Source: a virus. From it: a stretch of DNA of 56,815 bases. Position 1 is the stretch's first letter. Every line of letters starts with the position of its first letter. The stretch is taken from IMG/VR virus record IMGVR_UViG_3300033141_001667, positions 1-56,815 of that record; one strand, 5' to 3'. The notes under the pieces are model-generated. The model was not told the origin of the DNA, did no database searches, and saw nothing but the letters and a program-made list of their open reading frames with translations. Positions 1-56,815 of the stretch are shown one piece after another. The translations under genes and the position numbers were made by a program.

Positions 1-77
1 TCCGTTTTCCCGACTACCGCGGGATGCTTGAGGTGTTCTGTTCGCCCATCCTCTTTTGCAAACCAGTATCCTAGCAT
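1..77 (-). CDS. Partial small phage protein, N-terminus only
   Basis: Cut by the left edge; about 25 codons are visible. It begins MLGYWFAKEDGR and continues through HLKHPAVVGKT. The GYWFA...GRT...PAVVG opening matches my memory of a small conserved phage family of unknown function whose later part lies outside this window. A GGAGG sits four bases before this ATG. Another ATG directly precedes it and overlaps the stop of the upstream gene, so translation is probably coupled. Confidence 0.6.
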   Translation of the reverse strand, partial: MLGYWFAKEDGRTEHLKHPAVVGKT

Positions 78-400
78 CATACCTCCTTTTCAGAGTGGCG
101 ATGTTGCTTCAATCTCTCGTACTCCTCTGCATTCACAGTTTCAACTACAATTGGCATGATTTCGCTGGTTATCTTATTCACTAATCCTTGCCAACCAAAG
201 CGTCTATCATGGATTACTGTAACCATGCGTTCTTTAGGTTGCCATGTAATGCATGTCTGTTCGAGTACGCGGCATTTATACTCACAGACCGTCGCTCGAT
301 CTCCAATGAAGTCCCCCATCTTATCCGAGAGAGTCTTAACATTCTTGGCCTCAATCAGCGCGATAGGTCTACCATTGATCTTAATCTCTGCTGTCAGCAT
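77..400 (-). CDS. Hypothetical phage protein, 107 aa
   Basis: Not recognised. The ATG has a good ribosome site (GAAGGAGGG a few bases upstream) and the stop TGA overlaps the next minus-strand gene. The product is mixed-charge, has no membrane segment and two or three cysteines, and contains a W-Q-P-K/D-R-R-F-G-W central stretch. Its position at the end of the small early-type gene row suggests an accessory or host-takeover protein. That is inference from location only. Confidence 0.65.
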   Translation of the reverse strand: MLTAEIKINGRPIALIEAKNVKTLSDKMGDFIGDRATVCEYKCRVLEQTCITWQPKERMVTVIHDRRFGWQGLVNKITSEIMPIVVETVNAEEYERLKQHRHSEKEV

Positions 401-470
401 TTTGCCCTCCTTCGAGACAGTATAACTGATTTTTCATCCAATGGCAACCTCAACAACTTCTTCTTTTAGC

Positions 471-499
471 TGGACCCAGACAACCAAATATGGTATAAT
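471..499 (+). promoter_or_regulatory. Phage promoter, TGGACC-17-TATAAT family (copy 1)
   Basis: -35-like TGGACC at 471-476, 17-base spacer, TATAAT at 494-499. The surrounding TTTAGCTGGACCCAG context recurs at 10318 and 22024 (see those entries), which makes this a repeated promoter rather than a chance -10 box. No convincing plus-strand gene follows, so it may drive a noncoding transcript. Confidence 0.7.
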
Positions 500-505
500 A
501 TAGGT

Positions 506-702
506 GTCGAAAATTTGCCTATTTCTGCCATTTCACCCACCATTTCGCTCATAATATTTAGAAAATATTTTGTTGCCCTCCAATGTTGTCACATGTTGTC
601 ATGTTTCGCCTATTGTATGATGCTCTTACTACCCGCCGACGGTGTTTCACGCCGACGGGCAGTGTTCGGAGGTTAGGCGCTTTCGCGCTGTATTATTTTT
701 TA
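506..702 (+). ncRNA. Candidate small RNA between promoter and terminator
   Basis: Predicted start is about 506, just after the TGGACC/TATAAT promoter; predicted end is about 702, after a GGCGC-TTTC-GCGC stem followed by TATTATTTTTT. About 195 nt. The interior has a GC-rich hairpin at 632-659 and a TTTCGCCTATT segment at 604-614 that resembles the 9-base repeats at 2337. The only plus-strand reading frame here has no ribosome site and unconvincing composition. The 632-659 hairpin pairs better on the minus strand, where it could terminate the 700-1020 gene, so the RNA itself is unproven. Confidence 0.4.
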
Positions 703-1020
703 GAAATTTTTGATAATCACTCCACCGTCAAATTCAATAACGCTAGTTTGATCTCGAAGCCATTCAAGGGCACTTTCTTCTGTTTCGTCGCAATCTTCGT
801 CTCCGTATATTTCACAGTCACCCAATTCTGGTTCATATCCGTACTCTTTCGCGGCCTCAAGCGCTGACGTGTATTCACTGTAATAACAATAGAGTTCGAG
901 AACGTCAAGTTCTTTGTTGCAATCGTCCTCAAATTCGATCAACCAATCATACAGCGCATTCAATCCCTCATATGAGAAATAGTTTCTCCCCATATCTTGG
1001 TGCGTTACGTTGTGTTTCAT
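700..1020 (-). CDS. Conserved phage acidic protein, 106 aa
   Basis: A very acidic protein with the order YFSYEGLNALYDWL near the N-terminus, then DVLELYCYYSEYTSALEAAKEYGY, and an end reading TSVIEFDGGVIIKNF. I recognise this pattern as a widespread phage protein family, sometimes placed near antirestriction proteins, but no function is established to my knowledge. AGGAGG precedes the ATG. The acidic, DNA-mimic-like composition would fit an inhibitor of a DNA-binding host protein; that is speculation. Confidence 0.75.
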   Translation of the reverse strand: MKHNVTHQDMGRNYFSYEGLNALYDWLIEFEDDCNKELDVLELYCYYSEYTSALEAAKEYGYEPELGDCEIYGDEDCDETEESALEWLRDQTSVIEFDGGVIIKNF

Positions 1021-1032
1021 GCTGACCTCCTA

Positions 1033-1281
1033 TCATTTCTCATATCGTTCCTCTACCGTTTTTTCGGCACAGCCAGTCCCTTCTGGGCATAGCCCCCAAG
1101 TATCCCACCATTTATCAACGCTCTCATATAATGGAATTTCAAAAGGGATGTTGTATCCCCGCCCACAGCAACCACAGCGGAAGCCATCATAATGAACCAT
1201 GGGCCGACCGGTACGCTTCCATTGATAGCGCCTTCAGGCATAGCGCATATGCCAGATGAGAGAACTACATCTCCAATTCAT
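1033..1281 (-). pseudogene. Small zinc-ribbon-like gene interrupted by in-frame TGA
   Basis: A strong ribosome site (AAGGAGG, 7 bases) precedes ATG at 1281, but codon 16 is TGA (1234-1236). The same frame then stays open for 66 codons and reads like a real protein: GRPMVHYDGFRCGCCGRGYN, followed by WWDTWGLCPEGTGCAEK. Paired cysteines (CGCCG and CPEGTGC) suggest a zinc-binding fold. Either the gene is broken by one nonsense mutation, translation restarts at the internal ATG in RPMVHYDG, or TGA is read through. Confidence 0.5.
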
Positions 1282-1298
1282 TCTTTGCCTCCTTAGTT

Positions 1299-1652
1299 CT
1301 ATGATTCATCCTGAAGAGGGAAACACATGTTTCCACCCGTCTCCACGTATAGGTTAGCCGCACAGTACGTACTGACATCGATCAGTTCTTTTGGCAAGTC
1401 GGAAGCCGTCATCTTGGCCACCCACTCTTCATGTCCTGCCGCAGCCAATTCTTTCGACGCATACGTTTCAACAATGATCAGCTCTCCATCATTGTATCTT
1501 GGATGTGCAACTGCCGTCTCAAACGGATCGGCGCTATCAGAAACGGCGGCAGTAGATATGTAAAAACGAATGTCGTCTTCGTCATCATACCTTCCAACAA
1601 CCCGTTCCTCATAATTGCACGCCATGTTGAGAAAACCAAATAGATTATTCAT
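1299..1652 (-). CDS. Conserved phage protein, 117 aa
   Basis: Begins MNNLFGFLNMACNYEERVV and contains the block DPFETAVAHPRYNDGELIIV followed by HEEWVAKMTASDLPKEL. This N-YEERV / ETAV-HP-YN / W-V-MT arrangement is one I recognise from many phage genomes as an uncharacterised family. AGGAGG lies a few bases before the ATG. No membrane segment or catalytic motif is visible. Its place in a run of small minus-strand genes suggests an early accessory role. Confidence 0.7.
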   Translation of the reverse strand: MNNLFGFLNMACNYEERVVGRYDDEDDIRFYISTAAVSDSADPFETAVAHPRYNDGELIIVETYASKELAAAGHEEWVAKMTASDLPKELIDVSTYCAANLYVETGGNMCFPLQDES

Positions 1653-1680
1653 CGTCTTACCTCCTTAATGTGCAAATTAT

Positions 1681-1914
1681 TCATGCCTCAACTCTCTTTG
1701 GTACAAGACAGAGCCTTGGTATTTCTATTTCCATCGGGCAAATGGCAAGTTGTGCTTCATCGATCACATCATACCACTTTGGCCCATTAGTCCAATGAAT
1801 TTCTATATCATCCCGCCATTTTTCAGCGTGTTTCAAGACTAGAAGGAATCTAGTATTCGGGAATGCTCCATCTAGTCGCTGTTGGATCTTAGTCATTGTC
1901 TGTTTGCGGGTCAT
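1681..1914 (-). CDS. Hypothetical phage protein, 77 aa
   Basis: The start is set at 1914 (MTRKQTMTKIQQ) because GAAGGAGG lies at the right distance before it; an upstream ATG at 1938 lacks such a site. The middle reads RFLLVLKHAEKWRDDIEIHWTNGP, faintly like LPD-type domains (strand plus W-x-D/N-G-P) found in large polyvalent phage proteins. That resemblance is weak. A sigma70-like promoter at 1937-1965 lies directly upstream. Confidence 0.6.
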   Translation of the reverse strand: MTRKQTMTKIQQRLDGAFPNTRFLLVLKHAEKWRDDIEIHWTNGPKWYDVIDEAQLAICPMEIEIPRLCLVPKRVEA

Positions 1915-1936
1915 GCTAACCTCCTTCAGATAATCC

Positions 1937-1965
1937 ACTATATCACACTTTTTCGCCGGTGTCTA
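1937..1965 (-). promoter_or_regulatory. Sigma70-like promoter for 1681-1914
   Basis: Read on the minus strand: TAGACA (1965-1960), 17-base spacer, TATAGT (1942-1937). A TAGGCGAAA element lies about 25 bases further upstream (1988-1997), like the tandem repeats at 2337-2363. Confidence 0.6.
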
Positions 1966-2070
1966 TAGCTTTCATGTTCTTTGAAGATTTCGCCTAGTTA
2001 GGTTCACAGATGTTGGGAATCGCATAAGTAGACACATCGTGTATAGTTGCAGTATTTTCAGCATTTCCTA

Positions 2071-2100
2071 TGTAAGAAATATCAACCAGTATTTCTTACA
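2071..2100. terminator. 10-bp perfect inverted repeat after gene 2103-2333
   Basis: TGTAAGAAAT (2071-2080) and ATTTCTTACA (2091-2100) are perfect inverted repeats around a 10-base loop, three bases after the stop of the 2103-2333 gene. An AT-rich hairpin without a U-run: a weak terminator, RNA stabiliser or operator. Confidence 0.45.
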
Positions 2101-2102
2101 TT

Positions 2103-2333
2103 TCACCTCTCTATCTGTGATAATTGAAGCATATTAAGCGCCTTGGCTAATTCGCCGTTACTGTTAGTTTTCCACTTTCGTAATTGTTCCAATGTTACAA
2201 GTGGCTCGATTTCGCTGAAGATGTTAGCTTTCAGCCATTCTCTTGCTTGATTTCGCCCGTATATAGGGCAGTGGTCGGGAAGATGCCCGTCTCGTATTCG
2301 ATATTTTGTCGGGAAGTGATCGAATTCGCCCAC
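2103..2333 (-). CDS. Hypothetical phage protein, 76 aa
   Basis: Unrecognised. The only usable start is GTG at 2333, with a poor ribosome site; the frame remains open upstream through the CCTATTTCG repeats until a TGA, with no start codon there. Contains RIRDGHLPDHCPIYGRNQAREWLK and a C-terminal helix-rich part resembling a small helix-turn-helix (LVTLEQLRKW...GELAKALNML). Possibly a DNA-binding regulator, with low certainty. Confidence 0.5.
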   Translation of the reverse strand: MGEFDHFPTKYRIRDGHLPDHCPIYGRNQAREWLKANIFSEIEPLVTLEQLRKWKTNSNGELAKALNMLQLSQIER

Positions 2334-2336
2334 GAT

Positions 2337-2363
2337 CCTATTTCGCCTATTTCGCCTATTTCG
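2337..2363. repeat. Three tandem copies of CCTATTTCG
   Basis: Exact 9-base units at 2337-2345, 2346-2354 and 2355-2363, directly upstream of the minus-strand start at 2333. Related single copies (TTTCGCCTA) occur at 604 and 1988. Possibly protein-binding iterons. Confidence 0.75.
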
Positions 2364-2466
2364 CCTAGGCTCAGACTCGACTCAGGCTCAGCTATTGGTC
2401 ATCAACTATGTCGGCCACTTCATAGTCTAGCATAGTCTATATTATATGGCATTCTATCGCTACCTA

Positions 2467-2664
2467 TTACTTCTTGGCATAAAATGAACGATCCGTGAAC
2501 CTAGCTGCTAGCTTATTGGCGAATTGCTTTGCCTGTGATAACGTATCAAAGCAAGCAATCTCGCGCTCTGTGCCGTTGCGTGATTCAATCACAACGGCAC
2601 AAGCAATGCGAACTCCTTGCAAGTATTCTGGTTGGCTTCTGTCTCCAAACATATAATAAGGCAT
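2467..2664 (-). CDS. Hypothetical small phage protein, 65 aa
   Basis: Starts MPYYMFGDRSQPEYL with AAAGGGGGTG upstream, and ends in a basic tail (RFTDRSFYAKK). The centre alternates strand-like and helical residues: ACAVVIESRNGTEREIACFD then TLSQAKQFANKLAAR. No known family comes to mind. It lies in the same minus-strand row as its neighbours but is separated from the next gene by about 70 bases. Confidence 0.6.
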   Translation of the reverse strand: MPYYMFGDRSQPEYLQGVRIACAVVIESRNGTEREIACFDTLSQAKQFANKLAARFTDRSFYAKK

Positions 2665-2735
2665 TCTGTCACCCCCTTTTCGATCTCTGATTCCCCCCGG
2701 AGGACGTCAACCTCCAAGGAGGAAATTGGATACAC

Positions 2736-2843
2736 TCACTTGGCTTTCTTCTTCTTCTTCTTCTGGTATCCATCACAACGGGCACAATTGTCGTTGCTTC
2801 CACACACGTCCCAGTACTTACAGCTTCTCTTCGTGGTGTTCAT
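2736..2843 (-). CDS. Tiny cysteine-rich zinc-binding-like protein, 35 aa
   Basis: ATG at 2843 follows GAGAGGT. The first two thirds contain four cysteines (CKYWDVC...CARC) and the tail is a run of lysines. The C-x5-C-x5-C-x2-C layout fits a miniature zinc knuckle. The poly-lysine end comes from repeated AAG codons. Unrecognised; could bind nucleic acid. Confidence 0.55.
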   Translation of the reverse strand: MNTTKRSCKYWDVCGSNDNCARCDGYQKKKKKKAK

Positions 2844-2917
2844 ACTTGACCTCTCTTGCTCTTAGATACTCTGCAAGCTCCTACACCACAGCTGCAGCAT
2901 AGGGGCTCAAGGTGGGG

Positions 2918-3097
2918 CTAAATGGTAGCCCGATATAGGCCAGGGCACCATATTGGGTCGGGTTGTATAGCTTTGTGATCTTCACACCATTGTTTGAACC
3001 GTTGTAACGTGGGCAGCTCTGAACATCCGATACACTTGTCCCCAAACTTGCCACAGTAATAACTGGTACAGCATGACGGGTAACGTCGTTCTTCCAT
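2918..3097 (-). CDS. Cysteine-rich phage protein, 59 aa
   Basis: The strong GGAGGAGG upstream of ATG 3097 picks this frame over the longer overlapping one. Product: MEERRYPSCCTSYYCGKF, then GDKCIGCSELPTLQRFKQWC, and WCPGLYRAT near the end. Six or more cysteines with C-G-K-x5-C-x2-C spacing suggest a zinc or metal site. I recognise the C-x2-C-P/E-L...FK-W...P-DP-IW motif order from small phage proteins of unknown function. Confidence 0.65.
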   Translation of the reverse strand: MEERRYPSCCTSYYCGKFGDKCIGCSELPTLQRFKQWCEDHKAIQPDPIWCPGLYRATI

Positions 3098-3121
3098 TGT
3101 TCCCTCCTCCGAAAGGTAATG

Positions 3122-3601
3122 CTATTCTTTCTTAACGCCCAACTCCTGCCGGAACTCAGCACGAGTCATTGGTCGATTTGCTTTCTCGTACACTCCTTCA
3201 CGCTGTCTGAATGCCTGAAATCGTGGTTGTCCGTTACTTGCGTCGTGGTCATATGGTTCGCCGACCATGAACCCATCTCGCACCCATATTGCCGGGGGGA
3301 GTACATTCAAACCGTAGTCGTATTCCTCCTCGGTAGTCTCATCCCATGCGATGGGCGTATGCTGTCGCTCTGCAATCTGTTTGCATAACTCGTCAAGGGT
3401 CATGACTACGGCACCGGGATTCTCTTCAATGCATTCCGCGACAGTCTTCTCACCATATATCATTCGCCCGGTGAACGGGTGAACGATGTTGATAGCCTGA
3501 TTTTGGCCTGGTATGGCTACGCAGTGCGTGCAGTCGTTGATACTGATCTCGCGCTCCGCCTGGACTAGCTTCTCCACTTTCTTCGCTGTCTTGTCTGTCA
3601 T
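3122..3601 (-). CDS. DUF1419-like phage protein, about 159 aa
   Basis: The C-terminal half contains LPPAIWVRDGFMVGEPYDHD and then GQPRFQAFRQREGVYEKANR, which matches what I know of DUF1419 proteins on plasmids and phages (function unknown). The N-terminal half carries a strand-rich segment (HCVAIPGQNQAINIVHPFTG). Start chosen at 3601 (MTDKTAKK); ATGs at 3622 and 3634 in the same frame are possible, none with an ideal ribosome site. It follows the radC-like gene by a few bases, so the two are likely cotranscribed. Confidence 0.6.
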   Translation of the reverse strand: MTDKTAKKVEKLVQAEREISINDCTHCVAIPGQNQAINIVHPFTGRMIYGEKTVAECIEENPGAVVMTLDELCKQIAERQHTPIAWDETTEEEYDYGLNVLPPAIWVRDGFMVGEPYDHDASNGQPRFQAFRQREGVYEKANRPMTRAEFRQELGVKKE

Positions 3602-3635
3602 GCTTTCATCAGCTCCCTTCATAGTAGCCTGCATC

Positions 3636-4103
3636 CTACATCAACCCATTCGCCTTCATTGATAGGTGTTTGCCATTTGGCGCCAAGATAATGTGGTCCA
3701 GCACTCGGATTCCGAGAATCTCCCCAGCCTTTACAAGTCGTTTCGTCATTGCTATATCCTCCGGGCTTGCTTCCAGCCTACCAGAAGGATGATTATGCGC
3801 GAGGATGATTGCGGCCGCTCGGTCAACTATCACATCTGCAAACACTTCTCGCGGGTGAACTTGGTTACTATCCAGAAGCCCAAGAGTTACAATTCTTGCC
3901 GGACTATTTGGCTTGTTCGCACCATTGAGAGATAGGACCGCAAATGCTTCTTGCTTCAAGCTGCGGATTACCTCGAAGCACGAGAGCGTGTCTTCGGCGT
4001 CGCGGATAACCTTCTCGGTTGTCGGTGTGGGCTCTTTCACTTCACTGCACCATACGGCGCAACCGTTGACGAGCAGTTCAACCTTTGTGCTTGTCTCTTT
4101 CAT
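3636..4103 (-). CDS. radC: RadC-like JAB/MPN domain protein
   Basis: JAB-family metalloprotease fold of the RadC type. The zinc signature is intact: HNHPSG at residues 103-108 (H103, H105) followed by D116 in EASPEDIAMT, and an upstream glutamate-containing strand. Known RadC proteins are about 220 aa; this one, 155 aa, lacks the usual N-terminal helix-hairpin-helix region. Phage and plasmid versions are common beside antirestriction genes, although the biochemical role is unsettled. Start ATG 4103 overlaps the stop of the preceding gene (TAATG), implying translational coupling. Confidence 0.88.
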   Translation of the reverse strand: MKETSTKVELLVNGCAVWCSEVKEPTPTTEKVIRDAEDTLSCFEVIRSLKQEAFAVLSLNGANKPNSPARIVTLGLLDSNQVHPREVFADVIVDRAAAIILAHNHPSGRLEASPEDIAMTKRLVKAGEILGIRVLDHIILAPNGKHLSMKANGLM

Positions 4104-4513
4104 TATTCAGTCACTGCCCTGAACTCCGGCTCGTTAAACGCCTTGTCATTTTCTCCGAACATCAGATATCTGTTGTGCGCTGCTATTTCTGCCGTCGTCA
4201 TTCCTTCGTACAGAAAGCGTCCGTTCGCACAGTTTGACTTCACCTGATTGATAAGCGCTTCGATCTCAAGCCCTTTCATTTGTGCCCTTTCATATATCGT
4301 TTGCATTGTTGCCGCATACCGTATACGTGCATATCCATACGTTCCATCGCGCCGTTTGCTGGGGGATTGCACAAAACTAAACGCTACAAGTCCACCCGCT
4401 CGACAATGCCCCTTGCGATATGATAACGGCCCTCTAGCCTCATTTAATCCAAAGGCTGCTATTGCATCTGTAACGTGTAACTCTGCTTGCTCGCGCGTAT
4501 ACTTATATTGCAT
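4103..4513 (-). CDS. Hypothetical phage protein, 136 aa
   Basis: Not recognised. A soluble alpha/beta protein with a basic centre (SPSKRRDGTYGYARIRYAATM) and an acidic end. AGGAGGAAC precedes the ATG. It is coupled to the RadC-like gene by a one-base stop/start overlap, so the pair may act together, but nothing in the sequence states how. Confidence 0.65.
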   Translation of the reverse strand: MQYKYTREQAELHVTDAIAAFGLNEARGPLSYRKGHCRAGGLVAFSFVQSPSKRRDGTYGYARIRYAATMQTIYERAQMKGLEIEALINQVKSNCANGRFLYEGMTTAEIAAHNRYLMFGENDKAFNEPEFRAVTE

Positions 4514-4536
4514 TGTTCCTCCTACTTTATTCTGGC

Positions 4537-4782
4537 TTATCCCCTCAGATCTTCAGCTTGTTCTAATAGTTTTACCCTTGTTTCGGCATCGTATACTTGA
4601 TCCATATACAGAGCCCAAATAAAATCATCTAGGTCATCTAGGGTTATAATAGGTTCGCCGTCTGCATTGAGGTCCGACACTTGCCCTCTGTTGTTTTCTT
4701 CGTAGACTGTATATAGTCGCCTGCTACCAGTGTCCCCATTTTCGTAATATGTCTCTGCTCCGTAGAATCTATGATCTTTCAT
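4537..4782 (-). CDS. Hypothetical acidic phage protein, 81 aa
   Basis: Starts MKDHRFYGAETYYENGDTG with AAGGAGG upstream. The second half is strongly acidic (ITLDDLDDFIWALYMDQVYD). No catalytic or metal motif. Sits between two tiny genes and the 4103-4513 gene in one minus-strand run that begins at the promoter near 5139. Confidence 0.6.
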   Translation of the reverse strand: MKDHRFYGAETYYENGDTGSRRLYTVYEENNRGQVSDLNADGEPIITLDDLDDFIWALYMDQVYDAETRVKLLEQAEDLRG

Positions 4783-4803
4783 TTTAACCTCCTTTTAGAC
4801 GAG

Positions 4804-4941
4804 TTAGAACTCTTCGTCTAGCGCTATTTGTACTGCATCAATGCCTTGTGTAATTGCAGCACGCACTATCTCGCTCTCTAATGCTAGTGCCGGATCGATT
4901 GTTTTGCTTATACATATTGCGACAAATTCATTTTGTGTCAT
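4804..4941 (-). CDS. Tiny hypothetical protein, 45 aa
   Basis: Begins MTQNEFVAICISKTIDPALA; mostly helical. The ATG overlaps the stop of the upstream 55-aa gene (ATGA), a typical coupled phage arrangement, and GTGTGAGGG lies upstream. Small phage proteins opening M-T-x-N/D-E-F-I/V are common and uncharacterised. Confidence 0.55.
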   Translation of the reverse strand: MTQNEFVAICISKTIDPALALESEIVRAAITQGIDAVQIALDEEF

Positions 4942-5105
4942 GCCCTCACACCTTTGAGAGGGTATAGCCCGAATTCCTGCCCTTGTGCAACTACAATATA
5001 GCCATCTTCAAATGGGGCGTTACAGATGTACCATAAGCCACCCGATCGTACAGCCGCCCTTCTTGCTGCCCTCACTGCTTCTCCAATTGTTTTGTAGACT
5101 ATCAT
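4938..5105 (-). CDS. Tiny hypothetical protein, 55 aa
   Basis: Begins MIVYKTIGEAVRAARRAAVR and ends GQEFGLYPLKGVRA. CGGAGGTAGG precedes the ATG by about 9 bases. First gene of the minus-strand row after the promoter at 5139-5166. The sequence alternates helix (EAVRAARRAAVRSG) and strands (LWYICNAP, GYIVVAQ), like a compact alpha/beta fold. Function unknown. Confidence 0.6.
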   Translation of the reverse strand: MIVYKTIGEAVRAARRAAVRSGGLWYICNAPFEDGYIVVAQGQEFGLYPLKGVRA

Positions 5106-5138
5106 TTTTGCCACCTACCTCCGATCTTTGATATCCTT

Positions 5139-5166
5139 ACTATACACATCGACAAGCGCAATACAA
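5139..5166 (-). promoter_or_regulatory. Promoter of the leftward early gene row
   Basis: Minus strand: TTGTAT (5166-5161), 16-base spacer, TATAGT (5144-5139). It lies 34 bases before the first gene of the leftward row and back to back with the plus-strand region leading to 5298. Confidence 0.55.
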
Positions 5167-5255
5167 GTGACAACAGTTACCAAACAACTGGGACACCCGG
5201 CACCAATACAACGGGACAGACGCAAGCTGATAACTAGCTAAAACAAGCTATAACT

Positions 5256-5284
5256 TGACAAAGATTGACTAAAAGCTGACAAAA
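5256..5284. repeat. TGAC(A/T)AAA direct repeats, about 10-bp spacing
   Basis: TGAC-containing units begin at 5256, 5266 and 5277 (TTGACAAAGA, TTGACTAAAA, GCTGACAAAA), one helical turn apart, just before the probable small terminase gene. They may be a regulator binding site or small-terminase recognition repeats. Confidence 0.45.
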
Positions 5285-5297
5285 TATAGGAGAAATA

Positions 5298-5756
5298 ATG
5301 GCAACAAAGATCAATTGGACTGAAGCCGAGCGCGAGTATGTGCAGAGTAAACAACCTAAAACACTGAGCGAGATTGCTTCAATGTATAATGTATCGGAGA
5401 GGTCTTGTCACAGGCATTCGACCGAGGGAGAATGGGTTCGTAAGAGGCGGGAGTTTTGGAGTGCGGCAGCGGAGGCAACGAGACTTCTAGCAGTTAACCG
5501 TCAAGCAGAAGCTAATATAGATTCTTTAAAGATAGTAGAAACTATAACTTCTGATCTGTCTGCCATTGCCGATGAGATTGTAGTTGAACTAGCAACACGG
5601 GACCTCACTAACATACGCTCTGACGAGCTTATCAATATGCTGCCAAGAGTCTCAAACGCAGTGGACAAGGGTGTTAGGGCGATTTCATTCTTGAAAGGTG
5701 GACCGGATTCTCGCCAAGAACGCAGTTTTGCAGATCTCGCAAACAAGGCTAGATAA
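5298..5756 (+). CDS. terS: Probable small terminase subunit
   Basis: 152 aa with an N-terminal helix-turn-helix (TLSEIASMYNVSERSCHRHS, about residues 22-41) followed by a basic stretch (WVRKRREFW) and a long helical oligomerisation-type region. This architecture fits phage small terminases, which recognise the packaging site and load the large subunit. AGGAG precedes the ATG. It is unusually far (4.7 kb) from the large terminase gene at 10510. It could instead be a transcription regulator; the DNA-binding part is the secure element. Confidence 0.65.
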   Translation: MATKINWTEAEREYVQSKQPKTLSEIASMYNVSERSCHRHSTEGEWVRKRREFWSAAAEATRLLAVNRQAEANIDSLKIVETITSDLSAIADEIVVELATRDLTNIRSDELINMLPRVSNAVDKGVRAISFLKGGPDSRQERSFADLANKAR

Positions 5757-5950
5757 GGCCAGATAACACATCAGAAAATGCCCTTTACTGATCCCGTGCA
5801 AGCACATTTTAATATAAGCAAGCCTACCCCAGGTAAAACAGGGAGCAAATCCGCCGTGAGTGAGCGCCCCCACAAATATCACGACCTCTCCCAGGATTTT
5901 TCTATTAGAATTCCCTATATTCTCCTCTAGTATTCATCCCATCGTTATGT

Positions 5951-5956
5951 TATAAT
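5951..5956 (+). promoter_or_regulatory. Extended -10 promoter before 5997
   Basis: TGTTATAAT (TGn plus TATAAT at 5951-5956) without a good -35 box. It lies 40 bases upstream of the 5997 gene and would serve the row of tiny plus-strand genes. Confidence 0.5.
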
Positions 5957-5996
5957 GAGAGCGCAATAGCAGTTATAGATGCAAAAAGGAGGAGCA

Positions 5997-6245
5997 ATGA
6001 GTATCGAAACTTCAGATCGTTACGCCGCTATGGGAATTCCTCATCCAGATCCGGAAACCATGTGTTTGGGTTTATGTGAAGGGACCGGATGGGTTCCTAT
6101 CAACGCAGACAAACCAAACGATGACGTTGGCCCGTGGCATGACTTGTGGCTTATGGCTGATGAAAGCGGACCAGCGGACGAACTAGGGTATCACTTCGTT
6201 CTATGCCCGACGTGCAATGGTACGGGACTGAGAGACTCACAATAG
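5997..6245 (+). CDS. Small zinc-finger-like phage protein, 82 aa
   Basis: Start set at ATG 5997 because AAGGAGGAGC is immediately upstream. Two CxxxC-type knuckles, CLGLCEGTGWVP near residue 25 and CPTCNGTGLR at the end, copy the C-x2-C-x-G-x-G pattern of DnaJ zinc fingers. I recognise this as a common small phage family; a function is not established. Confidence 0.65.
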   Translation: MSIETSDRYAAMGIPHPDPETMCLGLCEGTGWVPINADKPNDDVGPWHDLWLMADESGPADELGYHFVLCPTCNGTGLRDSQ

Positions 6246-6356
6246 GGGTGATGGAGAGTTTGAGGTCACACTGACCATAAACGTCGCAAGATTGATCACA
6301 AGCGGCTATGGTTTCATCGACGGGCAAAGTAGAATGAACCCAAGGAGGATGACGGG

Positions 6357-6605
6357 ATGAGGGAGCCAGGATCACCGACACAGGAGCAGATGTTGCGATA
6401 CTTGGTGGCGCGAGGCCATACGCAAGTAGCAGCACACGGACGAGCGCCCTGGCTTAGCGCTTCCCGTGCCCTCGTGCGTCGAGGGCTTGCCAACTCTTGG
6501 AGAACTGGATGGTACGCACCAACTGAGGAGGGCAAGCAATGGGTGAAGGACAATCCAAGCTCGCAACATAAGGAGACTTTCGTTGCAAGTGAAGGAGTGA
6601 GATGA
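6357..6605 (+). CDS. Small winged-helix-like protein, 82 aa
   Basis: Basic protein with repeated helix segments (PTQEQMLRYLVARG, LSASRALVRRGLANS) followed by a strand pair (WRTGWYAPTEEGKQW), the layout of a winged helix. AAGGAGGATGACGGG precedes the ATG. Probably DNA-binding. Its stop overlaps the start of the next gene (GATGA). Confidence 0.5.
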   Translation: MREPGSPTQEQMLRYLVARGHTQVAAHGRAPWLSASRALVRRGLANSWRTGWYAPTEEGKQWVKDNPSSQHKETFVASEGVR

Positions 6606-6802
6606 AGATAGCGAAAGAGATTGACCAGTTGCTTGCAACGAACGGATTGTATCCGGTAGATCGAATCGGAATAGCCGCGCCGTTAATCTCCGCGAAGCTG
6701 GAGCCGATAGTTGAAATACTAAAAGAGGCGCGTAACGCAGAAAGTGCCAGGGATATGTGGGAAGATGTTGGGTCTGCCCTCGCCCTATTCGAGGAGGAAT
6801 GA
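6602..6802 (+). CDS. Hypothetical helical protein, 66 aa
   Basis: Starts MKIAKEIDQLLATNG and is nearly all helical, with an acidic end. ATG overlaps the previous stop, GTGAAGGAGTG is upstream, and its own stop overlaps the next start. No family recognised. Part of a tightly coupled string of tiny genes. Confidence 0.55.
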   Translation: MKIAKEIDQLLATNGLYPVDRIGIAAPLISAKLEPIVEILKEARNAESARDMWEDVGSALALFEEE

Positions 6803-7050
6803 TGAAGATAGAGAATTGCGAGTTCAACGCAGTGAAGTTTGATGGTCGAGCCATAGATGCGATCAACAACGTATCGAAGGCGTTATTGAATCTGACGGAA
6901 ATCTTCAAGATGCAGGACATCGAGATAGAATGTCTTGTCAAGATCGAAGGCGATGGCATAACCGTTCATGATTGCCACACGAATGGCACAGCAGCATTGA
7001 GGGGTGACAGCCATGAAACTACCCTGGAAGCGAACGAGAGGGGCTGCTGA
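6802..7050 (+). CDS. Hypothetical protein, 82 aa
   Basis: Start chosen at the second of two tandem ATGs, four bases after GAGGAGG. Begins MKIENCEFNAVKFDGRAIDA, with a helix (INNVSKALLNLTEIFK) then strands (IECLVKIEGDGITVHD). The end (residues 70-82) overlaps the start of the following small gene. Not recognised. Confidence 0.5.
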   Translation: MKIENCEFNAVKFDGRAIDAINNVSKALLNLTEIFKMQDIEIECLVKIEGDGITVHDCHTNGTAALRGDSHETTLEANERGC

Positions 7051-7256
7051 TCCATCTGAAGAGGTAAACAGGACAGATGTATCCAAACGCTTAAAATACC
7101 ATCTGACAGCATGTGACAAGTGCCATCGAGTGGCGTGGGCATAAACCGAAGCCGGATGAGTTGATGGAGAGATTCCTGATATGCAGATTGGGCTATCGCG
7201 AGTTTTCAGAAGCAATCGAAAGGAGATATGATGCGCCCCAAAGTACTCAAAACTGA
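7013..7256 (+). pseudogene. Small gene split by a frameshift
   Basis: ATG 7013 gives a 43-aa product ending CDKCHRVAWA at TAA 7142. In another frame the sequence continues without interruption as HKPKPDELMERFLICRLGYR and EFSEAIERRYDAP to 7256. CDKCHRVAW followed by HKPKPDELMERF looks like one protein, joined by a single base shift near 7140. A broken gene, a sequencing indel, or recoding are possible. The N-terminus is basic and has a CxxC pair. Confidence 0.45.
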
Positions 7257-7434
7257 AGCTGATTACGAGGCGGCACTTGCTCGGCTCGACGAATTGCTTG
7301 ATGCTGAGCCTGAAACTCCAGAAGGCGATGAATTTGAGCTTTGGGCGACACTCATCGAAACATACGAGGAGTCCGAGTTCCCCATTGACTTGCCTGATCC
7401 GCAAGCTTCATGTGGAGCTAAGCTGCATAAATAA
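7231..7434 (+). CDS. Truncated HigA-type antitoxin N-terminal domain
   Basis: MRPKVLKTEADYEAALARLD and the following LLDAEPETPEGDEFELWATL match the N-terminal part of HigA-like antitoxins (COG5499). In those the segment PIDLPDP is followed by a helix-turn-helix; here it ends after ten more residues (QASCGAKLHK). No toxin gene adjoins it. AGGAG is five bases upstream of the second of two tandem ATGs. It may be a remnant or a deliberate antitoxin decoy. Confidence 0.7.
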   Translation: MRPKVLKTEADYEAALARLDELLDAEPETPEGDEFELWATLIETYEESEFPIDLPDPQASCGAKLHK

Positions 7435-7443
7435 GGGGGAATA

Positions 7444-7887
7444 ATGGGAAAGAACTATTTTGGCCCTAATGGACAGATCCAAGAAAGCGTAAAAGACTGT
7501 CTGGGAACAACAATTTTGGGTATTTATGGAGAATATAATAAGGCACTGGACTATAATAGTTACAGAATAGTTATTGAGACCGATTGTGGTTATCTGGTCA
7601 TTACAGGCTCTCATGATCATGGCCCTGAATATGAGTATAGCCGCAAGAAAAAGAGTCATTATATCCTAAGAAATGCGGAAGATAATATCTGTGATAATTT
7701 TCGGACTGAAATCTTCACGCCCAAATCAAATAAAGACATATTGGAGGGATTTTGCAAGGCAGTCGAGAAGGCCAAAGAGGTCGAGAAAAGCTTGCGGGAT
7801 ATTTACGAGAAGTGCACCACGCTGATATCCACGTGCTCCGGGAACTTAACATACACGGTAAATCTGAAGAAGACGGAGAATGTGTGA
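7444..7887 (+). CDS. Hypothetical protein, 147 aa
   Basis: AAGGGGGAATA precedes the ATG. The N-terminal half is beta-rich with charged loops (YRIVIETDCGYLVITGSHDH), the C-terminal half helical and lysine-rich. No recognised motif, no membrane segment. More AT-rich than the tiny genes before it, closer to the 8337-9326 genes in codon use. Confidence 0.65.
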   Translation: MGKNYFGPNGQIQESVKDCLGTTILGIYGEYNKALDYNSYRIVIETDCGYLVITGSHDHGPEYEYSRKKKSHYILRNAEDNICDNFRTEIFTPKSNKDILEGFCKAVEKAKEVEKSLRDIYEKCTTLISTCSGNLTYTVNLKKTENV

Positions 7888-8165
7888 TCCATAGGAAGAA
7901 CGTGCGAACAAATACATTACAAGAACCTACATTCTTCTTAGAATAATTTGTCTAATATTGATGAGATTATCTTATCTAGTTTTTAAGGGGAAATCGGGGA
8001 AGATTCTGTCGATTGTGCTGGCCAGTTGCTAGCGATTTGACATCGCAGACATAATGTCGGTAGTTGCGCCTATATGCCAACAAAACGTACCGTGCGAGGA
8101 ATTGATGATACATAATCTCGGCATCTGGGCCTATTAGCCGAGAACAAGTATCAAAGGAGATCACC

Positions 8166-8333
8166 ATGCCCGACACCGAGAAGTTGCTCAAGGAGATCGG
8201 CGAGGGTGGCATATTCCGGACGAGCAAGCTGGGGATGCTGGGGATTAGTCGTTCGACGGTTAAATGACTGGTCGAACGGGGTGAGGCCGAACAGATATCT
8301 CACGGCCTCTATCGACTCGTTAAAGGAGAATAA
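8166..8333 (+). pseudogene. AbiEi-type winged-helix mini-gene with in-frame TGA
   Basis: CAAAGGAGATCACC precedes ATG 8166. The frame reads KLLKEIGEGGIFRTSKLGML and GISRSTVK, then TGA (8265-8267), then LVERGEAEQISHGLYRLVKG to TAA at 8331. The two parts together match the N-terminal winged-helix pattern of AbiEi-like antitoxins (G-isrst-v-LveRGe...-GlYrL); a single base change (for example CGA to TGA) interrupts it. The next gene starts only three bases later. Confidence 0.55.
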
Positions 8334-8336
8334 TCT

Positions 8337-8690
8337 GTGTCTCAAACTGACGATAGAATCTTTGATCCTATAGACATTAGTGAGAATCTATTATGCCTAC
8401 TAGATGGCCAAGGATTTGATGCTCCGGTTAAATTTATGGTTCATGCCAGACCTCATGACGATCTAGATAAAGAAATTCCTCTTACCGATTGCGCGAAAAT
8501 CGTTAACTTTGATGAAGGGCCTGCAATATTTGTTCTGGATGAGTGTTCATTAATTGGGCTTCTTGGTCCCATGCTTGAGTATGATGGCATTCACCATATT
8601 TATCTATTCTTTTCCGGCAATAAGACTGATAATGACGGCAACAAGAAGAAAGTTCCGTTTGTAATGGGCAGGATTAACGCAAATCTATGA
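8337..8690 (+). CDS. Hypothetical acidic protein, 117 aa
   Basis: GTG start at 8337 following AAAGGAGAATAATCT, a proper ribosome site. Soluble and acidic (DPIDISENLLCLLDGQGFDA at the start; a strand-rich end with VPFVMGRI). Unrecognised. It lies ten bases before the deoxynucleoside kinase gene, so cotranscribed with it. Confidence 0.65.
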   Translation: MSQTDDRIFDPIDISENLLCLLDGQGFDAPVKFMVHARPHDDLDKEIPLTDCAKIVNFDEGPAIFVLDECSLIGLLGPMLEYDGIHHIYLFFSGNKTDNDGNKKKVPFVMGRINANL

Positions 8691-8699
8691 GGGGATATT

Positions 8700-9326
8700 A
8701 TGTATGAAGGGAAGTCTATGTATTTACTTGAGGGGAATATAGCTGCTGGCAAATCAACAATAGGCAAAATTCTCAGAGACGAATTTGGATATGGCTTTAT
8801 TGAAGAACCGGTAGGCGCTTGGCAAAAAGATTTTGATGAGAATCTATTAGATTTGTTCTACAGCAATATGCCGCGCTGGGCTTTTACGTTCCAATTTGCA
8901 GCATTCACTACTAGGGCAAAGACATGGACTGAAGTATTAGCTATGACAGATCACGATAAAGTCATCCTGGAACGCTCTATTTTTTGTGATCGCTATGTTT
9001 TCGCAAAAAATTGCTATGAATCCGGTCTCATGAAGAAAACGGAATGGCAACTCTATTGTAAAATGTGGGATTGGCTCCAAAGTAATTGGTGTGCAGAGCC
9101 CGATAAGATCATTTATCTTCGTGTTCCGGCCCAAATCTGTCGTCTTAGAATTGAGCAGAGAGGGCGCGATGAAGAGAATGATATTCAGTTCGAATATTTG
9201 CGCGATTTAGAAATATTACATGATGAATGGCTACTTGATAATCCAAAATGCATGTTAATAAATGCAACCGGCACTACTCCCGAAATAATTGCACAAGAAG
9301 TGGCTAAGGCCATAAGGAACGAATAA
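8700..9326 (+). CDS. Deoxynucleoside kinase
   Basis: Member of the dNK/TK2-like deoxyribonucleoside kinases, which phosphorylate deoxynucleosides with ATP in the cytoplasm to feed dNTP pools. Visible: P-loop GNIAAGKST at residues 12-20, the EEPVGAW region that orders substrate, the ERS motif in ILERSIFCDRYVFA, and the arginine-rich LID RGRDEEN. 208 aa is the normal length. GAGGGGATATT precedes the ATG. No other nucleotide enzymes are nearby, suggesting salvage to support replication. Substrate specificity cannot be read from sequence alone. Confidence 0.88.
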   Translation: MYEGKSMYLLEGNIAAGKSTIGKILRDEFGYGFIEEPVGAWQKDFDENLLDLFYSNMPRWAFTFQFAAFTTRAKTWTEVLAMTDHDKVILERSIFCDRYVFAKNCYESGLMKKTEWQLYCKMWDWLQSNWCAEPDKIIYLRVPAQICRLRIEQRGRDEENDIQFEYLRDLEILHDEWLLDNPKCMLINATGTTPEIIAQEVAKAIRNE

Positions 9327-9347
9327 ATAGAAAAGGAATCTACCCCA

Positions 9348-9656
9348 ATGACAGAACCAACATACGCAGATGGATTAGTAGAAGGCCGTCTAGTTACACT
9401 CGAAGCAGCCTCAGGCAAATACGAAGAAGAGATACATGGTCTTCGGAGTGATATAACTGGGATGGGCGAATCGCTTAGAAAAGAGATGAGACATTACCTA
9501 GAGCCGATTTATAATCAACTTATGGGTAATGGGCAGCCAGGATTGATTAAGCGGTTTGAGAATATAGCCACAACCGTCAAACTAAATTGGGGAGTAACAC
9601 TGCTTATGTTGGCTGCAATTATCGGTTTGGCATTAAGAGCATTCACCATCATCTAG
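9348..9656 (+). CDS. Coiled-coil protein with C-terminal membrane anchor
   Basis: 102 aa: a helical, charged first part (EGRLVTLEAASGKYEEEIHG) and one membrane segment near the C-terminus (GVTLLMLAAIIGLALRAFTI). This layout resembles XhlA/hemolysin-type holin partners of phages, which associate with the inner membrane. AAAAGGAATC precedes the ATG. It lies far from the candidate lysis area, so a lysis role is only a possibility. Confidence 0.6.
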   Translation: MTEPTYADGLVEGRLVTLEAASGKYEEEIHGLRSDITGMGESLRKEMRHYLEPIYNQLMGNGQPGLIKRFENIATTVKLNWGVTLLMLAAIIGLALRAFTII

Positions 9657-9659
9657 TTC

Positions 9660-9688
9660 TTGACTTTCCTCTTACTATGTGCTATAAT
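9660..9688 (+). promoter_or_regulatory. Strong sigma70-like promoter
   Basis: TTGACT (9660-9665), 17 bases, TATAAT (9683-9688), starting two bases after the stop of the previous gene. Predicted start about 9696. Confidence 0.75.
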
Positions 9689-9695
9689 AATAATT

Positions 9696-9787
9696 GGATG
9701 ATTGCGATGTGTATACAATACGAATAGTCGCGGTAAGGATTGGAAATAAATCAGCTGGGCTTCTGCCACAAGTTGTGGCATATTTTT
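9696..9787 (+). ncRNA. Candidate 92-nt small RNA
   Basis: Bounded by the strong promoter at 9660 and the intrinsic terminator at 9764-9787. No reading frame with a ribosome site lies inside. A complete promoter-terminator unit this short between genes suggests a dedicated small RNA; its target cannot be inferred. Confidence 0.45.
9764..9787 (+). terminator. Rho-independent terminator
   Basis: TGCCACA (9764-9770), loop AGT, TGTGGCA (9774-9780), then TATTTTT. A textbook stem with a U-run; it would also end readthrough from the kinase gene row. Confidence 0.8.
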
Positions 9788-9827
9788 AGGGAGTCTTCTG
9801 GTGAGGTTAATCTGCATAGTAACTAAG

Positions 9828-9890
9828 AGTGTTTAAAATAAAACCCCGGTGGGAAGCGAATGGCTGGCCAGCCGCGCCTTATTAAACACT
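9828..9890. other. Structured element before the tmRNA
   Basis: AGTGTTTAA (9828-9836) pairs perfectly with TTAAACACT (9882-9890), enclosing a 12-base palindrome GGCTGGCCAGCC (9861-9872). Length is 63 bases and the end is 14 bases before the tmRNA. No T-loop, so not a tRNA. Possibly a processing or transcription-termination structure. Confidence 0.5.
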
Positions 9891-9904
9891 GATCATTGAT
9901 ATTT

Positions 9905-10259
9905 GGGGGCAATGGGTATCGATTGGGTACCGGAAGCATAATTGCAAGCGTAGTGCCAACTACTAAACTGGCAACTAAAACGAACTGACACGATCAGATC
10001 ATTCTTCAGCAATCTGAAGGCTAAGGCTACAAGTTTCGTTGATGGGCTTCTCCTTGGCAACGATACATCAACAATTGCTTTACTGGCCACCGCTTAGCGG
10101 AAGTGCCGCGAATAGGCTTTTCTGATTGGGCCGATCAATCAGATGGTGGACGAGACGAAGTCAGTCTCCCCAAAAGCAGCCATGCTTAAATGGACAAGCT
10201 TGTAGATATTGTGTGAAAGGTGCAACAAGACGGGCGTTCAACTCGCCCTGCCTCCACCA
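9905..10259 (+). ncRNA. ssrA: Transfer-messenger RNA (tmRNA)
   Basis: 355 nt, the usual tmRNA size. Rescues stalled ribosomes by acting as tRNA-Ala and then as template for a degradation tag. The 5' GGGGGCA (9905-9911) pairs with 3' TGCCTCC (10249-10255) giving the G3-U70 pair required for alanine charging; then discriminator A and encoded CCA. T-arm: GGGCG, loop TTCAACT, CGCCC (10232-10248). An H-type pseudoknot near the start is visible: GTAGT/ACTAC at 9950-9963 with loop GCCA matching TGGC at 9969-9972, followed by an A-rich spacer as in known tmRNAs. The tag frame is uncertain: a frame open from 9954 ends ...GNDTSTIALLATA at TAG 10095, which would be a long tag; shorter alternatives stop within 5-11 codons. 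Confidence 0.88.
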
Positions 10260-10317
10260 GAATATAGTGGGAACTATGGAAAAGTGATGAATAGTGGGAA
10301 GCCAAATCCCTTTTAGC

Positions 10318-10346
10318 TGGACCCAGCAACCATTTTGTAGTATAAT
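10318..10346 (+). promoter_or_regulatory. Phage promoter, TGGACC-17-TATAAT family (copy 2)
   Basis: TGGACC (10318-10323), 17 bases, TATAAT (10341-10346) within TTTTAGCTGGACCCAGCAAC. It lies 31 bases before the first late gene and probably drives the terminase-portal transcript. Confidence 0.8.
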
Positions 10347-10376
10347 TAAGCCTACACTCATACATTAGGAGGGGGG

Positions 10377-10541
10377 ATGTCTAACTCTGAAGAAATTATT
10401 ACAGACTACACACCGATTCCAGGCTTCACAAAAGGTAAGGGGCTTTATTGCCTTAAAGTCCCGTGGCTTGTGAGAAAAGGCGCTGCGGGAGAGGCCGACA
10501 GAATACTCAATGAATCAAGTGATAACGAAGCTGACTCCTGA
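10377..10541 (+). CDS. Small hypothetical protein overlapping terL, 54 aa
   Basis: AGGAGGGGGG directly precedes ATG 10377. Sequence begins MSNSEEIITDYTPIPGFTKG and ends with an acidic tail (NESSDNEADS) that overlaps the first 32 bases of the large terminase gene. First gene of the late block and the only one there ending in TGA. Could couple translation of terL or be a packaging accessory. Confidence 0.6.
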   Translation: MSNSEEIITDYTPIPGFTKGKGLYCLKVPWLVRKGAAGEADRILNESSDNEADS

Positions 10542-12024
10542 AGAACGCGATCATCAAGCGTTTATTGCTGCCGACTATAAAAACAACCCAATGAATTTTA
10601 TCAAAAATATTCTTGGGTGCGAGTTGTGGTGGCGACAAGAAGAGATTGTAAAAAGTGTATGGAAGTATAAGCACACATATGTTCATTCGGCTAACTCTAT
10701 AGGTAAAACATATCTGGCTGGTAGACTAGCTCTTGCTTTTTACATGTGTCATATTGGCCCCAATAAAGAAGATGAAACCAAAGTAATTATTGTTGGGGCT
10801 AAATTTGATTCTTTACGATTGCAAACATGGGCTGAGCTAGGTTCTGCATATTACAAAGCGGCCTACCCCCTCGGCGGAAAATTACAAGCAAGAATCTACC
10901 ACGACTCTCCAGATAAACCAGAATCGTACATAGGTATTTTCGGCACAGACAAGGATAGCCCAGAGAATATCCAGGGTTTTCATGCTCCGAATATGCTCAT
11001 CATTGTCGAGGAAGCAAGCAAGCTCGATAGTGAAATAATGAAAGCCCTTGAAGGTTGTGCTGTTGCGGACAATAATCACATTTTGTGTATTGGAAACCCC
11101 ATCAGAACTGAGGGTATTTTCTTCGATAGATGTACGGACCCTAAAAATGAATATCTCAAAGAGGCCGGAATTAGGAACGTCATCGGCATTTCTGCTCTAG
11201 AAGCTCCAAATGTTGTATCTGGGCAAGACATATATCCGGGAATGCCTAATAGGGATTGGGTAGAGCAGCAAAAAGAAGAGTATGGAGAAGAAAGCCCATT
11301 CTATCAGGCCCGCGTATTAGGGCAGTTCCCATCTCAGGGTGAAGATCAGATTATCCCACTTGATTTAATCTATGATGCCTGTACTGATGAGCGACTTGAA
11401 CGCACTAGAATAGATACAGAAAATCGTGTTATGGCTCTCGATATTGCCAGACAAGGTGAAGATAAGTCTGCTATTGTTGGCATGTCCGGTGATTATGTAG
11501 AAGTACTGCATATGCGCAGGATAACCGATACGACAGTTACGAGAGATTGGTTCAAGCAAGAATTGTCCGATTTTAAAGGCGCGATACCCGGCATTGATGA
11601 AAATGGTCTCGGTGGTGGACCATATGACGAACTTAGGAAAGAGCGCATACCAGTTCGTGGCTGGATCTCTCAGCGGAAACCAGTTGACCAAGAGCGATTT
11701 TCGGATTTGAAATCAGAGACATTATGGAGTTTAAGAAAGAGATTTGAAGACGGTCTTATTGCAATACCGGAGAGCGAGTATAAAGATAAGCTGATAAGAG
11801 ATCTCGCTGGATATAGATATGGATTCGACAATAAAGGAAAACTTAAAAGCATAGATCCACATAAATCACCTGATCTTGGAGATGCGTTACTAATAGATCA
11901 CTGGTTACAGACGGCTGGAAAGCTGGGCTTAAAAATTGAATGTGGTAGCGCACCATCAGAAGATCGGGTTAATCTAGGCAGCATTGATAGAATATCAGTA
12001 GATATAGCGAATAGGGAGTTCTAG
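10510..12024 (+). CDS. terL: Terminase large subunit
   Basis: 504 aa packaging ATPase-nuclease that drives DNA into the prohead. Walker A variant SANSIGKT at residues 60-67, Walker B LIIVEEAS at 163-170, a coupling-motif-like CIGNP near 193, and an RNase-H-type nuclease domain beginning with D311 in MALDIARQGEDKSAIVG; the later acidic residues lie in GIDENGLGGG and SPDLGDALLID. Length is normal. Start overlaps the preceding 54-aa gene. The portal gene begins two bases after the stop. Confidence 0.93.
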   Translation: MNQVITKLTPEERDHQAFIAADYKNNPMNFIKNILGCELWWRQEEIVKSVWKYKHTYVHSANSIGKTYLAGRLALAFYMCHIGPNKEDETKVIIVGAKFDSLRLQTWAELGSAYYKAAYPLGGKLQARIYHDSPDKPESYIGIFGTDKDSPENIQGFHAPNMLIIVEEASKLDSEIMKALEGCAVADNNHILCIGNPIRTEGIFFDRCTDPKNEYLKEAGIRNVIGISALEAPNVVSGQDIYPGMPNRDWVEQQKEEYGEESPFYQARVLGQFPSQGEDQIIPLDLIYDACTDERLERTRIDTENRVMALDIARQGEDKSAIVGMSGDYVEVLHMRRITDTTVTRDWFKQELSDFKGAIPGIDENGLGGGPYDELRKERIPVRGWISQRKPVDQERFSDLKSETLWSLRKRFEDGLIAIPESEYKDKLIRDLAGYRYGFDNKGKLKSIDPHKSPDLGDALLIDHWLQTAGKLGLKIECGSAPSEDRVNLGSIDRISVDIANREF

Positions 12025-12026
12025 TT

Positions 12027-14210
12027 ATGGTAGAAGATAAAAAACTGCTTCTAGCAGGAGAGACAGGTCTTGAGGGAACAGAAATTTCTTCTGGTATTAT
12101 TCGGGAGCCATATATTTCTTCTACTATCCTTGGAGAAGACTATCTAGAAGACTGGACAATAGATACAGTGAATCATATGCTGTGTGGAGATGGGCAAGTA
12201 TCTGGTGTGTGGAAAGCTATTATGCTGGCTCTTCTACAGGGCAATTGGTCTATAGAACCATATGTGGAGAGAGGGAAAGAGAAACCTACTACTAAGAACA
12301 AAAAGATTGCAGAAGACATTGGTAATCAGTTAGCAGATATATGGAAACCCACTCTAAATGAAGCCGTTTACTATTTGCCGTATGGGTTTTCTATTTTTGA
12401 AGTTACAATGCGAGAACAAGGCGGGAAAATTATATGGGATCGCATTGCGCCCAGGCTACAACATACCATCAATAAGTGGGAATCAGAGAAGGGACACGTA
12501 GCCAGTGTCAATCAATATGTCTGGGATGATAAGCTAGGGATGTACCGCAATGACATCTGGATTCCTGGCAGGCGCATTCTGCGTTTTACGAACGATCAAC
12601 GCGGAGCAAATTTTGAGGGCCAGAGTTTTATGCGGGGCGCATATAAACATTTCCTTATCAATAATGCCCTGTATAAAATTAGTGCGATTTATTGGGAGAA
12701 GCACGGTATTGGCACAATTGTTGCCGCATCCCCTCCTGGAGCCAATGAGGATCAAGAGAAAGCACTGAAAGAAATCCTTCCTGGTTTAAGGGCAAACGAA
12801 CATGGCTATGTTTATCTCGGCCCCGTAGCCGGAGAAGTCAAACTCGAAGATATGCTTACGGTTATGGTTCCAAAAGGCGGCAGCGAGGGAATGGACGGTT
12901 TGCTTAAGTTCATTGTACACAACGATACTCTAATAGCCAGATCTATGCTTGCCCAATTTATGAGTCTTGGGGAGCAGGGCGCTGGAACGCGCTCTCTCAG
13001 TGCAGATATGAATGATCTGTTTCTAATGAATCTTGAGGCCATTACTGGTTACATAAGTCATATTATCTCTAATGGAAATTATGGAGAAAATAGGGGAATC
13101 AAAGATCTTGTTGATATCAATTATGGTGAAGTAGACGGATATCCTAGATGGGTTTGTGGCAGAACGAAGAAAACTGATAGCTCAGCAATCGGTGCCGTAA
13201 TCGCTCAGCTCGTCCAATCGGGCGCAATGCGACCCGATGATTCGTTAGAAGATTTTCTACGCGGCATTCTCGGCGCTCCAAAAGATCTTATTAACCCCCG
13301 GCAAGCAAGCATAGCTACAAGGACAACCCAAAAGAATAATGTTGATTCAATAGACACGCCAGAGAATAGCGAGATGTCGGAACTCAAGAAATTTGAAGAA
13401 GGTATAATCCCGGCACCATTAAGGCGCGGCCGATTTCCATGGGAAGCGAATATAAGATTCGAGGAAATTAGAGATCGGTTAGATAGTCAAGAGGATCGCA
13501 TTGTTTCTAAATGGCGGGATATCTTCATTCAACAGATTGATGCAATTGGCGAAACAGTTGGTTCTATTGTCTCTCGAAAAGATTTAGAAAAAATTTACTC
13601 CGCAGAAGTGCCACTACAAGACGAGCTTGCTGAATATATCGCTTTAACACTACAATCAGTTCACTCTAGCGGACGTAGCGATGTAAAGAATGAGATGTTA
13701 GCACAGATTGCCGTACCATTATTCCAAGAGGACGAAGAGAAAGATGACGAAGAAATCTTGCCATTGTTTGTTCTCCAGGGAAGAAAAGCAGCCGAACGGT
13801 TAGCATCTAAGACTAAACAGGCGATAGAAGCTGCGGCAATTGCCGCTCTAGTGGCTGCAGAAGAAGCGTTATGGGAAGATATTCGAGAAAGAGCGATGCT
13901 TCTATCCGATCAATATGCGCGAGATGAGAGCAAATTCGTCAATTCGGCATATGGAATGGGCAGGAATGAAGTTATTGCAGCCGCTATCGCTGCTGGATTG
14001 GTTGAGGAGAGATACTATTCAGCAATGTTTGACGCTTGTGAGGTTTGCGCTGCAATGGACGGGGTAAAATATTCGGAGAGGCCCTTCGTTATACCAAATC
14101 CCGCGTGTTTAGGAGCGATTTACTCTAAAGCTGGCGGCAACCCATGTAGGTGTTTAGTCATCGTTATTCTTGAGGTTGGCGTGTTGTCTAATCAGATTCA
14201 GGCTCTTTAA
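12027..14210 (+). CDS. Portal protein fused to MuF head-morphogenesis domain
   Basis: 727 aa. The first about 420 residues are a DUF935/Mu gp29-like portal, the dodecameric gate for DNA at the head vertex. The C-terminal about 200 residues are a MuF/SPP1-gp7-like minor head domain, recognisable by DACEVCAAMDG, VIPNPACLG and the final NPCRCLVIVIL. In Mu and SPP1 these are separate genes; here they form one frame with a charged linker (ELKKFEEGIIPAPLRRGRFP). Start ATG follows TAGGGAGTTCTAGTT. Confidence 0.85.
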   Translation: MVEDKKLLLAGETGLEGTEISSGIIREPYISSTILGEDYLEDWTIDTVNHMLCGDGQVSGVWKAIMLALLQGNWSIEPYVERGKEKPTTKNKKIAEDIGNQLADIWKPTLNEAVYYLPYGFSIFEVTMREQGGKIIWDRIAPRLQHTINKWESEKGHVASVNQYVWDDKLGMYRNDIWIPGRRILRFTNDQRGANFEGQSFMRGAYKHFLINNALYKISAIYWEKHGIGTIVAASPPGANEDQEKALKEILPGLRANEHGYVYLGPVAGEVKLEDMLTVMVPKGGSEGMDGLLKFIVHNDTLIARSMLAQFMSLGEQGAGTRSLSADMNDLFLMNLEAITGYISHIISNGNYGENRGIKDLVDINYGEVDGYPRWVCGRTKKTDSSAIGAVIAQLVQSGAMRPDDSLEDFLRGILGAPKDLINPRQASIATRTTQKNNVDSIDTPENSEMSELKKFEEGIIPAPLRRGRFPWEANIRFEEIRDRLDSQEDRIVSKWRDIFIQQIDAIGETVGSIVSRKDLEKIYSAEVPLQDELAEYIALTLQSVHSSGRSDVKNEMLAQIAVPLFQEDEEKDDEEILPLFVLQGRKAAERLASKTKQAIEAAAIAALVAAEEALWEDIRERAMLLSDQYARDESKFVNSAYGMGRNEVIAAAIAAGLVEERYYSAMFDACEVCAAMDGVKYSERPFVIPNPACLGAIYSKAGGNPCRCLVIVILEVGVLSNQIQAL

Positions 14211-14217
14211 TATTCTT

Positions 14218-14643
14218 TCAATCCTCCTTAGGCAGCAGAGCAATGGCCTTTTCTCTTGATGCCTTCGCATCTGCATACATCTTGCGGATTCTGTTGCTAC
14301 TTGGTGCATAGATTGCCGCGTTTGCTAGGTACCCCTTCACCTCTGCATCCTCACACCAATCCCAGATCAGACGCAACGCCTCATCCTTCTTCGCGATGTG
14401 CTGCTCTAGGGCATCGATGTGCTTTGTTTGTGTTGCGATTACCTCGTCAAATCCATAATCTTCTGGACAGCAAGCAGCTTCGCGTTCTTCCCAATCACTC
14501 AACTCCGCTTCCAGGGAAAATAGTCTGTCCCATGTTGTCTCCATTCTGCGCCCATCTGTCAGAACGAACGTCACGTCGCCTGATAAATCCTCGCCATTCG
14601 CAATAACTACTACGCCGTTGTCTAGCTCATTCGTGTGACTCAT
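14218..14643 (-). CDS. Hypothetical protein in inverted cassette, 141 aa
   Basis: Start at 14643 (MSHTNELDNG) because GGGAGGAACG lies directly before it; an ATG 18 bases upstream lacks one. Contains a strand pair (DVTFVLTDGRRMETTWDRLF) then long helical, acidic and coiled regions. Opposite orientation to the late operon around it. Not recognised. Confidence 0.65.
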   Translation of the reverse strand: MSHTNELDNGVVVIANGEDLSGDVTFVLTDGRRMETTWDRLFSLEAELSDWEEREAACCPEDYGFDEVIATQTKHIDALEQHIAKKDEALRLIWDWCEDAEVKGYLANAAIYAPSSNRIRKMYADAKASREKAIALLPKED

Positions 14644-14657
14644 CGTTCCTCCCTTTC

Positions 14658-14897
14658 TCAAGCCCGCTCACTCGCCGCTCTAGGTGCGGCCCAATCGAAT
14701 TGATCATCATCCCACCTAATCGTTCTCTTGTTGACAATCAACTCTTGACCGCACAGGCATCGAAAACGTATGGTTCGTTTCCCAGGACCCGAACCAACAT
14801 ATTCAGTGTGACAAGATGGACAAACATATGATGGATAGGATTCTATGACCTCATGATCAACAATGTCAACGCGCTTCGGTCGTTTAGTAACACTCAT
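14658..14897 (-). CDS. Small zinc-ribbon protein, 79 aa
   Basis: CPSC (in YVCPSCHTEY) and CLCG (in RFRCLCGQEL) form a four-cysteine zinc ribbon, residues about 26-52, with strand-like spacing. GAGGGCGAG precedes the ATG. Next in line after the promoter at 15066-15094. Zinc ribbons of this size usually bind nucleic acid or stabilise a small protein; exact role unknown. Confidence 0.65.
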   Translation of the reverse strand: MSVTKRPKRVDIVDHEVIESYPSYVCPSCHTEYVGSGPGKRTIRFRCLCGQELIVNKRTIRWDDDQFDWAAPRAASERA

Positions 14898-14906
14898 CTC
14901 GCCCTC

Positions 14907-15053
14907 CTAGTCGTTGTACCTCTCTGATGCCAGCGATATTTGTTGCTTCTCGCACGGCGTCGGCCCTATCTGCGGCGATTCAGCGTAGTGTGTCACTCCC
15001 GAAACAAGACCGTCGCCTTGGAACAGATTGTAGCACTTTTATAGCCACCTCAT
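14907..15053 (-). pseudogene. Small minus-strand gene with in-frame TAA
   Basis: ATG 15053 reads MRWL, then TAA (15039-15041), then an open frame KCYNLFQGDGLVSGVTHYAE and SPQIGPTPCEKQQISLASER to TAG 14907. The downstream part has protein-like composition but no good start. The ATG lies about six bases after the expected transcription start of the 15066 promoter, so translation would be leaderless. May be a decayed gene or simply leader sequence. Confidence 0.3.
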
Positions 15054-15065
15054 TATTTGGTCATT

Positions 15066-15094
15066 AGTATAACAAATGCCACAGTAAAAGTCAA
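15066..15094 (-). promoter_or_regulatory. Promoter of the inverted cassette (inner)
   Basis: Minus strand: TTGACT (15094-15089), 17 bases, TATACT (15071-15066). Nearly identical in design to the promoter at 15276. Confidence 0.75.
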
Positions 15095-15104
15095 CACTTA
15101 TATG

Positions 15105-15254
15105 CTATCGATTATCTAGCGTGTAGCCCACCCAACCGGCAATTGCCCCCACGAGAAAACTAATTGGTATTCCAACAAATCCAAGGCGCCATCCGAGGAT
15201 TCCGCCGATAACCATTACTGTTCCGAGACAGATAATTGTATATTTCCCGATCAT
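15105..15254 (-). CDS. Small membrane protein, 49 aa
   Basis: MIGKYTIICLGTVMVIGGIL plus FVGIPISFLVGAIAGWVGYT: two hydrophobic membrane segments with a short turn. GGGAGGAAC precedes the ATG and a strong promoter lies 22 bases further up. Size and topology fit holin-like or superinfection-exclusion (moron) membrane proteins. Transcribed against the late operon, so expressed independently. Confidence 0.65.
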   Translation of the reverse strand: MIGKYTIICLGTVMVIGGILGWRLGFVGIPISFLVGAIAGWVGYTLDNR

Positions 15255-15275
15255 TGTTCCTCCCTTTTAGCCATT

Positions 15276-15304
15276 AGTATAGCAAAAACAACAACAAAAG
15301 TCAA
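15276..15304 (-). promoter_or_regulatory. Promoter of the inverted cassette (outer)
   Basis: Minus strand: TTGACT (15304-15299), 17 bases, TATACT (15281-15276). Drives the 49-aa membrane protein gene. Confidence 0.8.
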
Positions 15305-15320
15305 GCATTAGGAGTGCTAT

Positions 15321-16712
15321 ATGCCCTGGAGCGCAGATTCATATCCGAATTCATTTAAATCTTTGACTGTAAAGCAGAGAAATAAGGCTATTTCAATAGC
15401 TAATAATATATTAAAATCATGTATCGCTAAAGGTGGGAAAAGTGAATCAGAATGTGCTGGCATCGCAATAGCCACTGCGTTGTCTAAAGTAAAGGAGAGT
15501 TCTATGGCAGAAGAAAATAAAGGCAGCAACACTCTCTTAGCCGAAGTCACAAGGCTAAGTGAAATCGTCAAAAATTTCAATGACGGTGTGCGCGGGGTCA
15601 AAGTGGCTATAGATATTGCCCATGAACCTGATCGCGGGGCTGTCGCATGGATTGAAGGACTTGAGCTTGGCCCATCGTCTACACAACCCGGTAAACAAGC
15701 CCTATGGGCTATGGTTAAATGGAATAAAACCGGAATAAATCTCATTGCAAATGAAGTTTACAAATATATTTCCTCCGAATTTGGTGATGATGTTAATGGC
15801 GAGAACGGCAAAGTGACTAAGAACGTTCTAATTGCCGCTACATTAACCAACAGACCATTTGTTAAGGGAATGACCGCTGTTGAACTCGATGAAGACGGCA
15901 ATCCCCCATCTAGAATTGAAATTTTAAGAGAAGGAGATTATTTTCATCCTTCGTATGGAAAAATGGTAATCAAAGCAGAGGAAACACAATCATTAGTTCA
16001 TAAAATTGTTTCGGCGGTACTTAATGCCATGGGAAAAGAAACACTAGGAGCTGAAACGGTCAGCGCTATGGAGACCGATGAAGGCAACGAAGCAAATAAA
16101 TTAAGTGAGGTGGAAGAAATGGATCAGATTCGGGAACTGCTAGTAGAACTAGGAGTCAAGCTCGAAGAGGATACCGATGTGATGGAGGCTCTTAAAGCTC
16201 ACATTGCAACATTGAGCACTGCGGCTGAAGAGAGCGAGAAGAAGCTTGAAGAGGCTGGCGAGGAAGATAGCAAGGTCCTTGAAGAGAAATTAGCGACTGC
16301 TAAGAAGCTCGAAGAGGAGCAAGCGAAAGCCAAGAAGCTCGAAGAAGAAAAGAAGGCGCTTGAAGACGAGAAAGAAACACTCGCAGATCGCGTTGTTAAG
16401 TTAGAAGAGGTTAATCGGCTTGCAGAGCGCGATAGATTCCTAAGCCAGATGATTCGAGATGGCAAGCTGCGCCCAGCCGATAAAACGAAGTTTGAGGATC
16501 TATATGACAAAGCCCCCGACGAAGTTAAGAATTTACTTAGTGAGGGTGAAGTTGTAGTTGATCTTGGTAATGAAATCGGAAGCGATTCTGATAATTCAGC
16601 AGATGATGAGGACGATGCAGATCTGAAGGCCGCGAAGACTCTTGCGGCTAAAGATGGTATTGGACTTGCAGAAGCTTACACAAAAGTAATTGCGTTAGGG
16701 AAAGGTGAATAA
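15321..16712 (+). CDS. Prohead protease-scaffold protein with ChaB-like N-terminus
   Basis: 463 aa in three parts. Residues 1-55 (MPWSADSYPNSFKSLTVKQR and IANNILKSC) resemble the ChaB-like mini-domain. Residues about 60-240 match Mu protein I-type proteases (VAIDIAHEPDRGAVAWIEGL, YKYISSEF, AATLTNRPFVKGM), which cleave scaffold and themselves during head maturation. Residues about 265-400 are an acidic/lysine coiled coil typical of scaffold. Two internal starts have ribosome sites: ATG 15504 (AAGGAGAG) and ATG 16119 (GAGGTGG), the latter giving scaffold alone as in Mu I/Z. TTAGGAGTG precedes the first ATG. Confidence 0.82.
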   Translation: MPWSADSYPNSFKSLTVKQRNKAISIANNILKSCIAKGGKSESECAGIAIATALSKVKESSMAEENKGSNTLLAEVTRLSEIVKNFNDGVRGVKVAIDIAHEPDRGAVAWIEGLELGPSSTQPGKQALWAMVKWNKTGINLIANEVYKYISSEFGDDVNGENGKVTKNVLIAATLTNRPFVKGMTAVELDEDGNPPSRIEILREGDYFHPSYGKMVIKAEETQSLVHKIVSAVLNAMGKETLGAETVSAMETDEGNEANKLSEVEEMDQIRELLVELGVKLEEDTDVMEALKAHIATLSTAAEESEKKLEEAGEEDSKVLEEKLATAKKLEEEQAKAKKLEEEKKALEDEKETLADRVVKLEEVNRLAERDRFLSQMIRDGKLRPADKTKFEDLYDKAPDEVKNLLSEGEVVVDLGNEIGSDSDNSADDEDDADLKAAKTLAAKDGIGLAEAYTKVIALGKGE

Positions 16713-16714
16713 CA

Positions 16715-17104
16715 ATGGCTGGATCTCTTGATCTACGAACAGTAAGCCGCGAAGCGGGCGAAGACTTGAGTTCTCATCAATATTGTTTTATGTATTCAGA
16801 TACTGATAGTCAACTCTTGCATGCCACAGGAGACACTTCTGATATTATTGGTATTTTGCAAGATGATCCTGATACCGCTGGCAAGGGAGCCTTGCTCGGT
16901 TATGGTGGGATCTCAAAATTGGTCGTTGACGGCAACGCAGGCGCGATTGCCGCTGGCGATAGACTGACTTCTGACTCAGAGGGTAAAGGCGTTGTTACAA
17001 CGACCGATACAAAAACTTATGGAGCAATTGCGCTTGAGGCCAGTACTGCGGCTGGAGATATTATTCAAGTTCTCATTACTCCTATGCAAATGATCGCAGG
17101 CTAA
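16715..17104 (+). CDS. Capsid cement/decoration protein (DUF2190-like)
   Basis: 129 aa, beta-rich, small residues abundant (DGNAGAIAAGDRLTSDSEGK, KTYGAIALEASTAAGDIIQV). This pattern of A-I-AAGDRL followed by G-A-LE-A-AGD-I-V is that of DUF2190/head decoration proteins that bind the outer capsid lattice. Position between protease-scaffold and major capsid agrees. Start three bases after the previous stop. Confidence 0.75.
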   Translation: MAGSLDLRTVSREAGEDLSSHQYCFMYSDTDSQLLHATGDTSDIIGILQDDPDTAGKGALLGYGGISKLVVDGNAGAIAAGDRLTSDSEGKGVVTTTDTKTYGAIALEASTAAGDIIQVLITPMQMIAG

Positions 17105-17120
17105 GGAAAGGTGATATAGA

Positions 17121-18050
17121 ATGCTCCCAACCCATAATGATGTTCATGTAGATGGATTGCTAACCAATCTAGTTATTGGTTATAAAAATCCAGACGCTAT
17201 CTACGACCAAATCCTCCCGATTGTTAATACTTTTGGCGTGGAATCAGGTAAATATGCTATCTTCGATCAAGATGACCAGTTCCGCGACACTGCTGCGGTT
17301 ATTCCGCCCGGTGGTAATTATCCAGTTGACGGGTATCGTATTTCGAGTGATACATGGTCTACTGAAGAGATCGGTCAAGCTACTGAGCTTCCTGACCGAA
17401 CTTATAATAACGCGACTGGTGCATTTAAGAAAGCACTCAAATTGACTAAGGCTCAATTCTGCGCTAAACGTGTTGAGCTAAAACGAGAGATTGATACTGC
17501 GTCTGTAGTGTTCGCAGATTCTTGGGGAACTAACGATACGACTGCTATTGATTGGTCAGATAAAACGAACAGTAACCCCATTCAAGACATTATCGACGCT
17601 GGCTATACTATTGAATCTGCTACTGGCATGACGCCAAATGTGCTTGTGCTGGGCAACCAAGTATGGAAGGAACTTCGCAATAACCCCACTATGCTGGACT
17701 TCTTGGGATCTAATGAGCGCGCGAGCGTGAAAATTTCTGATGCGCAAGACGCATTCGATCTTCCCAAGATTCTTGTTGGCAAAACAATTAAGAATACAGC
17801 GAATGAGGGCCAAACGGCGTCCTACAGTAACGTTTGGGGAGCTGATGCAGTTCTTCTTTACGTTGATGGTTCTCCAACTCCAGATCCCTACTCTGCTAGT
17901 GCGGGATACATATTCCAGTCCGAAGGCTTGAAAATCTGGACATGGCGACCAGCTGATAGGAAGACTACCTTCTATGCGGCTACGGTCATGCAGGATATGA
18001 AGGTCTGCGCGAGTAATCTTGGTTATAGATTTGAAACAATAGTTAGTTAG
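17121..18050 (+). CDS. Major capsid protein
   Basis: 309 aa, the expected size of an HK97-fold shell protein. Begins MLPTHNDVHVDGLLTNLVIG and has the glycine/proline-containing N-arm, a helical spine region (RVELKREIDTASVVFADSWG) and a long mixed alpha/beta end including ADAVLLYVDGSPTPDPYSAS. Its order after scaffold and cement protein and the hairpins after its stop, typical of a highly expressed gene, support the assignment. AAGGTGATATAGA precedes the ATG. Confidence 0.85.
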   Translation: MLPTHNDVHVDGLLTNLVIGYKNPDAIYDQILPIVNTFGVESGKYAIFDQDDQFRDTAAVIPPGGNYPVDGYRISSDTWSTEEIGQATELPDRTYNNATGAFKKALKLTKAQFCAKRVELKREIDTASVVFADSWGTNDTTAIDWSDKTNSNPIQDIIDAGYTIESATGMTPNVLVLGNQVWKELRNNPTMLDFLGSNERASVKISDAQDAFDLPKILVGKTIKNTANEGQTASYSNVWGADAVLLYVDGSPTPDPYSASAGYIFQSEGLKIWTWRPADRKTTFYAATVMQDMKVCASNLGYRFETIVS

Positions 18051-18060
18051 ATCTAAATAT

Positions 18061-18126
18061 ATTCTGGGATAGCTTCCCAGAATGCAATAGATAGCAGGGG
18101 GTGATACCCTCCAGTGGCACCCCCTG
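18061..18126 (+). terminator. Double hairpin after major capsid gene
   Basis: ATTCTGGGA/TCCCAGAAT (18061-18083) followed by CAGGGGGTG/CACCCCCTG (18095-18126), both perfect 9-bp stems, no U-run. Likely mRNA stabiliser or partial terminator. Confidence 0.6.
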
Positions 18127-18146
18127 TATATCCCACAGGAGGAATA

Positions 18147-18326
18147 ATGAATGAAGAATGGTTGCATACGAGATATCTAGAGGACGAATTAAATTCTCAT
18201 AAATTGGCAAAATTAGCTAATGTATCAAGAATTACAATTTTCAGGTAACTAAGAAGGCTTTGTATTCCAGCAAGAAACTCAGGCGCAAAGCGTAATAACG
18301 TCATTTTAACTACGGGGCTTACCTGA
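18147..18326 (+). pseudogene. HNH-type helix-turn-helix remnant with in-frame TAA
   Basis: AGGAGGAATA precedes ATG 18147. Reads MNEEWLHTRYLEDELNSHKL and AKLANVSRITIFR, stop TAA (18246-18248), then LRRLCIPARNSGAKRNN in the same frame to TGA 18324. This W-L...Y-x2-E-L-S...iAkl-vS-tti-rwLrr-giP-R pattern is the DNA-binding N-terminus seen on many phage HNH homing endonucleases. The catalytic part is absent, so it is a decayed remnant or a short standalone DNA-binder. Confidence 0.55.
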
Positions 18327-18397
18327 AATGGGCATCCAGTATTCTAGCTTGGAAACGTATCACCCTGCTCGCCCATGAATGGGCTGAGTAAAGGAAG

Positions 18398-18435
18398 GGC
18401 CGGGGTCTACTGTACTCCCCCGCAGAGCCCCGGCC
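18398..18435 (+). terminator. GC-rich hairpin in the 18.3-18.5 kb leader
   Basis: GGCCGGGG (18398-18405) and CCCCGGCC (18428-18435) pair perfectly; TCT/AGA extend the stem inward. No U-run. GCCCAT-GA-ATGGGC just upstream (18371-18384) is a second hairpin. Probably an RNA structure controlling the next gene. Confidence 0.45.
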
Positions 18436-18493
18436 AGCAAAACCCTGTCATCACATAGCGTGGCGGCAATGGAAGACCTCTAAGGAGGTAATA

Positions 18494-20179
18494 ATGGCTA
18501 GAGGAAGACGACGCGCAAGCGCAAAATATCAACCAGTTCAATTAAGAGATGATGCTCCCGTTCAATTTGGTGGCGTGGCAAAACTTGAATGGGATTCTTC
18601 AGATCCGAATGCCAATCTGCTTTTAGTAGATTTCCCAACTGGCGGTGCAACTGATGTCCCAGTTATGTTGCTCGCTACTGCTGGATCAGATTACGGATAT
18701 CTGAATGGAACAACGCAGCCCACGCTAGCAATTGAAGATGCAGATCAAGACAGTTACGCTGCTTTAAGTTTCAGCAGTGACGATGTTGCCAGCCTAACAG
18801 TTGGTGGTGGTTGTTCTACAATGGGCATCACTGCCGCGACAACTAATATCGCTGCTTCTACATTGGCAACAATTTATGGTGCTGCCACCCAAATCGGTTT
18901 TGATTCTGGCGCATATATGAAGATTGCCGTTACAGATACAACTGGCGCGGTTGCAATTACTCATGCAGGATCAGGTAAAGCAGTCACCTGGACCACTACA
19001 GGCGGATTTAGTTTTGTTGGTGATACTGCTATTACTGGAACACTTGGTTGTTCTGGAACGCTCTCTGTTGGACTTGATGCTACAGCAGGAACGCTTGAAT
19101 TATATCCAGCTACAACTAATAGTGGTACAACCACGTTAACTATGGAAGATAATAGTGGCGATACGATTACTAACATTAACGTCGCCACTCAGAGTGGCGC
19201 GAGAACGTATACCATTCCTGATGCTGGTGCAAGTGCAGACTTTCTAATGACCGATTCTTACAAGACTTGGTGGAGTTTTGCCGTTGGTCTTGCCGGTGAA
19301 GATACTGATGGCCTGTTTACTAACTCTGGTGGTATGGCTGGTGGCGTTCCTGATAGCACAACAAATCAATATAATGATGGCGGTGGGACCGTATACGTGA
19401 AGGTATACGATTTGACATCGACTACATGGGATGATCTTAGTACATCAGCTCTCCTTTCTGGTGGCGTTGATTGGACGAACAACTATCAGTTGCTTCCAGA
19501 TGCAGACGCAGAGGAGGCCGGAGACGCATTTGCAATCGGATTCGATAGCAAATTCTGTGAATTCGGTTTCAATGACCTCGCTTCTGGCGCAGGTGCCTTA
19601 GCAACATGGGGTGGCGATGGTGGAAAGTGGCAATATAGCACTGGGGCCGATACGTGGTCTGACATAACAACAATTTTTGATAATACTGATTCGGTAGCGC
19701 AAGATGGTTTACAGTCCTTAACAAGAGTTGGAACGATTAGTTTTGCACCGCCTTCTGACTGGGTTATGGCAACATATGATGGGCAAGAAGCGTATTGGGT
19801 GCAGTATGTACTCACAGGCGCGCAGCTTACCCAAACCCCACTGATTGATTCTGTTGCTAAGGATGAGCCATTTATCATTGTTGCTGGCTCTGATTCGTTT
19901 AGTGCTCCGTTCAAAGCGACAATTGGAAAAATCCGAATGACAGACATGGGCGACACAGTTCATGACCAAGCCATTCAATTTGTAGTCGGAAACTTCACTA
20001 CTGGTGTCTTTACAGAAGAGTTTACATGGACAGCTTCTCAGTATAACGATACATTCACTCCGAGTACTCCTCTGGCTGTTGCCGCAGATGACGTTATTGG
20101 AATTTGTATCACTGACGATGGTGGCTCTACTGTAAACCCAGTAATCTACGCTGAGTTTGAAGCAACTTACCTTAATTAA
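18494..20179 (+). CDS. Beta-rich virion decoration/head-fibre protein
   Basis: 561 aa, beginning MARGRRRASAKYQPVQLRDD. Long runs of Thr/Gly/Ala/Ser strands (GTLSVGLDATAGTLELYPAT and similar) then a jelly-roll-like C-terminal region rich in aromatic residues. No enzyme motif. Placement directly after the major capsid gene and before connector genes suggests a head fibre or large decoration protein. AAGGAGG lies six bases before the ATG. Terminator follows. Confidence 0.6.
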   Translation: MARGRRRASAKYQPVQLRDDAPVQFGGVAKLEWDSSDPNANLLLVDFPTGGATDVPVMLLATAGSDYGYLNGTTQPTLAIEDADQDSYAALSFSSDDVASLTVGGGCSTMGITAATTNIAASTLATIYGAATQIGFDSGAYMKIAVTDTTGAVAITHAGSGKAVTWTTTGGFSFVGDTAITGTLGCSGTLSVGLDATAGTLELYPATTNSGTTTLTMEDNSGDTITNINVATQSGARTYTIPDAGASADFLMTDSYKTWWSFAVGLAGEDTDGLFTNSGGMAGGVPDSTTNQYNDGGGTVYVKVYDLTSTTWDDLSTSALLSGGVDWTNNYQLLPDADAEEAGDAFAIGFDSKFCEFGFNDLASGAGALATWGGDGGKWQYSTGADTWSDITTIFDNTDSVAQDGLQSLTRVGTISFAPPSDWVMATYDGQEAYWVQYVLTGAQLTQTPLIDSVAKDEPFIIVAGSDSFSAPFKATIGKIRMTDMGDTVHDQAIQFVVGNFTTGVFTEEFTWTASQYNDTFTPSTPLAVAADDVIGICITDDGGSTVNPVIYAEFEATYLN

Positions 20180-20187
20180 CGATTAAC

Positions 20188-20217
20188 GGGCGGGGTTTAA
20201 TCACCCCGCCCTCTTTT
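20188..20217 (+). terminator. Rho-independent terminator
   Basis: GGGCGGGG (20188-20195), loop TTTAATCA, CCCCGCCC (20204-20211), then TCTTTTAAT. Strong stem with short U-run. Confidence 0.85.
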
Positions 20218-20233
20218 AATAGGAGAGTGTCTT

Positions 20234-20629
20234 ATGGCAGACACAGCAATTATTGGGAGCGTAGCCGAAAGTACTATTACTGCGCAACAAGTACAGATTC
20301 CAGCATATATTACGGGAACATATGCTGCCGATGACACCGATTATCATACAATGGTTGTTGATGCTAGGGGTAAACCTAAGTTAACCTATGGCGCGTTCAA
20401 TGCTTCCAATAAAGACGTTGTAATCACGCTGTATGGTAGCCCATCAGCAACAGCGGCAGTTGGAGATACGGGAGTATTTCTTATAGGAACCTCTATTACA
20501 GCAACAGCCACTAGCAATAAATATGATACGACCGATGATGGATTCCCATTTTATCTCATTCGCTGTAAACAGGCTGCAACACCTAATGGTGAAACAATCA
20601 CTGTTTATGCCTATCTAACGCCGTTCTAG
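20234..20629 (+). CDS. Small beta-sandwich structural protein, 131 aa
   Basis: Begins MADTAIIGSVAESTITAQQV and alternates short strands with Thr/Ala/Gly-rich turns, similar in style to the 127-aa tail protein at 36601. TAGGAGAGTGTCTT precedes the ATG. Probably a minor virion decoration protein. The next gene starts six bases after its stop. Confidence 0.55.
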   Translation: MADTAIIGSVAESTITAQQVQIPAYITGTYAADDTDYHTMVVDARGKPKLTYGAFNASNKDVVITLYGSPSATAAVGDTGVFLIGTSITATATSNKYDTTDDGFPFYLIRCKQAATPNGETITVYAYLTPF

Positions 20630-20635
20630 GAAAAT

Positions 20636-22012
20636 ATGCAAGGTAAAAGAAATGCAAATCTTCAATATTTAATGCAGGATGCCGATACATCTTTATTGCA
20701 AGTTATTGATGAATCTGTATTGGCTCAACTTCTAGCTATTGGTGGAGATGTATCTAACTATAATACAACAACTGATTCACTCGAAGCTATATCAGATGTG
20801 ATAGAATCTATATCTGAAATAGAACGAGAACATGCTATAATTTCTAATGGCGTAACATACTGCGTTGATGCGGCACAATCTGATGATACCGGTGATGGGC
20901 TAACTCCTGCGACTGCGAAGAAATCAATAGGAGCTGCAATTACTACGGCGGCTGCTGGAGACACGATTCTAGTCAAAGCCGGGACGTATACTGAGAATGT
21001 AGTAATGAGTAAAGATTCGATGGCATTGATATGCGAACCAGGCGTAATCATTGCTGGTGATTCGGGAACACCACTTACAGTCTCAGGTGATTACTGTATT
21101 GTTCGTAGTCAGGGCGGAGCATTGCGCCTTAACCCAATATCTACTGGAACGGGCGCGGTAATCTCTGGCACTTGGGCTTATATTCGGAATTGCCGTGTGC
21201 CCTGTGGGCACAGCGCCAACCTGGGATTCGATATCACTGGCGCAGGGTCAGTGCTAATTGATTGTCGATCTAGCGATCCGCTTGTTGCTGCATTTAAGAT
21301 TCAAGCCGATACGGTTAAGCTGAAAAAGTGCTGCACTGGTGGTACACCCGCTGATACAAGCATCGGATATTGGGTAACGAATAATGCTGATAAGACACGA
21401 TTTAGAAAGTGTTCAAGCCAAGGCCATGCAAGCGGTGGCTATGTTATTGATGCCGGATGCACGAATGGCACGGCCATTGACTGTGTAAGTGGCGGCGGCG
21501 ATGGTGCAAAAATTGATGCGGATGATTCTTTCGTATGGAGTAATTATACATACGATAACATAGTGTATAAAGATATTGAGTTTACTGATAATAGTACTGC
21601 ATTCAATCTTTTTAAAGTAACAGATATTGTTAAGATTGATCGTATTTTCGGGCATGTTACGGAGGCATTGAACGCAGAACTTGGAAATTGCAAACTGGAA
21701 GTAGTGGCTGGTGGGAATACAACCAATCTTACAACAACCGTTTCTCTTAATTCTCTTCCAGCCGGTTCATTTATCGGAAAGGTATCAGACGCCAGTGATG
21801 CTATGGTCGCTCGAACCTCCGCAACTCCACAAGTCATCGAGAATACAAGCTATAAAGAACCTGAGGTTGCTTCTATTATTGTGCCAGAGGCAGGGACAGA
21901 TACATATATTAGATTATTAAGCGACGATAGTGCTGGCATAAAAGACGGCAAAATTCACTGGCACTGTTACTGGAGCCCTGTCGGTAATAGTGGTTTTGTT
22001 CAATCGGCATAG
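20636..22012 (+). CDS. Right-handed beta-helix virion protein
   Basis: 458 aa. After a helical start comes YCVDAAQSDDTGDGLTPATA and then GDTILVKAGTYTENVVM, the opening pattern of pectate-lyase-like beta helices. Repeated G-x-cIiD strands continue, with many Cys residues (CRVPCGHSAN, LKKCCTGG, RKCSSQG) and a final jelly-roll-like domain. Such proteins in head modules are usually receptor- or polysaccharide-binding spikes. An enzymatic role cannot be read from the sequence. A related second beta-helix gene lies at 39765. Confidence 0.7.
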   Translation: MQGKRNANLQYLMQDADTSLLQVIDESVLAQLLAIGGDVSNYNTTTDSLEAISDVIESISEIEREHAIISNGVTYCVDAAQSDDTGDGLTPATAKKSIGAAITTAAAGDTILVKAGTYTENVVMSKDSMALICEPGVIIAGDSGTPLTVSGDYCIVRSQGGALRLNPISTGTGAVISGTWAYIRNCRVPCGHSANLGFDITGAGSVLIDCRSSDPLVAAFKIQADTVKLKKCCTGGTPADTSIGYWVTNNADKTRFRKCSSQGHASGGYVIDAGCTNGTAIDCVSGGGDGAKIDADDSFVWSNYTYDNIVYKDIEFTDNSTAFNLFKVTDIVKIDRIFGHVTEALNAELGNCKLEVVAGGNTTNLTTTVSLNSLPAGSFIGKVSDASDAMVARTSATPQVIENTSYKEPEVASIIVPEAGTDTYIRLLSDDSAGIKDGKIHWHCYWSPVGNSGFVQSA

Positions 22013-22023
22013 GAATAAATAGC

Positions 22024-22052
22024 TGGACCGCAGCACCAATTTTGTGTATAAT
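22024..22052 (+). promoter_or_regulatory. Phage promoter, TGGACC-17-TATAAT family (copy 3)
   Basis: TGGACC (22024-22029), 17 bases, TATAAT (22047-22052) in the same AGCTGGACC-CAGCA context as copies at 471 and 10318. Probably drives the head-tail connector and tail genes. Confidence 0.8.
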
Positions 22053-22112
22053 CAGTATAACAAAAATTTAGTTTCACCAATAGCGTTCACCCAATAGGAG
22101 GGGGAATATAAT

Positions 22113-22607
22113 ATGTTAGAAAAACTTCATCTCATAGATAGATTCATTCTGCTTTCCATGATCCCGGCGAAGGGCAATTGGGCACAAAATAAGGTTTGGG
22201 AAGATTGCCGAACTAAGTTAGAATTTACTACTGACGAAATTATCAAATACGGTCTCCAGATTACTCAAAGCGGACTTCAATGGAGGCAGGTTATTGATCC
22301 TGAATTTGATGAAGAAGGGAAGTATATTGAAGGTACTGGGACTGCAGTAAACTTGCTACAGCGCGTTGATGAGCCAATTGATAATCCTCTCTCGGAGAAA
22401 GAAATGAAGATTTGCCAATTTGCAAAAACTCTCAAGAAACTTGCGAGAGATGGTGAGCTTATGGGAGTGCAAATTAATCTCTATGAGGAATTTGTCGGAC
22501 CCGCTCCACTTGATATTGATTTTCTTGCCGCCGAAGCAGAAAAAGCAGAAATAAAGGAAGACGAAGAGTGGGAGGCCGAGCAGTCCAAGGATGATGATGA
22601 GGAATAG
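22113..22607 (+). CDS. Hypothetical protein, 164 aa
   Basis: First gene after promoter copy 3; TAGGAGGGGG precedes the ATG. N-terminus MLEKLHLIDRFILLSMIPAK; contains NLLQRVDEPIDNPLSEKEMK; ends in a highly acidic tail (DEEWEAEQSKDDDEE). Small, soluble, helical. In this location it could be an assembly chaperone or connector accessory, but no family is recognised. Confidence 0.6.
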   Translation: MLEKLHLIDRFILLSMIPAKGNWAQNKVWEDCRTKLEFTTDEIIKYGLQITQSGLQWRQVIDPEFDEEGKYIEGTGTAVNLLQRVDEPIDNPLSEKEMKICQFAKTLKKLARDGELMGVQINLYEEFVGPAPLDIDFLAAEAEKAEIKEDEEWEAEQSKDDDEE

Positions 22608-22768
22608 TTGTCGAGTATAAAACCAGGAAGCAATAGTGACAAAATCATAGATCTTGCTGGAATGCGTTTCAGGCACTTTGTTGTATAAGCTTAATCCAAA
22701 TATCAGCCTTGGTGTATAATTGTTGGAAAATCCGGCAGATAGAAGATGATTACTAATGAGGAGATGTG

Positions 22769-23221
22769 ATGGCATTTGTAACTGAAGAAATGGTTGAGGC
22801 TGAACTTAGTTATCTTATAACAACTTCTACTCAGCCAACTACAGCAGAGGTTTTGACTTTCATTACTCAGATTGAGGCTGCTGTAAAAGGAATCCTCCAT
22901 TCACTTAAAATTAATCCAGATTCAATTACTCTTGCTGACACTCCGGACGCTTATAACAACGTCAGTATGTGGGCTTTATGGGGCGTATGCAGTCGCGTTA
23001 TAGCTGCTGCTGGAGGGCTTATTAGGGCACAGCCACAGAAGGAGCAAAATTATTGGGATCGCTTCCAGCAATTTGCAGAAAATCTTAAAGAAGATCCCAA
23101 CTCACTTGCGAATGACGTTCCATTCTACGCTTCTGATTCCAATATGGTCTGGCCCGCTGGAATTACAGATAGCCACGATGACTATTATTCGCCTGAGTTC
23201 ACCATGGACGAGGAATGGTAA
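22769..23221 (+). CDS. Head-tail connector/adaptor protein
   Basis: 150 aa, start at ATG 22769 after GAGGAGATGTG. N-terminal helices (EEMVEAELSYLITTSTQPTT) with a spacing like Mu gp36/DUF1320 or gp6-type adaptors, which sit under the portal. Followed in order by a gpG-like and a tail-terminator-like gene, the usual connector order. Assignment rests on order plus size. Confidence 0.55.
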   Translation: MAFVTEEMVEAELSYLITTSTQPTTAEVLTFITQIEAAVKGILHSLKINPDSITLADTPDAYNNVSMWALWGVCSRVIAAAGGLIRAQPQKEQNYWDRFQQFAENLKEDPNSLANDVPFYASDSNMVWPAGITDSHDDYYSPEFTMDEEW

Positions 23222-23225
23222 TTGA

Positions 23226-23747
23226 ATGTTCACAATCGAACTCGTCGGGGCTCAAAAAGTAATTAGCTTCATTGACGGGATGATTTCCCGTATTTTAGAT
23301 TTATCTCCAGCATGGGAACGAATACACGAAGATTTTATTGAAACAGAATTAGAGCTATTCGCATCAGAAGGGGCAAGTGGTGCGGATGGCTCATGGGATG
23401 GATGGACAGACAGTTATGCTGACTGGCGTGAAGCAAATTATCCATGGGCCCCTGAGAATATAATGATCCTAGAGGGCGGTTTGCTTGATTCTTTAACTGG
23501 TGGTTCTGAACATATTGCCAGAATGGGCCCACAAGAAGCCGCATTCGGCTCAAGTTTGCTTACTGAGAGCGGTTATAGATTAGGGGCCATCCATTTTGAA
23601 GGATTTTCTGTAAAATATCCTTACGGTAACACAGGGGCACGATCAGTAGATGTTCCAGCTAGGAAAACAATTGATCCAACTGATGAAGATATTGATAGAT
23701 GGACTGAGATGGTAGCAACTCATATTTTTGGGAGCGCAACAACCTAA
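23226..23747 (+). CDS. Virion morphogenesis (Mu gpG-like) tail-completion protein
   Basis: 173 aa. FETELELFASEG-like helix, a Gly/Trp-rich GSWDGWTDSYADWREANYPW segment and a C-terminal IHFEGFSVKYPYGN then PARKTIDPTDEDIDRWTE. The H-x-G...Y/P-G...R-P/A-R-x-F/I pattern is typical of the HK97 gp10/Mu G 'virion morphogenesis' family that completes the neck. Overlaps the next gene by one base. Confidence 0.68.
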   Translation: MFTIELVGAQKVISFIDGMISRILDLSPAWERIHEDFIETELELFASEGASGADGSWDGWTDSYADWREANYPWAPENIMILEGGLLDSLTGGSEHIARMGPQEAAFGSSLLTESGYRLGAIHFEGFSVKYPYGNTGARSVDVPARKTIDPTDEDIDRWTEMVATHIFGSATT

Positions 23748-24256
23748 TGATTGAAGAAGTACAAGATAAAATAGTCGATCTACTTACAGCGGGAATGGCT
23801 ACTAATTTAGCTGCGCTAGCATCACCAAGTGGCGGAGAGGCTATTACCCTCACCGCTCCAAATAAGTATGTTATAAATTATGATCCAAAGACTTGTATTC
23901 TTCCTCAAAATATGTTCCCGGTGTGCCTTATGCTCCCAGAAGGATCTACACAGAATCATATGCTTGGAAGTGGTCTTACTACTTATTGGCAACATAAGAT
24001 AAGAATAGTATTCATGCTGCAACAAGTATCGACAAAGGCTGATGCGTTAACTGCTTGTGAAACACTTCAAAGACAACGATCAAGATATGCAGAGGCGGCA
24101 CTAAAAACATTATGGGAAGGGCAACAAACACCCCCCATTTATCAAGTAGAATTAGACCAAATTAGATATAGTAAAACTCTTGGCAATGATGAACAGACAA
24201 GATTCGTTAGTAGTGTATGGCTGTTCGTAACTGTCCTTGAGAAGGAAACCTTATAG
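23747..24256 (+). CDS. Tail terminator-like protein
   Basis: 169 aa. Begins MIEEVQDKIVDLLTAGMATN and alternates helices and strands (HKIRIVFMLQQVSTKADALT...) as in tail-tube terminator proteins that cap the tail before head joining. ATG overlaps the previous stop. Gene order, between gpG-like and tail-tube genes, is the main support. Confidence 0.55.
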   Translation: MIEEVQDKIVDLLTAGMATNLAALASPSGGEAITLTAPNKYVINYDPKTCILPQNMFPVCLMLPEGSTQNHMLGSGLTTYWQHKIRIVFMLQQVSTKADALTACETLQRQRSRYAEAALKTLWEGQQTPPIYQVELDQIRYSKTLGNDEQTRFVSSVWLFVTVLEKETL

Positions 24257-24265
24257 GAGGACGAT

Positions 24266-24484
24266 ATGCCGGTTTACTCAAACAATGCAGATTCTTCCAA
24301 ACAGCCAAAACCAGTTACGAAGCCTGTCGCTCATAAACCAGTTTCCCAAAAACCAACTGGAAAGAAGGCTGTAGCTAAGAAACCAGCGAAAGGAAAGCCT
24401 GCGGCCAAACCTAAAGAAGAGAAAAAGATAACACCAACCCCAGAGAAAGAAAAGATTGAGGAGGCTGGCGCAGATGCTAGTTAA
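24266..24484 (+). CDS. Lys/Pro/Ala-rich low-complexity protein, 72 aa
   Basis: Nearly all of it is K, P, A, T repeats (KPVTKPVAHKPVSQKP and KPAKGKPAAKPK), strongly basic, with an acidic end. Resembles histone-H1-like tails. TAGGAGGACG precedes the ATG; last 11 bases overlap the next gene. Possibly DNA-binding in the capsid or a linker that couples translation. Unrecognised. Confidence 0.6.
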   Translation: MPVYSNNADSSKQPKPVTKPVAHKPVSQKPTGKKAVAKKPAKGKPAAKPKEEKKITPTPEKEKIEEAGADAS

Positions 24485-25397
24485 AAATAAACTGATCCTG
24501 GCTAAAATTGAGGCATCGTATGCAGCGTCTACAACCCCAGATACGAGCAATGATTTCATTGCATGTCACAATATCTCGGTCTCGCCGGATATTACATATA
24601 ACGAAACGCTAGCTACCGATGTATCACTATCGCCAAGAGCTGGAACGCTTGGACAAAAGTCAGTCACAATTACATTCGATCATCAGCTTCAGATGAATCC
24701 GACTACCGAGGAGGAGCCACCCATTGAGCCATTGCTTCTATCATGCGGATATACAGATGAAGCAAGTGCTGGTGTCTATCTACCTCGAACAACTGGCTTC
24801 CAATCTTGCACTATATGGGTGTATGAAGAAGATATCGTTTGGAAGATTGTCGGATGTCGTGGTAATGCAGTATTTAACTTCAATGCCGGTATGCCGGTCG
24901 TTGTGTCATTCACAATGCAGGGACGATATGCAAAGCCAATTGACACTACATTCCCGACAAGCGTTACTGACAATGGTAGTGAGCCTGTTGTGGCGATGAA
25001 CCAATCATTCGTCTATGATTCTAAAAATCCAGTAGTTGAAAGCTTGTCATTTAGTCTAAACAATGTGCTGGCTGTACAACCAAATATGGATGATGCGGTT
25101 GCTCATGGTGTTCAAGAAATTGTTATTACTGATAGGAATCCGACTGGATCATTTAATCCTGAATTAGTAAAGGCTTCAACTACGCCTGACTACTGGACAA
25201 TCCTTGAGGCGGTTACACAGAAAGAACTAACCTATGTTGTTAGTAATGCCGCTTCTGACACGCTTACCGTATCATTACCAGCGATTGAGCTGATGAATAT
25301 TACTCCAGGCGATCAAAGCGGAGTACTCATTTACGATATCCCATTCCAGTGTGTTAGAAGCTCTGGCGATGACGAAATCTCACTAACGTTCGCGTAA
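24474..25397 (+). CDS. Tail tube protein 1
   Basis: 307 aa; start at ATG 24474 after GAGGAGG. A beta-rich protein with LSPRAGTLGQKSVTITFDHQ and TFPTSVTDNGSEPVVAMNQS that is clearly paralogous to the next gene (shared K-L/I-x-K-I-EA, SLSPR-G-LG, GNAVFN, PTSVTD-G). Forms hexameric rings in the tail tube by analogy to other major tail proteins; no sheath gene follows. Confidence 0.72.
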   Translation: MLVKNKLILAKIEASYAASTTPDTSNDFIACHNISVSPDITYNETLATDVSLSPRAGTLGQKSVTITFDHQLQMNPTTEEEPPIEPLLLSCGYTDEASAGVYLPRTTGFQSCTIWVYEEDIVWKIVGCRGNAVFNFNAGMPVVVSFTMQGRYAKPIDTTFPTSVTDNGSEPVVAMNQSFVYDSKNPVVESLSFSLNNVLAVQPNMDDAVAHGVQEIVITDRNPTGSFNPELVKASTTPDYWTILEAVTQKELTYVVSNAASDTLTVSLPAIELMNITPGDQSGVLIYDIPFQCVRSSGDDEISLTFA

Positions 25398-25406
25398 GGA
25401 GGGGCG

Positions 25407-26846
25407 ATGCTAACCCAGAATCAATTAATCTATACTAAAATTGAAGCAGTTCAGGGAACTGATCCCACTCCTACTACAGGCGATTTCCTCGCCGTTCACG
25501 ACTTAAGCATTACTCCTAACATCAGTTATATTTCCCCACAAGCACAAGATGAATCGCTATCTCCAAGGCCCGGTGTTCTTGGGCTGAAGACAATGGATAT
25601 TTCTTTTACCCATGAAATCCAAGTCAATGACTCTGCACAGACAGTTCCTCCGTGTGATGCATTGTTACAGGCATGTGGCTTTGACGATAAGGAAGGCGAT
25701 TCAGCTGTTGACGGGAAGTATTATCCAGCCTCAATTCCTGCCTTGAAATGCACTAAGGTTCCCTTTGACCAAGGTTCTGGAACTGTTGCTGTTGGTGACA
25801 CTGTTGTTGGAGAAGATTCTGGCGCGTCTGGAATTTGTCATTCTATTGCACTTACATCCGGTACGTGGGGCGTTGATGCTGCGGGCTGGTTGTATATCTC
25901 AGACATTATTAGAACACCCGGCGCGGCTGATCAGACTACTGGCTCTGGCCTTAGCGATCTCACTATGGGCGGGACATATACCGGTAATGCCAACACTACA
26001 TTCTTGATTAACTGTGATCTTGCAGATACTACCGATACATTCAAATGGCGTCAAGATGGTGGTTCGTGGACAGAAGGCGTTGCGATGACTGGCGCTGCTC
26101 AAACTCTTGCTGATGGTGTTACGGTTACATTTGGTGCCACTACAGGCCATACACTTAATGATGAGTGGACAATTACTTGTAATGATACTTACGAGGACAA
26201 TGAGAATCTCACAGTGAGCGGGACTGAGTGCATCGTCGATGGAGAGCAGATTGTTCCGGCCTGTACTATTTGGGCTTTTTACGAAGACACTGTGTTTAAA
26301 CTCAATGGCTGCAAAGGGAATGCCGTCTTTAATTTAGTCGCAGGACAGATTGCCAGTATTACATTTAATCTGACTGGTGAATATATCAAGTCAGAGGATA
26401 CAACTTTCCCAACAAGTGTTACCGACGATGGCGGAGCCCCACTTGTTACAATGAATAACACATTTACGTGGGGCGATTCGTATCCTTGTGTTGAGTCTAT
26501 GAGTTTTAGTTTGAACAATACTATTTCAGTTCCAACTTGTTTATCTAAAACACATGCTGCGGCGGATGTCCAAATTACTGGTAGGGCTCCCGAAGTTTCA
26601 TGGAATCCTATGATGACAGTTGCAACAGATATTGATCACTGGACTCCGTTTGAAGCGGTAACGCAGTCTAGCATTTCATATGAATTAACAAATTCTACTG
26701 TTGATTTTACAATAAATATTCCAAAAATTGCCATCAAGAATATTCAGGAAGGTGAAAATAACGGGATATTAACATATGAAATTACGGGACACCCAATTAG
26801 AACAACTGCCGACGATGAACTATTTATTCAGTTCTCCGCGACATAG
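25407..26846 (+). CDS. Tail tube protein 2 with inserted domain
   Basis: 479 aa paralogue of the preceding gene: LTQNQLIYTKIEAVQGTDPT, SLSPRPGVLGLKTMDISFTH, CKGNAVFNLVAGQ, TFPTSVTDDGGAPLVTMNNT. Residues about 105-285 are an insertion with Gly/Thr-rich strands (GSGTVAVGDTVVGEDSGASG, WTITCNDTYEDNE) that the first copy lacks, likely an Ig-like or decoration domain projecting from the tube. AAGGAGGGGCG precedes the ATG. Followed by a hairpin terminator. Confidence 0.72.
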   Translation: MLTQNQLIYTKIEAVQGTDPTPTTGDFLAVHDLSITPNISYISPQAQDESLSPRPGVLGLKTMDISFTHEIQVNDSAQTVPPCDALLQACGFDDKEGDSAVDGKYYPASIPALKCTKVPFDQGSGTVAVGDTVVGEDSGASGICHSIALTSGTWGVDAAGWLYISDIIRTPGAADQTTGSGLSDLTMGGTYTGNANTTFLINCDLADTTDTFKWRQDGGSWTEGVAMTGAAQTLADGVTVTFGATTGHTLNDEWTITCNDTYEDNENLTVSGTECIVDGEQIVPACTIWAFYEDTVFKLNGCKGNAVFNLVAGQIASITFNLTGEYIKSEDTTFPTSVTDDGGAPLVTMNNTFTWGDSYPCVESMSFSLNNTISVPTCLSKTHAAADVQITGRAPEVSWNPMMTVATDIDHWTPFEAVTQSSISYELTNSTVDFTINIPKIAIKNIQEGENNGILTYEITGHPIRTTADDELFIQFSAT

Positions 26847-26881
26847 ACTTGATTTTAAGTATCTAAATATCAACTTTTACA

Positions 26882-26915
26882 ACAAACCCCAGCATCCATC
26901 CGGGCTGGGGTTTGT
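26882..26915. terminator. 12-bp perfect hairpin after tube genes
   Basis: ACAAACCCCAGC (26882-26893) pairs with GCTGGGGTTTGT (26904-26915), 10-base loop, then CCC. Strong stem without a U-run. Confidence 0.65.
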
Positions 26916-26935
26916 CCCTATAAGTTTATCTGCTA

Positions 26936-26964
26936 TTGACATTTGCTATCTAATGTAGTATAAT
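26936..26964 (+). promoter_or_regulatory. Consensus sigma70 promoter
   Basis: Perfect TTGACA (26936-26941), 17 bases, perfect TATAAT (26959-26964). Drives the chaperone/tape-measure transcript, preceded by a long leader. Confidence 0.85.
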
Positions 26965-26970
26965 ATAGAT

Positions 26971-27254
26971 ATACAGCTGCGGCATGTATGAAATACATCA
27001 TAGGGCAAGACCGCTACGAGGCGTCAATCAGTGGTGAGAGTCCCGAATATCATTGCCAGTCGATAGAAATCCGGATAGCTGTCTCACGAATTATGTTCCG
27101 GCAGCCTAATAGTAATGCACTCGACTATTAATTGAACAATAGACTTCATCGAGTATATCTCGCCATGTTATCTAAAGATAGAGAACATTCGCAGATATAA
27201 ATTTAGCTACGATTGGTCTATAAGATATAAGAAAGACCCTTAGGAGGGGATAAT
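26971..27254 (+). ncRNA. Long structured leader RNA
   Basis: About 284 nt between the promoter and ATG 27255 with no reading frame bearing a ribosome site. Multiple hairpins: ATGTAT-GAA-ATACAT, AATAGT...ACTATT, CGAG-TATAT-CTCG, GGTCT...AGACC just before the AGGAGG. Not tRNA, tmRNA or a riboswitch I recognise. Could be a regulatory leader or an excised small RNA. Confidence 0.45.
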
Positions 27255-27713
27255 ATGAAAGTTCGGAATAGAATGCTCGAACGTGAATATACGCTAAAAG
27301 ATGAGAGGGATCTCCCTGAATCTGAGAGAACAATTTTCAAGATTAAAGGTCTAAGCTATGATTGTCAAGTACGCCTACAATCTCAAATGGCCCCAACGAT
27401 GAAATTGCCTGCTGGGGCAGTTGGTGGCTCTGATGGCGCATGGGAAGAGGCAATGAAGTCCTCAAGCGTGGAAATGGTCCTTTCTGCTGGCGGCGCTGCT
27501 ATGCAGTTCGATATTCTTCAAGAGGGCTTAATAGATGTTATTGGATTGATTGATGCAGATACTGGTGAAGAAGTTCCATTCCCAAAAAATGTTAGTTCTG
27601 CATCAAAAAAGAAAGCTTGGTTTGCATCGTGGCTACCAGAAAATGTTAGAATTGAAATATCTAATGAGATTCAAAAAGGATCTATTTTATCAGAAGATGA
27701 TATAAAAAACTAA
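27255..27713 (+). CDS. Tail assembly chaperone (G-like)
   Basis: 152 aa, located just before the tape measure as in lambda G and relatives. Begins MKVRNRMLEREYTLKDERDL, acidic and helical. It ends in A AAA AAC TAA at 27704-27713; that heptamer is a canonical -1 slippery sequence, and the -1 frame is open into the next gene. The short form and the frameshifted long form together coat the tape measure during tail assembly. TTAGGAGGGG precedes the ATG. Confidence 0.75.
   Translation: MKVRNRMLEREYTLKDERDLPESERTIFKIKGLSYDCQVRLQSQMAPTMKLPAGAVGGSDGAWEEAMKSSSVEMVLSAGGAAMQFDILQEGLIDVIGLIDADTGEEVPFPKNVSSASKKKAWFASWLPENVRIEISNEIQKGSILSEDDIKN
27704..27710 (+). other. Programmed -1 frameshift site A AAA AAC
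   Basis: Zero frame ATA-AAA-AAC-TAA; after slipping one base back reading continues CTA-ATT-ACA-TTG and into the downstream frame without a stop. Confidence 0.8.
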
Positions 27714-28150
27714 TTACATTGATAGATGTCGTATATGAATCCGACTCTATCTTTCATTCAACCTATTGCGCGGCCAACAAATTCTGTATTCATCCAAAAA
27801 GTCCAAAACCATGTTATACTAAGCTTCCTAATAATCAGGGTTTTGCCATCTCTTTTGAAGGCATTCTTGAAAATAAGCCATGGACAATAAGGACAGGAGA
27901 AGTAATCGTCCCTAACCATAGGGGCGAATACTCTCTTCCTTGGTGTGCTGCTAACATAATTGATCCTCAACATTTCTTATTTCTCAGACTGCACTCTGCC
28001 TACAAAGAGGGCCATCTTCTATTTGAAGGGGGCCTCGCCGATCAACCAGCTATTGTTATTGAGGCTATTGGGATCATTGAATCTGAGATAGCGAGAGTGA
28101 CGGAGAGAAAACAGAAGAAGCAAGAAATGAAGCAAGGAAAGAGGGGTTAA
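27710..28150 (+). CDS. Tail assembly chaperone extension (GT-like, -1 frame)
   Basis: No ATG or ribosome site fits this frame; the earliest start-like codon is TTG at 27719. Expected to be made only as a fusion with the previous gene by the A AAA AAC slip. Product segment: IDVVYESDSIFHSTYCAANK then KPCYTKLPNNQGFAIS and an end rich in Lys/Gln (RKQKKQEMKQGKRG). Several cysteines (CAANKFC) could bind metal. Stop overlaps the next start (TAATG). Confidence 0.75.
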   Translation, partial: LITLIDVVYESDSIFHSTYCAANKFCIHPKSPKPCYTKLPNNQGFAISFEGILENKPWTIRTGEVIVPNHRGEYSLPWCAANIIDPQHFLFLRLHSAYKEGHLLFEGGLADQPAIVIEAIGIIESEIARVTERKQKKQEMKQGKRG

Positions 28151-28587
28151 TGAAAATCTCAGAAATTTTAGAGAACGGTGATGGGGGAGATACAAAAGAA
28201 ATCAAGAGAACTTATGACTTAGTCTACAGTTCTAATGCCCACAGAAATATTCATGCAAGAGTCTGGAAGGAGCTGCCTGACGGCCTGATTAAAGCTCGGT
28301 TGAGCAAAATCACACGGGATCGTCATGGCGGCTTTATTGATGTTAATATTGTCGGAACAATCTTAGACGGAGAACGAGATGTCTCTAGGCTAATTGACGG
28401 AGAGAGAACAACTGTATTTGTTCCTAAATACAGGACAGAAACAATCACCAAAAGAATTACAGCAAAAGGCGTCATTCCGCATTTGATCAGGCTCCGCCTT
28501 GTAAATGTTGACGATGATTATAAGTATGATCATATGAAGGGTGCCCATCCTCGCTTACCATCCAAAGATACCGATGAAGAAGAGTAA
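28150..28587 (+). CDS. Hypothetical tail-module protein, 145 aa
   Basis: Begins MKISEILENGDGGDTKEIKR; contains GFIDVNIVGTILDGERDVSR and basic strands, and ends with acidic DEEE. Coupled to the chaperone frame by TAATG. It lies between chaperone and tape measure; not recognised, but probably expressed with them and possibly a chaperone partner. Confidence 0.6.
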   Translation: MKISEILENGDGGDTKEIKRTYDLVYSSNAHRNIHARVWKELPDGLIKARLSKITRDRHGGFIDVNIVGTILDGERDVSRLIDGERTTVFVPKYRTETITKRITAKGVIPHLIRLRLVNVDDDYKYDHMKGAHPRLPSKDTDEEE

Positions 28588-28628
28588 TACTGACTAGATC
28601 CACCATCCCCGCTTAATCCTCTCATATT

Positions 28629-31600
28629 ATGAATCAAGAACTACTGCTTGTAATTCGAGCACAGAATCTGGCTACTGCGCAGTTAAATCAATTGCGTGGT
28701 GGCCTTGCTGGTATGGGCGCACAAGTTAAAACGGCAACCGCAGCTGCAAGAAGTGCAACAACTTCTTTCTCTGGTTTGTGGCGCACATTTAAACAATTAA
28801 TGCCCATTTTAGGTCTAGTTAAAATATTCCAGGAACTTAAGCAAGCAATTGGTAACGCCACTCGCTCTGCCATAGAATTTGGAGAGGCATTACACAATCT
28901 CTGGACTCTAACGGATATGAACAAGAGCGCGCTAGTTGCTCTTGGCAGTCAGATAAGAGATTTGGCTCGCCAATTCAATGTTACTGGCGTTGAAGCATCT
29001 CGCGCCATGTACCAGATTTATAGCGCCACGTTTTATGCTAAAGATGCCTTTCTTATATTAGAAGAAAGTATAAAGGGCGCTGTCGCCGGACTTTCTGATG
29101 TATTCAATGTAGCAGATATGATGACGACTGTTCTCAATGCCTGGAGAATGGAAGCGGCTGAAACAGCATATGTAAATGACTTGCTTTTCACTACGATCAA
29201 GTATGGGAAGTGCTTAGAAGGTAGTTCTCTTGTACTTTTGAGTGACGGGCGACTAGAGAAGATAGAAAATCTCAGCGACGGCGCACAAGTAGTTGCATTC
29301 GACGGAAAGAAGTTTGTTCCGGTCAATGCTGAATGGGTTGATCAGGGTGTAAAACCAATTGTAAAATTAACAACACGCCTTGGTCGAGAAATCAAAACTA
29401 CCTGGACTCATCCATATTTAACAGAAGATGGATGGAAAAAAGTAAGCAAGCTTTCTGTTGGCGACAAAATTGCCGTACCAACACATTTGCCTTTCTTTGG
29501 GATAAAACATGTGCCGAAAGAAGAAGCCGGGTTCCTTGGATTCTGGATTGCCGAAGGAACTGGAAAAAGTAAAATGCCTGAAGTGTCATCTATAAAATAT
29601 CATAGCGCAGTATCAAAATGGGCTGAGTATTTCGGATGCTCAATAAATGTTGTAAATAACAAATCTTGCGCACATTTACGCATTGTTGGGGACGGCGCTA
29701 AAAACAAGAACAAATGTATGAATTTTTTACGCAAACATAAAATAGACCGCGACGTTTCGATAGATAAACACATTCCCGAAGAAGTATTTACTTGGGATAA
29801 AGAATCAGTAGCGGAACTTCTACATTGGCTATTTAATGGGGATGGTTGGCTATGTAGAGGAGAAGACAATGGCAGGGGATATAACCACAAATTAGGATAC
29901 GGGTCAAAGTCAGAAACGCTTGTAAGACAAATTAATCATCTTATGCTTAAGTTTGGTATCGTTGGCAGAGTTAGAGAAAGAGAATATTCTGAAAAAATAA
30001 TCAACAGTCTAATAAAAGAAAACGATAACAAATATTGGGTTTGGGAATGTAATAAAAGTAAAGATATACGAAGATTCCTAAAGTTTATAGGAATAGATAG
30101 AGAGTTTGCAAAAGAAGCCGCTAATAGGCCATTTGAAGAAAGACGGGATCATGCAAATTCTAAAGTATCTTCTGATGTAGTTCAAGAGATTTGTGCAATC
30201 TATACTTCTGGCGATTACACACAAGAAGAAATTGCAAAAAAATATGGATTATCACAGCAATGCATATCTTTGATTATTAATGGCAAAAGAAGAGGCCCTG
30301 GAATATTCTCTGAGTCTATTGATATCGAATCGCAGTATATATATGATAAAATAGTAAAAATAGAAGAACTTGATGCCGCGCATGTCTATGACTTAGTTGT
30401 GCCAGAATATCAGAACTTCATTGCTTCTGATATAATAGCACACAATACAACTATGTCTGAGCTGGCGCATCAATTTGGCCGCCTCGCGGGCGTGGCGGCT
30501 CCAGCCGGAGCAGCAATATCAGAAATGACTGCTGCTATTGCCACCCTTACAAGACAAGGAATTGCCACGGACTGGGCGATCACGAGTTTGCGCCAAACTC
30601 TCATGCAAACACTTAGACCCGGCGCAGAACTAGCAGAAGTTATTAGAGGACTAGGGTTTGATTCTGGCCGCGCCCTCATTGAAGCGCTAGGATTCGCTAA
30701 TGCTATTCAGTCAATTGGAAAATACGCGGACGCGAATGCCCTGAAGATGGAGAACTTGTTCACCAACGTTCGTGCCGTTACTGCTGTTCTTCCTCTTGCA
30801 ACCACAGCTGCCGGTGAATACAGAAAAGACCTCGCGCGAATGGCTAACGCTGCAGGCACAGCGACAGAAGCCTTTAACAAACAGGCTGAATCATGGGCAT
30901 ATCAACTTGGGGTTCTGAAAACATCCATACAAGACGCAGGCGTTACGATTGGCAGAGTCTTTATACCTGCATTGAAGGCATTGTTAACAGTTTTAAGTAT
31001 TATTTCACAACTATTAGCACATGTAATGAGTGTATTTAACGAAATGGGCGGAGGAATATTTCTTGCTATAGTATCTGGCATTAGCATATTAACTGTTGCA
31101 TTTTGGGGACTCTATAAAGCACTAATTGCAGTGAACAAAATGCTTCTAACAACTCTAACGACGGGTGCTGCTGGGGCTGCCAATATTGGAGCTAAAATTG
31201 GGGCAATGGCATATGGGCTTGGTGCTGGTTCTATGCTCGCGGGGTTCGGTCTTGGCGCACTCGGCATTGGTGGTGTTGCGGCAACAGTTAAAGGACTCAT
31301 TGACTTTAAGCTTGTGCTTGAAACATCTGGCGAAGATGAAGCCAAACTTGCTCTAAAGAGTTCGCTCGAAAGTGTATTTGGGGCTGCCATAGGAGGGGCA
31401 ATCCTAGGGAGCATATTAGGCATTGGAGCTGTTGCTGGCGGAGTTATTGGCCTTGGAGTTATGGCAACTGCAGCATTCACAATATATATTATTCATGAAA
31501 TTAGAAAAGCAGCCGCAATAGAAGCAGAAAGCGTAGCTCAAGCAGAAAGAATAATCAGATTAAACATTGACCTATTGCCAGAATTGATTGCGCCTGGGAA

Positions 31601-34600
31601 AGGGTTTGAAGGGCTTGCCGGACAGATGGCCGCTCTAGATCCTGACTTTGCGAAGACAGAAGATTCGATAGAAAATATGCGGACAGCTTTGCTTAGATTC
31701 TATGAGACCAGTGAAGAATTTAATCAAGCCGGTTTAAGCGGGTTCCGTATTCTTGAGGAATATACTGATATTGGCCTACGTAATTTTGCAGCAGCCATAA
31801 GAGACCTAGGAGAAACATCTGCTTATGTTGAAGGATTTTCTGACTCATTAGATAACTTACAAGCATCGTTTTCTGAAGTTGAAACAACTGCTACTGGAGC
31901 ATTCGGCTCTATTTCAGACGAAATTCAACATCTTGCAGATATTGGTTCATTGATTTCCTTCCCACCGGCCGAAGAAATCCCGTTCAGCAAATTGATGGCT
32001 CCGCTTAAAACATTTAGCGGTGAAACAGCCCGTGCCGCTACCGAATATCAAAAACTAATTGAAGAATTACAAACTGGATCTCCAACGATTGACCGTGCAA
32101 CTCAAATTTATAGCGAACTTGAAGCCGGATTAGAAACATGGACAGAAACACTTAAAGTTGCCACTTTGGCTCAAGATGAAGCTGTTCCTGCAATGCAGGC
32201 GTTAGTTACATGGCTAGAGACTCTTTTTGAAGAAGCGGTTCCGTCACTAGATATACAAGTCCAATATCTAATTGACACATTCAACAATGCCGCAGAGGGA
32301 TCATACGAACAAGCAACAGCCCTTGATGCATTAATCAAGATATACGAGATGTTGACTGGTGCATCTATTCTCCTCACAAAGAATGTAGATGGCGTTGAAG
32401 TTGGATTCCAATATCTTATAGATACTATCATTGAACTCATTCCAGCACTTAGCCAGGCAAACTCTGCATTCCAGCAATTTATAGCAGGACTTCAATATGC
32501 TACTGCCGAAGAGGCGGTTCAAGCCGTTGCTGATATAATTGCAAAGGCAGGGAGCGGAGAATTAAGCATTCAAGATATGCTGTTGGCTGGTCAATCTGTA
32601 GAGTCTATCCGATCCGTGCTTGAGGGCGCTAGAACTGGGGCATACCGAATTGGTGATCTTGTTGCAGCCAGCGGTATAGAAGCAGAATTAGCTAAACTTG
32701 CAACTATGATCGGCAAGACGCCGGAAGAGATTCAAGCAGAACTAGATAAAGCAAAAGCCGCTGCTGATAAGGCATCTAGAGAAGCCGCTACAGAAGCAGC
32801 CAAAGCGTTATCTCTGGCCCAAGAAGCTTTCCGCCAGCAATTCGCAGATCCAATCCTCGATGCCATTACTGGTGGAGATTGGATGGGTGCTGCTGAAGCC
32901 ATCAACGTTATTGCAGCCAGGAAAGACGAGCTAATAGCCGCTGGTGCTGGCTTAGAAATAGACGCATCTGAAGTTCTTGGATTGATCTCTGGAATGCGGG
33001 GCGATTTAATGTCTGCCGTTACTCAAATGGTTGATCTCGGCTATGTGTCTGAAACGGTCGCCAAACAACTAGAAGAATTCTTCTCTCCAACTGTCATCTA
33101 TTCAATGGATCAATTGCGCGAAGGAATAGATGGTCTTAATTTAGAGACTCGCGCCGAACTAGCCAGAGAACTCATCTCAGAACAAGAGCAGTTGATAGAA
33201 GATCTTAAGTTCTTTGGAATGGCCACTGAAGAAGCAGAAGTAACATTAATCAATTTGAGAGCTGCCGCAGAAGGGATAACACCACGAGATATTAATTGGA
33301 AAGATTGGATTGAAAATTTCGAGTTTAAGAATTTAGGCAATAAGATACTTAGTTTATTTGATACTGAAGTTGCGGCAAAAATTAAAGGATTCTTCCTTAA
33401 ATTCGCACCAGAAAATATTCAAGAACTATCAACTGCTCTATTTGAAATACTCCCAGAAGGAATCAAAAATCTTGTCGCCGGATTAGCTAAAGCAGCAAAC
33501 TATGCAGCATCCGGAGACATGTTAAATGCAGGGCTTTCTTTATTAGTTACAATCATTAACACCATCACTACTGCCCTAGAAGAACGCCTTACCGAATTAA
33601 AAGAAATTCTCAATGTCTATATCCAAGCATTCAAATCTGCGGCAGACTTATTAGGAGGTCTTTTTGGGTCTGGATTCTTTGGCACTTTGGCCAAAACAAT
33701 TTTAAATTCATTTGTTGGCGCAATCCAGATGATCGGCAAAGAAGGACAAGATTTAATAAGTGCCGGACTGACTATGTTAATCAATGTTATCGATGGCGTA
33801 GTATCTGCATTTAAAAACCTTATTAGCCAAAGCGATGCCTACGGTGAATTGCAAAAAGAATCTAGCAATGTTTGGAAATCTATTTCAAATTTACTCGGAG
33901 AGTTCTTGTGGCCATTGGTTGCAGCAATTCGTTATGTTCGTGAAATCCTTGGAATGCCAGGAGCTGATAGCGAACAAGGAGCTATGGGATCTCTTAATAT
34001 TCCAGCAGGCTTTAAAACTCTTAGGGCGGCTTGGGATGTTGCGGCAGAAGGGCAAAGAGTTATTGGCGAAGATAAAGAAGTAAAAATTCCAGCATGGGCC
34101 GCACCATTCGGAGAAGCACTCGGAGAGGCAATCATCAATCTCCTTGAAGGATTCGGGATTTCAAGCTGGACGGACATTCTAACTGCAGTACGCGATAAAG
34201 CTAGCGATCTTTGGTCTTGGATAACTGGAAGGCTCCCAGCAATTATGGGCGCGGCTGATTCTATTCTGCGCAGCATAGGTGATTTCTTAGAGCGCAATGG
34301 CCTCACGCTAGACAATATGATCTTAAAAATTCAGGCTGGAATAGACTGGATTATAAGAGAAGGCCCTGGATGGATTACAAATCTTCTTGGTTGGCTTGAC
34401 AAAATAATAGAAGCAATCTATGTTGCCAGAAACTGGCTAATCAATAATCTGCCAACGTGGGAACAATTAAAAGCTGAAATTAATAGATGGATTAATGCTA
34501 TTGGGCAAATGCTTGATTTTACTTCAGTCACAAATGCAATCGATAATATTACCAAAGCTATTGATGGGATGAAGAAAGGCATCATATATGCCCTTGCAAT

Positions 34601-34988
34601 ATCAACTGGAGCGCTTGTTGGCGCATTGGCAGCAGGTCTTATTGGGCCAGTTCGTGTTCCTGTAGGAGCACTAGCCGGTGCAGCGGGCGGCGCATTACTA
34701 ACTTATATATTAGATAGGCTTGGGGTTTTTCATAACGGCGGAATAGTACAAGGTATACCAGGGCAAGAAGTTCTCATTAGAGCCATGCCCGGAGAACAAG
34801 TTTTAACCCCGGCGCAACAGCAAAGTTACGGTAGCAGAGATACCTACGTAACTGGCAACACCTTCATCCTCCCCAACGTAACCGACCCAGAATCTTTCAA
34901 GCGTGAATTCAATAGCATGACGTGGAAAGCTAATCGTAGAGCAAGCGGAAATAGATATGGGACATTAGCCGCAGAAGGCAAGGCATAA
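28629..34988 (+). CDS. Tail tape measure protein with intein
   Basis: 2119 aa before splicing, about 1707 after. Extein N-part residues 1-194 (MNQELLLVIRAQNLATAQLN...), intein 195-606, then TTMSELAHQFGRLAGVAAPA, the conserved tape-measure helical block. Further on are hydrophobic segments (for example LGAGSMLAGFGLGALGIGGV and AAFTIYIIHEI) and long coiled regions; the end carries a short glycine-rich part with FHNGGIVQGIPGQEV, seen at many tape-measure C-termini. Determines tail length and is injected. Weak ribosome site before the ATG. Confidence 0.93.
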   Translation: MNQELLLVIRAQNLATAQLNQLRGGLAGMGAQVKTATAAARSATTSFSGLWRTFKQLMPILGLVKIFQELKQAIGNATRSAIEFGEALHNLWTLTDMNKSALVALGSQIRDLARQFNVTGVEASRAMYQIYSATFYAKDAFLILEESIKGAVAGLSDVFNVADMMTTVLNAWRMEAAETAYVNDLLFTTIKYGKCLEGSSLVLLSDGRLEKIENLSDGAQVVAFDGKKFVPVNAEWVDQGVKPIVKLTTRLGREIKTTWTHPYLTEDGWKKVSKLSVGDKIAVPTHLPFFGIKHVPKEEAGFLGFWIAEGTGKSKMPEVSSIKYHSAVSKWAEYFGCSINVVNNKSCAHLRIVGDGAKNKNKCMNFLRKHKIDRDVSIDKHIPEEVFTWDKESVAELLHWLFNGDGWLCRGEDNGRGYNHKLGYGSKSETLVRQINHLMLKFGIVGRVREREYSEKIINSLIKENDNKYWVWECNKSKDIRRFLKFIGIDREFAKEAANRPFEERRDHANSKVSSDVVQEICAIYTSGDYTQEEIAKKYGLSQQCISLIINGKRRGPGIFSESIDIESQYIYDKIVKIEELDAAHVYDLVVPEYQNFIASDIIAHNTTMSELAHQFGRLAGVAAPAGAAISEMTAAIATLTRQGIATDWAITSLRQTLMQTLRPGAELAEVIRGLGFDSGRALIEALGFANAIQSIGKYADANALKMENLFTNVRAVTAVLPLATTAAGEYRKDLARMANAAGTATEAFNKQAESWAYQLGVLKTSIQDAGVTIGRVFIPALKALLTVLSIISQLLAHVMSVFNEMGGGIFLAIVSGISILTVAFWGLYKALIAVNKMLLTTLTTGAAGAANIGAKIGAMAYGLGAGSMLAGFGLGALGIGGVAATVKGLIDFKLVLETSGEDEAKLALKSSLESVFGAAIGGAILGSILGIGAVAGGVIGLGVMATAAFTIYIIHEIRKAAAIEAESVAQAERIIRLNIDLLPELIAPGKGFEGLAGQMAALDPDFAKTEDSIENMRTALLRFYETSEEFNQAGLSGFRILEEYTDIGLRNFAAAIRDLGETSAYVEGFSDSLDNLQASFSEVETTATGAFGSISDEIQHLADIGSLISFPPAEEIPFSKLMAPLKTFSGETARAATEYQKLIEELQTGSPTIDRATQIYSELEAGLETWTETLKVATLAQDEAVPAMQALVTWLETLFEEAVPSLDIQVQYLIDTFNNAAEGSYEQATALDALIKIYEMLTGASILLTKNVDGVEVGFQYLIDTIIELIPALSQANSAFQQFIAGLQYATAEEAVQAVADIIAKAGSGELSIQDMLLAGQSVESIRSVLEGARTGAYRIGDLVAASGIEAELAKLATMIGKTPEEIQAELDKAKAAADKASREAATEAAKALSLAQEAFRQQFADPILDAITGGDWMGAAEAINVIAARKDELIAAGAGLEIDASEVLGLISGMRGDLMSAVTQMVDLGYVSETVAKQLEEFFSPTVIYSMDQLREGIDGLNLETRAELARELISEQEQLIEDLKFFGMATEEAEVTLINLRAAAEGITPRDINWKDWIENFEFKNLGNKILSLFDTEVAAKIKGFFLKFAPENIQELSTALFEILPEGIKNLVAGLAKAANYAASGDMLNAGLSLLVTIINTITTALEERLTELKEILNVYIQAFKSAADLLGGLFGSGFFGTLAKTILNSFVGAIQMIGKEGQDLISAGLTMLINVIDGVVSAFKNLISQSDAYGELQKESSNVWKSISNLLGEFLWPLVAAIRYVREILGMPGADSEQGAMGSLNIPAGFKTLRAAWDVAAEGQRVIGEDKEVKIPAWAAPFGEALGEAIINLLEGFGISSWTDILTAVRDKASDLWSWITGRLPAIMGAADSILRSIGDFLERNGLTLDNMILKIQAGIDWIIREGPGWITNLLGWLDKIIEAIYVARNWLINNLPTWEQLKAEINRWINAIGQMLDFTSVTNAIDNITKAIDGMKKGIIYALAISTGALVGALAAGLIGPVRVPVGALAGAAGGALLTYILDRLGVFHNGGIVQGIPGQEVLIRAMPGEQVLTPAQQQSYGSRDTYVTGNTFILPNVTDPESFKREFNSMTWKANRRASGNRYGTLAAEGKA
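29211..30446 (+). other. Intein with LAGLIDADG homing endonuclease
   Basis: 412 aa. Starts at Cys (CLEGSSLVLLSDGRLEKIEN), has the block-B-like TWTHPYLTEDGWKKV, and ends VYDLVVPEYQNFIASDIIAHN followed by Thr as +1 residue. Two LAGLIDADG-type motifs are visible: LGFWIAEGTG and LLHWLFNGDGW. A helix-turn-helix sits between endonuclease and C-terminal splicing part (SSDVVQEICAIYTSGDYTQE and IAKKYGLSQQCISL). Insertion is between TTIKYGK and TTMSELAHQ of the tape measure. Confidence 0.9.
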
Positions 34989-36599
34989 ATGAGAGCAACC
35001 ACAGGTGGAGAACTCACACTTCTACATACCCCACAAAGATCTGAAGCTGCCAAGATAGAGATTATCAAGGCTGGGAATACAACTAATGTATCTTCTCGTG
35101 TTCTAAGTGCTACATGGAATCTATCTGCCGACCATCGAGTTGCTGATGGTAGCGTTACTTTCAAGGACGAATATACGGTCTATGCCACTACATCTGCCCT
35201 TAATCCACTGGTTGAAGGTTCTACATACAATACCGTAGATACTGCTTATAGTCCGTTACTTTGGCCAAATAGCGATATCAAGATTTATGTTGGTGTTGAT
35301 ACACTAGGCTCAGATGCCGCCGACAATCTCAAACTGGTTTTTCACGGTGTTCTTGGAGATGAAATAACTCCAAGTTATGCGCCAAATAATCGCTCTCTAA
35401 CTGTACAATTTAGAGATCAAGCTAAAAGACTTCAACAACATTTCATAATTGGAGAATACGTCTACGGAGATGAGGATGGGACTGCCGCTGTTGCTATTAT
35501 TCAGAGCATCCTAAATGATTGCTTTACAACAGATACATCATCTCCTGATTATAAGAAACTTCATGTAGATTCATCTGCATATACTAATTGTAATCTTGTT
35601 GTCTACCCGATGAAAATCGGCAATATGTCTTGTTGGGATGCTATCAATAAAGTTATAGCCTGTGCTGCTAATGATGACATGGGATTTGAATTGAGATATC
35701 GTTATCTTCCAGATGGAGATACCTCAACTAAAGATAGTGAAGGCAATATTATTACAACTTCTGGTGAGGGATTTCATCTTTGTTTGCTCGAAATTGATCA
35801 ATCTAATACGTCTGCAGATGATACATTCGACGCTGGGACTGACGAAATTGCCAATGAATCGATCACTATTTCTGACGATACGATAAGAAACTCTGTGTAT
35901 GTTAAATATGTAGACAGAGACACCAAAGAAGAGATGACAATCCATCGAGACGACAGAGCCTCAATAGATCTTTATGGAATTAGAGATATGCAAATTGGCC
36001 AATCAGATGTCCCATTTATTGATACCTATGAAGAGGCTTGGGATTTAGCCGGGGTTGCTTTAAATGCATTAAAAGATGTTCCCGGCACAGATAAATTCAC
36101 GACTCAACTAGCTTATCATATTGAGCCTAATGATTTATTAGGAATGGTTAATGCCCAGATGTTTACCGGCACTGATAAGATGGGCGTTACTGATATCCAA
36201 TTCAACATAAAGTGTGGCGGTGGAACGACTACTCGGCAAGGCTTTTCAATGACTGTAACTGGTATTAGAGATCGCATTACTGGTTCTCGTATTGGATTCT
36301 TGTCAATGACTGGAGAAAGTGGCCATCAATATGAATTACCACCGGACATCGTTGATGGAACCGGCAGGAGCGAATGGGGCGTAGACGAGCAAGGTAACGC
36401 TAATACAGAAACCGTACTAACCATTCCGGTGCCGCCTAATATCCAATATGATCTGATTGAATGGATGTATGCAATTAGAGGGGAAGATCGTTGGAGAAAA
36501 GAGATAACAACATCGCCAGATCTAACAATAATGGGATTGCCACCGGGAAAAACATTGGTATATTTACACAGATTCAGACTCAAAGGAGAAGAGAGATAA
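34989..36599 (+). CDS. Baseplate hub/distal tail protein
   Basis: 536 aa beginning MRATTGGELTLLHTPQRSEA. Strand-rich with sequences such as RSLTVQFRDQAKRLQQHFII and SCWDAINKVIACAANDDMGF, the second matching a hub (gp27/gpD-like) domain style where an AW-AI-ki-a... helix follows strands. Its position right after the tape measure and before fibre genes fits a hub or distal tail protein. ATG follows the tape-measure stop by one base. Confidence 0.62.
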   Translation: MRATTGGELTLLHTPQRSEAAKIEIIKAGNTTNVSSRVLSATWNLSADHRVADGSVTFKDEYTVYATTSALNPLVEGSTYNTVDTAYSPLLWPNSDIKIYVGVDTLGSDAADNLKLVFHGVLGDEITPSYAPNNRSLTVQFRDQAKRLQQHFIIGEYVYGDEDGTAAVAIIQSILNDCFTTDTSSPDYKKLHVDSSAYTNCNLVVYPMKIGNMSCWDAINKVIACAANDDMGFELRYRYLPDGDTSTKDSEGNIITTSGEGFHLCLLEIDQSNTSADDTFDAGTDEIANESITISDDTIRNSVYVKYVDRDTKEEMTIHRDDRASIDLYGIRDMQIGQSDVPFIDTYEEAWDLAGVALNALKDVPGTDKFTTQLAYHIEPNDLLGMVNAQMFTGTDKMGVTDIQFNIKCGGGTTTRQGFSMTVTGIRDRITGSRIGFLSMTGESGHQYELPPDIVDGTGRSEWGVDEQGNANTETVLTIPVPPNIQYDLIEWMYAIRGEDRWRKEITTSPDLTIMGLPPGKTLVYLHRFRLKGEER

Positions 36600-36600
36600 T

Positions 36601-36984
36601 ATGGCATTACTTAAAGCATCAGGAGAAAATATATTAACAGATGCAAGTCTTGCTGCGTCGGCCACGACTGTTGCTAGCAGTAATGTTGATTTAACTAAAG
36701 CAATGTCTTGGGTTGTTACAGTTACGTTAACATTCGATGCATCTGCAACTGATGGCGCTAGATTAACATTGTGGCCGAATTATGATGGGTCTACAATAGA
36801 TACAGTAGCCTGGGATGACTGGTATTGGCAAATAGATGTGAACGATGCAGGGAATCCTGAGGTTAGAACATCTCCGCCACTCAACGTATCCCCAAAGGGA
36901 TGCAAAGTAAAGCTGGAAAACTTAGATAGTTCTTATGCTATAACCAACATCTCGATAGAGTCCGTAAAACAGACTGCGGGGTAG
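36601..36984 (+). CDS. Small beta-sandwich tail protein, 127 aa
   Basis: Begins MALLKASGENILTDASLAAS; alternating strands (WVVTVTLTFDASATDGARLT, AITNISIESVKQTAG) suggest a carbohydrate-module-like sandwich. AAAGGAGAAGAG precedes the ATG. It lies between the hub and the large tail-tip gene, each separated by one or two bases, so cotranslated. Confidence 0.6.
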   Translation: MALLKASGENILTDASLAASATTVASSNVDLTKAMSWVVTVTLTFDASATDGARLTLWPNYDGSTIDTVAWDDWYWQIDVNDAGNPEVRTSPPLNVSPKGCKVKLENLDSSYAITNISIESVKQTAG

Positions 36985-36985
36985 A

Positions 36986-39241
36986 ATGACCGACAGAGCG
37001 TTATTTACTAAAGCAAATGAAGTTGTGAGAATTGAGCATACTGGATTTACTGATTGGTCTGCCCAGCAAATTCTTACTATTGCAACTGATCCCACCATTC
37101 CATCACCGCCAACTCTTGCTGCTACTGCTGCCGACCAAGCTATTGATCTTACAATAACTGCCCCGACTACGAATACTGACGGCACTGCGATTACCGATAT
37201 CTTAGAATATAATATCTATTATGACACAACAGATGCCATTGATGTAACTAACAACGCGACATATGCCGGTGTTTATTCTATCTCCGCTACTAAGAAAACC
37301 CACCCCACATCGGCTCAGCACTATTTTAAAGCAACTTGTGTAGACAAGTGGGGTAATGAGTCAGCTGGGTCCAATGAGGTCAATGCAACCCCAATCGTGG
37401 CCTCTGGGGTGCCTGTATCGATTGATGACTATACAGATAACTTCGATAGCATTCTTACTGGTTATGGCAATATTGGGATCATCTTCAATGTGCCGAAACC
37501 TACTTGGGAAAGATGGGCTGGTTGGAAGTTATACGCCAACAATGATGGTGGGGCTGGATCAGGGGCTCTTACTGGAGATCCTGTTGCTGATGGAGATCTT
37601 ATTTATACTGGCTCTGGCGGCAGTTTTATTCATAAGGGACTTAACACCGAATGGTTATATGAATATGGGTTAGTTGTTCTTGGAGAAGATGGCACTGTCA
37701 CATCTGGAACAGTCAGCAATAATTCCGGAGCTGGATATCAACCGAATGAAACCGACAATTCAAACTTCGATGGAACCGTAATAGCGAGCAGAGTCGTTTC
37801 GACAGGAGAAGTTAGGGGTGATCACTTCTACGCATCAAGTTATCTTCATATCGGAGTGCCTGGATGGCAAAGCGATGGATGCCAATTTGAATATAATGGC
37901 GGAAATCCCCGTGGATATATAGGCGATGGAGCAGACGCCTTCTTTAAATATGATGGAACAAAGATAACATGGAAGGCGGCTAATACCGAACTTGACGATG
38001 AGGGAAACCTTATAGCGACAAGCGCAACTCTCTCTGGCGCAATCACAGCAACATCAGGAGCTATTGGCGGATTCACGCTAGCCACTCATCTCTACACAGG
38101 ATCAAAGACAGCTTATAATGATACAAATGCCGGTATTCATATTGGCACAGACGGAATTGGAATTGGCAATAATGTATTTACTGTCAGCGCAGCGGGGGCT
38201 TTGGTGGCGACGAGCGCAACGATCACTGGCGCAGTCACAATCTCCAGTGGTTCAGGAATTGCGAATCTGTCTGATGCTGGGGCTCTTGCTGTTCTCAATG
38301 TTGTGGGGACAGCACAGATTGACAATCTTGCAGTAACAAGTGCAAAGATCAAGGACCTGTCTTTTGACAAGATCACCGCTGCAACGAATACGGCTAGCCT
38401 GACGATTGGGGGATCAGGCTATCTCAAATCGTCTAATTACTCGGCGGGGTCGGCAGGATTCAAAATCGACGGAGACGGCGATGCCGAGTTCAATGACGTA
38501 ACCGTGCGTGGCAAGATCATTGCGAATGTGTCTGGATCAAGTGTCCCGTGGGGTTATGTGAGTGGCGTGAATGTGACTTATGGTCAAATTGCAGCGAATG
38601 CAGTGAGGACGAATGAGATTTACATTGATGGGGATGTTGACTTTTCGGCGGTCGGAACACGGCAAGCGTGCAAAGGAATCAATGGCCTGTATTTCTCGAA
38701 CACAAAGAATGTAGCATCTCCTCACATTCTCATTAACGCCGGTAATTTGTATCTGTCAGAAGGTACTGGACGAGCAAGCTTAACCCTTGATGAGACAGGA
38801 GTAGTTCTGACAAATAACGGATACAACTCAATTCTAACAATATCAAGTGGCGACGATATCTACTTAGAGCCTGGAATCAATAACGAAGATGCCGTGATAG
38901 GCACGTTCAAATATATCAATTATCGGATATATAATGGAAACGCACCTACATCATGGGAAGAAGTAGACGCCTCCGAACAAGTTGGTAGTCGTCGGGCCTT
39001 ATTGTTATTGAGAATTGAGAATAATGGATCAGGTTCTATGAACGTTCGCTTCAGGCCATCAGATGAGAGCGGGGAACAAGATCCTAATTGTCATGATTGG
39101 CCGGGCGCTTTCGGGACACGAGTTGATGATATACAAGAGGTTCAGTGGGTGTGGGTTCTGACAGGGACTACTGGCCGTTATGATTGGGATTCAGATGTAA
39201 ATAATTCGTGCTATGTTAATATTCTCGGATACTTCGCATAA
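36986..39241 (+). CDS. Tail tip/host-interaction protein with Fn3 domain
   Basis: 751 aa. An early fibronectin-III-like segment (PSPPTLAATAADQAIDLTIT, GVYSISATKKTHPTSAQHYF) followed by long stretches of strand/turn repeats (ATSATLSGAITATSGAIGGF, LVATSATITGAVTISSGSGI), then a C-terminal receptor-like part. This is the style of phage J-type or side-tip proteins. Gene order supports tail tip. No autocatalytic chaperone motif is seen. Confidence 0.66.
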   Translation: MTDRALFTKANEVVRIEHTGFTDWSAQQILTIATDPTIPSPPTLAATAADQAIDLTITAPTTNTDGTAITDILEYNIYYDTTDAIDVTNNATYAGVYSISATKKTHPTSAQHYFKATCVDKWGNESAGSNEVNATPIVASGVPVSIDDYTDNFDSILTGYGNIGIIFNVPKPTWERWAGWKLYANNDGGAGSGALTGDPVADGDLIYTGSGGSFIHKGLNTEWLYEYGLVVLGEDGTVTSGTVSNNSGAGYQPNETDNSNFDGTVIASRVVSTGEVRGDHFYASSYLHIGVPGWQSDGCQFEYNGGNPRGYIGDGADAFFKYDGTKITWKAANTELDDEGNLIATSATLSGAITATSGAIGGFTLATHLYTGSKTAYNDTNAGIHIGTDGIGIGNNVFTVSAAGALVATSATITGAVTISSGSGIANLSDAGALAVLNVVGTAQIDNLAVTSAKIKDLSFDKITAATNTASLTIGGSGYLKSSNYSAGSAGFKIDGDGDAEFNDVTVRGKIIANVSGSSVPWGYVSGVNVTYGQIAANAVRTNEIYIDGDVDFSAVGTRQACKGINGLYFSNTKNVASPHILINAGNLYLSEGTGRASLTLDETGVVLTNNGYNSILTISSGDDIYLEPGINNEDAVIGTFKYINYRIYNGNAPTSWEEVDASEQVGSRRALLLLRIENNGSGSMNVRFRPSDESGEQDPNCHDWPGAFGTRVDDIQEVQWVWVLTGTTGRYDWDSDVNNSCYVNILGYFA

Positions 39242-39266
39242 TCAGTGAATTTCAAGGAGATATAGA

Positions 39267-39629
39267 ATGAAAAGGATGATTCTAATAGCAGCAATGTTGG
39301 TATTGTTTGGTATCGGAGCCTCAGCAAGCAGTTTTACTGCATTCATTCAACCGGATGAGCGTGTGCCATACTTTGGTGTCCGAGGATTTCATGAAAAGAT
39401 TTGCGATGGCATAGAGTTCTCCTTAATGTGGGAAGTAGGACAGTTTACATTCATCGAGCCACGGCCATTAAGAGACTTGCCGTTCTACATTCTCGAATTC
39501 AGACCACAACTACAACTTATGGTCGGTAATGAATGGTGGATCGGCGTAGCGGTATTCAATCAGATAAGAACGAATCATCCGGGGCATTATGTATTCCAGC
39601 CTGAGTTCTTTATCCGGCACGAGTGGTAA
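39267..39629 (+). CDS. Exported protein with signal peptide, 120 aa
   Basis: MKRMILIAAMLVLFGIGASA is a classic signal peptide (basic start, hydrophobic core, AxA-like end), so it is secreted. Mature part SSFTAFIQPDERVPYFGVRG has short amphipathic strands and aromatic residues and ends FRPQLQLMVGNEWWIGVAV, HEW. Possibly a small outer-membrane or periplasmic protein. CAAGGAGATATAGA precedes the ATG. Unusual within a tail module. Confidence 0.6.
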   Translation: MKRMILIAAMLVLFGIGASASSFTAFIQPDERVPYFGVRGFHEKICDGIEFSLMWEVGQFTFIEPRPLRDLPFYILEFRPQLQLMVGNEWWIGVAVFNQIRTNHPGHYVFQPEFFIRHEW

Positions 39630-39763
39630 ATGAAATAAAAATAGTCCAAGAGAGTTTAGTGTTTAATCCGATTATTATGAGACAATGGTATATTGGCGAT
39701 GGCTGTCTTTATTATCCTAAGAACAGTAATAATAGGCCATATAATAGAATAAAGGATAAATAA
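39623..39763 (+). CDS. Possible overlapping small gene, 46 aa
   Basis: A frame from GTG 39623 to TAA 39761 reads VVNEIKIVQESLVFNPI then MRQWYIGDGCLYYP. No ribosome site is seen; an internal ATG (MRQWYIGD) could start instead. Its end meets the next gene start. Low certainty. Confidence 0.28.
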   Translation: MVNEIKIVQESLVFNPIIMRQWYIGDGCLYYPKNSNNRPYNRIKDK

Positions 39764-39764
39764 T

Positions 39765-41141
39765 ATGTTCATGGAACACCCGATGGGTCTCTGGAATGTA
39801 GACTACATCACCATTAAAGGCGGCAATAATTCTTATTTACGTTTGGGTTCCGTAACTACTACTCAGAGAGACGCATTACCAGCAATTGATGGAACATTAA
39901 TTTATAATAAAACAACATCTACTATCCAAGGTTACTATGATGGATCATGGGTTGACTGGTCAGCCGCTGGCGCTGGCTCTGATACAACCGCTATTCATGA
40001 TGACACTGCTGGAGAGATCGTTGCGATAACCGAGAAGACATCTCCTGTTGGCGCTGATGAATTCCTGATCGAAGATTCAGAGGACTCAAACAACAAGAAG
40101 TCTGTCAAGTTTTCTAACCTCGGTTCTGCTGGCGTTCCCATGAAAACGTCTGAGGCCATTACGATCTACGTCGATACAGGTGGAAATGACTCGACCGGCG
40201 ATGGATCAAGCGGTAATCCTTATCTTACAGTGAACAAAGCCGTTGCCCACTATCTTAAATGTTATCCTTATATCGCTCATGACTGTGCGATTGCTATTGG
40301 TGCGGGAACATTTACTTTGACTAGCGCGATTGATCTAGCGGGATTGGCGATCTTTGGATCGCTTACCTTCACCGCTAAAGACACTTCAGACAACCTTCTC
40401 TATGATCGTGGGACGGCTGACGCCGGCGGTGGGAATAACGAACTAGATGATACTTCTAAATCCTGGGATGTAGATGAATGGAACGGCGGATGGGTTGCCA
40501 TCATTAAAGGGACAGGTGCGGGGCAAGTTCGCACGATCTCAGATACGACAGCAACAAAATTGACCGTAAGCGTGAATTGGACCACAAATCCAGACGCAAC
40601 AAGCGTTTATGTATTATCAGCGACTAAGATCGATGGGAATGCGGCTGTAAGTGGTTGTTTTACAGCATCTCGAATCGATAATGTAAAACTCACTGGCTTG
40701 TACATCACTGGTGCGACTGGATGGCAGATTCTCAACTATTACGGATTCAATTGGAGGGTGACTGCTGGTTTGATCGACGGAAGCACTACAGACAATGGCA
40801 TATTCCAAAGTGGCGGAAGCATGAATATCAGAGGCACATGGGTACGTGCAGATGGCATTGGTATCCTGGGACAATACCAAGCAGCGTTAGAATTGGCTAG
40901 CTCTGGCGAAAACGCGATGTGCGTCATCGCAGGAAACGCTGGCACAGATACCGGGCTTGAGGCGAATTATAGTGCAGCAATTTACACCTCTGCCGGCAAT
41001 ATAACCTTCGTCGATTGGAACAAAGGGATCTACGCACACAACAACTCGGTTGTCGGCAACGGTTTGGGGCAGACGTTCGTAAATTGCACAACTAATGCTG
41101 ATCCTGCAGCGGCAAGTGATGCGAGCTTCATCGAGGCATAG
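39765..41141 (+). CDS. Tail fibre/receptor protein with beta-helix
   Basis: 458 aa. N-terminus MFMEHPMGLWNVDYITIKGG then LGSVTTTQRDALPAIDGTLI, a virion-attachment motif (TTTQRDALPAIDGT-i-YN) common in phage fibres. From about residue 135 (AITIYVDTGGNDSTGDGSSG then NPYLTVNKAVAHYL) a pectate-lyase-like right-handed beta helix begins, as in 20636-22012. Likely the receptor or glycan-binding tip. AAAGGATAAATA precedes the ATG. Confidence 0.72.
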   Translation: MFMEHPMGLWNVDYITIKGGNNSYLRLGSVTTTQRDALPAIDGTLIYNKTTSTIQGYYDGSWVDWSAAGAGSDTTAIHDDTAGEIVAITEKTSPVGADEFLIEDSEDSNNKKSVKFSNLGSAGVPMKTSEAITIYVDTGGNDSTGDGSSGNPYLTVNKAVAHYLKCYPYIAHDCAIAIGAGTFTLTSAIDLAGLAIFGSLTFTAKDTSDNLLYDRGTADAGGGNNELDDTSKSWDVDEWNGGWVAIIKGTGAGQVRTISDTTATKLTVSVNWTTNPDATSVYVLSATKIDGNAAVSGCFTASRIDNVKLTGLYITGATGWQILNYYGFNWRVTAGLIDGSTTDNGIFQSGGSMNIRGTWVRADGIGILGQYQAALELASSGENAMCVIAGNAGTDTGLEANYSAAIYTSAGNITFVDWNKGIYAHNNSVVGNGLGQTFVNCTTNADPAAASDASFIEA

Positions 41142-41149
41142 GAGGCACT

Positions 41150-41479
41150 ATGTGGGTATTGGTTTATAGCAAGGATTACAGTGGCCACAAGGCAGGAGAT
41201 CTGCATCTGATCGGGCGCGGGGCGTTTCGTCCGTCGAATCACAAGATGGAGATTCTTGAATATGTCGAAGTGCCGGAACAGGTTACGAAATATCTTTATG
41301 CCGATGACGAACTGTGCGGCAAATTATCTGATCTCAAGCAGTACACGCCAGAAGAGAAAGAGAAGTTGCCGTCTACTGCCATGGCTGCATTGAAAGCCCG
41401 TGGTCCAGCGACGAATGAAACGATGCCTGGATTGCTTGAGAGGATTCAACTAATTGAGAGGGCTCTTGGATTGGAATAG
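41150..41479 (+). CDS. Hypothetical tail-region protein, 109 aa
   Basis: Starts MWVLVYSKDYSGHKAGDLHL, 8 bases after the fibre stop, with TAGGAGGCACT. Contains VTKYLYADDELCGKLSD and ends as a helix (ERIQLIERALGLE). By position it could be a fibre chaperone, but no family resemblance is secure. Confidence 0.55.
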   Translation: MWVLVYSKDYSGHKAGDLHLIGRGAFRPSNHKMEILEYVEVPEQVTKYLYADDELCGKLSDLKQYTPEEKEKLPSTAMAALKARGPATNETMPGLLERIQLIERALGLE

Positions 41480-41602
41480 GTGGTATGCGGCACCAGGCCA
41501 CACGCAAGAGAATTTGAGGGAATCTTAGGGGTATAGCATAGGTATCACGCTTGCGTCTTGCAACATTTCCTCCGTCGCCGCATAATCATTGAATAGAATT
41601 TC

Positions 41603-41631
41603 TTGATCTGATCTACAAAATAGTGTATAAT
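41603..41631 (+). promoter_or_regulatory. Promoter of the exported 158-aa protein gene
   Basis: TTGATC (41603-41608), 17 bases, TATAAT (41626-41631). Overlapped by the palindrome 41606-41643. Confidence 0.75.
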
Positions 41632-41643
41632 TGTAGATCAGAT
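41606..41643. promoter_or_regulatory. 13-bp palindromic operator over promoter
   Basis: ATCTGATCTACAA (41606-41618) and TTGTAGATCAGAT (41631-41643) are perfect inverted repeats flanking the -10 box. Because most of the left arm lies upstream of the transcription start it acts as DNA, which suggests a dimeric repressor site. Confidence 0.75.
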
Positions 41644-41700
41644 TAGCTGGCTCAAGTCAGCGTAATGCCCTATACAAAGGGCAACAAAAGGAGAAAACAA

Positions 41701-42177
41701 ATGAAGAAAGTACTCGGTTTTATGATGGCAGTGGTGCTGATGTTTAGCGCGGCTGTATTTGCTGGCCCGTTTTTTGGTGTTAACTATAGCGAAGCTGGCT
41801 TCCTTGATATTTACACGGGCGCAAACTTCGATGTCTTTTCTGTTAAAGCAACATTTAGCGATGTTGATACTCAGACTCCATCTATCGTGGTCGGATTTTC
41901 CACCACAATTGATAAGGATGCAATTGAAGTTGAGGCAGGTGTTGATTTCTTATTCGAGCCGATTGGTCCGTGGCCTGTTGCATGGCAACTCGACGGCATT
42001 GATCTTGGCATTGATGGGTCTGTAGATCTTGGCCCATTATTCGAGACAAATTGGGATGTTAGGCTGAATGGAAATCTTGGCTTGCTGCTAGACGATTCCT
42101 TCACTGTAACTCTAACATGGGGCGTTGGCTTCTACATAGAAATGCCCTGGTTCATAAAGACAGTTGAAAGTCTCTAA
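41701..42177 (+). CDS. Exported beta-strand-rich protein, 158 aa
   Basis: Start at ATG 41701 after AAAGGAG. MKKVLGFMMAVVLMFSAAVF is a clear signal peptide cleaved near AGPFFG. The mature protein has regularly spaced amphipathic strands (FSVKATFSDVDTQTPSIVVG, WDVRLNGNLGLLLDDSF), typical of a small outer-membrane beta barrel, resembling in role lysogenic-conversion proteins of other phages. It has its own promoter with a palindromic operator, so is expressed separately from the tail genes. The final residues (FIKTVESL) are not strand-like. Confidence 0.68.
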   Translation: MKKVLGFMMAVVLMFSAAVFAGPFFGVNYSEAGFLDIYTGANFDVFSVKATFSDVDTQTPSIVVGFSTTIDKDAIEVEAGVDFLFEPIGPWPVAWQLDGIDLGIDGSVDLGPLFETNWDVRLNGNLGLLLDDSFTVTLTWGVGFYIEMPWFIKTVESL

Positions 42178-42190
42178 ATTGCAAAAAATC

Positions 42191-42219
42191 CTCTCCCGAC
42201 TTCGGTCGGGGGAGGAATC
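42191..42219 (+). terminator. GC-rich UUCG hairpin
   Basis: CCTCTCCCGAC (42191-42201), loop TTCG, GTCGGGGGAGG with one mismatch (42205-42215). No U-run; sits between the 158-aa gene and the membrane-protein gene. Confidence 0.6.
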
Positions 42220-42232
42220 AGGAGGACTGGAT

Positions 42233-42436
42233 ATGTTAAAGACTATTGTAGAGAAACTATTATCGAGGAAATTCCTAGCCCTTGTCGGAACAGTTACTGC
42301 TGCCGTAGCTGGCGAGAATATGATTGAGTCATTCCCTAGTTGGGTTATCCTTATTCTTGGTGTTGTATACATTTTAGGCAACGTAGCCCAAAAATTCTTA
42401 CTTGGATGGCTTGACCTGAAAAAAAATAAGGCATAG
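42233..42436 (+). CDS. Small two-segment membrane protein, holin candidate
   Basis: 67 aa with one clear hydrophobic segment (SWVILILGVVYILGNVA) and a weaker earlier one (FLALVGTVTAAVAG). CAGGAGGACTGGAT precedes ATG 42233. The charged ends (LKTIVEKLLSRK and DLKKNKA) are typical for small holins. Its location after the tail genes is the usual place for lysis genes, but no endolysin adjoins it. Confidence 0.55.
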   Translation: MLKTIVEKLLSRKFLALVGTVTAAVAGENMIESFPSWVILILGVVYILGNVAQKFLLGWLDLKKNKA

Positions 42437-42445
42437 GGGGAGAAT

Positions 42446-43261
42446 ATGAGCATCAAAAGCGTTTTAAGGATAGTGTTGCTTTTGACTATGTTCGGGGGTA
42501 TGCTATCCACAACTACTGGATGCATATTTTCTGCTCCAGCTGAGTTATATGCGAATCCGCAATCTGGCGTTCCGTCACTATCTGATGGTGGGTTAATGGT
42601 TACATTCGCATCGAATGGGATTATCCAATCCATCGATTACGGAGATGGAGAAACAGGAGTCTCAAACAATCATCTTTACGTAAAAGTTGGAGAGTATCAA
42701 ATCGTTGCCAAAATTCTTATAAAAGACAAAACAAAGATTGCCACTCTCACAGTCACCGTAAGGAATAATCCACCTAAAGTATATCCTCCGTTTGTCTCAG
42801 GCAGCTACACTCAAAAGAGAGGCATTGCCATCGTAGATGGACGCAGGCAACAGCATGGATGTACTGGTGGCGGAACAGCAGAAAACTATGGTGCATGGCC
42901 CCGATATGGAGAGGTATTTATTTACTCGTGGAAAATTACTATCAGATATCCTGACGATAGCGAATTAGTAGTTTTTGGAGATGGATCTGAAGAATATCCG
43001 CTATCTCTTATTAGTTGGCATGTTGGATCTGCGTATAAGGTCTTTCCAGATCAATATCCAGTACCCACAATAGATGGGATATGGATACCATCGAATTACG
43101 CGCCCAGAGGTACATGCCCCGATGTAGATCCATGGGATGATTATCCCGAAGCTGAGAAAACTGCTGTGGCAATAATCGAGATGCACGTTGAAAATCAATT
43201 AGGATGTTGGGCGGTTTCTACCAACACAGTAAATGTGTATAATGGTGGAGGCTGTAACTAG
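42446..43261 (+). CDS. Lipoprotein with PKD domain
   Basis: 271 aa. Signal peptide ending in the lipobox STTTGC (Cys26), so lipid-anchored on a membrane. Residues about 55-110 are a PKD fold (IDYGDGETGVSNNHLYVKVG then EYQIVAKI), and the rest is Gly/Pro/aromatic-rich with WIPSNYAPRGTCPDVDP. A surface lipoprotein carried by a phage could block superinfection or alter the host surface. AGGGGGAGAAT precedes the ATG. Confidence 0.72.
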   Translation: MSIKSVLRIVLLLTMFGGMLSTTTGCIFSAPAELYANPQSGVPSLSDGGLMVTFASNGIIQSIDYGDGETGVSNNHLYVKVGEYQIVAKILIKDKTKIATLTVTVRNNPPKVYPPFVSGSYTQKRGIAIVDGRRQQHGCTGGGTAENYGAWPRYGEVFIYSWKITIRYPDDSELVVFGDGSEEYPLSLISWHVGSAYKVFPDQYPVPTIDGIWIPSNYAPRGTCPDVDPWDDYPEAEKTAVAIIEMHVENQLGCWAVSTNTVNVYNGGGCN

Positions 43262-43306
43262 AAGATATAAATCCTCTTGCAGGTGAAAGCCTGTAACCCC
43301 TCCGGG

Positions 43307-43347
43307 ACGCGGCGAGGCCCTTAAATGCGGCCCGCCGCGTTTTGTAT
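43307..43347 (+). terminator. Rho-independent terminator ending the late block
   Basis: ACGCGGCG (43307-43314) pairs with CGCCGCGT (43333-43340); GGCC/GGCC adds to the stem; then TTTGTATT. A TGCAGG/CCTGTA hairpin lies just upstream. Ends the rightward late transcript against the leftward genes. Confidence 0.85.
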
Positions 43348-43376
43348 TGTGGAAGATAATAGTCTCTAGTTTTCTT

Positions 43377-43778
43377 CTAATGCTGTTTATCTGCTGACCT
43401 TGCTACTAACCCTAACTCATCAATTCGTTCACCAAACAGATTTTCGTGATAACTGATAACCTCTCCGGTTTCCTTTCTTACCCGTTTAATCTTCTTAGCT
43501 GTTTGAATCTCTACAAAAGCTGCTGGACGCCTACAGTAATGTTGTTCGCCCGATACTATAGCATCGTCTACTGGTAAGAATCTTGCCTTGCACATTTCAT
43601 CTGTTACCTGAGATCTATCAAGATACATTGCGTAATTTTTCTCTAGCGCTTTCTCATCAATATACCCAAGACAAATAGAGCCAAATTGCCACTTGCATCT
43701 GCGCCAATTCTTATGTTTCTTCTGCGCCGAAGGGGTATCGCAGGGTTTTTTATTTTTCTTCGCCGCCATCTTCCCCAT
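43377..43778 (-). CDS. Hypothetical basic cysteine-containing protein, 133 aa
   Basis: Begins MGKMAAKKNKKPCDTPSAQK; Cys at NWRRCKWQFGSICLGYIDEK, DEMCKARF and HYCRRP could bind zinc. Highly basic N-terminus fits nucleic-acid binding. Overlaps the end of the upstream 47-aa gene; the start may be ATG 43778 or 43769. Not recognised. Confidence 0.55.
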   Translation of the reverse strand: MGKMAAKKNKKPCDTPSAQKKHKNWRRCKWQFGSICLGYIDEKALEKNYAMYLDRSQVTDEMCKARFLPVDDAIVSGEQHYCRRPAAFVEIQTAKKIKRVRKETGEVISYHENLFGERIDELGLVARSADKQH

Positions 43779-43893
43779 TCAATTCCATTCTATTTGACTG
43801 CTTATTTTTAAGCCACGCTGAGTACATCCTAGGGGCTAATTTAGTCCCAAAGACAACTTCAAATGCGGCCATCATTTCTTCTTTTGTTGCCAC
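43750..43893 (-). CDS. Tiny hypothetical protein, 47 aa
   Basis: GTG start at 43893, with GGAGGAGTGA upstream, directly after the stop of the cochaperonin gene. Reads VATKEEMMAAFEVVFGTKLA and APRMYSAWLKNKQSNRMELN; mostly helical. Unrecognised, but the ribosome site is excellent. Confidence 0.6.
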   Translation of the reverse strand: MATKEEMMAAFEVVFGTKLAPRMYSAWLKNKQSNRMELNGEDGGEEK

Positions 43894-44169
43894 TCACTCC
43901 TCCAAAATTTTCGCTACAGCATCATGCTCTCTAATTATCCAATGCTCAACATCGTCTATCATAATCTGTGTGCCAACGTATGCCCCAACAAGAATACGGT
44001 CCTTAACTCTTACATTATATCTAGTGCATAATGGGCCAACTCCAATGACAGTAGCCGGAATAAGACGATCATAGACTACGCCTTTGCGAACAATGATCCC
44101 GCCACCATAAACTCTATCTTGTTCTTCATCTTTCAACACTAAGAATCTAGCACCGCGAAGTTTAATCAT
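43894..44169 (-). CDS. GroES-like cochaperonin (Cpn10)
   Basis: 91 aa, normal length for Cpn10. RFLVLKDEEQDRVYGGGIIV gives the first strand and Gly-rich mobile loop region; then ATVIGVGPLCTRYNVRVKDR, ILVGAYVGTQIMIDDVEHWI, IREHDAVAKILEE match the fold of GroES (G-x-GP...VK-GD-VL...Y-GT-I-D-E-y-i-r..Di-ai). Like T4 gp31 it would cap host GroEL to fold phage proteins, probably capsid. Starts within the end of the 44162-44353 gene. Confidence 0.85.
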   Translation of the reverse strand: MIKLRGARFLVLKDEEQDRVYGGGIIVRKGVVYDRLIPATVIGVGPLCTRYNVRVKDRILVGAYVGTQIMIDDVEHWIIREHDAVAKILEE

Positions 44170-44353
44170 TGAATATCTCTTTTACTGTTTCTGGTGCGTA
44201 TCCAGCAACAAATAGAAGAGGCTTTAGCATTTCTTCTATTAGCTGCTCTGCTGTAACATCCCAATTTCCTATCTCAATTGTATAGCGACGTGGGGCACCG
44301 TATGGATCATTAATTTCCAACGTTAACTTACTCATGTAACTTTGTCCTTCCAT
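44162..44353 (-). CDS. Hypothetical protein, 63 aa
   Basis: GAGAGGAGTAGCT precedes ATG 44353; first gene after the promoter at 44385-44413. Reads MSKLTLEINDPYGAPRRYTI at an internal ATG and ends YAPETVKEIFND. Strand then helix; small phage protein of unknown role, coupled to the cochaperonin gene by overlap. Confidence 0.58.
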   Translation of the reverse strand: MEGQSYMSKLTLEINDPYGAPRRYTIEIGNWDVTAEQLIEEMLKPLLFVAGYAPETVKEIFND

Positions 44354-44384
44354 AGCTACTCCTCTCGTTGCATCAAATTATCTT

Positions 44385-44413
44385 ATTATACCACAGTTAG
44401 ACTGCAAAGACAA
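44385..44413 (-). promoter_or_regulatory. Promoter of the cochaperonin gene row
   Basis: Minus strand: TTGTCT (44413-44408), 17 bases, TATAAT (44390-44385). The G-run repeat begins at the next base upstream. Confidence 0.75.
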
Positions 44414-44465
44414 GGGGATACTTGGGGGGATACTTGGGGGGATACTTGGGGGGATACTTGGGGGG
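44414..44465. repeat. Four tandem ATACTTGGGGGG units; G-quadruplex potential
   Basis: GGGG (44414-44417) then four exact 12-base units at 44418, 44430, 44442 and 44454. Five G-runs separated by ATACTT can fold into a G-quadruplex. Unit order runs into the -35 box of the leftward promoter. A single CCAAGTATCCC occurs at 1095-1110. Confidence 0.85.
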
Positions 44466-44558
44466 CAATCATTGCCGGATATTCTTCTCAGACAAACACG
44501 GCAAGAAGAGCGTTTGGAGTCTGGTCGAATGGAGGGCCAGCCAAGATATAGAAGAGTA

Positions 44559-44597
44559 GGGGACTGACCCATGCATAGTAGCTAGTAGTCAGTCCCC
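44559..44597 (+). other. 10-bp perfect hairpin upstream of tRNA-like genes
   Basis: GGGGACTGAC (44559-44568) and GTCAGTCCCC (44588-44597), 19-base loop. Six bases before the first tRNA-like gene; may set RNA processing. Confidence 0.55.
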
Positions 44598-44602
44598 AGA
44601 GC

Positions 44603-44668
44603 GAGAGCGGTGCGGACGGCGTATGGTTTCCACCCTACGCGACGAACGTTCGATTCCTTCCGCTCTCG
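44603..44668 (+). tRNA. tRNA-like gene, reduced D-arm
   Basis: Acceptor GAGAGCG pairs with CGCTCTC (44661-44667). T-arm region GAACG-TTCGATT-CCTTC has one mismatch. Anticodon area GTATGG-TTTCCAC-CC suggests TCC (Gly) but the stem needs a bulge, and only about 9 bases remain for the D-arm. No encoded CCA. A degenerate or unusual tRNA. Confidence 0.35.
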
Positions 44669-44676
44669 TAGATGAG

Positions 44677-44744
44677 GGAGGCAGCAGGTTTGCGGGCCAG
44701 GTCCTATAAACTTACGTTCACGGGTTCGACTCCCGTTGCCTCCA
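44677..44744 (+). tRNA. tRNA-like gene, possible tRNA-Ile(UAU), short D-arm
   Basis: Perfect acceptor GGAGGCA/TGCCTCC and perfect T-arm ACGGG-TTCGACT-CCCGT. The anticodon loop best reads CCTATAA (anticodon TAT) with an imperfect stem and C instead of U at position 33. D-arm is only GCA-GGTT-TGC. Total 68 bases, discriminator A, no CCA. Real acceptor and T-arm but the middle is abnormal. Confidence 0.5.
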
Positions 44745-44816
44745 ACAGAGTGTTGTAGTATTACATTTGGCTCGATTTGTCAAAGAACAATGATGCTCAA
44801 TCGCTAAGGGCATCTT

Positions 44817-45227
44817 TTAGAACGGGCTCTCCTCATTCAATCTTGCTGTTTCGGCGGCTTCTTCTGTCAGATATTGTGTAATTTCATTACGATTAACACC
44901 CTCCCATTTTCTAACACCGACTTTAGCTAGAACAGCTCCCTTGTCTAATAGCATATCATAGCATACATTGGCAAAGTCTTCAATTGATCCAGCATCATCA
45001 TCCGGGTCTCCTCCGAGAGCGACATACACTTGCGCAAATTTGAAGAATACCTTCTCTGTTACTACCATGCGATCATAGATTTGGACACCCGTTGAACCCT
45101 CTTCCCAGACGATAGTAAGCATATCATCCCCGGCCTTACTCGGTGTATTTCTGTCAAGACTCACTAGATTCAACTCGTATACACCGGCCTCTATACAATT
45201 AGACAACAAATCCCCCACTTTAGCCAT
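44817..45227 (-). CDS. DUF669-like single-strand DNA-binding/replication protein
   Basis: 136 aa from MAKVGDLLSNCIEAGVYELN; the start is chosen at 45227 after GAGGAGGAATAAG. Contains PSKAGDDMLTIVWEEGSTGV and IYDRMVVTEKVFFKFAQVYV, the GdyeveI...kaGn-ml-v pattern of DUF669 phage proteins commonly next to Sak4/nuclease genes and thought to be OB-fold helpers. Directly follows the recombinase gene. Confidence 0.65.
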   Translation of the reverse strand: MAKVGDLLSNCIEAGVYELNLVSLDRNTPSKAGDDMLTIVWEEGSTGVQIYDRMVVTEKVFFKFAQVYVALGGDPDDDAGSIEDFANVCYDMLLDKGAVLAKVGVRKWEGVNRNEITQYLTEEAAETARLNEESPF

Positions 45228-45228
45228 C

Positions 45229-45969
45229 TTATTCCTCCTCTTGTGTTTTTTCAAATAGTTTCGCCAGCTCGGCATATCCGTAACTGCAACTACCAATTTT
45301 TGCTAACAATGGATTACGAGATCCAGCCTCAACCGATGGAACTGGTTTGAAGATCATTTCTCGCTCTCCGTCTTCTTTCTGCGCAATATAAATAATGTTC
45401 TCTACTGCTGCCTGGGCGAATCTGCCCAACTTTCCTGGCAGATCAATTGTATGTCCGACTACAATATCGTCTACAATTGCCCACTTGGAATGAGCAAGAA
45501 TTAGTAGCGATACCGGCAATGTCGAGAATCCTTTGATAACAGATAGTACAGTAGTTCTAGAAGTCCCCCAATCCTGACCGAATGGTGCTTGCCCCATTTC
45601 GCTTATGTTTAAATCTGCCTTAGTGTCTGCTTCTGCAAACTCATTAACTACATCGATTACATCAATCGCAATGGTGTCAAATGGTCTCTTGCCACTATTG
45701 TATTCTTTTGTAAGTAATGCGGCTAATTTCCGGAGGTCATTAATGCTCTTAATGGGAAAATCAGAATCTTCTGGCCCAACAACATACGCCCCCTCAACAT
45801 ATCTTGCTCCATTCGGCTCCAGCTCAATGATAAGAGTGTTTGGCCATTGACTGGCAAAGTCTGTTTTGCCAATTTTGGGTGCGCCAAAAATTAACCACGA
45901 AGCATTCTCTGGAAATCCTGTTTCTGGCACATGCATTTCAGTTGGCAAACAAGGTGCTTTCTTCGTCAA
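45229..45969 (-). CDS. Sak4-like RecA-fold ATPase (recombination)
   Basis: 246 aa. Walker A GAPKIGKT at residues 29-36, Walker B FDTIAIDVIDVV (97-108), then ILAHSKWA as sensor-like strand; the AAA_24/Sak4 order. Sak4-type proteins anneal or exchange single-stranded DNA in phage recombination. Flanked by DUF669-like and PD-(D/E)XK nuclease genes, a standard phage recombination trio. Confidence 0.82.
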   Translation of the reverse strand: MTKKAPCLPTEMHVPETGFPENASWLIFGAPKIGKTDFASQWPNTLIIELEPNGARYVEGAYVVGPEDSDFPIKSINDLRKLAALLTKEYNSGKRPFDTIAIDVIDVVNEFAEADTKADLNISEMGQAPFGQDWGTSRTTVLSVIKGFSTLPVSLLILAHSKWAIVDDIVVGHTIDLPGKLGRFAQAAVENIIYIAQKEDGEREMIFKPVPSVEAGSRNPLLAKIGSCSYGYAELAKLFEKTQEEE

Positions 45970-46978
45970 AATCCCCCTCCTTCTCTAATAATTCTTCATG
46001 GGCTTCTCTTATCTCATAGTTAGCCCTCCGACTTAATGTATTATCATTCACACATAGTTCCCTGTAAGCACATCCATAGATTTGACAACTACTAGGATTG
46101 CGCACAATGTCTCTATGTCCTATATCGTGAGCCATCTCCCATAATCTAGATTGGACTTTATCTAAATCATTTTGCGTTTTTACTATAATCACATTCTCAT
46201 AATAAAAGTCAGGCCGCTTTGCAATATCGTCATATATCTTCTTGTAGAATTCTTTTGATGTCATTGGCCTTGTTAGAAGAACCTCTCCCATTTCTTTTCT
46301 CGCTACTTGGCGTGGTTTTTCTTGATCTTTGATCCACACTCTTTCGTGTAGCGTATCAATGACGATCTTTCTGCCAAGTTCATCACGCATTGGAACATCA
46401 TTTGGCTTAATCGTCGGTTTCCTTAGCTGAGAGTATACAATATGCAGGACAGGAAAGTCAAGTTCTTGAGACATTGCCCATAAATAATTTTCCATCTGTA
46501 AGTCTAGCTGCGCCCACTCAGAATCTAATCCTTTAGACCCTGTCTTGAAATCCCACAGATATATGTTGTCATACTCATCTTCTGTGATCAGATCAATTTT
46601 ACCAGAAAACATATACCGGGGCCACTTTCTTCCGCAAGGAGTAATAAGCGGAACGCTAAATTCATATTCGCAAGCGACTACAACATGGCCAAGTTTTTCT
46701 AAATATCCCTGATTTAAATATCCTTCAACCATTGCCTCTGCCATTGCTTTGCGATATGCTTCCTCTGCTTCGAACTCTGGATCTTGATACCCCTCAAATA
46801 AGTCAATAGCCTTCAACCAATCTTTGTCGGTATAAGCAGCCTCAAGGGCTTTATGAACAAGGGAGCCAAAAGTAAGGGCATCTTGTTTCTTTATAGGAAC
46901 AAGTAGTTGATTATAACGGAACCACCATTTCTTGCGGCATGTTAACCACTGTCTAATTTCGGATGATGTTATTCTCAT
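45938..46978 (-). CDS. PD-(D/E)XK nuclease, Cas4/RecB-like with Fe-S cysteines
   Basis: 346 aa from MRITSSEIRQWLTCRKKWWF (start 46978; GGGAAAGAGAT before it). Catalytic core: FGSLVHKALE (His), FSGKIDLI (Asp), LWDFKTG (D-x-K), QMENYLWAM (Gln-Y helix). One N-terminal Cys and a C-terminal CQIYGCAYRELC form a 4Fe-4S site as in Cas4 and AddB. It would trim DNA ends for the recombinase. Overlaps the Sak4 gene by 32 bases. Confidence 0.85.
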   Translation of the reverse strand: MRITSSEIRQWLTCRKKWWFRYNQLLVPIKKQDALTFGSLVHKALEAAYTDKDWLKAIDLFEGYQDPEFEAEEAYRKAMAEAMVEGYLNQGYLEKLGHVVVACEYEFSVPLITPCGRKWPRYMFSGKIDLITEDEYDNIYLWDFKTGSKGLDSEWAQLDLQMENYLWAMSQELDFPVLHIVYSQLRKPTIKPNDVPMRDELGRKIVIDTLHERVWIKDQEKPRQVARKEMGEVLLTRPMTSKEFYKKIYDDIAKRPDFYYENVIIVKTQNDLDKVQSRLWEMAHDIGHRDIVRNPSSCQIYGCAYRELCVNDNTLSRRANYEIREAHEELLEKEGDFDEESTLFAN

Positions 46979-47154
46979 ATCTCTTTCCCGCAAACGCTAC
47001 ATCGCCATCCGGATTTGTTATCATTTTCTCTAAGATTAAATACTCGTTTTCCTCTGCCATGAATCTTATCCTGTGTATGTTTTTGATTAGAACACACGGG
47101 GCATCGCATTACTTTTGCGTGGCTTTTTTTAATGGTGATTATATTATCCTTCAT
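46975..47154 (-). CDS. Small zinc-ribbon protein, 59 aa
   Basis: MKDNIITIKKSHAKVMRCPV, CPVC then a basic middle, then WRCSVCGKEI: two CxxC pairs about 35 residues apart, a zinc ribbon. GGAGAGATAA precedes ATG 47154; stop overlaps the nuclease start (ATGA). First gene in this leftward row after the 47263 promoter. Probably nucleic-acid-binding. Confidence 0.65.
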   Translation of the reverse strand: MKDNIITIKKSHAKVMRCPVCSNQKHTQDKIHGRGKRVFNLRENDNKSGWRCSVCGKEI

Positions 47155-47262
47155 TTATCTCTCCCCAGATAGGCGCTGACAGCCCTACTGTCCATCTTAC
47201 TTCCAACGCCCCATATCCTGTGTGTCTGCAATTTTCCACGTAACAGCCATCTAAACATCACA

Positions 47263-47291
47263 AGTATAACCGATCTTACGGTAAAAGTCAA
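47263..47291 (-). promoter_or_regulatory. Divergent promoter, leftward
   Basis: Minus strand: TTGACT (47291-47286), 17 bases, TATACT (47268-47263). Its -35 box lies five bases from that of the rightward promoter. Confidence 0.8.
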
Positions 47292-47296
47292 GATCC

Positions 47297-47325
47297 TTGA
47301 CAAAATGTTCTCAATGGTGTATACT
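47297..47325 (+). promoter_or_regulatory. Divergent promoter, rightward
   Basis: TTGACA (47297-47302), 17 bases, TATACT (47320-47325). The ATG of the replication gene is only six bases beyond the -10 box. Confidence 0.82.
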
Positions 47326-47331
47326 TGCCAT

Positions 47332-48210
47332 ATGTCTACAAAACCAGAGTGGTCAATTATTCCACCAAGTATTCTCAAAAACGCACGGCTAACACCGATG
47401 CAAAAAATCATTGCCGGTAAGATTATTGAACTTGCCGATGCTGACGGCATTTGTATTGCAACTAATGATGAGTTAGCAGAAAAGATTGGTGTCCCAACAC
47501 ATACAATAGATCATGCTACAAATCAAATCTTCAATAATTGCAGGATCAAACGGGTGTTTTCTGGGCCACGAAAATTAGGACGAGAACTACGCATACCTGC
47601 TGTTTTAAGGCCCAGTACTTCAGAATTCGAATCAGTATATATTACTTATATAGAGAATAAAAACAAAAGACATAATACTAAAGACCCAGTTATAGAGAAG
47701 AAAAGAAGGGCTGCCGAAGAAATTAAAGAAACGATTCTTAATCATCTGAATACCGGCCTTGGGCTTGAGGGTGCCTGTAAGTTTAGGAGTATCTCTCCTG
47801 CTCCAGCTAGAATGGCAGATGGCGCGACATTAGCTGATCTGTTGCTTGTGATAGATCATAAGATTGAAGAATGGGCTGGTAACGATGCTATGGAATCATA
47901 TATTCAACCGTCTACATTATTTGGAATTGAGAAATTTCCGAGGTATCTTCGTGCTGCCCTCAAATGGGAATCCAATGGTAGGCCGACTATATCTAACGGA
48001 AAAAGTAATGCCAGTGTTGAGATCAAGGAAGAGATACAAGGACAGATAGACAGGCTTCGCGCCCAATGGGATGCCTATGTGGTTGAAGAGGATTTTATTA
48101 GAAACAATGGGGTTACAACTGATATGGCCAGGTTGGGCGAGATAACCAAAGAAAAGAATCTGATTGAGGAAAAAGCGAAAAGATTAAAAGAGAGGCTTAA
48201 AGCAATATGA
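47332..48210 (+). CDS. Replication protein (wHTH plus phage conserved C-terminal)
   Basis: 292 aa. N-terminal winged helix (LTPMQKIIAGKIIELADADG then ICIATNDELAEKIGVPTHTI), a middle basic part, and a C-terminal VIDHKIEEWAGNDAMESYIQ then PSTLFGIEKFPRYL segment that matches the phage conserved C-terminal domain (PF09524 type) of DnaD-like replication initiators. Likely binds the origin or recruits the host helicase. The promoter -10 box ends six bases before ATG 47332, so the mRNA appears leaderless. Confidence 0.75.
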   Translation: MSTKPEWSIIPPSILKNARLTPMQKIIAGKIIELADADGICIATNDELAEKIGVPTHTIDHATNQIFNNCRIKRVFSGPRKLGRELRIPAVLRPSTSEFESVYITYIENKNKRHNTKDPVIEKKRRAAEEIKETILNHLNTGLGLEGACKFRSISPAPARMADGATLADLLLVIDHKIEEWAGNDAMESYIQPSTLFGIEKFPRYLRAALKWESNGRPTISNGKSNASVEIKEEIQGQIDRLRAQWDAYVVEEDFIRNNGVTTDMARLGEITKEKNLIEEKAKRLKERLKAI

Positions 48211-48638
48211 CGGCGCGAGTACTCGGCATAGCCCAAGAAGTTCTAAATTCCGGTGAAGGCAAAAATGAATGGGTTAGTTCAAATGCTGCCAAGATTCTTC
48301 TAGGACTTACTGGCGGGAGGGAATTCTATAATGCGGCAGAAAAATATGGGTGGACTAAGAAATATATTAATAGTGAGGGACGCAGAAGTAGGCCGCAAGT
48401 ATTTTACAAATATTCCGATCTTGAGTCTTATGCCAATGAGACTGGAATTGAGATCGGTGCGTATATGAGGGGGTGGCTTGAGATGATTGTATGGGCTGAT
48501 TCTCTCACTTCAATGCCAACAATCTTTGAGATCGAGGACCATGTTGTGGCCCCGTATACGGTTCAAAGCCTACAAGGGTTAATAGAAACTAGGCAGTATA
48601 GGGGGCTGCCTAGTTTAGAGGCGGGACGAGATGAATAA
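48207..48638 (+). CDS. Hypothetical replication-module protein, 143 aa
   Basis: Coupled to the replication protein by a 4-base overlap (ATGA). Begins MTARVLGIAQEVLNSGEGKN. Region SNAAKILLGLTGGREFYNAA resembles a helix-turn-helix; basic patch SEGRRSRPQVFYKYSDLESY. Probably DNA-binding or helicase-loading; not recognised as a named family. Confidence 0.55.
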   Translation: MTARVLGIAQEVLNSGEGKNEWVSSNAAKILLGLTGGREFYNAAEKYGWTKKYINSEGRRSRPQVFYKYSDLESYANETGIEIGAYMRGWLEMIVWADSLTSMPTIFEIEDHVVAPYTVQSLQGLIETRQYRGLPSLEAGRDE

Positions 48639-48644
48639 AGCTGA

Positions 48645-48725
48645 ATGTGCGTTTCTTTCAATGGTGTAGAAAAGGAATTCACATTAAAGGAGTTTGCTGG
48701 GTTGCTGGAATTCAAGGAGGCGTGA
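48645..48725 (+). CDS. Possible tiny gene, 26 aa
   Basis: ATG 48645 reads MCVSFNGVEKEFTLKEFAGL to TGA 48723. No clear ribosome site; it could be the end of a decayed frame that began MNKAE (ATG 48631), the same opening as the 48942 gene. Low confidence. Confidence 0.25.
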   Translation: MCVSFNGVEKEFTLKEFAGLLEFKEA

Positions 48726-48726
48726 A

Positions 48727-48945
48727 ATGGGTGTTATGGAATGTTCCAGAAAGGGCTGCGAGAACATACTGTGTGGCATGTACTCCTCTGAGTATGGCTA
48801 CATTTGCGGCGAGTGCTTTGAGGAACTCGTGAAGTTGGGGCCATCTTCAGATATCGGCGCATTTATGGCTCGTGCGAAGGAGCCTGATTTTGGGATTGAC
48901 TTGGAGGAACTTGCAAGGAAGAGGCTGGATGCGATCTTCAGATGA
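48727..48945 (+). CDS. Small zinc-finger phage protein, 72 aa
   Basis: CAAGGAGGCGTGAA precedes ATG 48727. Four cysteines in MECSRKGCENILCGMYSSEY followed by GYICGECFEELVKL, a pattern I recognise from a frequent small phage family (CSRKGC-NILC...YGYIC-ECFEEL). Zinc binding likely; function not known. Stop overlaps the next start. Confidence 0.68.
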   Translation: MGVMECSRKGCENILCGMYSSEYGYICGECFEELVKLGPSSDIGAFMARAKEPDFGIDLEELARKRLDAIFR

Positions 48946-49364
48946 ACAAAGCTGAGTGGGATATGATGGACGAGTATGAGAAGAACGAAACTGTTTGGAG
49001 TTACTTCCCAGATATAGCGCTAGATTCTGAGGATTGGGTATTGTCAACAGATGGGGGTGAAAGCGGCTTCAGTTTCTTCGATACTAAGGAAGAGGCAGAT
49101 GCCGCGCTTGTGGACTACAAAAAGCGTGAGAATCTCGAAGAAGCAACAGTGGAACATTGGCGTCATTACAAAGAATTTACCACAGACCGCAATGCATGTG
49201 CTTTGGTGCTGGATGAGATTGAGAAGAGGGATCTGATTGATCGATTTATAGATGAAGTGCGCAAAGCGCGTGATGACCTACCCCTATCTCCATGGATTGG
49301 TATGCGCACCGATCCCGACACAATCTGCTATTGCGCTCTCAAGGCGGTGGAAAATGGGCGGTAA
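48942..49364 (+). CDS. Hypothetical protein, ABA-sandwich-like end, 140 aa
   Basis: Begins MNKAEWDMMDEYEKNETVWS. The C-terminal half (DRNACALVLDEIEKRDLIDR then DPDTICYCALKAVENG) fits the phage ABA-sandwich pattern (A-alv-d-i...d-IC-AAlka). The N-terminal half is acidic (TKEEADAALVDYKKREN). Coupled to the previous gene by ATGA and overlapping the next start. Confidence 0.55.
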   Translation: MNKAEWDMMDEYEKNETVWSYFPDIALDSEDWVLSTDGGESGFSFFDTKEEADAALVDYKKRENLEEATVEHWRHYKEFTTDRNACALVLDEIEKRDLIDRFIDEVRKARDDLPLSPWIGMRTDPDTICYCALKAVENGR

Positions 49365-49590
49365 TCTAGCAAGGATTTTAGCTCCTTCTTTGCTTCTTGT
49401 AGAGGAACGAAAGGCAATGGAGCGATCTATGAAATTTCATAGGGACTGGCTAGCGGCATTTCAATCTGATGTTGGGATATATGCTGTAGGAGCATTAATA
49501 GAAGATCTTTGTCTAAGATTGGACGTATGCCAGCAAAAACTCAAGATAGAGCAGGAGAAAAATGATTCCAATAATCGAATTCCATGGTAG
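49354..49590 (+). CDS. Hypothetical helical protein, 78 aa
   Basis: Start at ATG 49354 (MGGNLARILAPSLLLVEERK), overlapping the previous stop by 11 bases; the GGTGGAAA upstream supports it over longer frames. Nearly all helical, ending in a Gln/Lys/Glu-rich coil (VCQQKLKIEQEKNDSNNR). Overlaps the HNH-like gene. Unrecognised. Confidence 0.5.
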   Translation: MGGNLARILAPSLLLVEERKAMERSMKFHRDWLAAFQSDVGIYAVGALIEDLCLRLDVCQQKLKIEQEKNDSNNRIPW

Positions 49591-50674
49591 AACTGCAGTT
49601 GGCCCGCATCTTAAAAAAGACGGGGAACTTTCTGCGCCGCTCGAAGATTATTTCGTTAAACCGATTCGAGTTTGGTTTGCTGGTAAAATAGCAGAGAAAC
49701 CATTATGGGTTGATGATGATGATCCGACACCATTTATTAACTGGTGGTTTGAGCAAGAAAGAGAGACACTAAGAGATGTTATTCTCCATTTCTTTGATTA
49801 TAAATGTATGCTCTCTAGCGGCCCAGTGGAAACTGGTGAAGTTCACGAACTTTACACTCGTGGAGCAGCAAGCAATGAGAGGGCATTAGTCCCATGGAAT
49901 ATGATTCCTGCCTCACGAGAGAAGCATGACTTATTGCAACAAATGCTTTGGAAAGTTTATCACTATGACCCACTAGATAGAGAGAGCGGGTTAATTTGCT
50001 TCGATACAACTACTCATCGCACTCCAGACGAATCACTTTACTTCTATACTCGCCCCGATCATGAAGCTGTTGCAGATGCACATGCTCGTAGGAAAATGGT
50101 GCTCGAATGGGCTAAGAAAAGAATTCAAGCAGATTGGGAAATAGCTCCCATTCTAGCACAGATGAGACTTGAAAAAGACTATAAGGTGCTTGGAGATCCA
50201 TCACATAAGGCGATGTTATCTGGTATGCAGAATGATGAAGATGATGATAAGCATTTCTATGTCGATACTGGTCTATGCAACTCACTAGAAAAAGCGATCA
50301 CTCTAGCTATCGAAGCAGAAGCCATTGAAGATGCTATTTTCTTGTCTCCGCCGACTGCTGTTAAGATTATGAAGCGCATTAAGGATAGAAACGAGATGCT
50401 TCTATTTATGCGGAAGGTATCATATCTTAGCAAAATGGATTTCAATAAGGAATGGGAACCGTATAAAAATGCTAATAATGGAAAGGAACATATCAGAGAC
50501 GCTATTGAAGCTGTGTGTGATTGTGGCAATGCGTCACTAAAAGTTCACAGACATATTCTTGAAGATGCCGATGATCAATTTGGAATGAACGCTCAATTCG
50601 TTATCGATGACGGCGATCCCGTTCATACTGATACATCTAAGGTTGAGGTTGTTGTGGATAAAAGGGAGGAGTGA
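49562..50674 (+). CDS. HNH-like protein, 370 aa
   Basis: GAGCAGGAGAAA precedes the ATG. Residues about 80-125 read YKCMLSSGPVETGEVHELYT, RGAASNERALVPWNMIPASR, EKHDLLQQ, with His and Asn spaced as in HNH nucleases (EvHEl-R...N-iP-s-eKH). Later parts are helical and acidic, with VDTGLCNSLEKAITLAIEAE. Sits between replication and small-gene rows. Either a phage endonuclease or a replication accessory; the HNH reading is my best interpretation. Confidence 0.58.
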   Translation: MIPIIEFHGRTAVGPHLKKDGELSAPLEDYFVKPIRVWFAGKIAEKPLWVDDDDPTPFINWWFEQERETLRDVILHFFDYKCMLSSGPVETGEVHELYTRGAASNERALVPWNMIPASREKHDLLQQMLWKVYHYDPLDRESGLICFDTTTHRTPDESLYFYTRPDHEAVADAHARRKMVLEWAKKRIQADWEIAPILAQMRLEKDYKVLGDPSHKAMLSGMQNDEDDDKHFYVDTGLCNSLEKAITLAIEAEAIEDAIFLSPPTAVKIMKRIKDRNEMLLFMRKVSYLSKMDFNKEWEPYKNANNGKEHIRDAIEAVCDCGNASLKVHRHILEDADDQFGMNAQFVIDDGDPVHTDTSKVEVVVDKREE

Positions 50675-50847
50675 TGGACGCAATGCTGACAGAGCTATAC
50701 AAGCGTGTGTTCGAGACGAAACGAGAAGCAGAGATCGTTGGAAATGGCGAGAATGCCGACCGAAGGCGCGGGATTGCCATTGCCAAGAACAGGCTGCTGT
50801 CCGAATTGATCGACATACGAACCGATCAGATCAGAAACGAGAGGTGA
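50674..50847 (+). CDS. Tiny hypothetical protein, 57 aa
   Basis: AAAGGGAGGAGTG precedes the ATG, which overlaps the HNH-like gene stop. Begins MDAMLTELYKRVFETKREAE and ends RLLSELIDIRTDQIRNER; helical and basic. Unrecognised. Confidence 0.55.
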   Translation: MDAMLTELYKRVFETKREAEIVGNGENADRRRGIAIAKNRLLSELIDIRTDQIRNER

Positions 50848-50850
50848 ATC

Positions 50851-50972
50851 ATGACCCGCCCAGAACTCCGCACAGAGATCTAACGGCTAGGGCGACGGGC
50901 TGGGGCCTCGCGAGAGGCAGGCGATACTGCGAGATAGCGGTGAATCGTATGAGGCAGGAAGTGCTTTGCTGA
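50851..50972 (+). pseudogene. Frameshifted small gene
   Basis: ATG 50851 gives MTRPELRTEI then TAA; in the adjacent frame the text continues LTARATGWGLARGRRYCEIA and VNRMRQEVLC to TGA 50970. The pieces look like one protein interrupted by a single-base shift near 50878. The area is GC-rich relative to its neighbours. Confidence 0.4.
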
Positions 50973-50983
50973 GGAGGTGTGAC

Positions 50984-51187
50984 GTGATCGTTGTTTCTTC
51001 ACGTGTCTACGATCTTGTTAAGGAAATCGAACTACAGCATCCTGATTGGCCTGAAATCGATGTTCTGATTGAGGCGTATCGTCGGGACGCGCCCGAGCGC
51101 AAGAAGGAATCGGATTTATTCTGGGGAAAGGCAGCAATAAGGGAGTGCGGATGCCCGGAGAATCGAAAACCAGCAAGCGCAGATTGA
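50984..51187 (+). CDS. Hypothetical protein, 67 aa
   Basis: GTG start 50984 after GAGGAGGTGTGAC. Reads VIVVSSRVYDLVKEIELQHP and then EIDVLIEAYRRDAPERKKES; helical, with a Cys pair near the end (ECGCPEN). Its tail overlaps the next tiny gene. Unrecognised. Confidence 0.5.
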   Translation: MIVVSSRVYDLVKEIELQHPDWPEIDVLIEAYRRDAPERKKESDLFWGKAAIRECGCPENRKPASAD

Positions 51188-51270
51188 AGGTCCGCGAGCG
51201 ATGGCTTGAGGTGCTTGAGCTGCGTAAGGAAGGCAAGACATTCGAGGCGATTGCCGTAAGTGCGCGGTGA
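51151..51270 (+). CDS. Truncated helix-turn-helix protein, 39 aa
   Basis: AGGGAGTGCGG precedes ATG 51151. MPGESKTSKRRLKVRERWLE then VLELRKEGKTFEAIAVSAR: the first helices of a typical phage helix-turn-helix (alELRkeG-tfeeIAealG), cut at TGA 51268 before the recognition helix. Remnant or minimal form. Confidence 0.45.
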   Translation: MPGESKTSKRRLKVRERWLEVLELRKEGKTFEAIAVSAR

Positions 51271-51317
51271 AGCAAGTAGATGGGGCGGCCATAATCGGCG
51301 GGACGATTCGCGTCGAT

Positions 51318-51352
51318 GACGGCTGAAACTTCATTCTAGATGCTTGATAAGG
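51318..51352. repeat. Direct repeat, left copy
   Basis: GACGGCTGAAACTTCATTCT followed by AGATGCTTGATAAGG; the right copy at 51650-51683 differs at one base plus the end. The two copies flank the 51360-51671 gene. Confidence 0.75.
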
Positions 51353-51359
51353 AGGCAAC

Positions 51360-51671
51360 ATGAACGCGGTTGACGCATTGATAAGCATGGAAGACGCATA
51401 CGACTTAACGGTTGAGATACGCGCCGAGCAGTGGGCGAGATGGTGTACTGAACTTGAGCAGAGAAAAGGACGGCTTACACCACTCATTCTTGGCATGACC
51501 GTAGAAGAGCTTGAGATTGTGGCTGATATGTTACATCAAGGAACATTGAAAAAATTAGAGGTGCTTACTGATGGTATTGGAGATGAGAACTCAAGCGATC
51601 CTTATGAGAGAGGGATGGCTGAGGGTGCTAAGTTGGTGGCGGGAAGATTGACGGCTGAAACTTCATCCTAG
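51360..51671 (+). CDS. Hypothetical protein flanked by direct repeats, 103 aa
   Basis: AAGGAGGCAAC precedes ATG. Helical: MNAVDALISMEDAYDLTVEI and MTVEELEIVADMLHQGTLKK, ending AGRLTAETSS inside the right repeat. Its 3' end is thus duplicated upstream of its own start, a sign of cassette insertion or partial duplication. Unrecognised. Confidence 0.55.
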   Translation: MNAVDALISMEDAYDLTVEIRAEQWARWCTELEQRKGRLTPLILGMTVEELEIVADMLHQGTLKKLEVLTDGIGDENSSDPYERGMAEGAKLVAGRLTAETSS

Positions 51672-51683
51672 ATGCTTGATAGG
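51650..51683. repeat. Direct repeat, right copy
   Basis: GACGGCTGAAACTTCATCCT then AGATGCTTGATAGG. See the left copy. Confidence 0.75.
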
Positions 51684-51713
51684 TATAGTGGGATACGCAA
51701 GGAGTGAGTGAAG

Positions 51714-51866
51714 ATGACACCAAGACAGGAAACGACAGCAGTGAGACGAGCACTCATCGAAGTCGGGTTCGATAAGAAAGTGGTCAGTGTTGGGCATGGT
51801 CGCGGTACGGCGGCGGCATGGCTCAGGACGATACGCGGCTCAATGCGTAGCGACACAATTGAATGA
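51714..51866 (+). CDS. Tiny hypothetical protein, 50 aa
   Basis: CAAGGAGTGAGTGAAG precedes ATG 51714. MTPRQETTAVRRALIEVGFD then KVVSVGHGRGTAAAWLRTI. The VSVGHGRGTA-W pattern resembles small phage/plasmid proteins with V-s-V-h-G-GTa-gWi; function unknown. Confidence 0.55.
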   Translation: MTPRQETTAVRRALIEVGFDKKVVSVGHGRGTAAAWLRTIRGSMRSDTIE

Positions 51867-51875
51867 GGTGCTAGC

Positions 51876-51947
51876 ATGAGTGACGAGCAATACATCAAGT
51901 TGTTCGAGGAGTTCAACGAATGCGGCTATATCACGTGCCCTGAGTGA
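51876..51947 (+). CDS. Very short reading frame, 23 aa
   Basis: GAGGTGCTAGC precedes ATG 51876; MSDEQYIKLFEEFNECGYIT then CPE and TGA. The ribosome site is decent; the start of a longer lost gene or a real micro-peptide. Confidence 0.3.
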   Translation: MSDEQYIKLFEEFNECGYITCPE

Positions 51948-51948
51948 G

Positions 51949-52251
51949 GTGGAACAAGAAGAGCTTAACGAGCTGTGTGCGTTTGAGAAGTGCGTTCGCA
52001 TACGACAGAGAAACATCGAGAGGGTTTTTCGAGGAGATGTGATGAGGGAGCAAATAGCTGATGTATTACAAGATTTTGCGACTGTTTTAATTGAGGAGAT
52101 ATCATGCCTCTATGATCTAGATATCGATGAAGAATGTGCAATTATGGATCGTTTAAATGGAGTAATTCAAGCATTTCGTGATAACGATGCATCCGTATAC
52201 GACAGAGGAACATCAAGAGGAAATATATGTAGAAAAGGGGACGATGAGTAA
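51949..52251 (+). CDS. Hypothetical helical protein, 100 aa or 69 aa
   Basis: GTG 51949 reads VEQEELNELCAFEKCVRIRQ with GAGTGAG upstream; in the same frame ATG 52042 (MREQIADVLQDFATVLIEEI) has the better CGAGGAGATGTG site, so a 69-aa product is also likely. Mostly helical and acidic; ends over the start of the nuclease gene. Confidence 0.5.
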   Translation: MEQEELNELCAFEKCVRIRQRNIERVFRGDVMREQIADVLQDFATVLIEEISCLYDLDIDEECAIMDRLNGVIQAFRDNDASVYDRGTSRGNICRKGDDE

Positions 52252-52687
52252 AAGCGAGCTTGAAATATTATTCATCAATATATTTGATCTTTTTGTAAGA
52301 TCTCACAAGATACCGCCTATTTCATATGAGCGCGAATATCATTTTGCCGCAGAACATGTAGGCACAGGGCCAGGGGTTCGTAACCGGCTTAAAGCTGCCG
52401 GTCTCTGTGATTGGCGTTTCGATTTTGCCTTTCTTTTAGGTGATTCTGGTAACGTTGCTGTAGAAATTGATGGTGGAACACACATGGTTAGATGGTCCCC
52501 AAAACTTAAGAAGCACGTAGTGGTTGGGCATCACTCAAAAAGCGGGGATTATGCCAAGATAAACGCGGCTACACGATTAGGATGGAAAGTTCTTAGATTC
52601 ACTGGAACTATGCTAAAAAAGAACCCAACAAGATGCATGTATGATCTAGCGGCATGTCTTGGATTTGGCTTTGAATCCGAAATGTAG
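52244..52687 (+). CDS. VSR/DUF559-like PD-(D/E)XK nuclease
   Basis: 147 aa from MSKSELEILFINIFDLFVRS; AAAAGGGGACG precedes it. Motifs: YHFAAEHVG, RFDFAFLLGD, VAVEIDGGTH, DYAKINAATRLGWKVLRFTG: the E...D...E-x-D/K core of very-short-patch-repair-type nucleases, found in many phages as Holliday-junction-like or nicking enzymes. Normal family length. Suggests DNA processing alongside Sak4. Confidence 0.76.
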   Translation: MSKSELEILFINIFDLFVRSHKIPPISYEREYHFAAEHVGTGPGVRNRLKAAGLCDWRFDFAFLLGDSGNVAVEIDGGTHMVRWSPKLKKHVVVGHHSKSGDYAKINAATRLGWKVLRFTGTMLKKNPTRCMYDLAACLGFGFESEM

Positions 52688-52715
52688 TATTATAGAGAGA
52701 TAAAGGGGAGGAGGC

Positions 52716-53057
52716 ATGAAACTAAAGCTAGGAATTCAACGGGTAGATAATATTGTGTTTGGGCGAGTGCTGGAGCAGGATGAGGCGCTACGAAATACTG
52801 GCGAGGATTATAGAGTTCTGGCTGATGGCGGGTCTGTAGTTACAGAGCTTGCATCTTGTGGGAGTCCGGAATTGTCTGATTGGTTCTTGTATGTGCGTGG
52901 TGAAATTACAGAGTTGGATAACGATTGGTTCGCCTGCGCATATGTCAACGAGGCGGATGCCATTCAAGCTGTTATTGACATTAAGATGCTTGTCGCCAAA
53001 GTCAATGGGACATCTCAAGAGAAAATTGAGGACTACGCCCTGGAGATCATTGAATAA
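52716..53057 (+). CDS. Hypothetical phage protein, 113 aa
   Basis: GGGGAGGAGGC precedes the ATG. MKLKLGIQRVDNIVFGRVLE, then VNEADAIQAVIDIKMLVAKV; alternating strand/helix. No catalytic motif recognised. In the same row as the nuclease and phosphoesterase genes. Confidence 0.55.
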   Translation: MKLKLGIQRVDNIVFGRVLEQDEALRNTGEDYRVLADGGSVVTELASCGSPELSDWFLYVRGEITELDNDWFACAYVNEADAIQAVIDIKMLVAKVNGTSQEKIEDYALEIIE

Positions 53058-53067
53058 TGGGGGAGTT

Positions 53068-53850
53068 ATGCAACGAATATTAATCGAGGCAGATTATCAT
53101 TCACATCATCGTGCAGGATTAAATGCGCCTGATTTCTGGATGCCAGAACGTGGTACAAATGGGAAATGGGGGCGAATGCAGCGTGAGTTATGGAACGCTC
53201 GCTGTGATATCCTTGAGAAGATTGGGCCAGTAGATTGCCATGCAATTAATGGAGACGTTATTGATGGGAGAGGAGAGGCGAGCGGATCGACTGAGTTACT
53301 TGCTGATCCATCATGGTTAAATCAGATTGAAAACGCTGAACAAGTAGCCCGCCAAGTTCAATTTAAGGGCAAGCCAAGGATAATTATGAGTCGTGGTACT
53401 AGCTACCATGTGGGAAAACTAGATGATTATGAAGATATGTTGGCCGATCATCTTGGAGCAACGATTAAAGATCATCCATTCTTTACGGTAGATGGCGTCA
53501 CTTTCGATATGAAACATAAGATAGGAAGCAGTTCTATTCCACATGGAAGGGGTACGCCAATAGCCCGTGATCGGCTTTGGAATGTTTTATGGGCAGAAAA
53601 AGGGGAGCAGCCGAAAGCCGATGTTATCATTCGCAGTCATGTTCATTATTATAGCGTTGTTGGCGGCGCTAGATGGGTTGCTATGACGACGCCTGCTCTA
53701 CAGGCTGCGGCAACTAAGTACGGTGGTCGGATTATGTCAGGAACTGTTGATTGGGGTGTAGTTGTTTTTGATGTAGAAGACGGAGAGTTTAGCTGGAAAG
53801 TGTATCTGGTCAACCTTAAATCGAACAAAGTAAAGGCTGTGAAGTTATGA
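53068..53850 (+). CDS. Metallophosphoesterase-like protein
   Basis: 260 aa; start at ATG 53068 after GGGGGAG. Calcineurin-like pattern: EADYHSHHRAG (D-x-H-x-H), INGDVIDG, SRGTSYHVG (where the usual GNH is GT-x2-H), and RSHVHYYSVVGG (H-x-H). Two metals would be bound; substrate unknown, possibly nucleic acid or a nucleotide. The GNH change is slightly atypical. Confidence 0.66.
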   Translation: MQRILIEADYHSHHRAGLNAPDFWMPERGTNGKWGRMQRELWNARCDILEKIGPVDCHAINGDVIDGRGEASGSTELLADPSWLNQIENAEQVARQVQFKGKPRIIMSRGTSYHVGKLDDYEDMLADHLGATIKDHPFFTVDGVTFDMKHKIGSSSIPHGRGTPIARDRLWNVLWAEKGEQPKADVIIRSHVHYYSVVGGARWVAMTTPALQAAATKYGGRIMSGTVDWGVVVFDVEDGEFSWKVYLVNLKSNKVKAVKL

Positions 53851-54095
53851 CCGGTATTACTGTGTCCGTTCCCGAAAGCAGTATGGAACCATATCCTTAT
53901 CCTCGTTGGTCCCTGAAAGAAGAGGAGATTTTGCGGCGATGGCATCCTGTTCTTGGAACGAGACAGTGTTCTGATATATGGTCATTGTTGACTGGGCGCG
54001 GACGGTCAGTTGAGCAGATTGACAACAAGACTAGACGCATGGGAATACAAAATAGTGTCCCAGATGATTGGTTAAAGCTATTTGGCGGAGAATAA
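53847..54095 (+). CDS. Hypothetical SANT/Myb-like protein, 82 aa
   Basis: ATGA overlap with the previous gene. WSLKEEEILRRWHPVLGTRQ, CSDIWSLLTGRGRSVEQIDN then KTRRMGI look like a Myb/SANT helix set that recurs in small phage genes (W-xeEe-il...GRt-~qI-nka). DNA-binding is plausible. Confidence 0.55.
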   Translation: MTGITVSVPESSMEPYPYPRWSLKEEEILRRWHPVLGTRQCSDIWSLLTGRGRSVEQIDNKTRRMGIQNSVPDDWLKLFGGE

Positions 54096-54104
54096 CATTT
54101 TAGC

Positions 54105-54133
54105 TTGCCTTTATTGCCTGAATGTGGTATAAT
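54105..54133 (+). promoter_or_regulatory. Sigma70-like promoter
   Basis: TTGCCT (54105-54110), 17 bases, TATAAT (54128-54133), between 53847-54095 and the following row. Confidence 0.72.
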
Positions 54134-54156
54134 AGACATTATACAAATAGAAGGAT

Positions 54157-54384
54157 GTGATTATTACAGTGGAACCACTAACACGAGAAGAACGTATGGA
54201 TCTTTTAGAAGATTGCGTTTGTCCCGTGTGTGGAGTGCGCCATGCTGTCTTTGAAGAAGTTCTCGCTTGTTTGGGGGACCACGACGATGAGGGTTATGAG
54301 ATAGCCAATGATTACTTGCCGAGAGCTATGGAACTCATGTTGCTAGAAGAAGCTAAAGACATACTCGATCATACGGAGGATTAA
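54157..54384 (+). CDS. Small zinc-binding-like protein, 75 aa
   Basis: First gene after the 54105 promoter. Start is GTG 54157 or GTG 54169 (VEPLTREERMDLLEDCVCPV); AGAAGGAT lies close. CPVCGVRHAVFEEVLACLGD has two Cys and two His that could hold zinc. Unrecognised. Confidence 0.5.
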   Translation: MIITVEPLTREERMDLLEDCVCPVCGVRHAVFEEVLACLGDHDDEGYEIANDYLPRAMELMLLEEAKDILDHTED

Positions 54385-54390
54385 TTACGA

Positions 54391-54633
54391 ATGGCGGATA
54401 GCCATGGCCATGATTTGTGGGAAAAACTCAGAGATGTTCCCGCGTTAAGATTTCAATTGATTGAGTTGGCCCAAGCAAGATCTGCCAATGAGCTACTAGT
54501 TGAATTATGTTTTGGCGATATCGAGGAATTATCTTTGTTTGTTCGAGGTCCGTTAGAGCGCCGCCTTAGAAAAGTCGTTGGTTTCGATGGAGTAAAATAT
54601 ATTCGCCGGGAGTGTGGGAGACTGGGGATATAG
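54391..54633 (+). CDS. Hypothetical protein, 80 aa
   Basis: Begins MADSHGHDLWEKLRDVPALR; basic end (LERRLRKVVGFDGVKYIRRE). Upstream GGAGGATTAATTACG is adequate. Helical; unrecognised. Confidence 0.5.
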   Translation: MADSHGHDLWEKLRDVPALRFQLIELAQARSANELLVELCFGDIEELSLFVRGPLERRLRKVVGFDGVKYIRRECGRLGI

Positions 54634-54642
54634 GGGGTCGGA

Positions 54643-54834
54643 TTGAATAAAGAAAAGAGTTCTGATTGTATAGACAATCTAAGCGGCATTGCAAATAACT
54701 TACATGCAGCAGTAGATGAAGTAGAGGATTTGGAGGGAAGACACCCAAGTTATCTCGGTGGATTTTTGAGGGCGGCAAGAAGATTGGTGTTGTACGTTGT
54801 GGATGTTTTGAAAAAAAGATTACAAGGGGGATAG
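54643..54834 (+). CDS. Hypothetical helical protein, 63 aa
   Basis: TTG start at 54643 after GGGGGTCGGA. MNKEKSSDCIDNLSGIANNL then HAAVDEVEDLEGRHPSYLGG; two helices. Next gene starts directly after. Low identity to anything I know. Confidence 0.45.
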   Translation: MNKEKSSDCIDNLSGIANNLHAAVDEVEDLEGRHPSYLGGFLRAARRLVLYVVDVLKKRLQGG

Positions 54835-54835
54835 G

Positions 54836-55051
54836 ATGACAGATAAAGTTAAGGATTTCGTAATCAAGGGAATTGTGAGAGGAATTACACTAGTAACAAT
54901 GTGGCTCGCTAATTGTGTATTGGGATGGAAGATTCTTGAGCGATCAAGCGTATGGGCCGTATTTGCTGTTATCACTATGGTTGTATTCTGCGGGCTGATT
55001 ACATTCGCAGTTACTAATACTGTTGTGGCAACGTCCACCAAGAAGAAATAA
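54836..55051 (+). CDS. Two-segment membrane protein, 71 aa
   Basis: AAGGGGGATAGG precedes the ATG. Hydrophobic segments GITLVTMWLANCVLGWKI and VWAVFAVITMVVFCGLITFA, with basic ends. A holin-like or superinfection-exclusion candidate; located in the early-type row, not the lysis area. Confidence 0.6.
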   Translation: MTDKVKDFVIKGIVRGITLVTMWLANCVLGWKILERSSVWAVFAVITMVVFCGLITFAVTNTVVATSTKKK

Positions 55052-55052
55052 A

Positions 55053-55256
55053 ATGGCTAATAATCGCTGGCATAAAGGAAATAAACCCACTCGCATGGAA
55101 GAATATCTTCATCAATGTCGTTTGAATGAATCATATGAACTTATCATGGATTGGATAGGAAATGGTCTTATCATTTCGCCAGACAGCAGAACGATAGACA
55201 GGATGACGGAAGAGATGAGAGATTTGATGGAAACAGGAGCGGCTAAGAAGATATAA
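55053..55256 (+). CDS. Hypothetical protein, 67 aa
   Basis: Starts MANNRWHKGNKPTRMEEYLH two bases after the previous stop. Short charged protein ending MRDLMETGAAKKI; a weak AGAAGAAAT site precedes it. Last gene of the rightward row. Unrecognised. Confidence 0.5.
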   Translation: MANNRWHKGNKPTRMEEYLHQCRLNESYELIMDWIGNGLIISPDSRTIDRMTEEMRDLMETGAAKKI

Positions 55257-55289
55257 CTTCTTCTGTGTTGGCAAATTCCTTAGTCTTAA

Positions 55290-55406
55290 TCAATTGAGGA
55301 ATCGTTTATCATGCTGTTGAAATTGGTCCTTTGCGCATTCCATCCCATCTCTTTCCAAACCAAGATCAAATCCGCCGATCCCGCTAAATAACGATCCGAA
55401 TTTCAT
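55290..55406 (-). pseudogene. Truncated C5 cytosine methyltransferase N-terminus, 38 aa
   Basis: MKFGSLFSGIGGFDLGLERD then GMEC is the motif-I start of Dcm/C5 methyltransferases. After it the frame reads AKDQFQQHDKRFLN and stops; motifs IV-X are absent. GAGAGGTTGAT precedes the ATG. It follows the N4/N6 methyltransferase gene with an ATGA overlap. Confidence 0.65.
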
Positions 55407-56335
55407 ATCAACCTCTCCATCGGACACTCCCGCCGTATCCGCGCCCTCGCCATCTCTACGTACTCAGGATTCAACTCGATCCCGATATATCCCCGCCTCT
55501 CTTGCTTCGCCACAAGCCCCGTGGTGCCAGCACCAAAGAATGGATCAAGCACTATTCCACCTGGAGGACAGCCAGCCAACACGCACGGACGAATCAAATC
55601 TGGAGGGAAGACTGCAAAATGGGCTTCCTTGAATGGCTTTGTCGCTACCGTCCAGACATCACGCTTGTTGCGGAATTGTAGCGTTACCCCGTATTTGTCG
55701 AGATTGTGGTGGCCTCCGATTCCATTGTCTACTTCTCTATTAGAATACTTAACTCCACCTCCTCGTGTTTCGCCAGCAGATACAGACCTCTCTGCTATTG
55801 CCTCATAGTCGTAGTAATACTTTTTTGACTTGCTTAACAGAAAGATGTACTCGTGAGCCTTCGTCGGTCTGTCCCTCACACTCTCTGGCATAGGATTCGG
55901 CTTCGACCAAATAATGTCACTCCTCAACCACCACCCGTCTGCTTGAAGCGCAAAGGCTACTCGCCAGGGAATGCCACAAAGATCTTTGGGCTTCAACCCC
56001 TCAATTGGTTTATTTCGATGATAGTCTTTAATTATTTTCATACCCTTTTTTGCTTTGCTATCGACAAAACTTCCCATTCTACCACTACCAGCATAGCTAT
56101 CCCCAAGATTCAGCCAAACTGTTCCCTCATCCCTTAATACCCTCTTCACTTCCCTGAACACATCCACAATCGACTCAACGTACCTCTCAGGCGACTCCTC
56201 CAACCCTACCTGCCCCTCAACCCCGTAGTCCCTTAAGCTCCAATACGGCGGACTCGTCACACAGCAATGAATAGATTGATCGGGGAGTCTCTTCAATACC
56301 TCTAAGGCGTCACCGCAGATTATTTCGCGTTTCAT
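55403..56335 (-). CDS. N4-cytosine/N6-adenine DNA methyltransferase
   Basis: 310 aa. Motif IV TSPPYWSLRDYGVEGQ at residues 29-44, target region, and motif X/I at the C-terminal (DLIRPCVLAGCPPGGIVLDP then FFGAGTTGLVAKQE): the beta-class order. The SPPY form suggests N4-cytosine or N6-adenine methylation, used by phages to evade restriction. No cognate nuclease adjoins it. Starts in overlap with the second MKFGSLF gene. Confidence 0.86.
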   Translation of the reverse strand: MKREIICGDALEVLKRLPDQSIHCCVTSPPYWSLRDYGVEGQVGLEESPERYVESIVDVFREVKRVLRDEGTVWLNLGDSYAGSGRMGSFVDSKAKKGMKIIKDYHRNKPIEGLKPKDLCGIPWRVAFALQADGWWLRSDIIWSKPNPMPESVRDRPTKAHEYIFLLSKSKKYYYDYEAIAERSVSAGETRGGGVKYSNREVDNGIGGHHNLDKYGVTLQFRNKRDVWTVATKPFKEAHFAVFPPDLIRPCVLAGCPPGGIVLDPFFGAGTTGLVAKQERRGYIGIELNPEYVEMARARIRRECPMERLI

Positions 56336-56415
56336 GATGGGATTCTACCCGCTTCTATGATCTGGGTAGTAATGGTCGCTCCTTCAATACCAAAAAATAG
56401 ACTGCCGAATTTCAT
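56332..56415 (-). pseudogene. Second MKFGSLF mini-gene, 27 aa
   Basis: Begins MKFGSLFFGIEG like the C5 methyltransferase start at 55406 but diverges to ATITTQIIEAGRIPS and a TGA overlapping the next ATG. Likely a remnant whose first bases were duplicated or retained. Confidence 0.45.
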
Positions 56416-56687
56416 ATCACTTGCTTCCTACGTTCAATCTCCCTCGATCGATCTAATAGTTTCTCGCGATTGACTGGAACCAACCAATCTAATCGCCACC
56501 GAAGAAATTGCAACATTATCCAAAAGCGATTCATCGATCTGTAATACAGCACCCTTGCCCATTTGTATTTGAACATCCCGCGTTTCTTCAGAGTCCAGAT
56601 TGGCGCGTAATATCGAACGTACTTATCTCGCTCGATCCGCGCACCTAATCGAACATAGCACTCTACCAGATTTTCGTAAATCTTCAT
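56412..56687 (-). CDS. Hypothetical basic protein, 91 aa
   Basis: AAAAAAGGAT precedes the ATG. MKIYENLVECYVRLGARIER then many Arg/Lys/Trp/Tyr (RRGMFKYKWARVLYYRSMNR-like). Positive and aromatic; might bind nucleic acid. Not recognised. Ends by an ATGA overlap into the MKFGSLF mini-gene. Confidence 0.55.
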   Translation of the reverse strand: MKIYENLVECYVRLGARIERDKYVRYYAPIWTLKKRGMFKYKWARVLYYRSMNRFWIMLQFLRWRLDWLVPVNREKLLDRSREIERRKQVI

Positions 56688-56760
56688 ATCCTTTTTTGTA
56701 AACCAGTATCATATCTCACCCGACGCTACTACGCCGCAGCCGCCATTGTTCATTTGTCAC

Positions 56761-56815
56761 TATTCCTTCCACCCAGCTTCTTTTAAGGCATCAGCTATCA
56801 TATTGTTGAAGTTAG
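56761..56815 (-). CDS. C-terminal end of a gene cut by the right edge
   Basis: The minus-strand frame NFNNMIADALKEAGWKE ends in TAG at 56761-56763; the rest lies beyond the window. A helical C-terminus; not identifiable. Confidence 0.4.

Follow-up and report, generated by a model that had tools for sequence, protein, structure and literature searches.

One-piece tmRNAs encoded by phages have been described for the mycobacteriophages Bxz1, Cali, Catera, and Wildcat and for the Bacillus phage G (PMC4131195). In a survey from 2021, tmRNA was found in 402 of 18,146 phage genomes (PMC9004378). The mycobacteriophage DS6A contains a tag-less tmRNA-like RNA, and a similar molecule inhibits tmRNA (PMC4131195). 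Extended tags are found in bacteria, where a passage in PMC9382460, citing Ge and Karzai 2009 and Gur and Sauer 2008, describes the SsrA tags of Mycoplasma and Mesoplasma as read by Lon.

The DNA analyzed here (the window) is a whole virus record from IMG/VR, 56,815 bases long. With a probability of roughly 0.78, positions 9905-10259 on the plus strand encode a full-length, one-piece phage tmRNA (ssrA) that resumes translation at GAC 9987 and adds a tag of 36 residues. The match to the Rfam tmRNA family RF00023 covers exactly this interval of 355 nt and the complete model (positions 1-374), and it reaches 53 bits (E 4.8e-18) against a curated cut-off of 47. The fold of the whole RNA lies 3.26 sd below dinucleotide shuffles (z -3.26), none of 100 shuffles being equally good. 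A phage-borne tmRNA at this position had been proposed in a first-pass annotation; the full-length match and the phage genes in the record bear it out, the Infernal-type comparison suggested there as a check being the significant match given above. As in Bxz1, Cali, Catera, Wildcat, and phage G, the ssrA gene is complete and part of a phage genome. Unlike in these phages, the gene is not seen by ARAGORN, has zero blastn matches among 50,697 phage records, and specifies a 36-residue tag. With the RNA of DS6A it has in common that a phage RNA would act on the ribosome-rescue system. However, the DS6A RNA comprises little beyond the tRNA-like domain, whereas the window gene is complete and holds a 36-codon frame within its 355 nt, which sets it apart from tag-less mimics. 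No intron family is matched within 9600-10400 and the total length is ordinary, so it is not a group I intron-containing tmRNA either. The window tmRNA is real and is an extreme of a known kind. Phage tmRNAs being already known, what is new is how long the tag is, how small the pseudoknot region is, and that ARAGORN has a detection limit; the analysis itself adds this limit, the assignment of the tag frame, and a survey of viral tmRNAs.

The 5′ half of the acceptor stem, GGGGGCA (9905-9911), pairs at 7 of 7 positions with TGCCTCC at 10249-10255. The third pair is G3-U70, the alanine identity pair, and the 3′ end ACCA is encoded in the gene. The T-arm with its T-loop TTCAACT, the 3′ acceptor half, and the ACCA occupy 10230-10259, as placed by the Rfam alignment and the sequence. 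According to the Rfam alignment and the fold, an anticodon arm is absent and a long P2 joins the tRNA-like domain to the ring; its 3′ strand GACAAGCTTGTAGA lies at 10193-10206, and herein GCTTGT (10198-10203) pairs with GCAAGC near 9944-9949. The compact first pseudoknot PK1 (9950-9972), as read from the sequence alone, consists of GTAGT 9950-9954/ACTAC 9959-9963 (5 bp) and GCCA 9955-9958/TGGC 9969-9972 (4 bp) and lies upstream of the resume codon. It is followed by a spacer of 14 nt, AACTAAAACGAACT (9973-9986), which ends in GAACT, a junction also present in the viral tmRNAs L014 and L130, and places an A at -4, the equivalent of A86 of E. coli. A P5-like hairpin surrounds the TAG stop (10085-10108); its position fits P5 and is not proof, the fold of 10076-10118 (-11.8 kcal/mol) being no better than shuffles (z 0.13). 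The region where PK2-PK4 normally sit is reduced to ~79 nt (10109-10187) with two predicted hairpins, TCTGATTG/CAATCAGA within 10120-10143 and GAGAC/GTCTC at 10152-10168. The stop codon is followed by 162 nt, compared with 241 in E. coli; as the shortened pseudoknot region offsets the extra coding length, the total size of the RNA stays normal. With its G3-U70 pair, CCA end, SmpB-type tRNA-like domain, PK1, and resume region, the RNA has the anatomy of a chargeable tmRNA; all elements named in the first-pass annotation (acceptor stem, G3-U70, TTCAACT, CCA, 355 nt, and the 5′ pseudoknot) are found where it had placed them.

The most likely tag is DTIRSFFSNLKAKATSFVDGLLLGNDTSTIALLATA, whose 36 residues would be read on the plus strand from GAC 9987 through the stop codon (9987-10097). 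As described earlier, no stop codon interrupts this frame between 9954 and TAG 10095-10097, its tag ends in ALLATA, and the shorter frames from GCA 9971 and GAA 9982 stop after 5 and 11 codons; among these candidates, which had been left undecided, the long frame is the best supported by the junctions, by A(-4) and G(0), and by its final Ala. The junction is common to three viral tmRNAs, reading CGAACT/GAC in the window, GCGAACT/GAC in L014, and TTGAACT/GAC in L130. From there, L014 continues GAC GAA GTC CGC GAA CTC TTG GCT GCT TAA (tag DEVRELLAA) and L130 continues GAC AAC AAT ... GCA GCT TAG (tag DNNQSSKIVGFIGSARQELAQAA), and both RNAs exceed the Rfam cut-off (88.1 and 79.2 bits, respectively). 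An A at -4 is found in 104/104 reference tmRNAs, as is a G at 0, where the resume codon begins. The former agrees with the result from E. coli tmRNA, which depends critically on A86 but tolerates U85G (PMC2481249). Seven starts in the window combine A(-4) with G(0), and solely the frame from GAC 9987 ends in Ala. The final residue is Ala in 108/108 ARAGORN tags, and the second from last is Ala in 101 of them. The resemblance to ALAA tags that had been noted therefore holds for the final Ala and not for the penultimate Thr, which has zero cases among the 108 reference tags; the C terminus is small and hydrophobic, ending in ATA and not in AA. The resume offset speaks for this site, being 83 nt in the window and in L130 and adjoining the 84-98 nt of the bulk of the sample. 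The site is marginal in two respects: G at -5, as in the window, is rare (3/104 reference tmRNAs), and the matrix score of 1.56 is at the low end (reference minimum -0.49, 5th percentile 3.1). The reference tags and sites are ARAGORN calls, and that program has preferences of its own, whereas the L014 and L130 junctions were read by eye where ARAGORN had mis-assigned or missed the gene. Hence, the junctions are the more independent evidence, since the other frame controls lean on the choices of ARAGORN. Resumption at CGA 9981, which has the E. coli motif UA at -5/-4, was dropped because every reference resume codon begins with G and because of the L014/L130 junction. The location of the stop codon within the P5-like hairpin is uninformative as a test of the frame, as 71/104 true stops and 864/1458 of all stop triplets from the same reference RNAs lie in hairpins. 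The tag has zero matches in the PDB.

A functional tmRNA with a short tag, in which the long frame has arisen by chance, is unlikely. The length of the open frame is weak evidence against it, since 36 open codons are expected by chance in 22% of first-order Markov sequences. Its possible starts are GAA 9982 (ELTRSDHSSAI), GCA 9971 (ATKTN), and GGC 9970 (GN, i.e. Gly-Asn). Of these, GAA 9982 has an A at -4, but it lacks the shared GAACT/G junction and has a matrix score of -0.27; the best matrix score is that of GGC 9970 (2.59 compared with 1.56 for GAC 9987), but this start would give two residues only. Positions 9970 and 9971 are moreover part of TGGC, a strand of PK1, and their offset of 66-67 nt is far from the 84-98 of the sample, and the short tags end in Ile or Asn, an ending seen in none of the 108 Ala-ended reference tags.

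A decaying tmRNA pseudogene or an attachment-site remnant that has lost its function is quite improbable. The score is low for the family, 53 bits compared with 57-147 bits for the other full-length viral tmRNAs found, and in the related contig L003 the corresponding terminase gene is preceded by no more than a 3′ tmRNA-like end. However, L113 (57.6 bits) and L010 (71.9 bits) are real tmRNAs and score low too, while acceptor stem (7/7), CCA, T-arm, P2, and PK1 of the window gene are intact and its fold has the favorable z-score given above; for an attachment site, the record has zero matches to a tyrosine integrase. It is very improbable indeed that the long middle is an inserted intron or mobile element, removed from the RNA, in an otherwise normal-length tag region. 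In favor of it, the tag region is in total about three times as long as usual; however, tmRNA apart, zero RNA families including introns are matched in 9600-10400 at E up to 5, and a search for copies of the tag region elsewhere in the window gave none that is significant. On net nothing is added, because the total gene length of 355 nt is ordinary.

ARAGORN, the most widely used tmRNA finder, gives zero tmRNA calls over the window. The first-pass annotation had expected it to fix the tag; it could not do so owing to its length limit. When the tag of the E. coli K-12 ssrA gene is padded with the rest left unchanged, ARAGORN still reports the gene at a tag length of 33 residues but loses it from 34 residues on, and it is hence blind to tags as long as that of the window. 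Its silence is not counted against the window tmRNA, since the E. coli gene is also lost at 34 or more codons. Tag length is not the sole cause of such misses, because L130, L113, and L053 (274 nt) are real tmRNAs found by Rfam and missed by ARAGORN as well. The protocol of the main tmRNA database combines ARAGORN with BLASTN-based matches to known tmRNAs (PMC11915505), and divergent genes whose tags reach 34 residues or more would therefore usually be missed. Tags of 34 or more residues are thus probably under-recorded: what is on record about tag lengths comes largely from ARAGORN and from matching of the BLAST type, and tags like that of the window are excluded by design. Tag length bears on the handling of rescued proteins.

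On viral contigs, some of which are prophage regions including host tmRNA, 112 ARAGORN calls have tags of 8-30 residues with a mode of 10. The longer ones measure 19, 19, 20, 25, 26, and 30 residues, so that the description of the window tag as unusually long is right for this sample, its 36 residues exceeding the maximum of 30. Long tags also occur in viral tmRNAs missed by ARAGORN, with 23 residues in L130 and 28 or 32 in L113. Hence, 36 residues are the extreme of a continuum of viral tag lengths. The extended tags of Mycoplasma and Mesoplasma (about 27 residues) likewise exceed the usual tag length; they differ in being bacterial, shorter than 36 residues, and of an NYAFA-type ending, a motif that is absent from the window tag. 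A scan for the unusual GGNTATCGA D-loop returned four true tmRNAs (L007, L008, L010, and L014), a 3′-end scan returned L016 and L017, and a general pattern about 100 further viral tmRNAs. L014, L008, and L010, with GGNTATCGA D-loops and tags beginning with Asp, have the TATCGA D-loop and the GAC resume codon in common with the window, and L014 in addition has its GAACT before GAC and GACAAGCNTGTAGA in P2. However, their tags comprise 9, 8, and 16 residues, respectively, compared with 36, and similarity beyond the ends is low. No close homologue of the window tmRNA was found in the viral contigs by the 3′-end pattern scan, and blastn of phages with the L010 and L016 tmRNAs as queries gave short end matches only.

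The tmRNA gene sits between a deoxynucleoside kinase gene, 700 bp upstream, and tailed-phage genes for the terminase large subunit (10510-12024), the portal (12027-14210), capsid-like proteins, and a protease of the head. When viral contigs were scanned with portal and terminase, the relatives L003-L006 were returned, zero of them with a full tmRNA, and a portal scan of genome contigs had zero matches. L005, with terminase and portal 64% and 62% identical to those of the window, lacks a tmRNA and has 13 tRNA genes upstream of the corresponding terminase. The small ORF directly before the terminase (window 10377-10541) is kept in L005 with 36% identity (E 4e-7). The terminase of L003 is 48% identical. 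The site upstream of the terminase resembles a slot in which translation RNAs are carried as cargo; these would be the usual cargo there because L005 holds its tRNA genes at this site. No obvious promoter was seen directly before the tmRNA gene. Further upstream, a near-consensus promoter TTGACT-17-TATAAT with TG (11/12) lies within 9660-9780, followed by a terminator-like hairpin at 9764-9780, giving a possible transcript of ~90 nt just upstream of the tmRNA. An imperfect stem AGTGTTTAA...TTAAACACT (9826-9892, z -1.45, zero Rfam matches) directly precedes the gene.

Based on what is known of the family, the window tmRNA would be charged with alanine by the host alanyl-tRNA synthetase and brought by host SmpB to ribosomes stalled on broken messages; it would depend on SmpB of the host, since the record has zero SmpB matches. 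After the template switch, translation would resume at GAC 9987, adding Ala and the 36-residue tag ending in ALLATA, and would end at TAG 10095 with release of the ribosome. The tag would then mark the protein for degradation by a host protease recognizing hydrophobic C termini that end in alanine; which protease, and how efficiently, is uncertain because the ATA end is close to, and not identical with, the usual AA. The likely benefit is that ribosomes are kept available during infection, and a role in late-infection rescue or in altered protein turnover, as raised in the first-pass annotation, is plausible. The odds are poor that the tag does more than mark for destruction and that tags of at least 34 residues form a real phage class missed by current finders. 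If so, the tag might hold, e.g. a segment binding an own protease, an adaptor, or a membrane, with which the phage would redirect rescued host proteins elsewhere.

Other RNAs of related appearance were seen. A tRNA-like fold of 71 nt at 44677-44747 (plus strand) of the window scores 29.1 bits as tag-less tmRNA and 22.3 bits as tRNA, both below cut-off. Its acceptor GGAGGCA/TGCCTCC has A3-U70, so alanine identity is absent, and it ends in AACA; it may be a tRNA in decay or a mimic of the DS6A kind. A second tRNA-like fold adjoins it at 44598-44669 (plus strand; 13.6 bits as tRNA from 44603, z -2.9). The viral contig L100 has a tag-less tmRNA consisting of the tRNA-like domain only (5218-5298, RF00023 65.5 bits), with a GGTTTCGACG D-loop and G3-U70, inside a tRNA array; it is apparently another DS6A-type RNA. 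At the end of the 13-tRNA array of L005, positions 4620-4680 are tRNA-like with a paired acceptor and T-arm and no normal anticodon arm. A GOLLD RNA match (L075:7397-7814, 182 bits) lies in a viral contig that has both a tmRNA and a tRNA array, and a Pistol ribozyme match (L110:4010-4077, 60.6 bits) in another tmRNA-containing viral contig. In addition, the window encodes a phage-borne RadC-like JAB-domain protein at 3636-4103 (minus strand, 116 bits).
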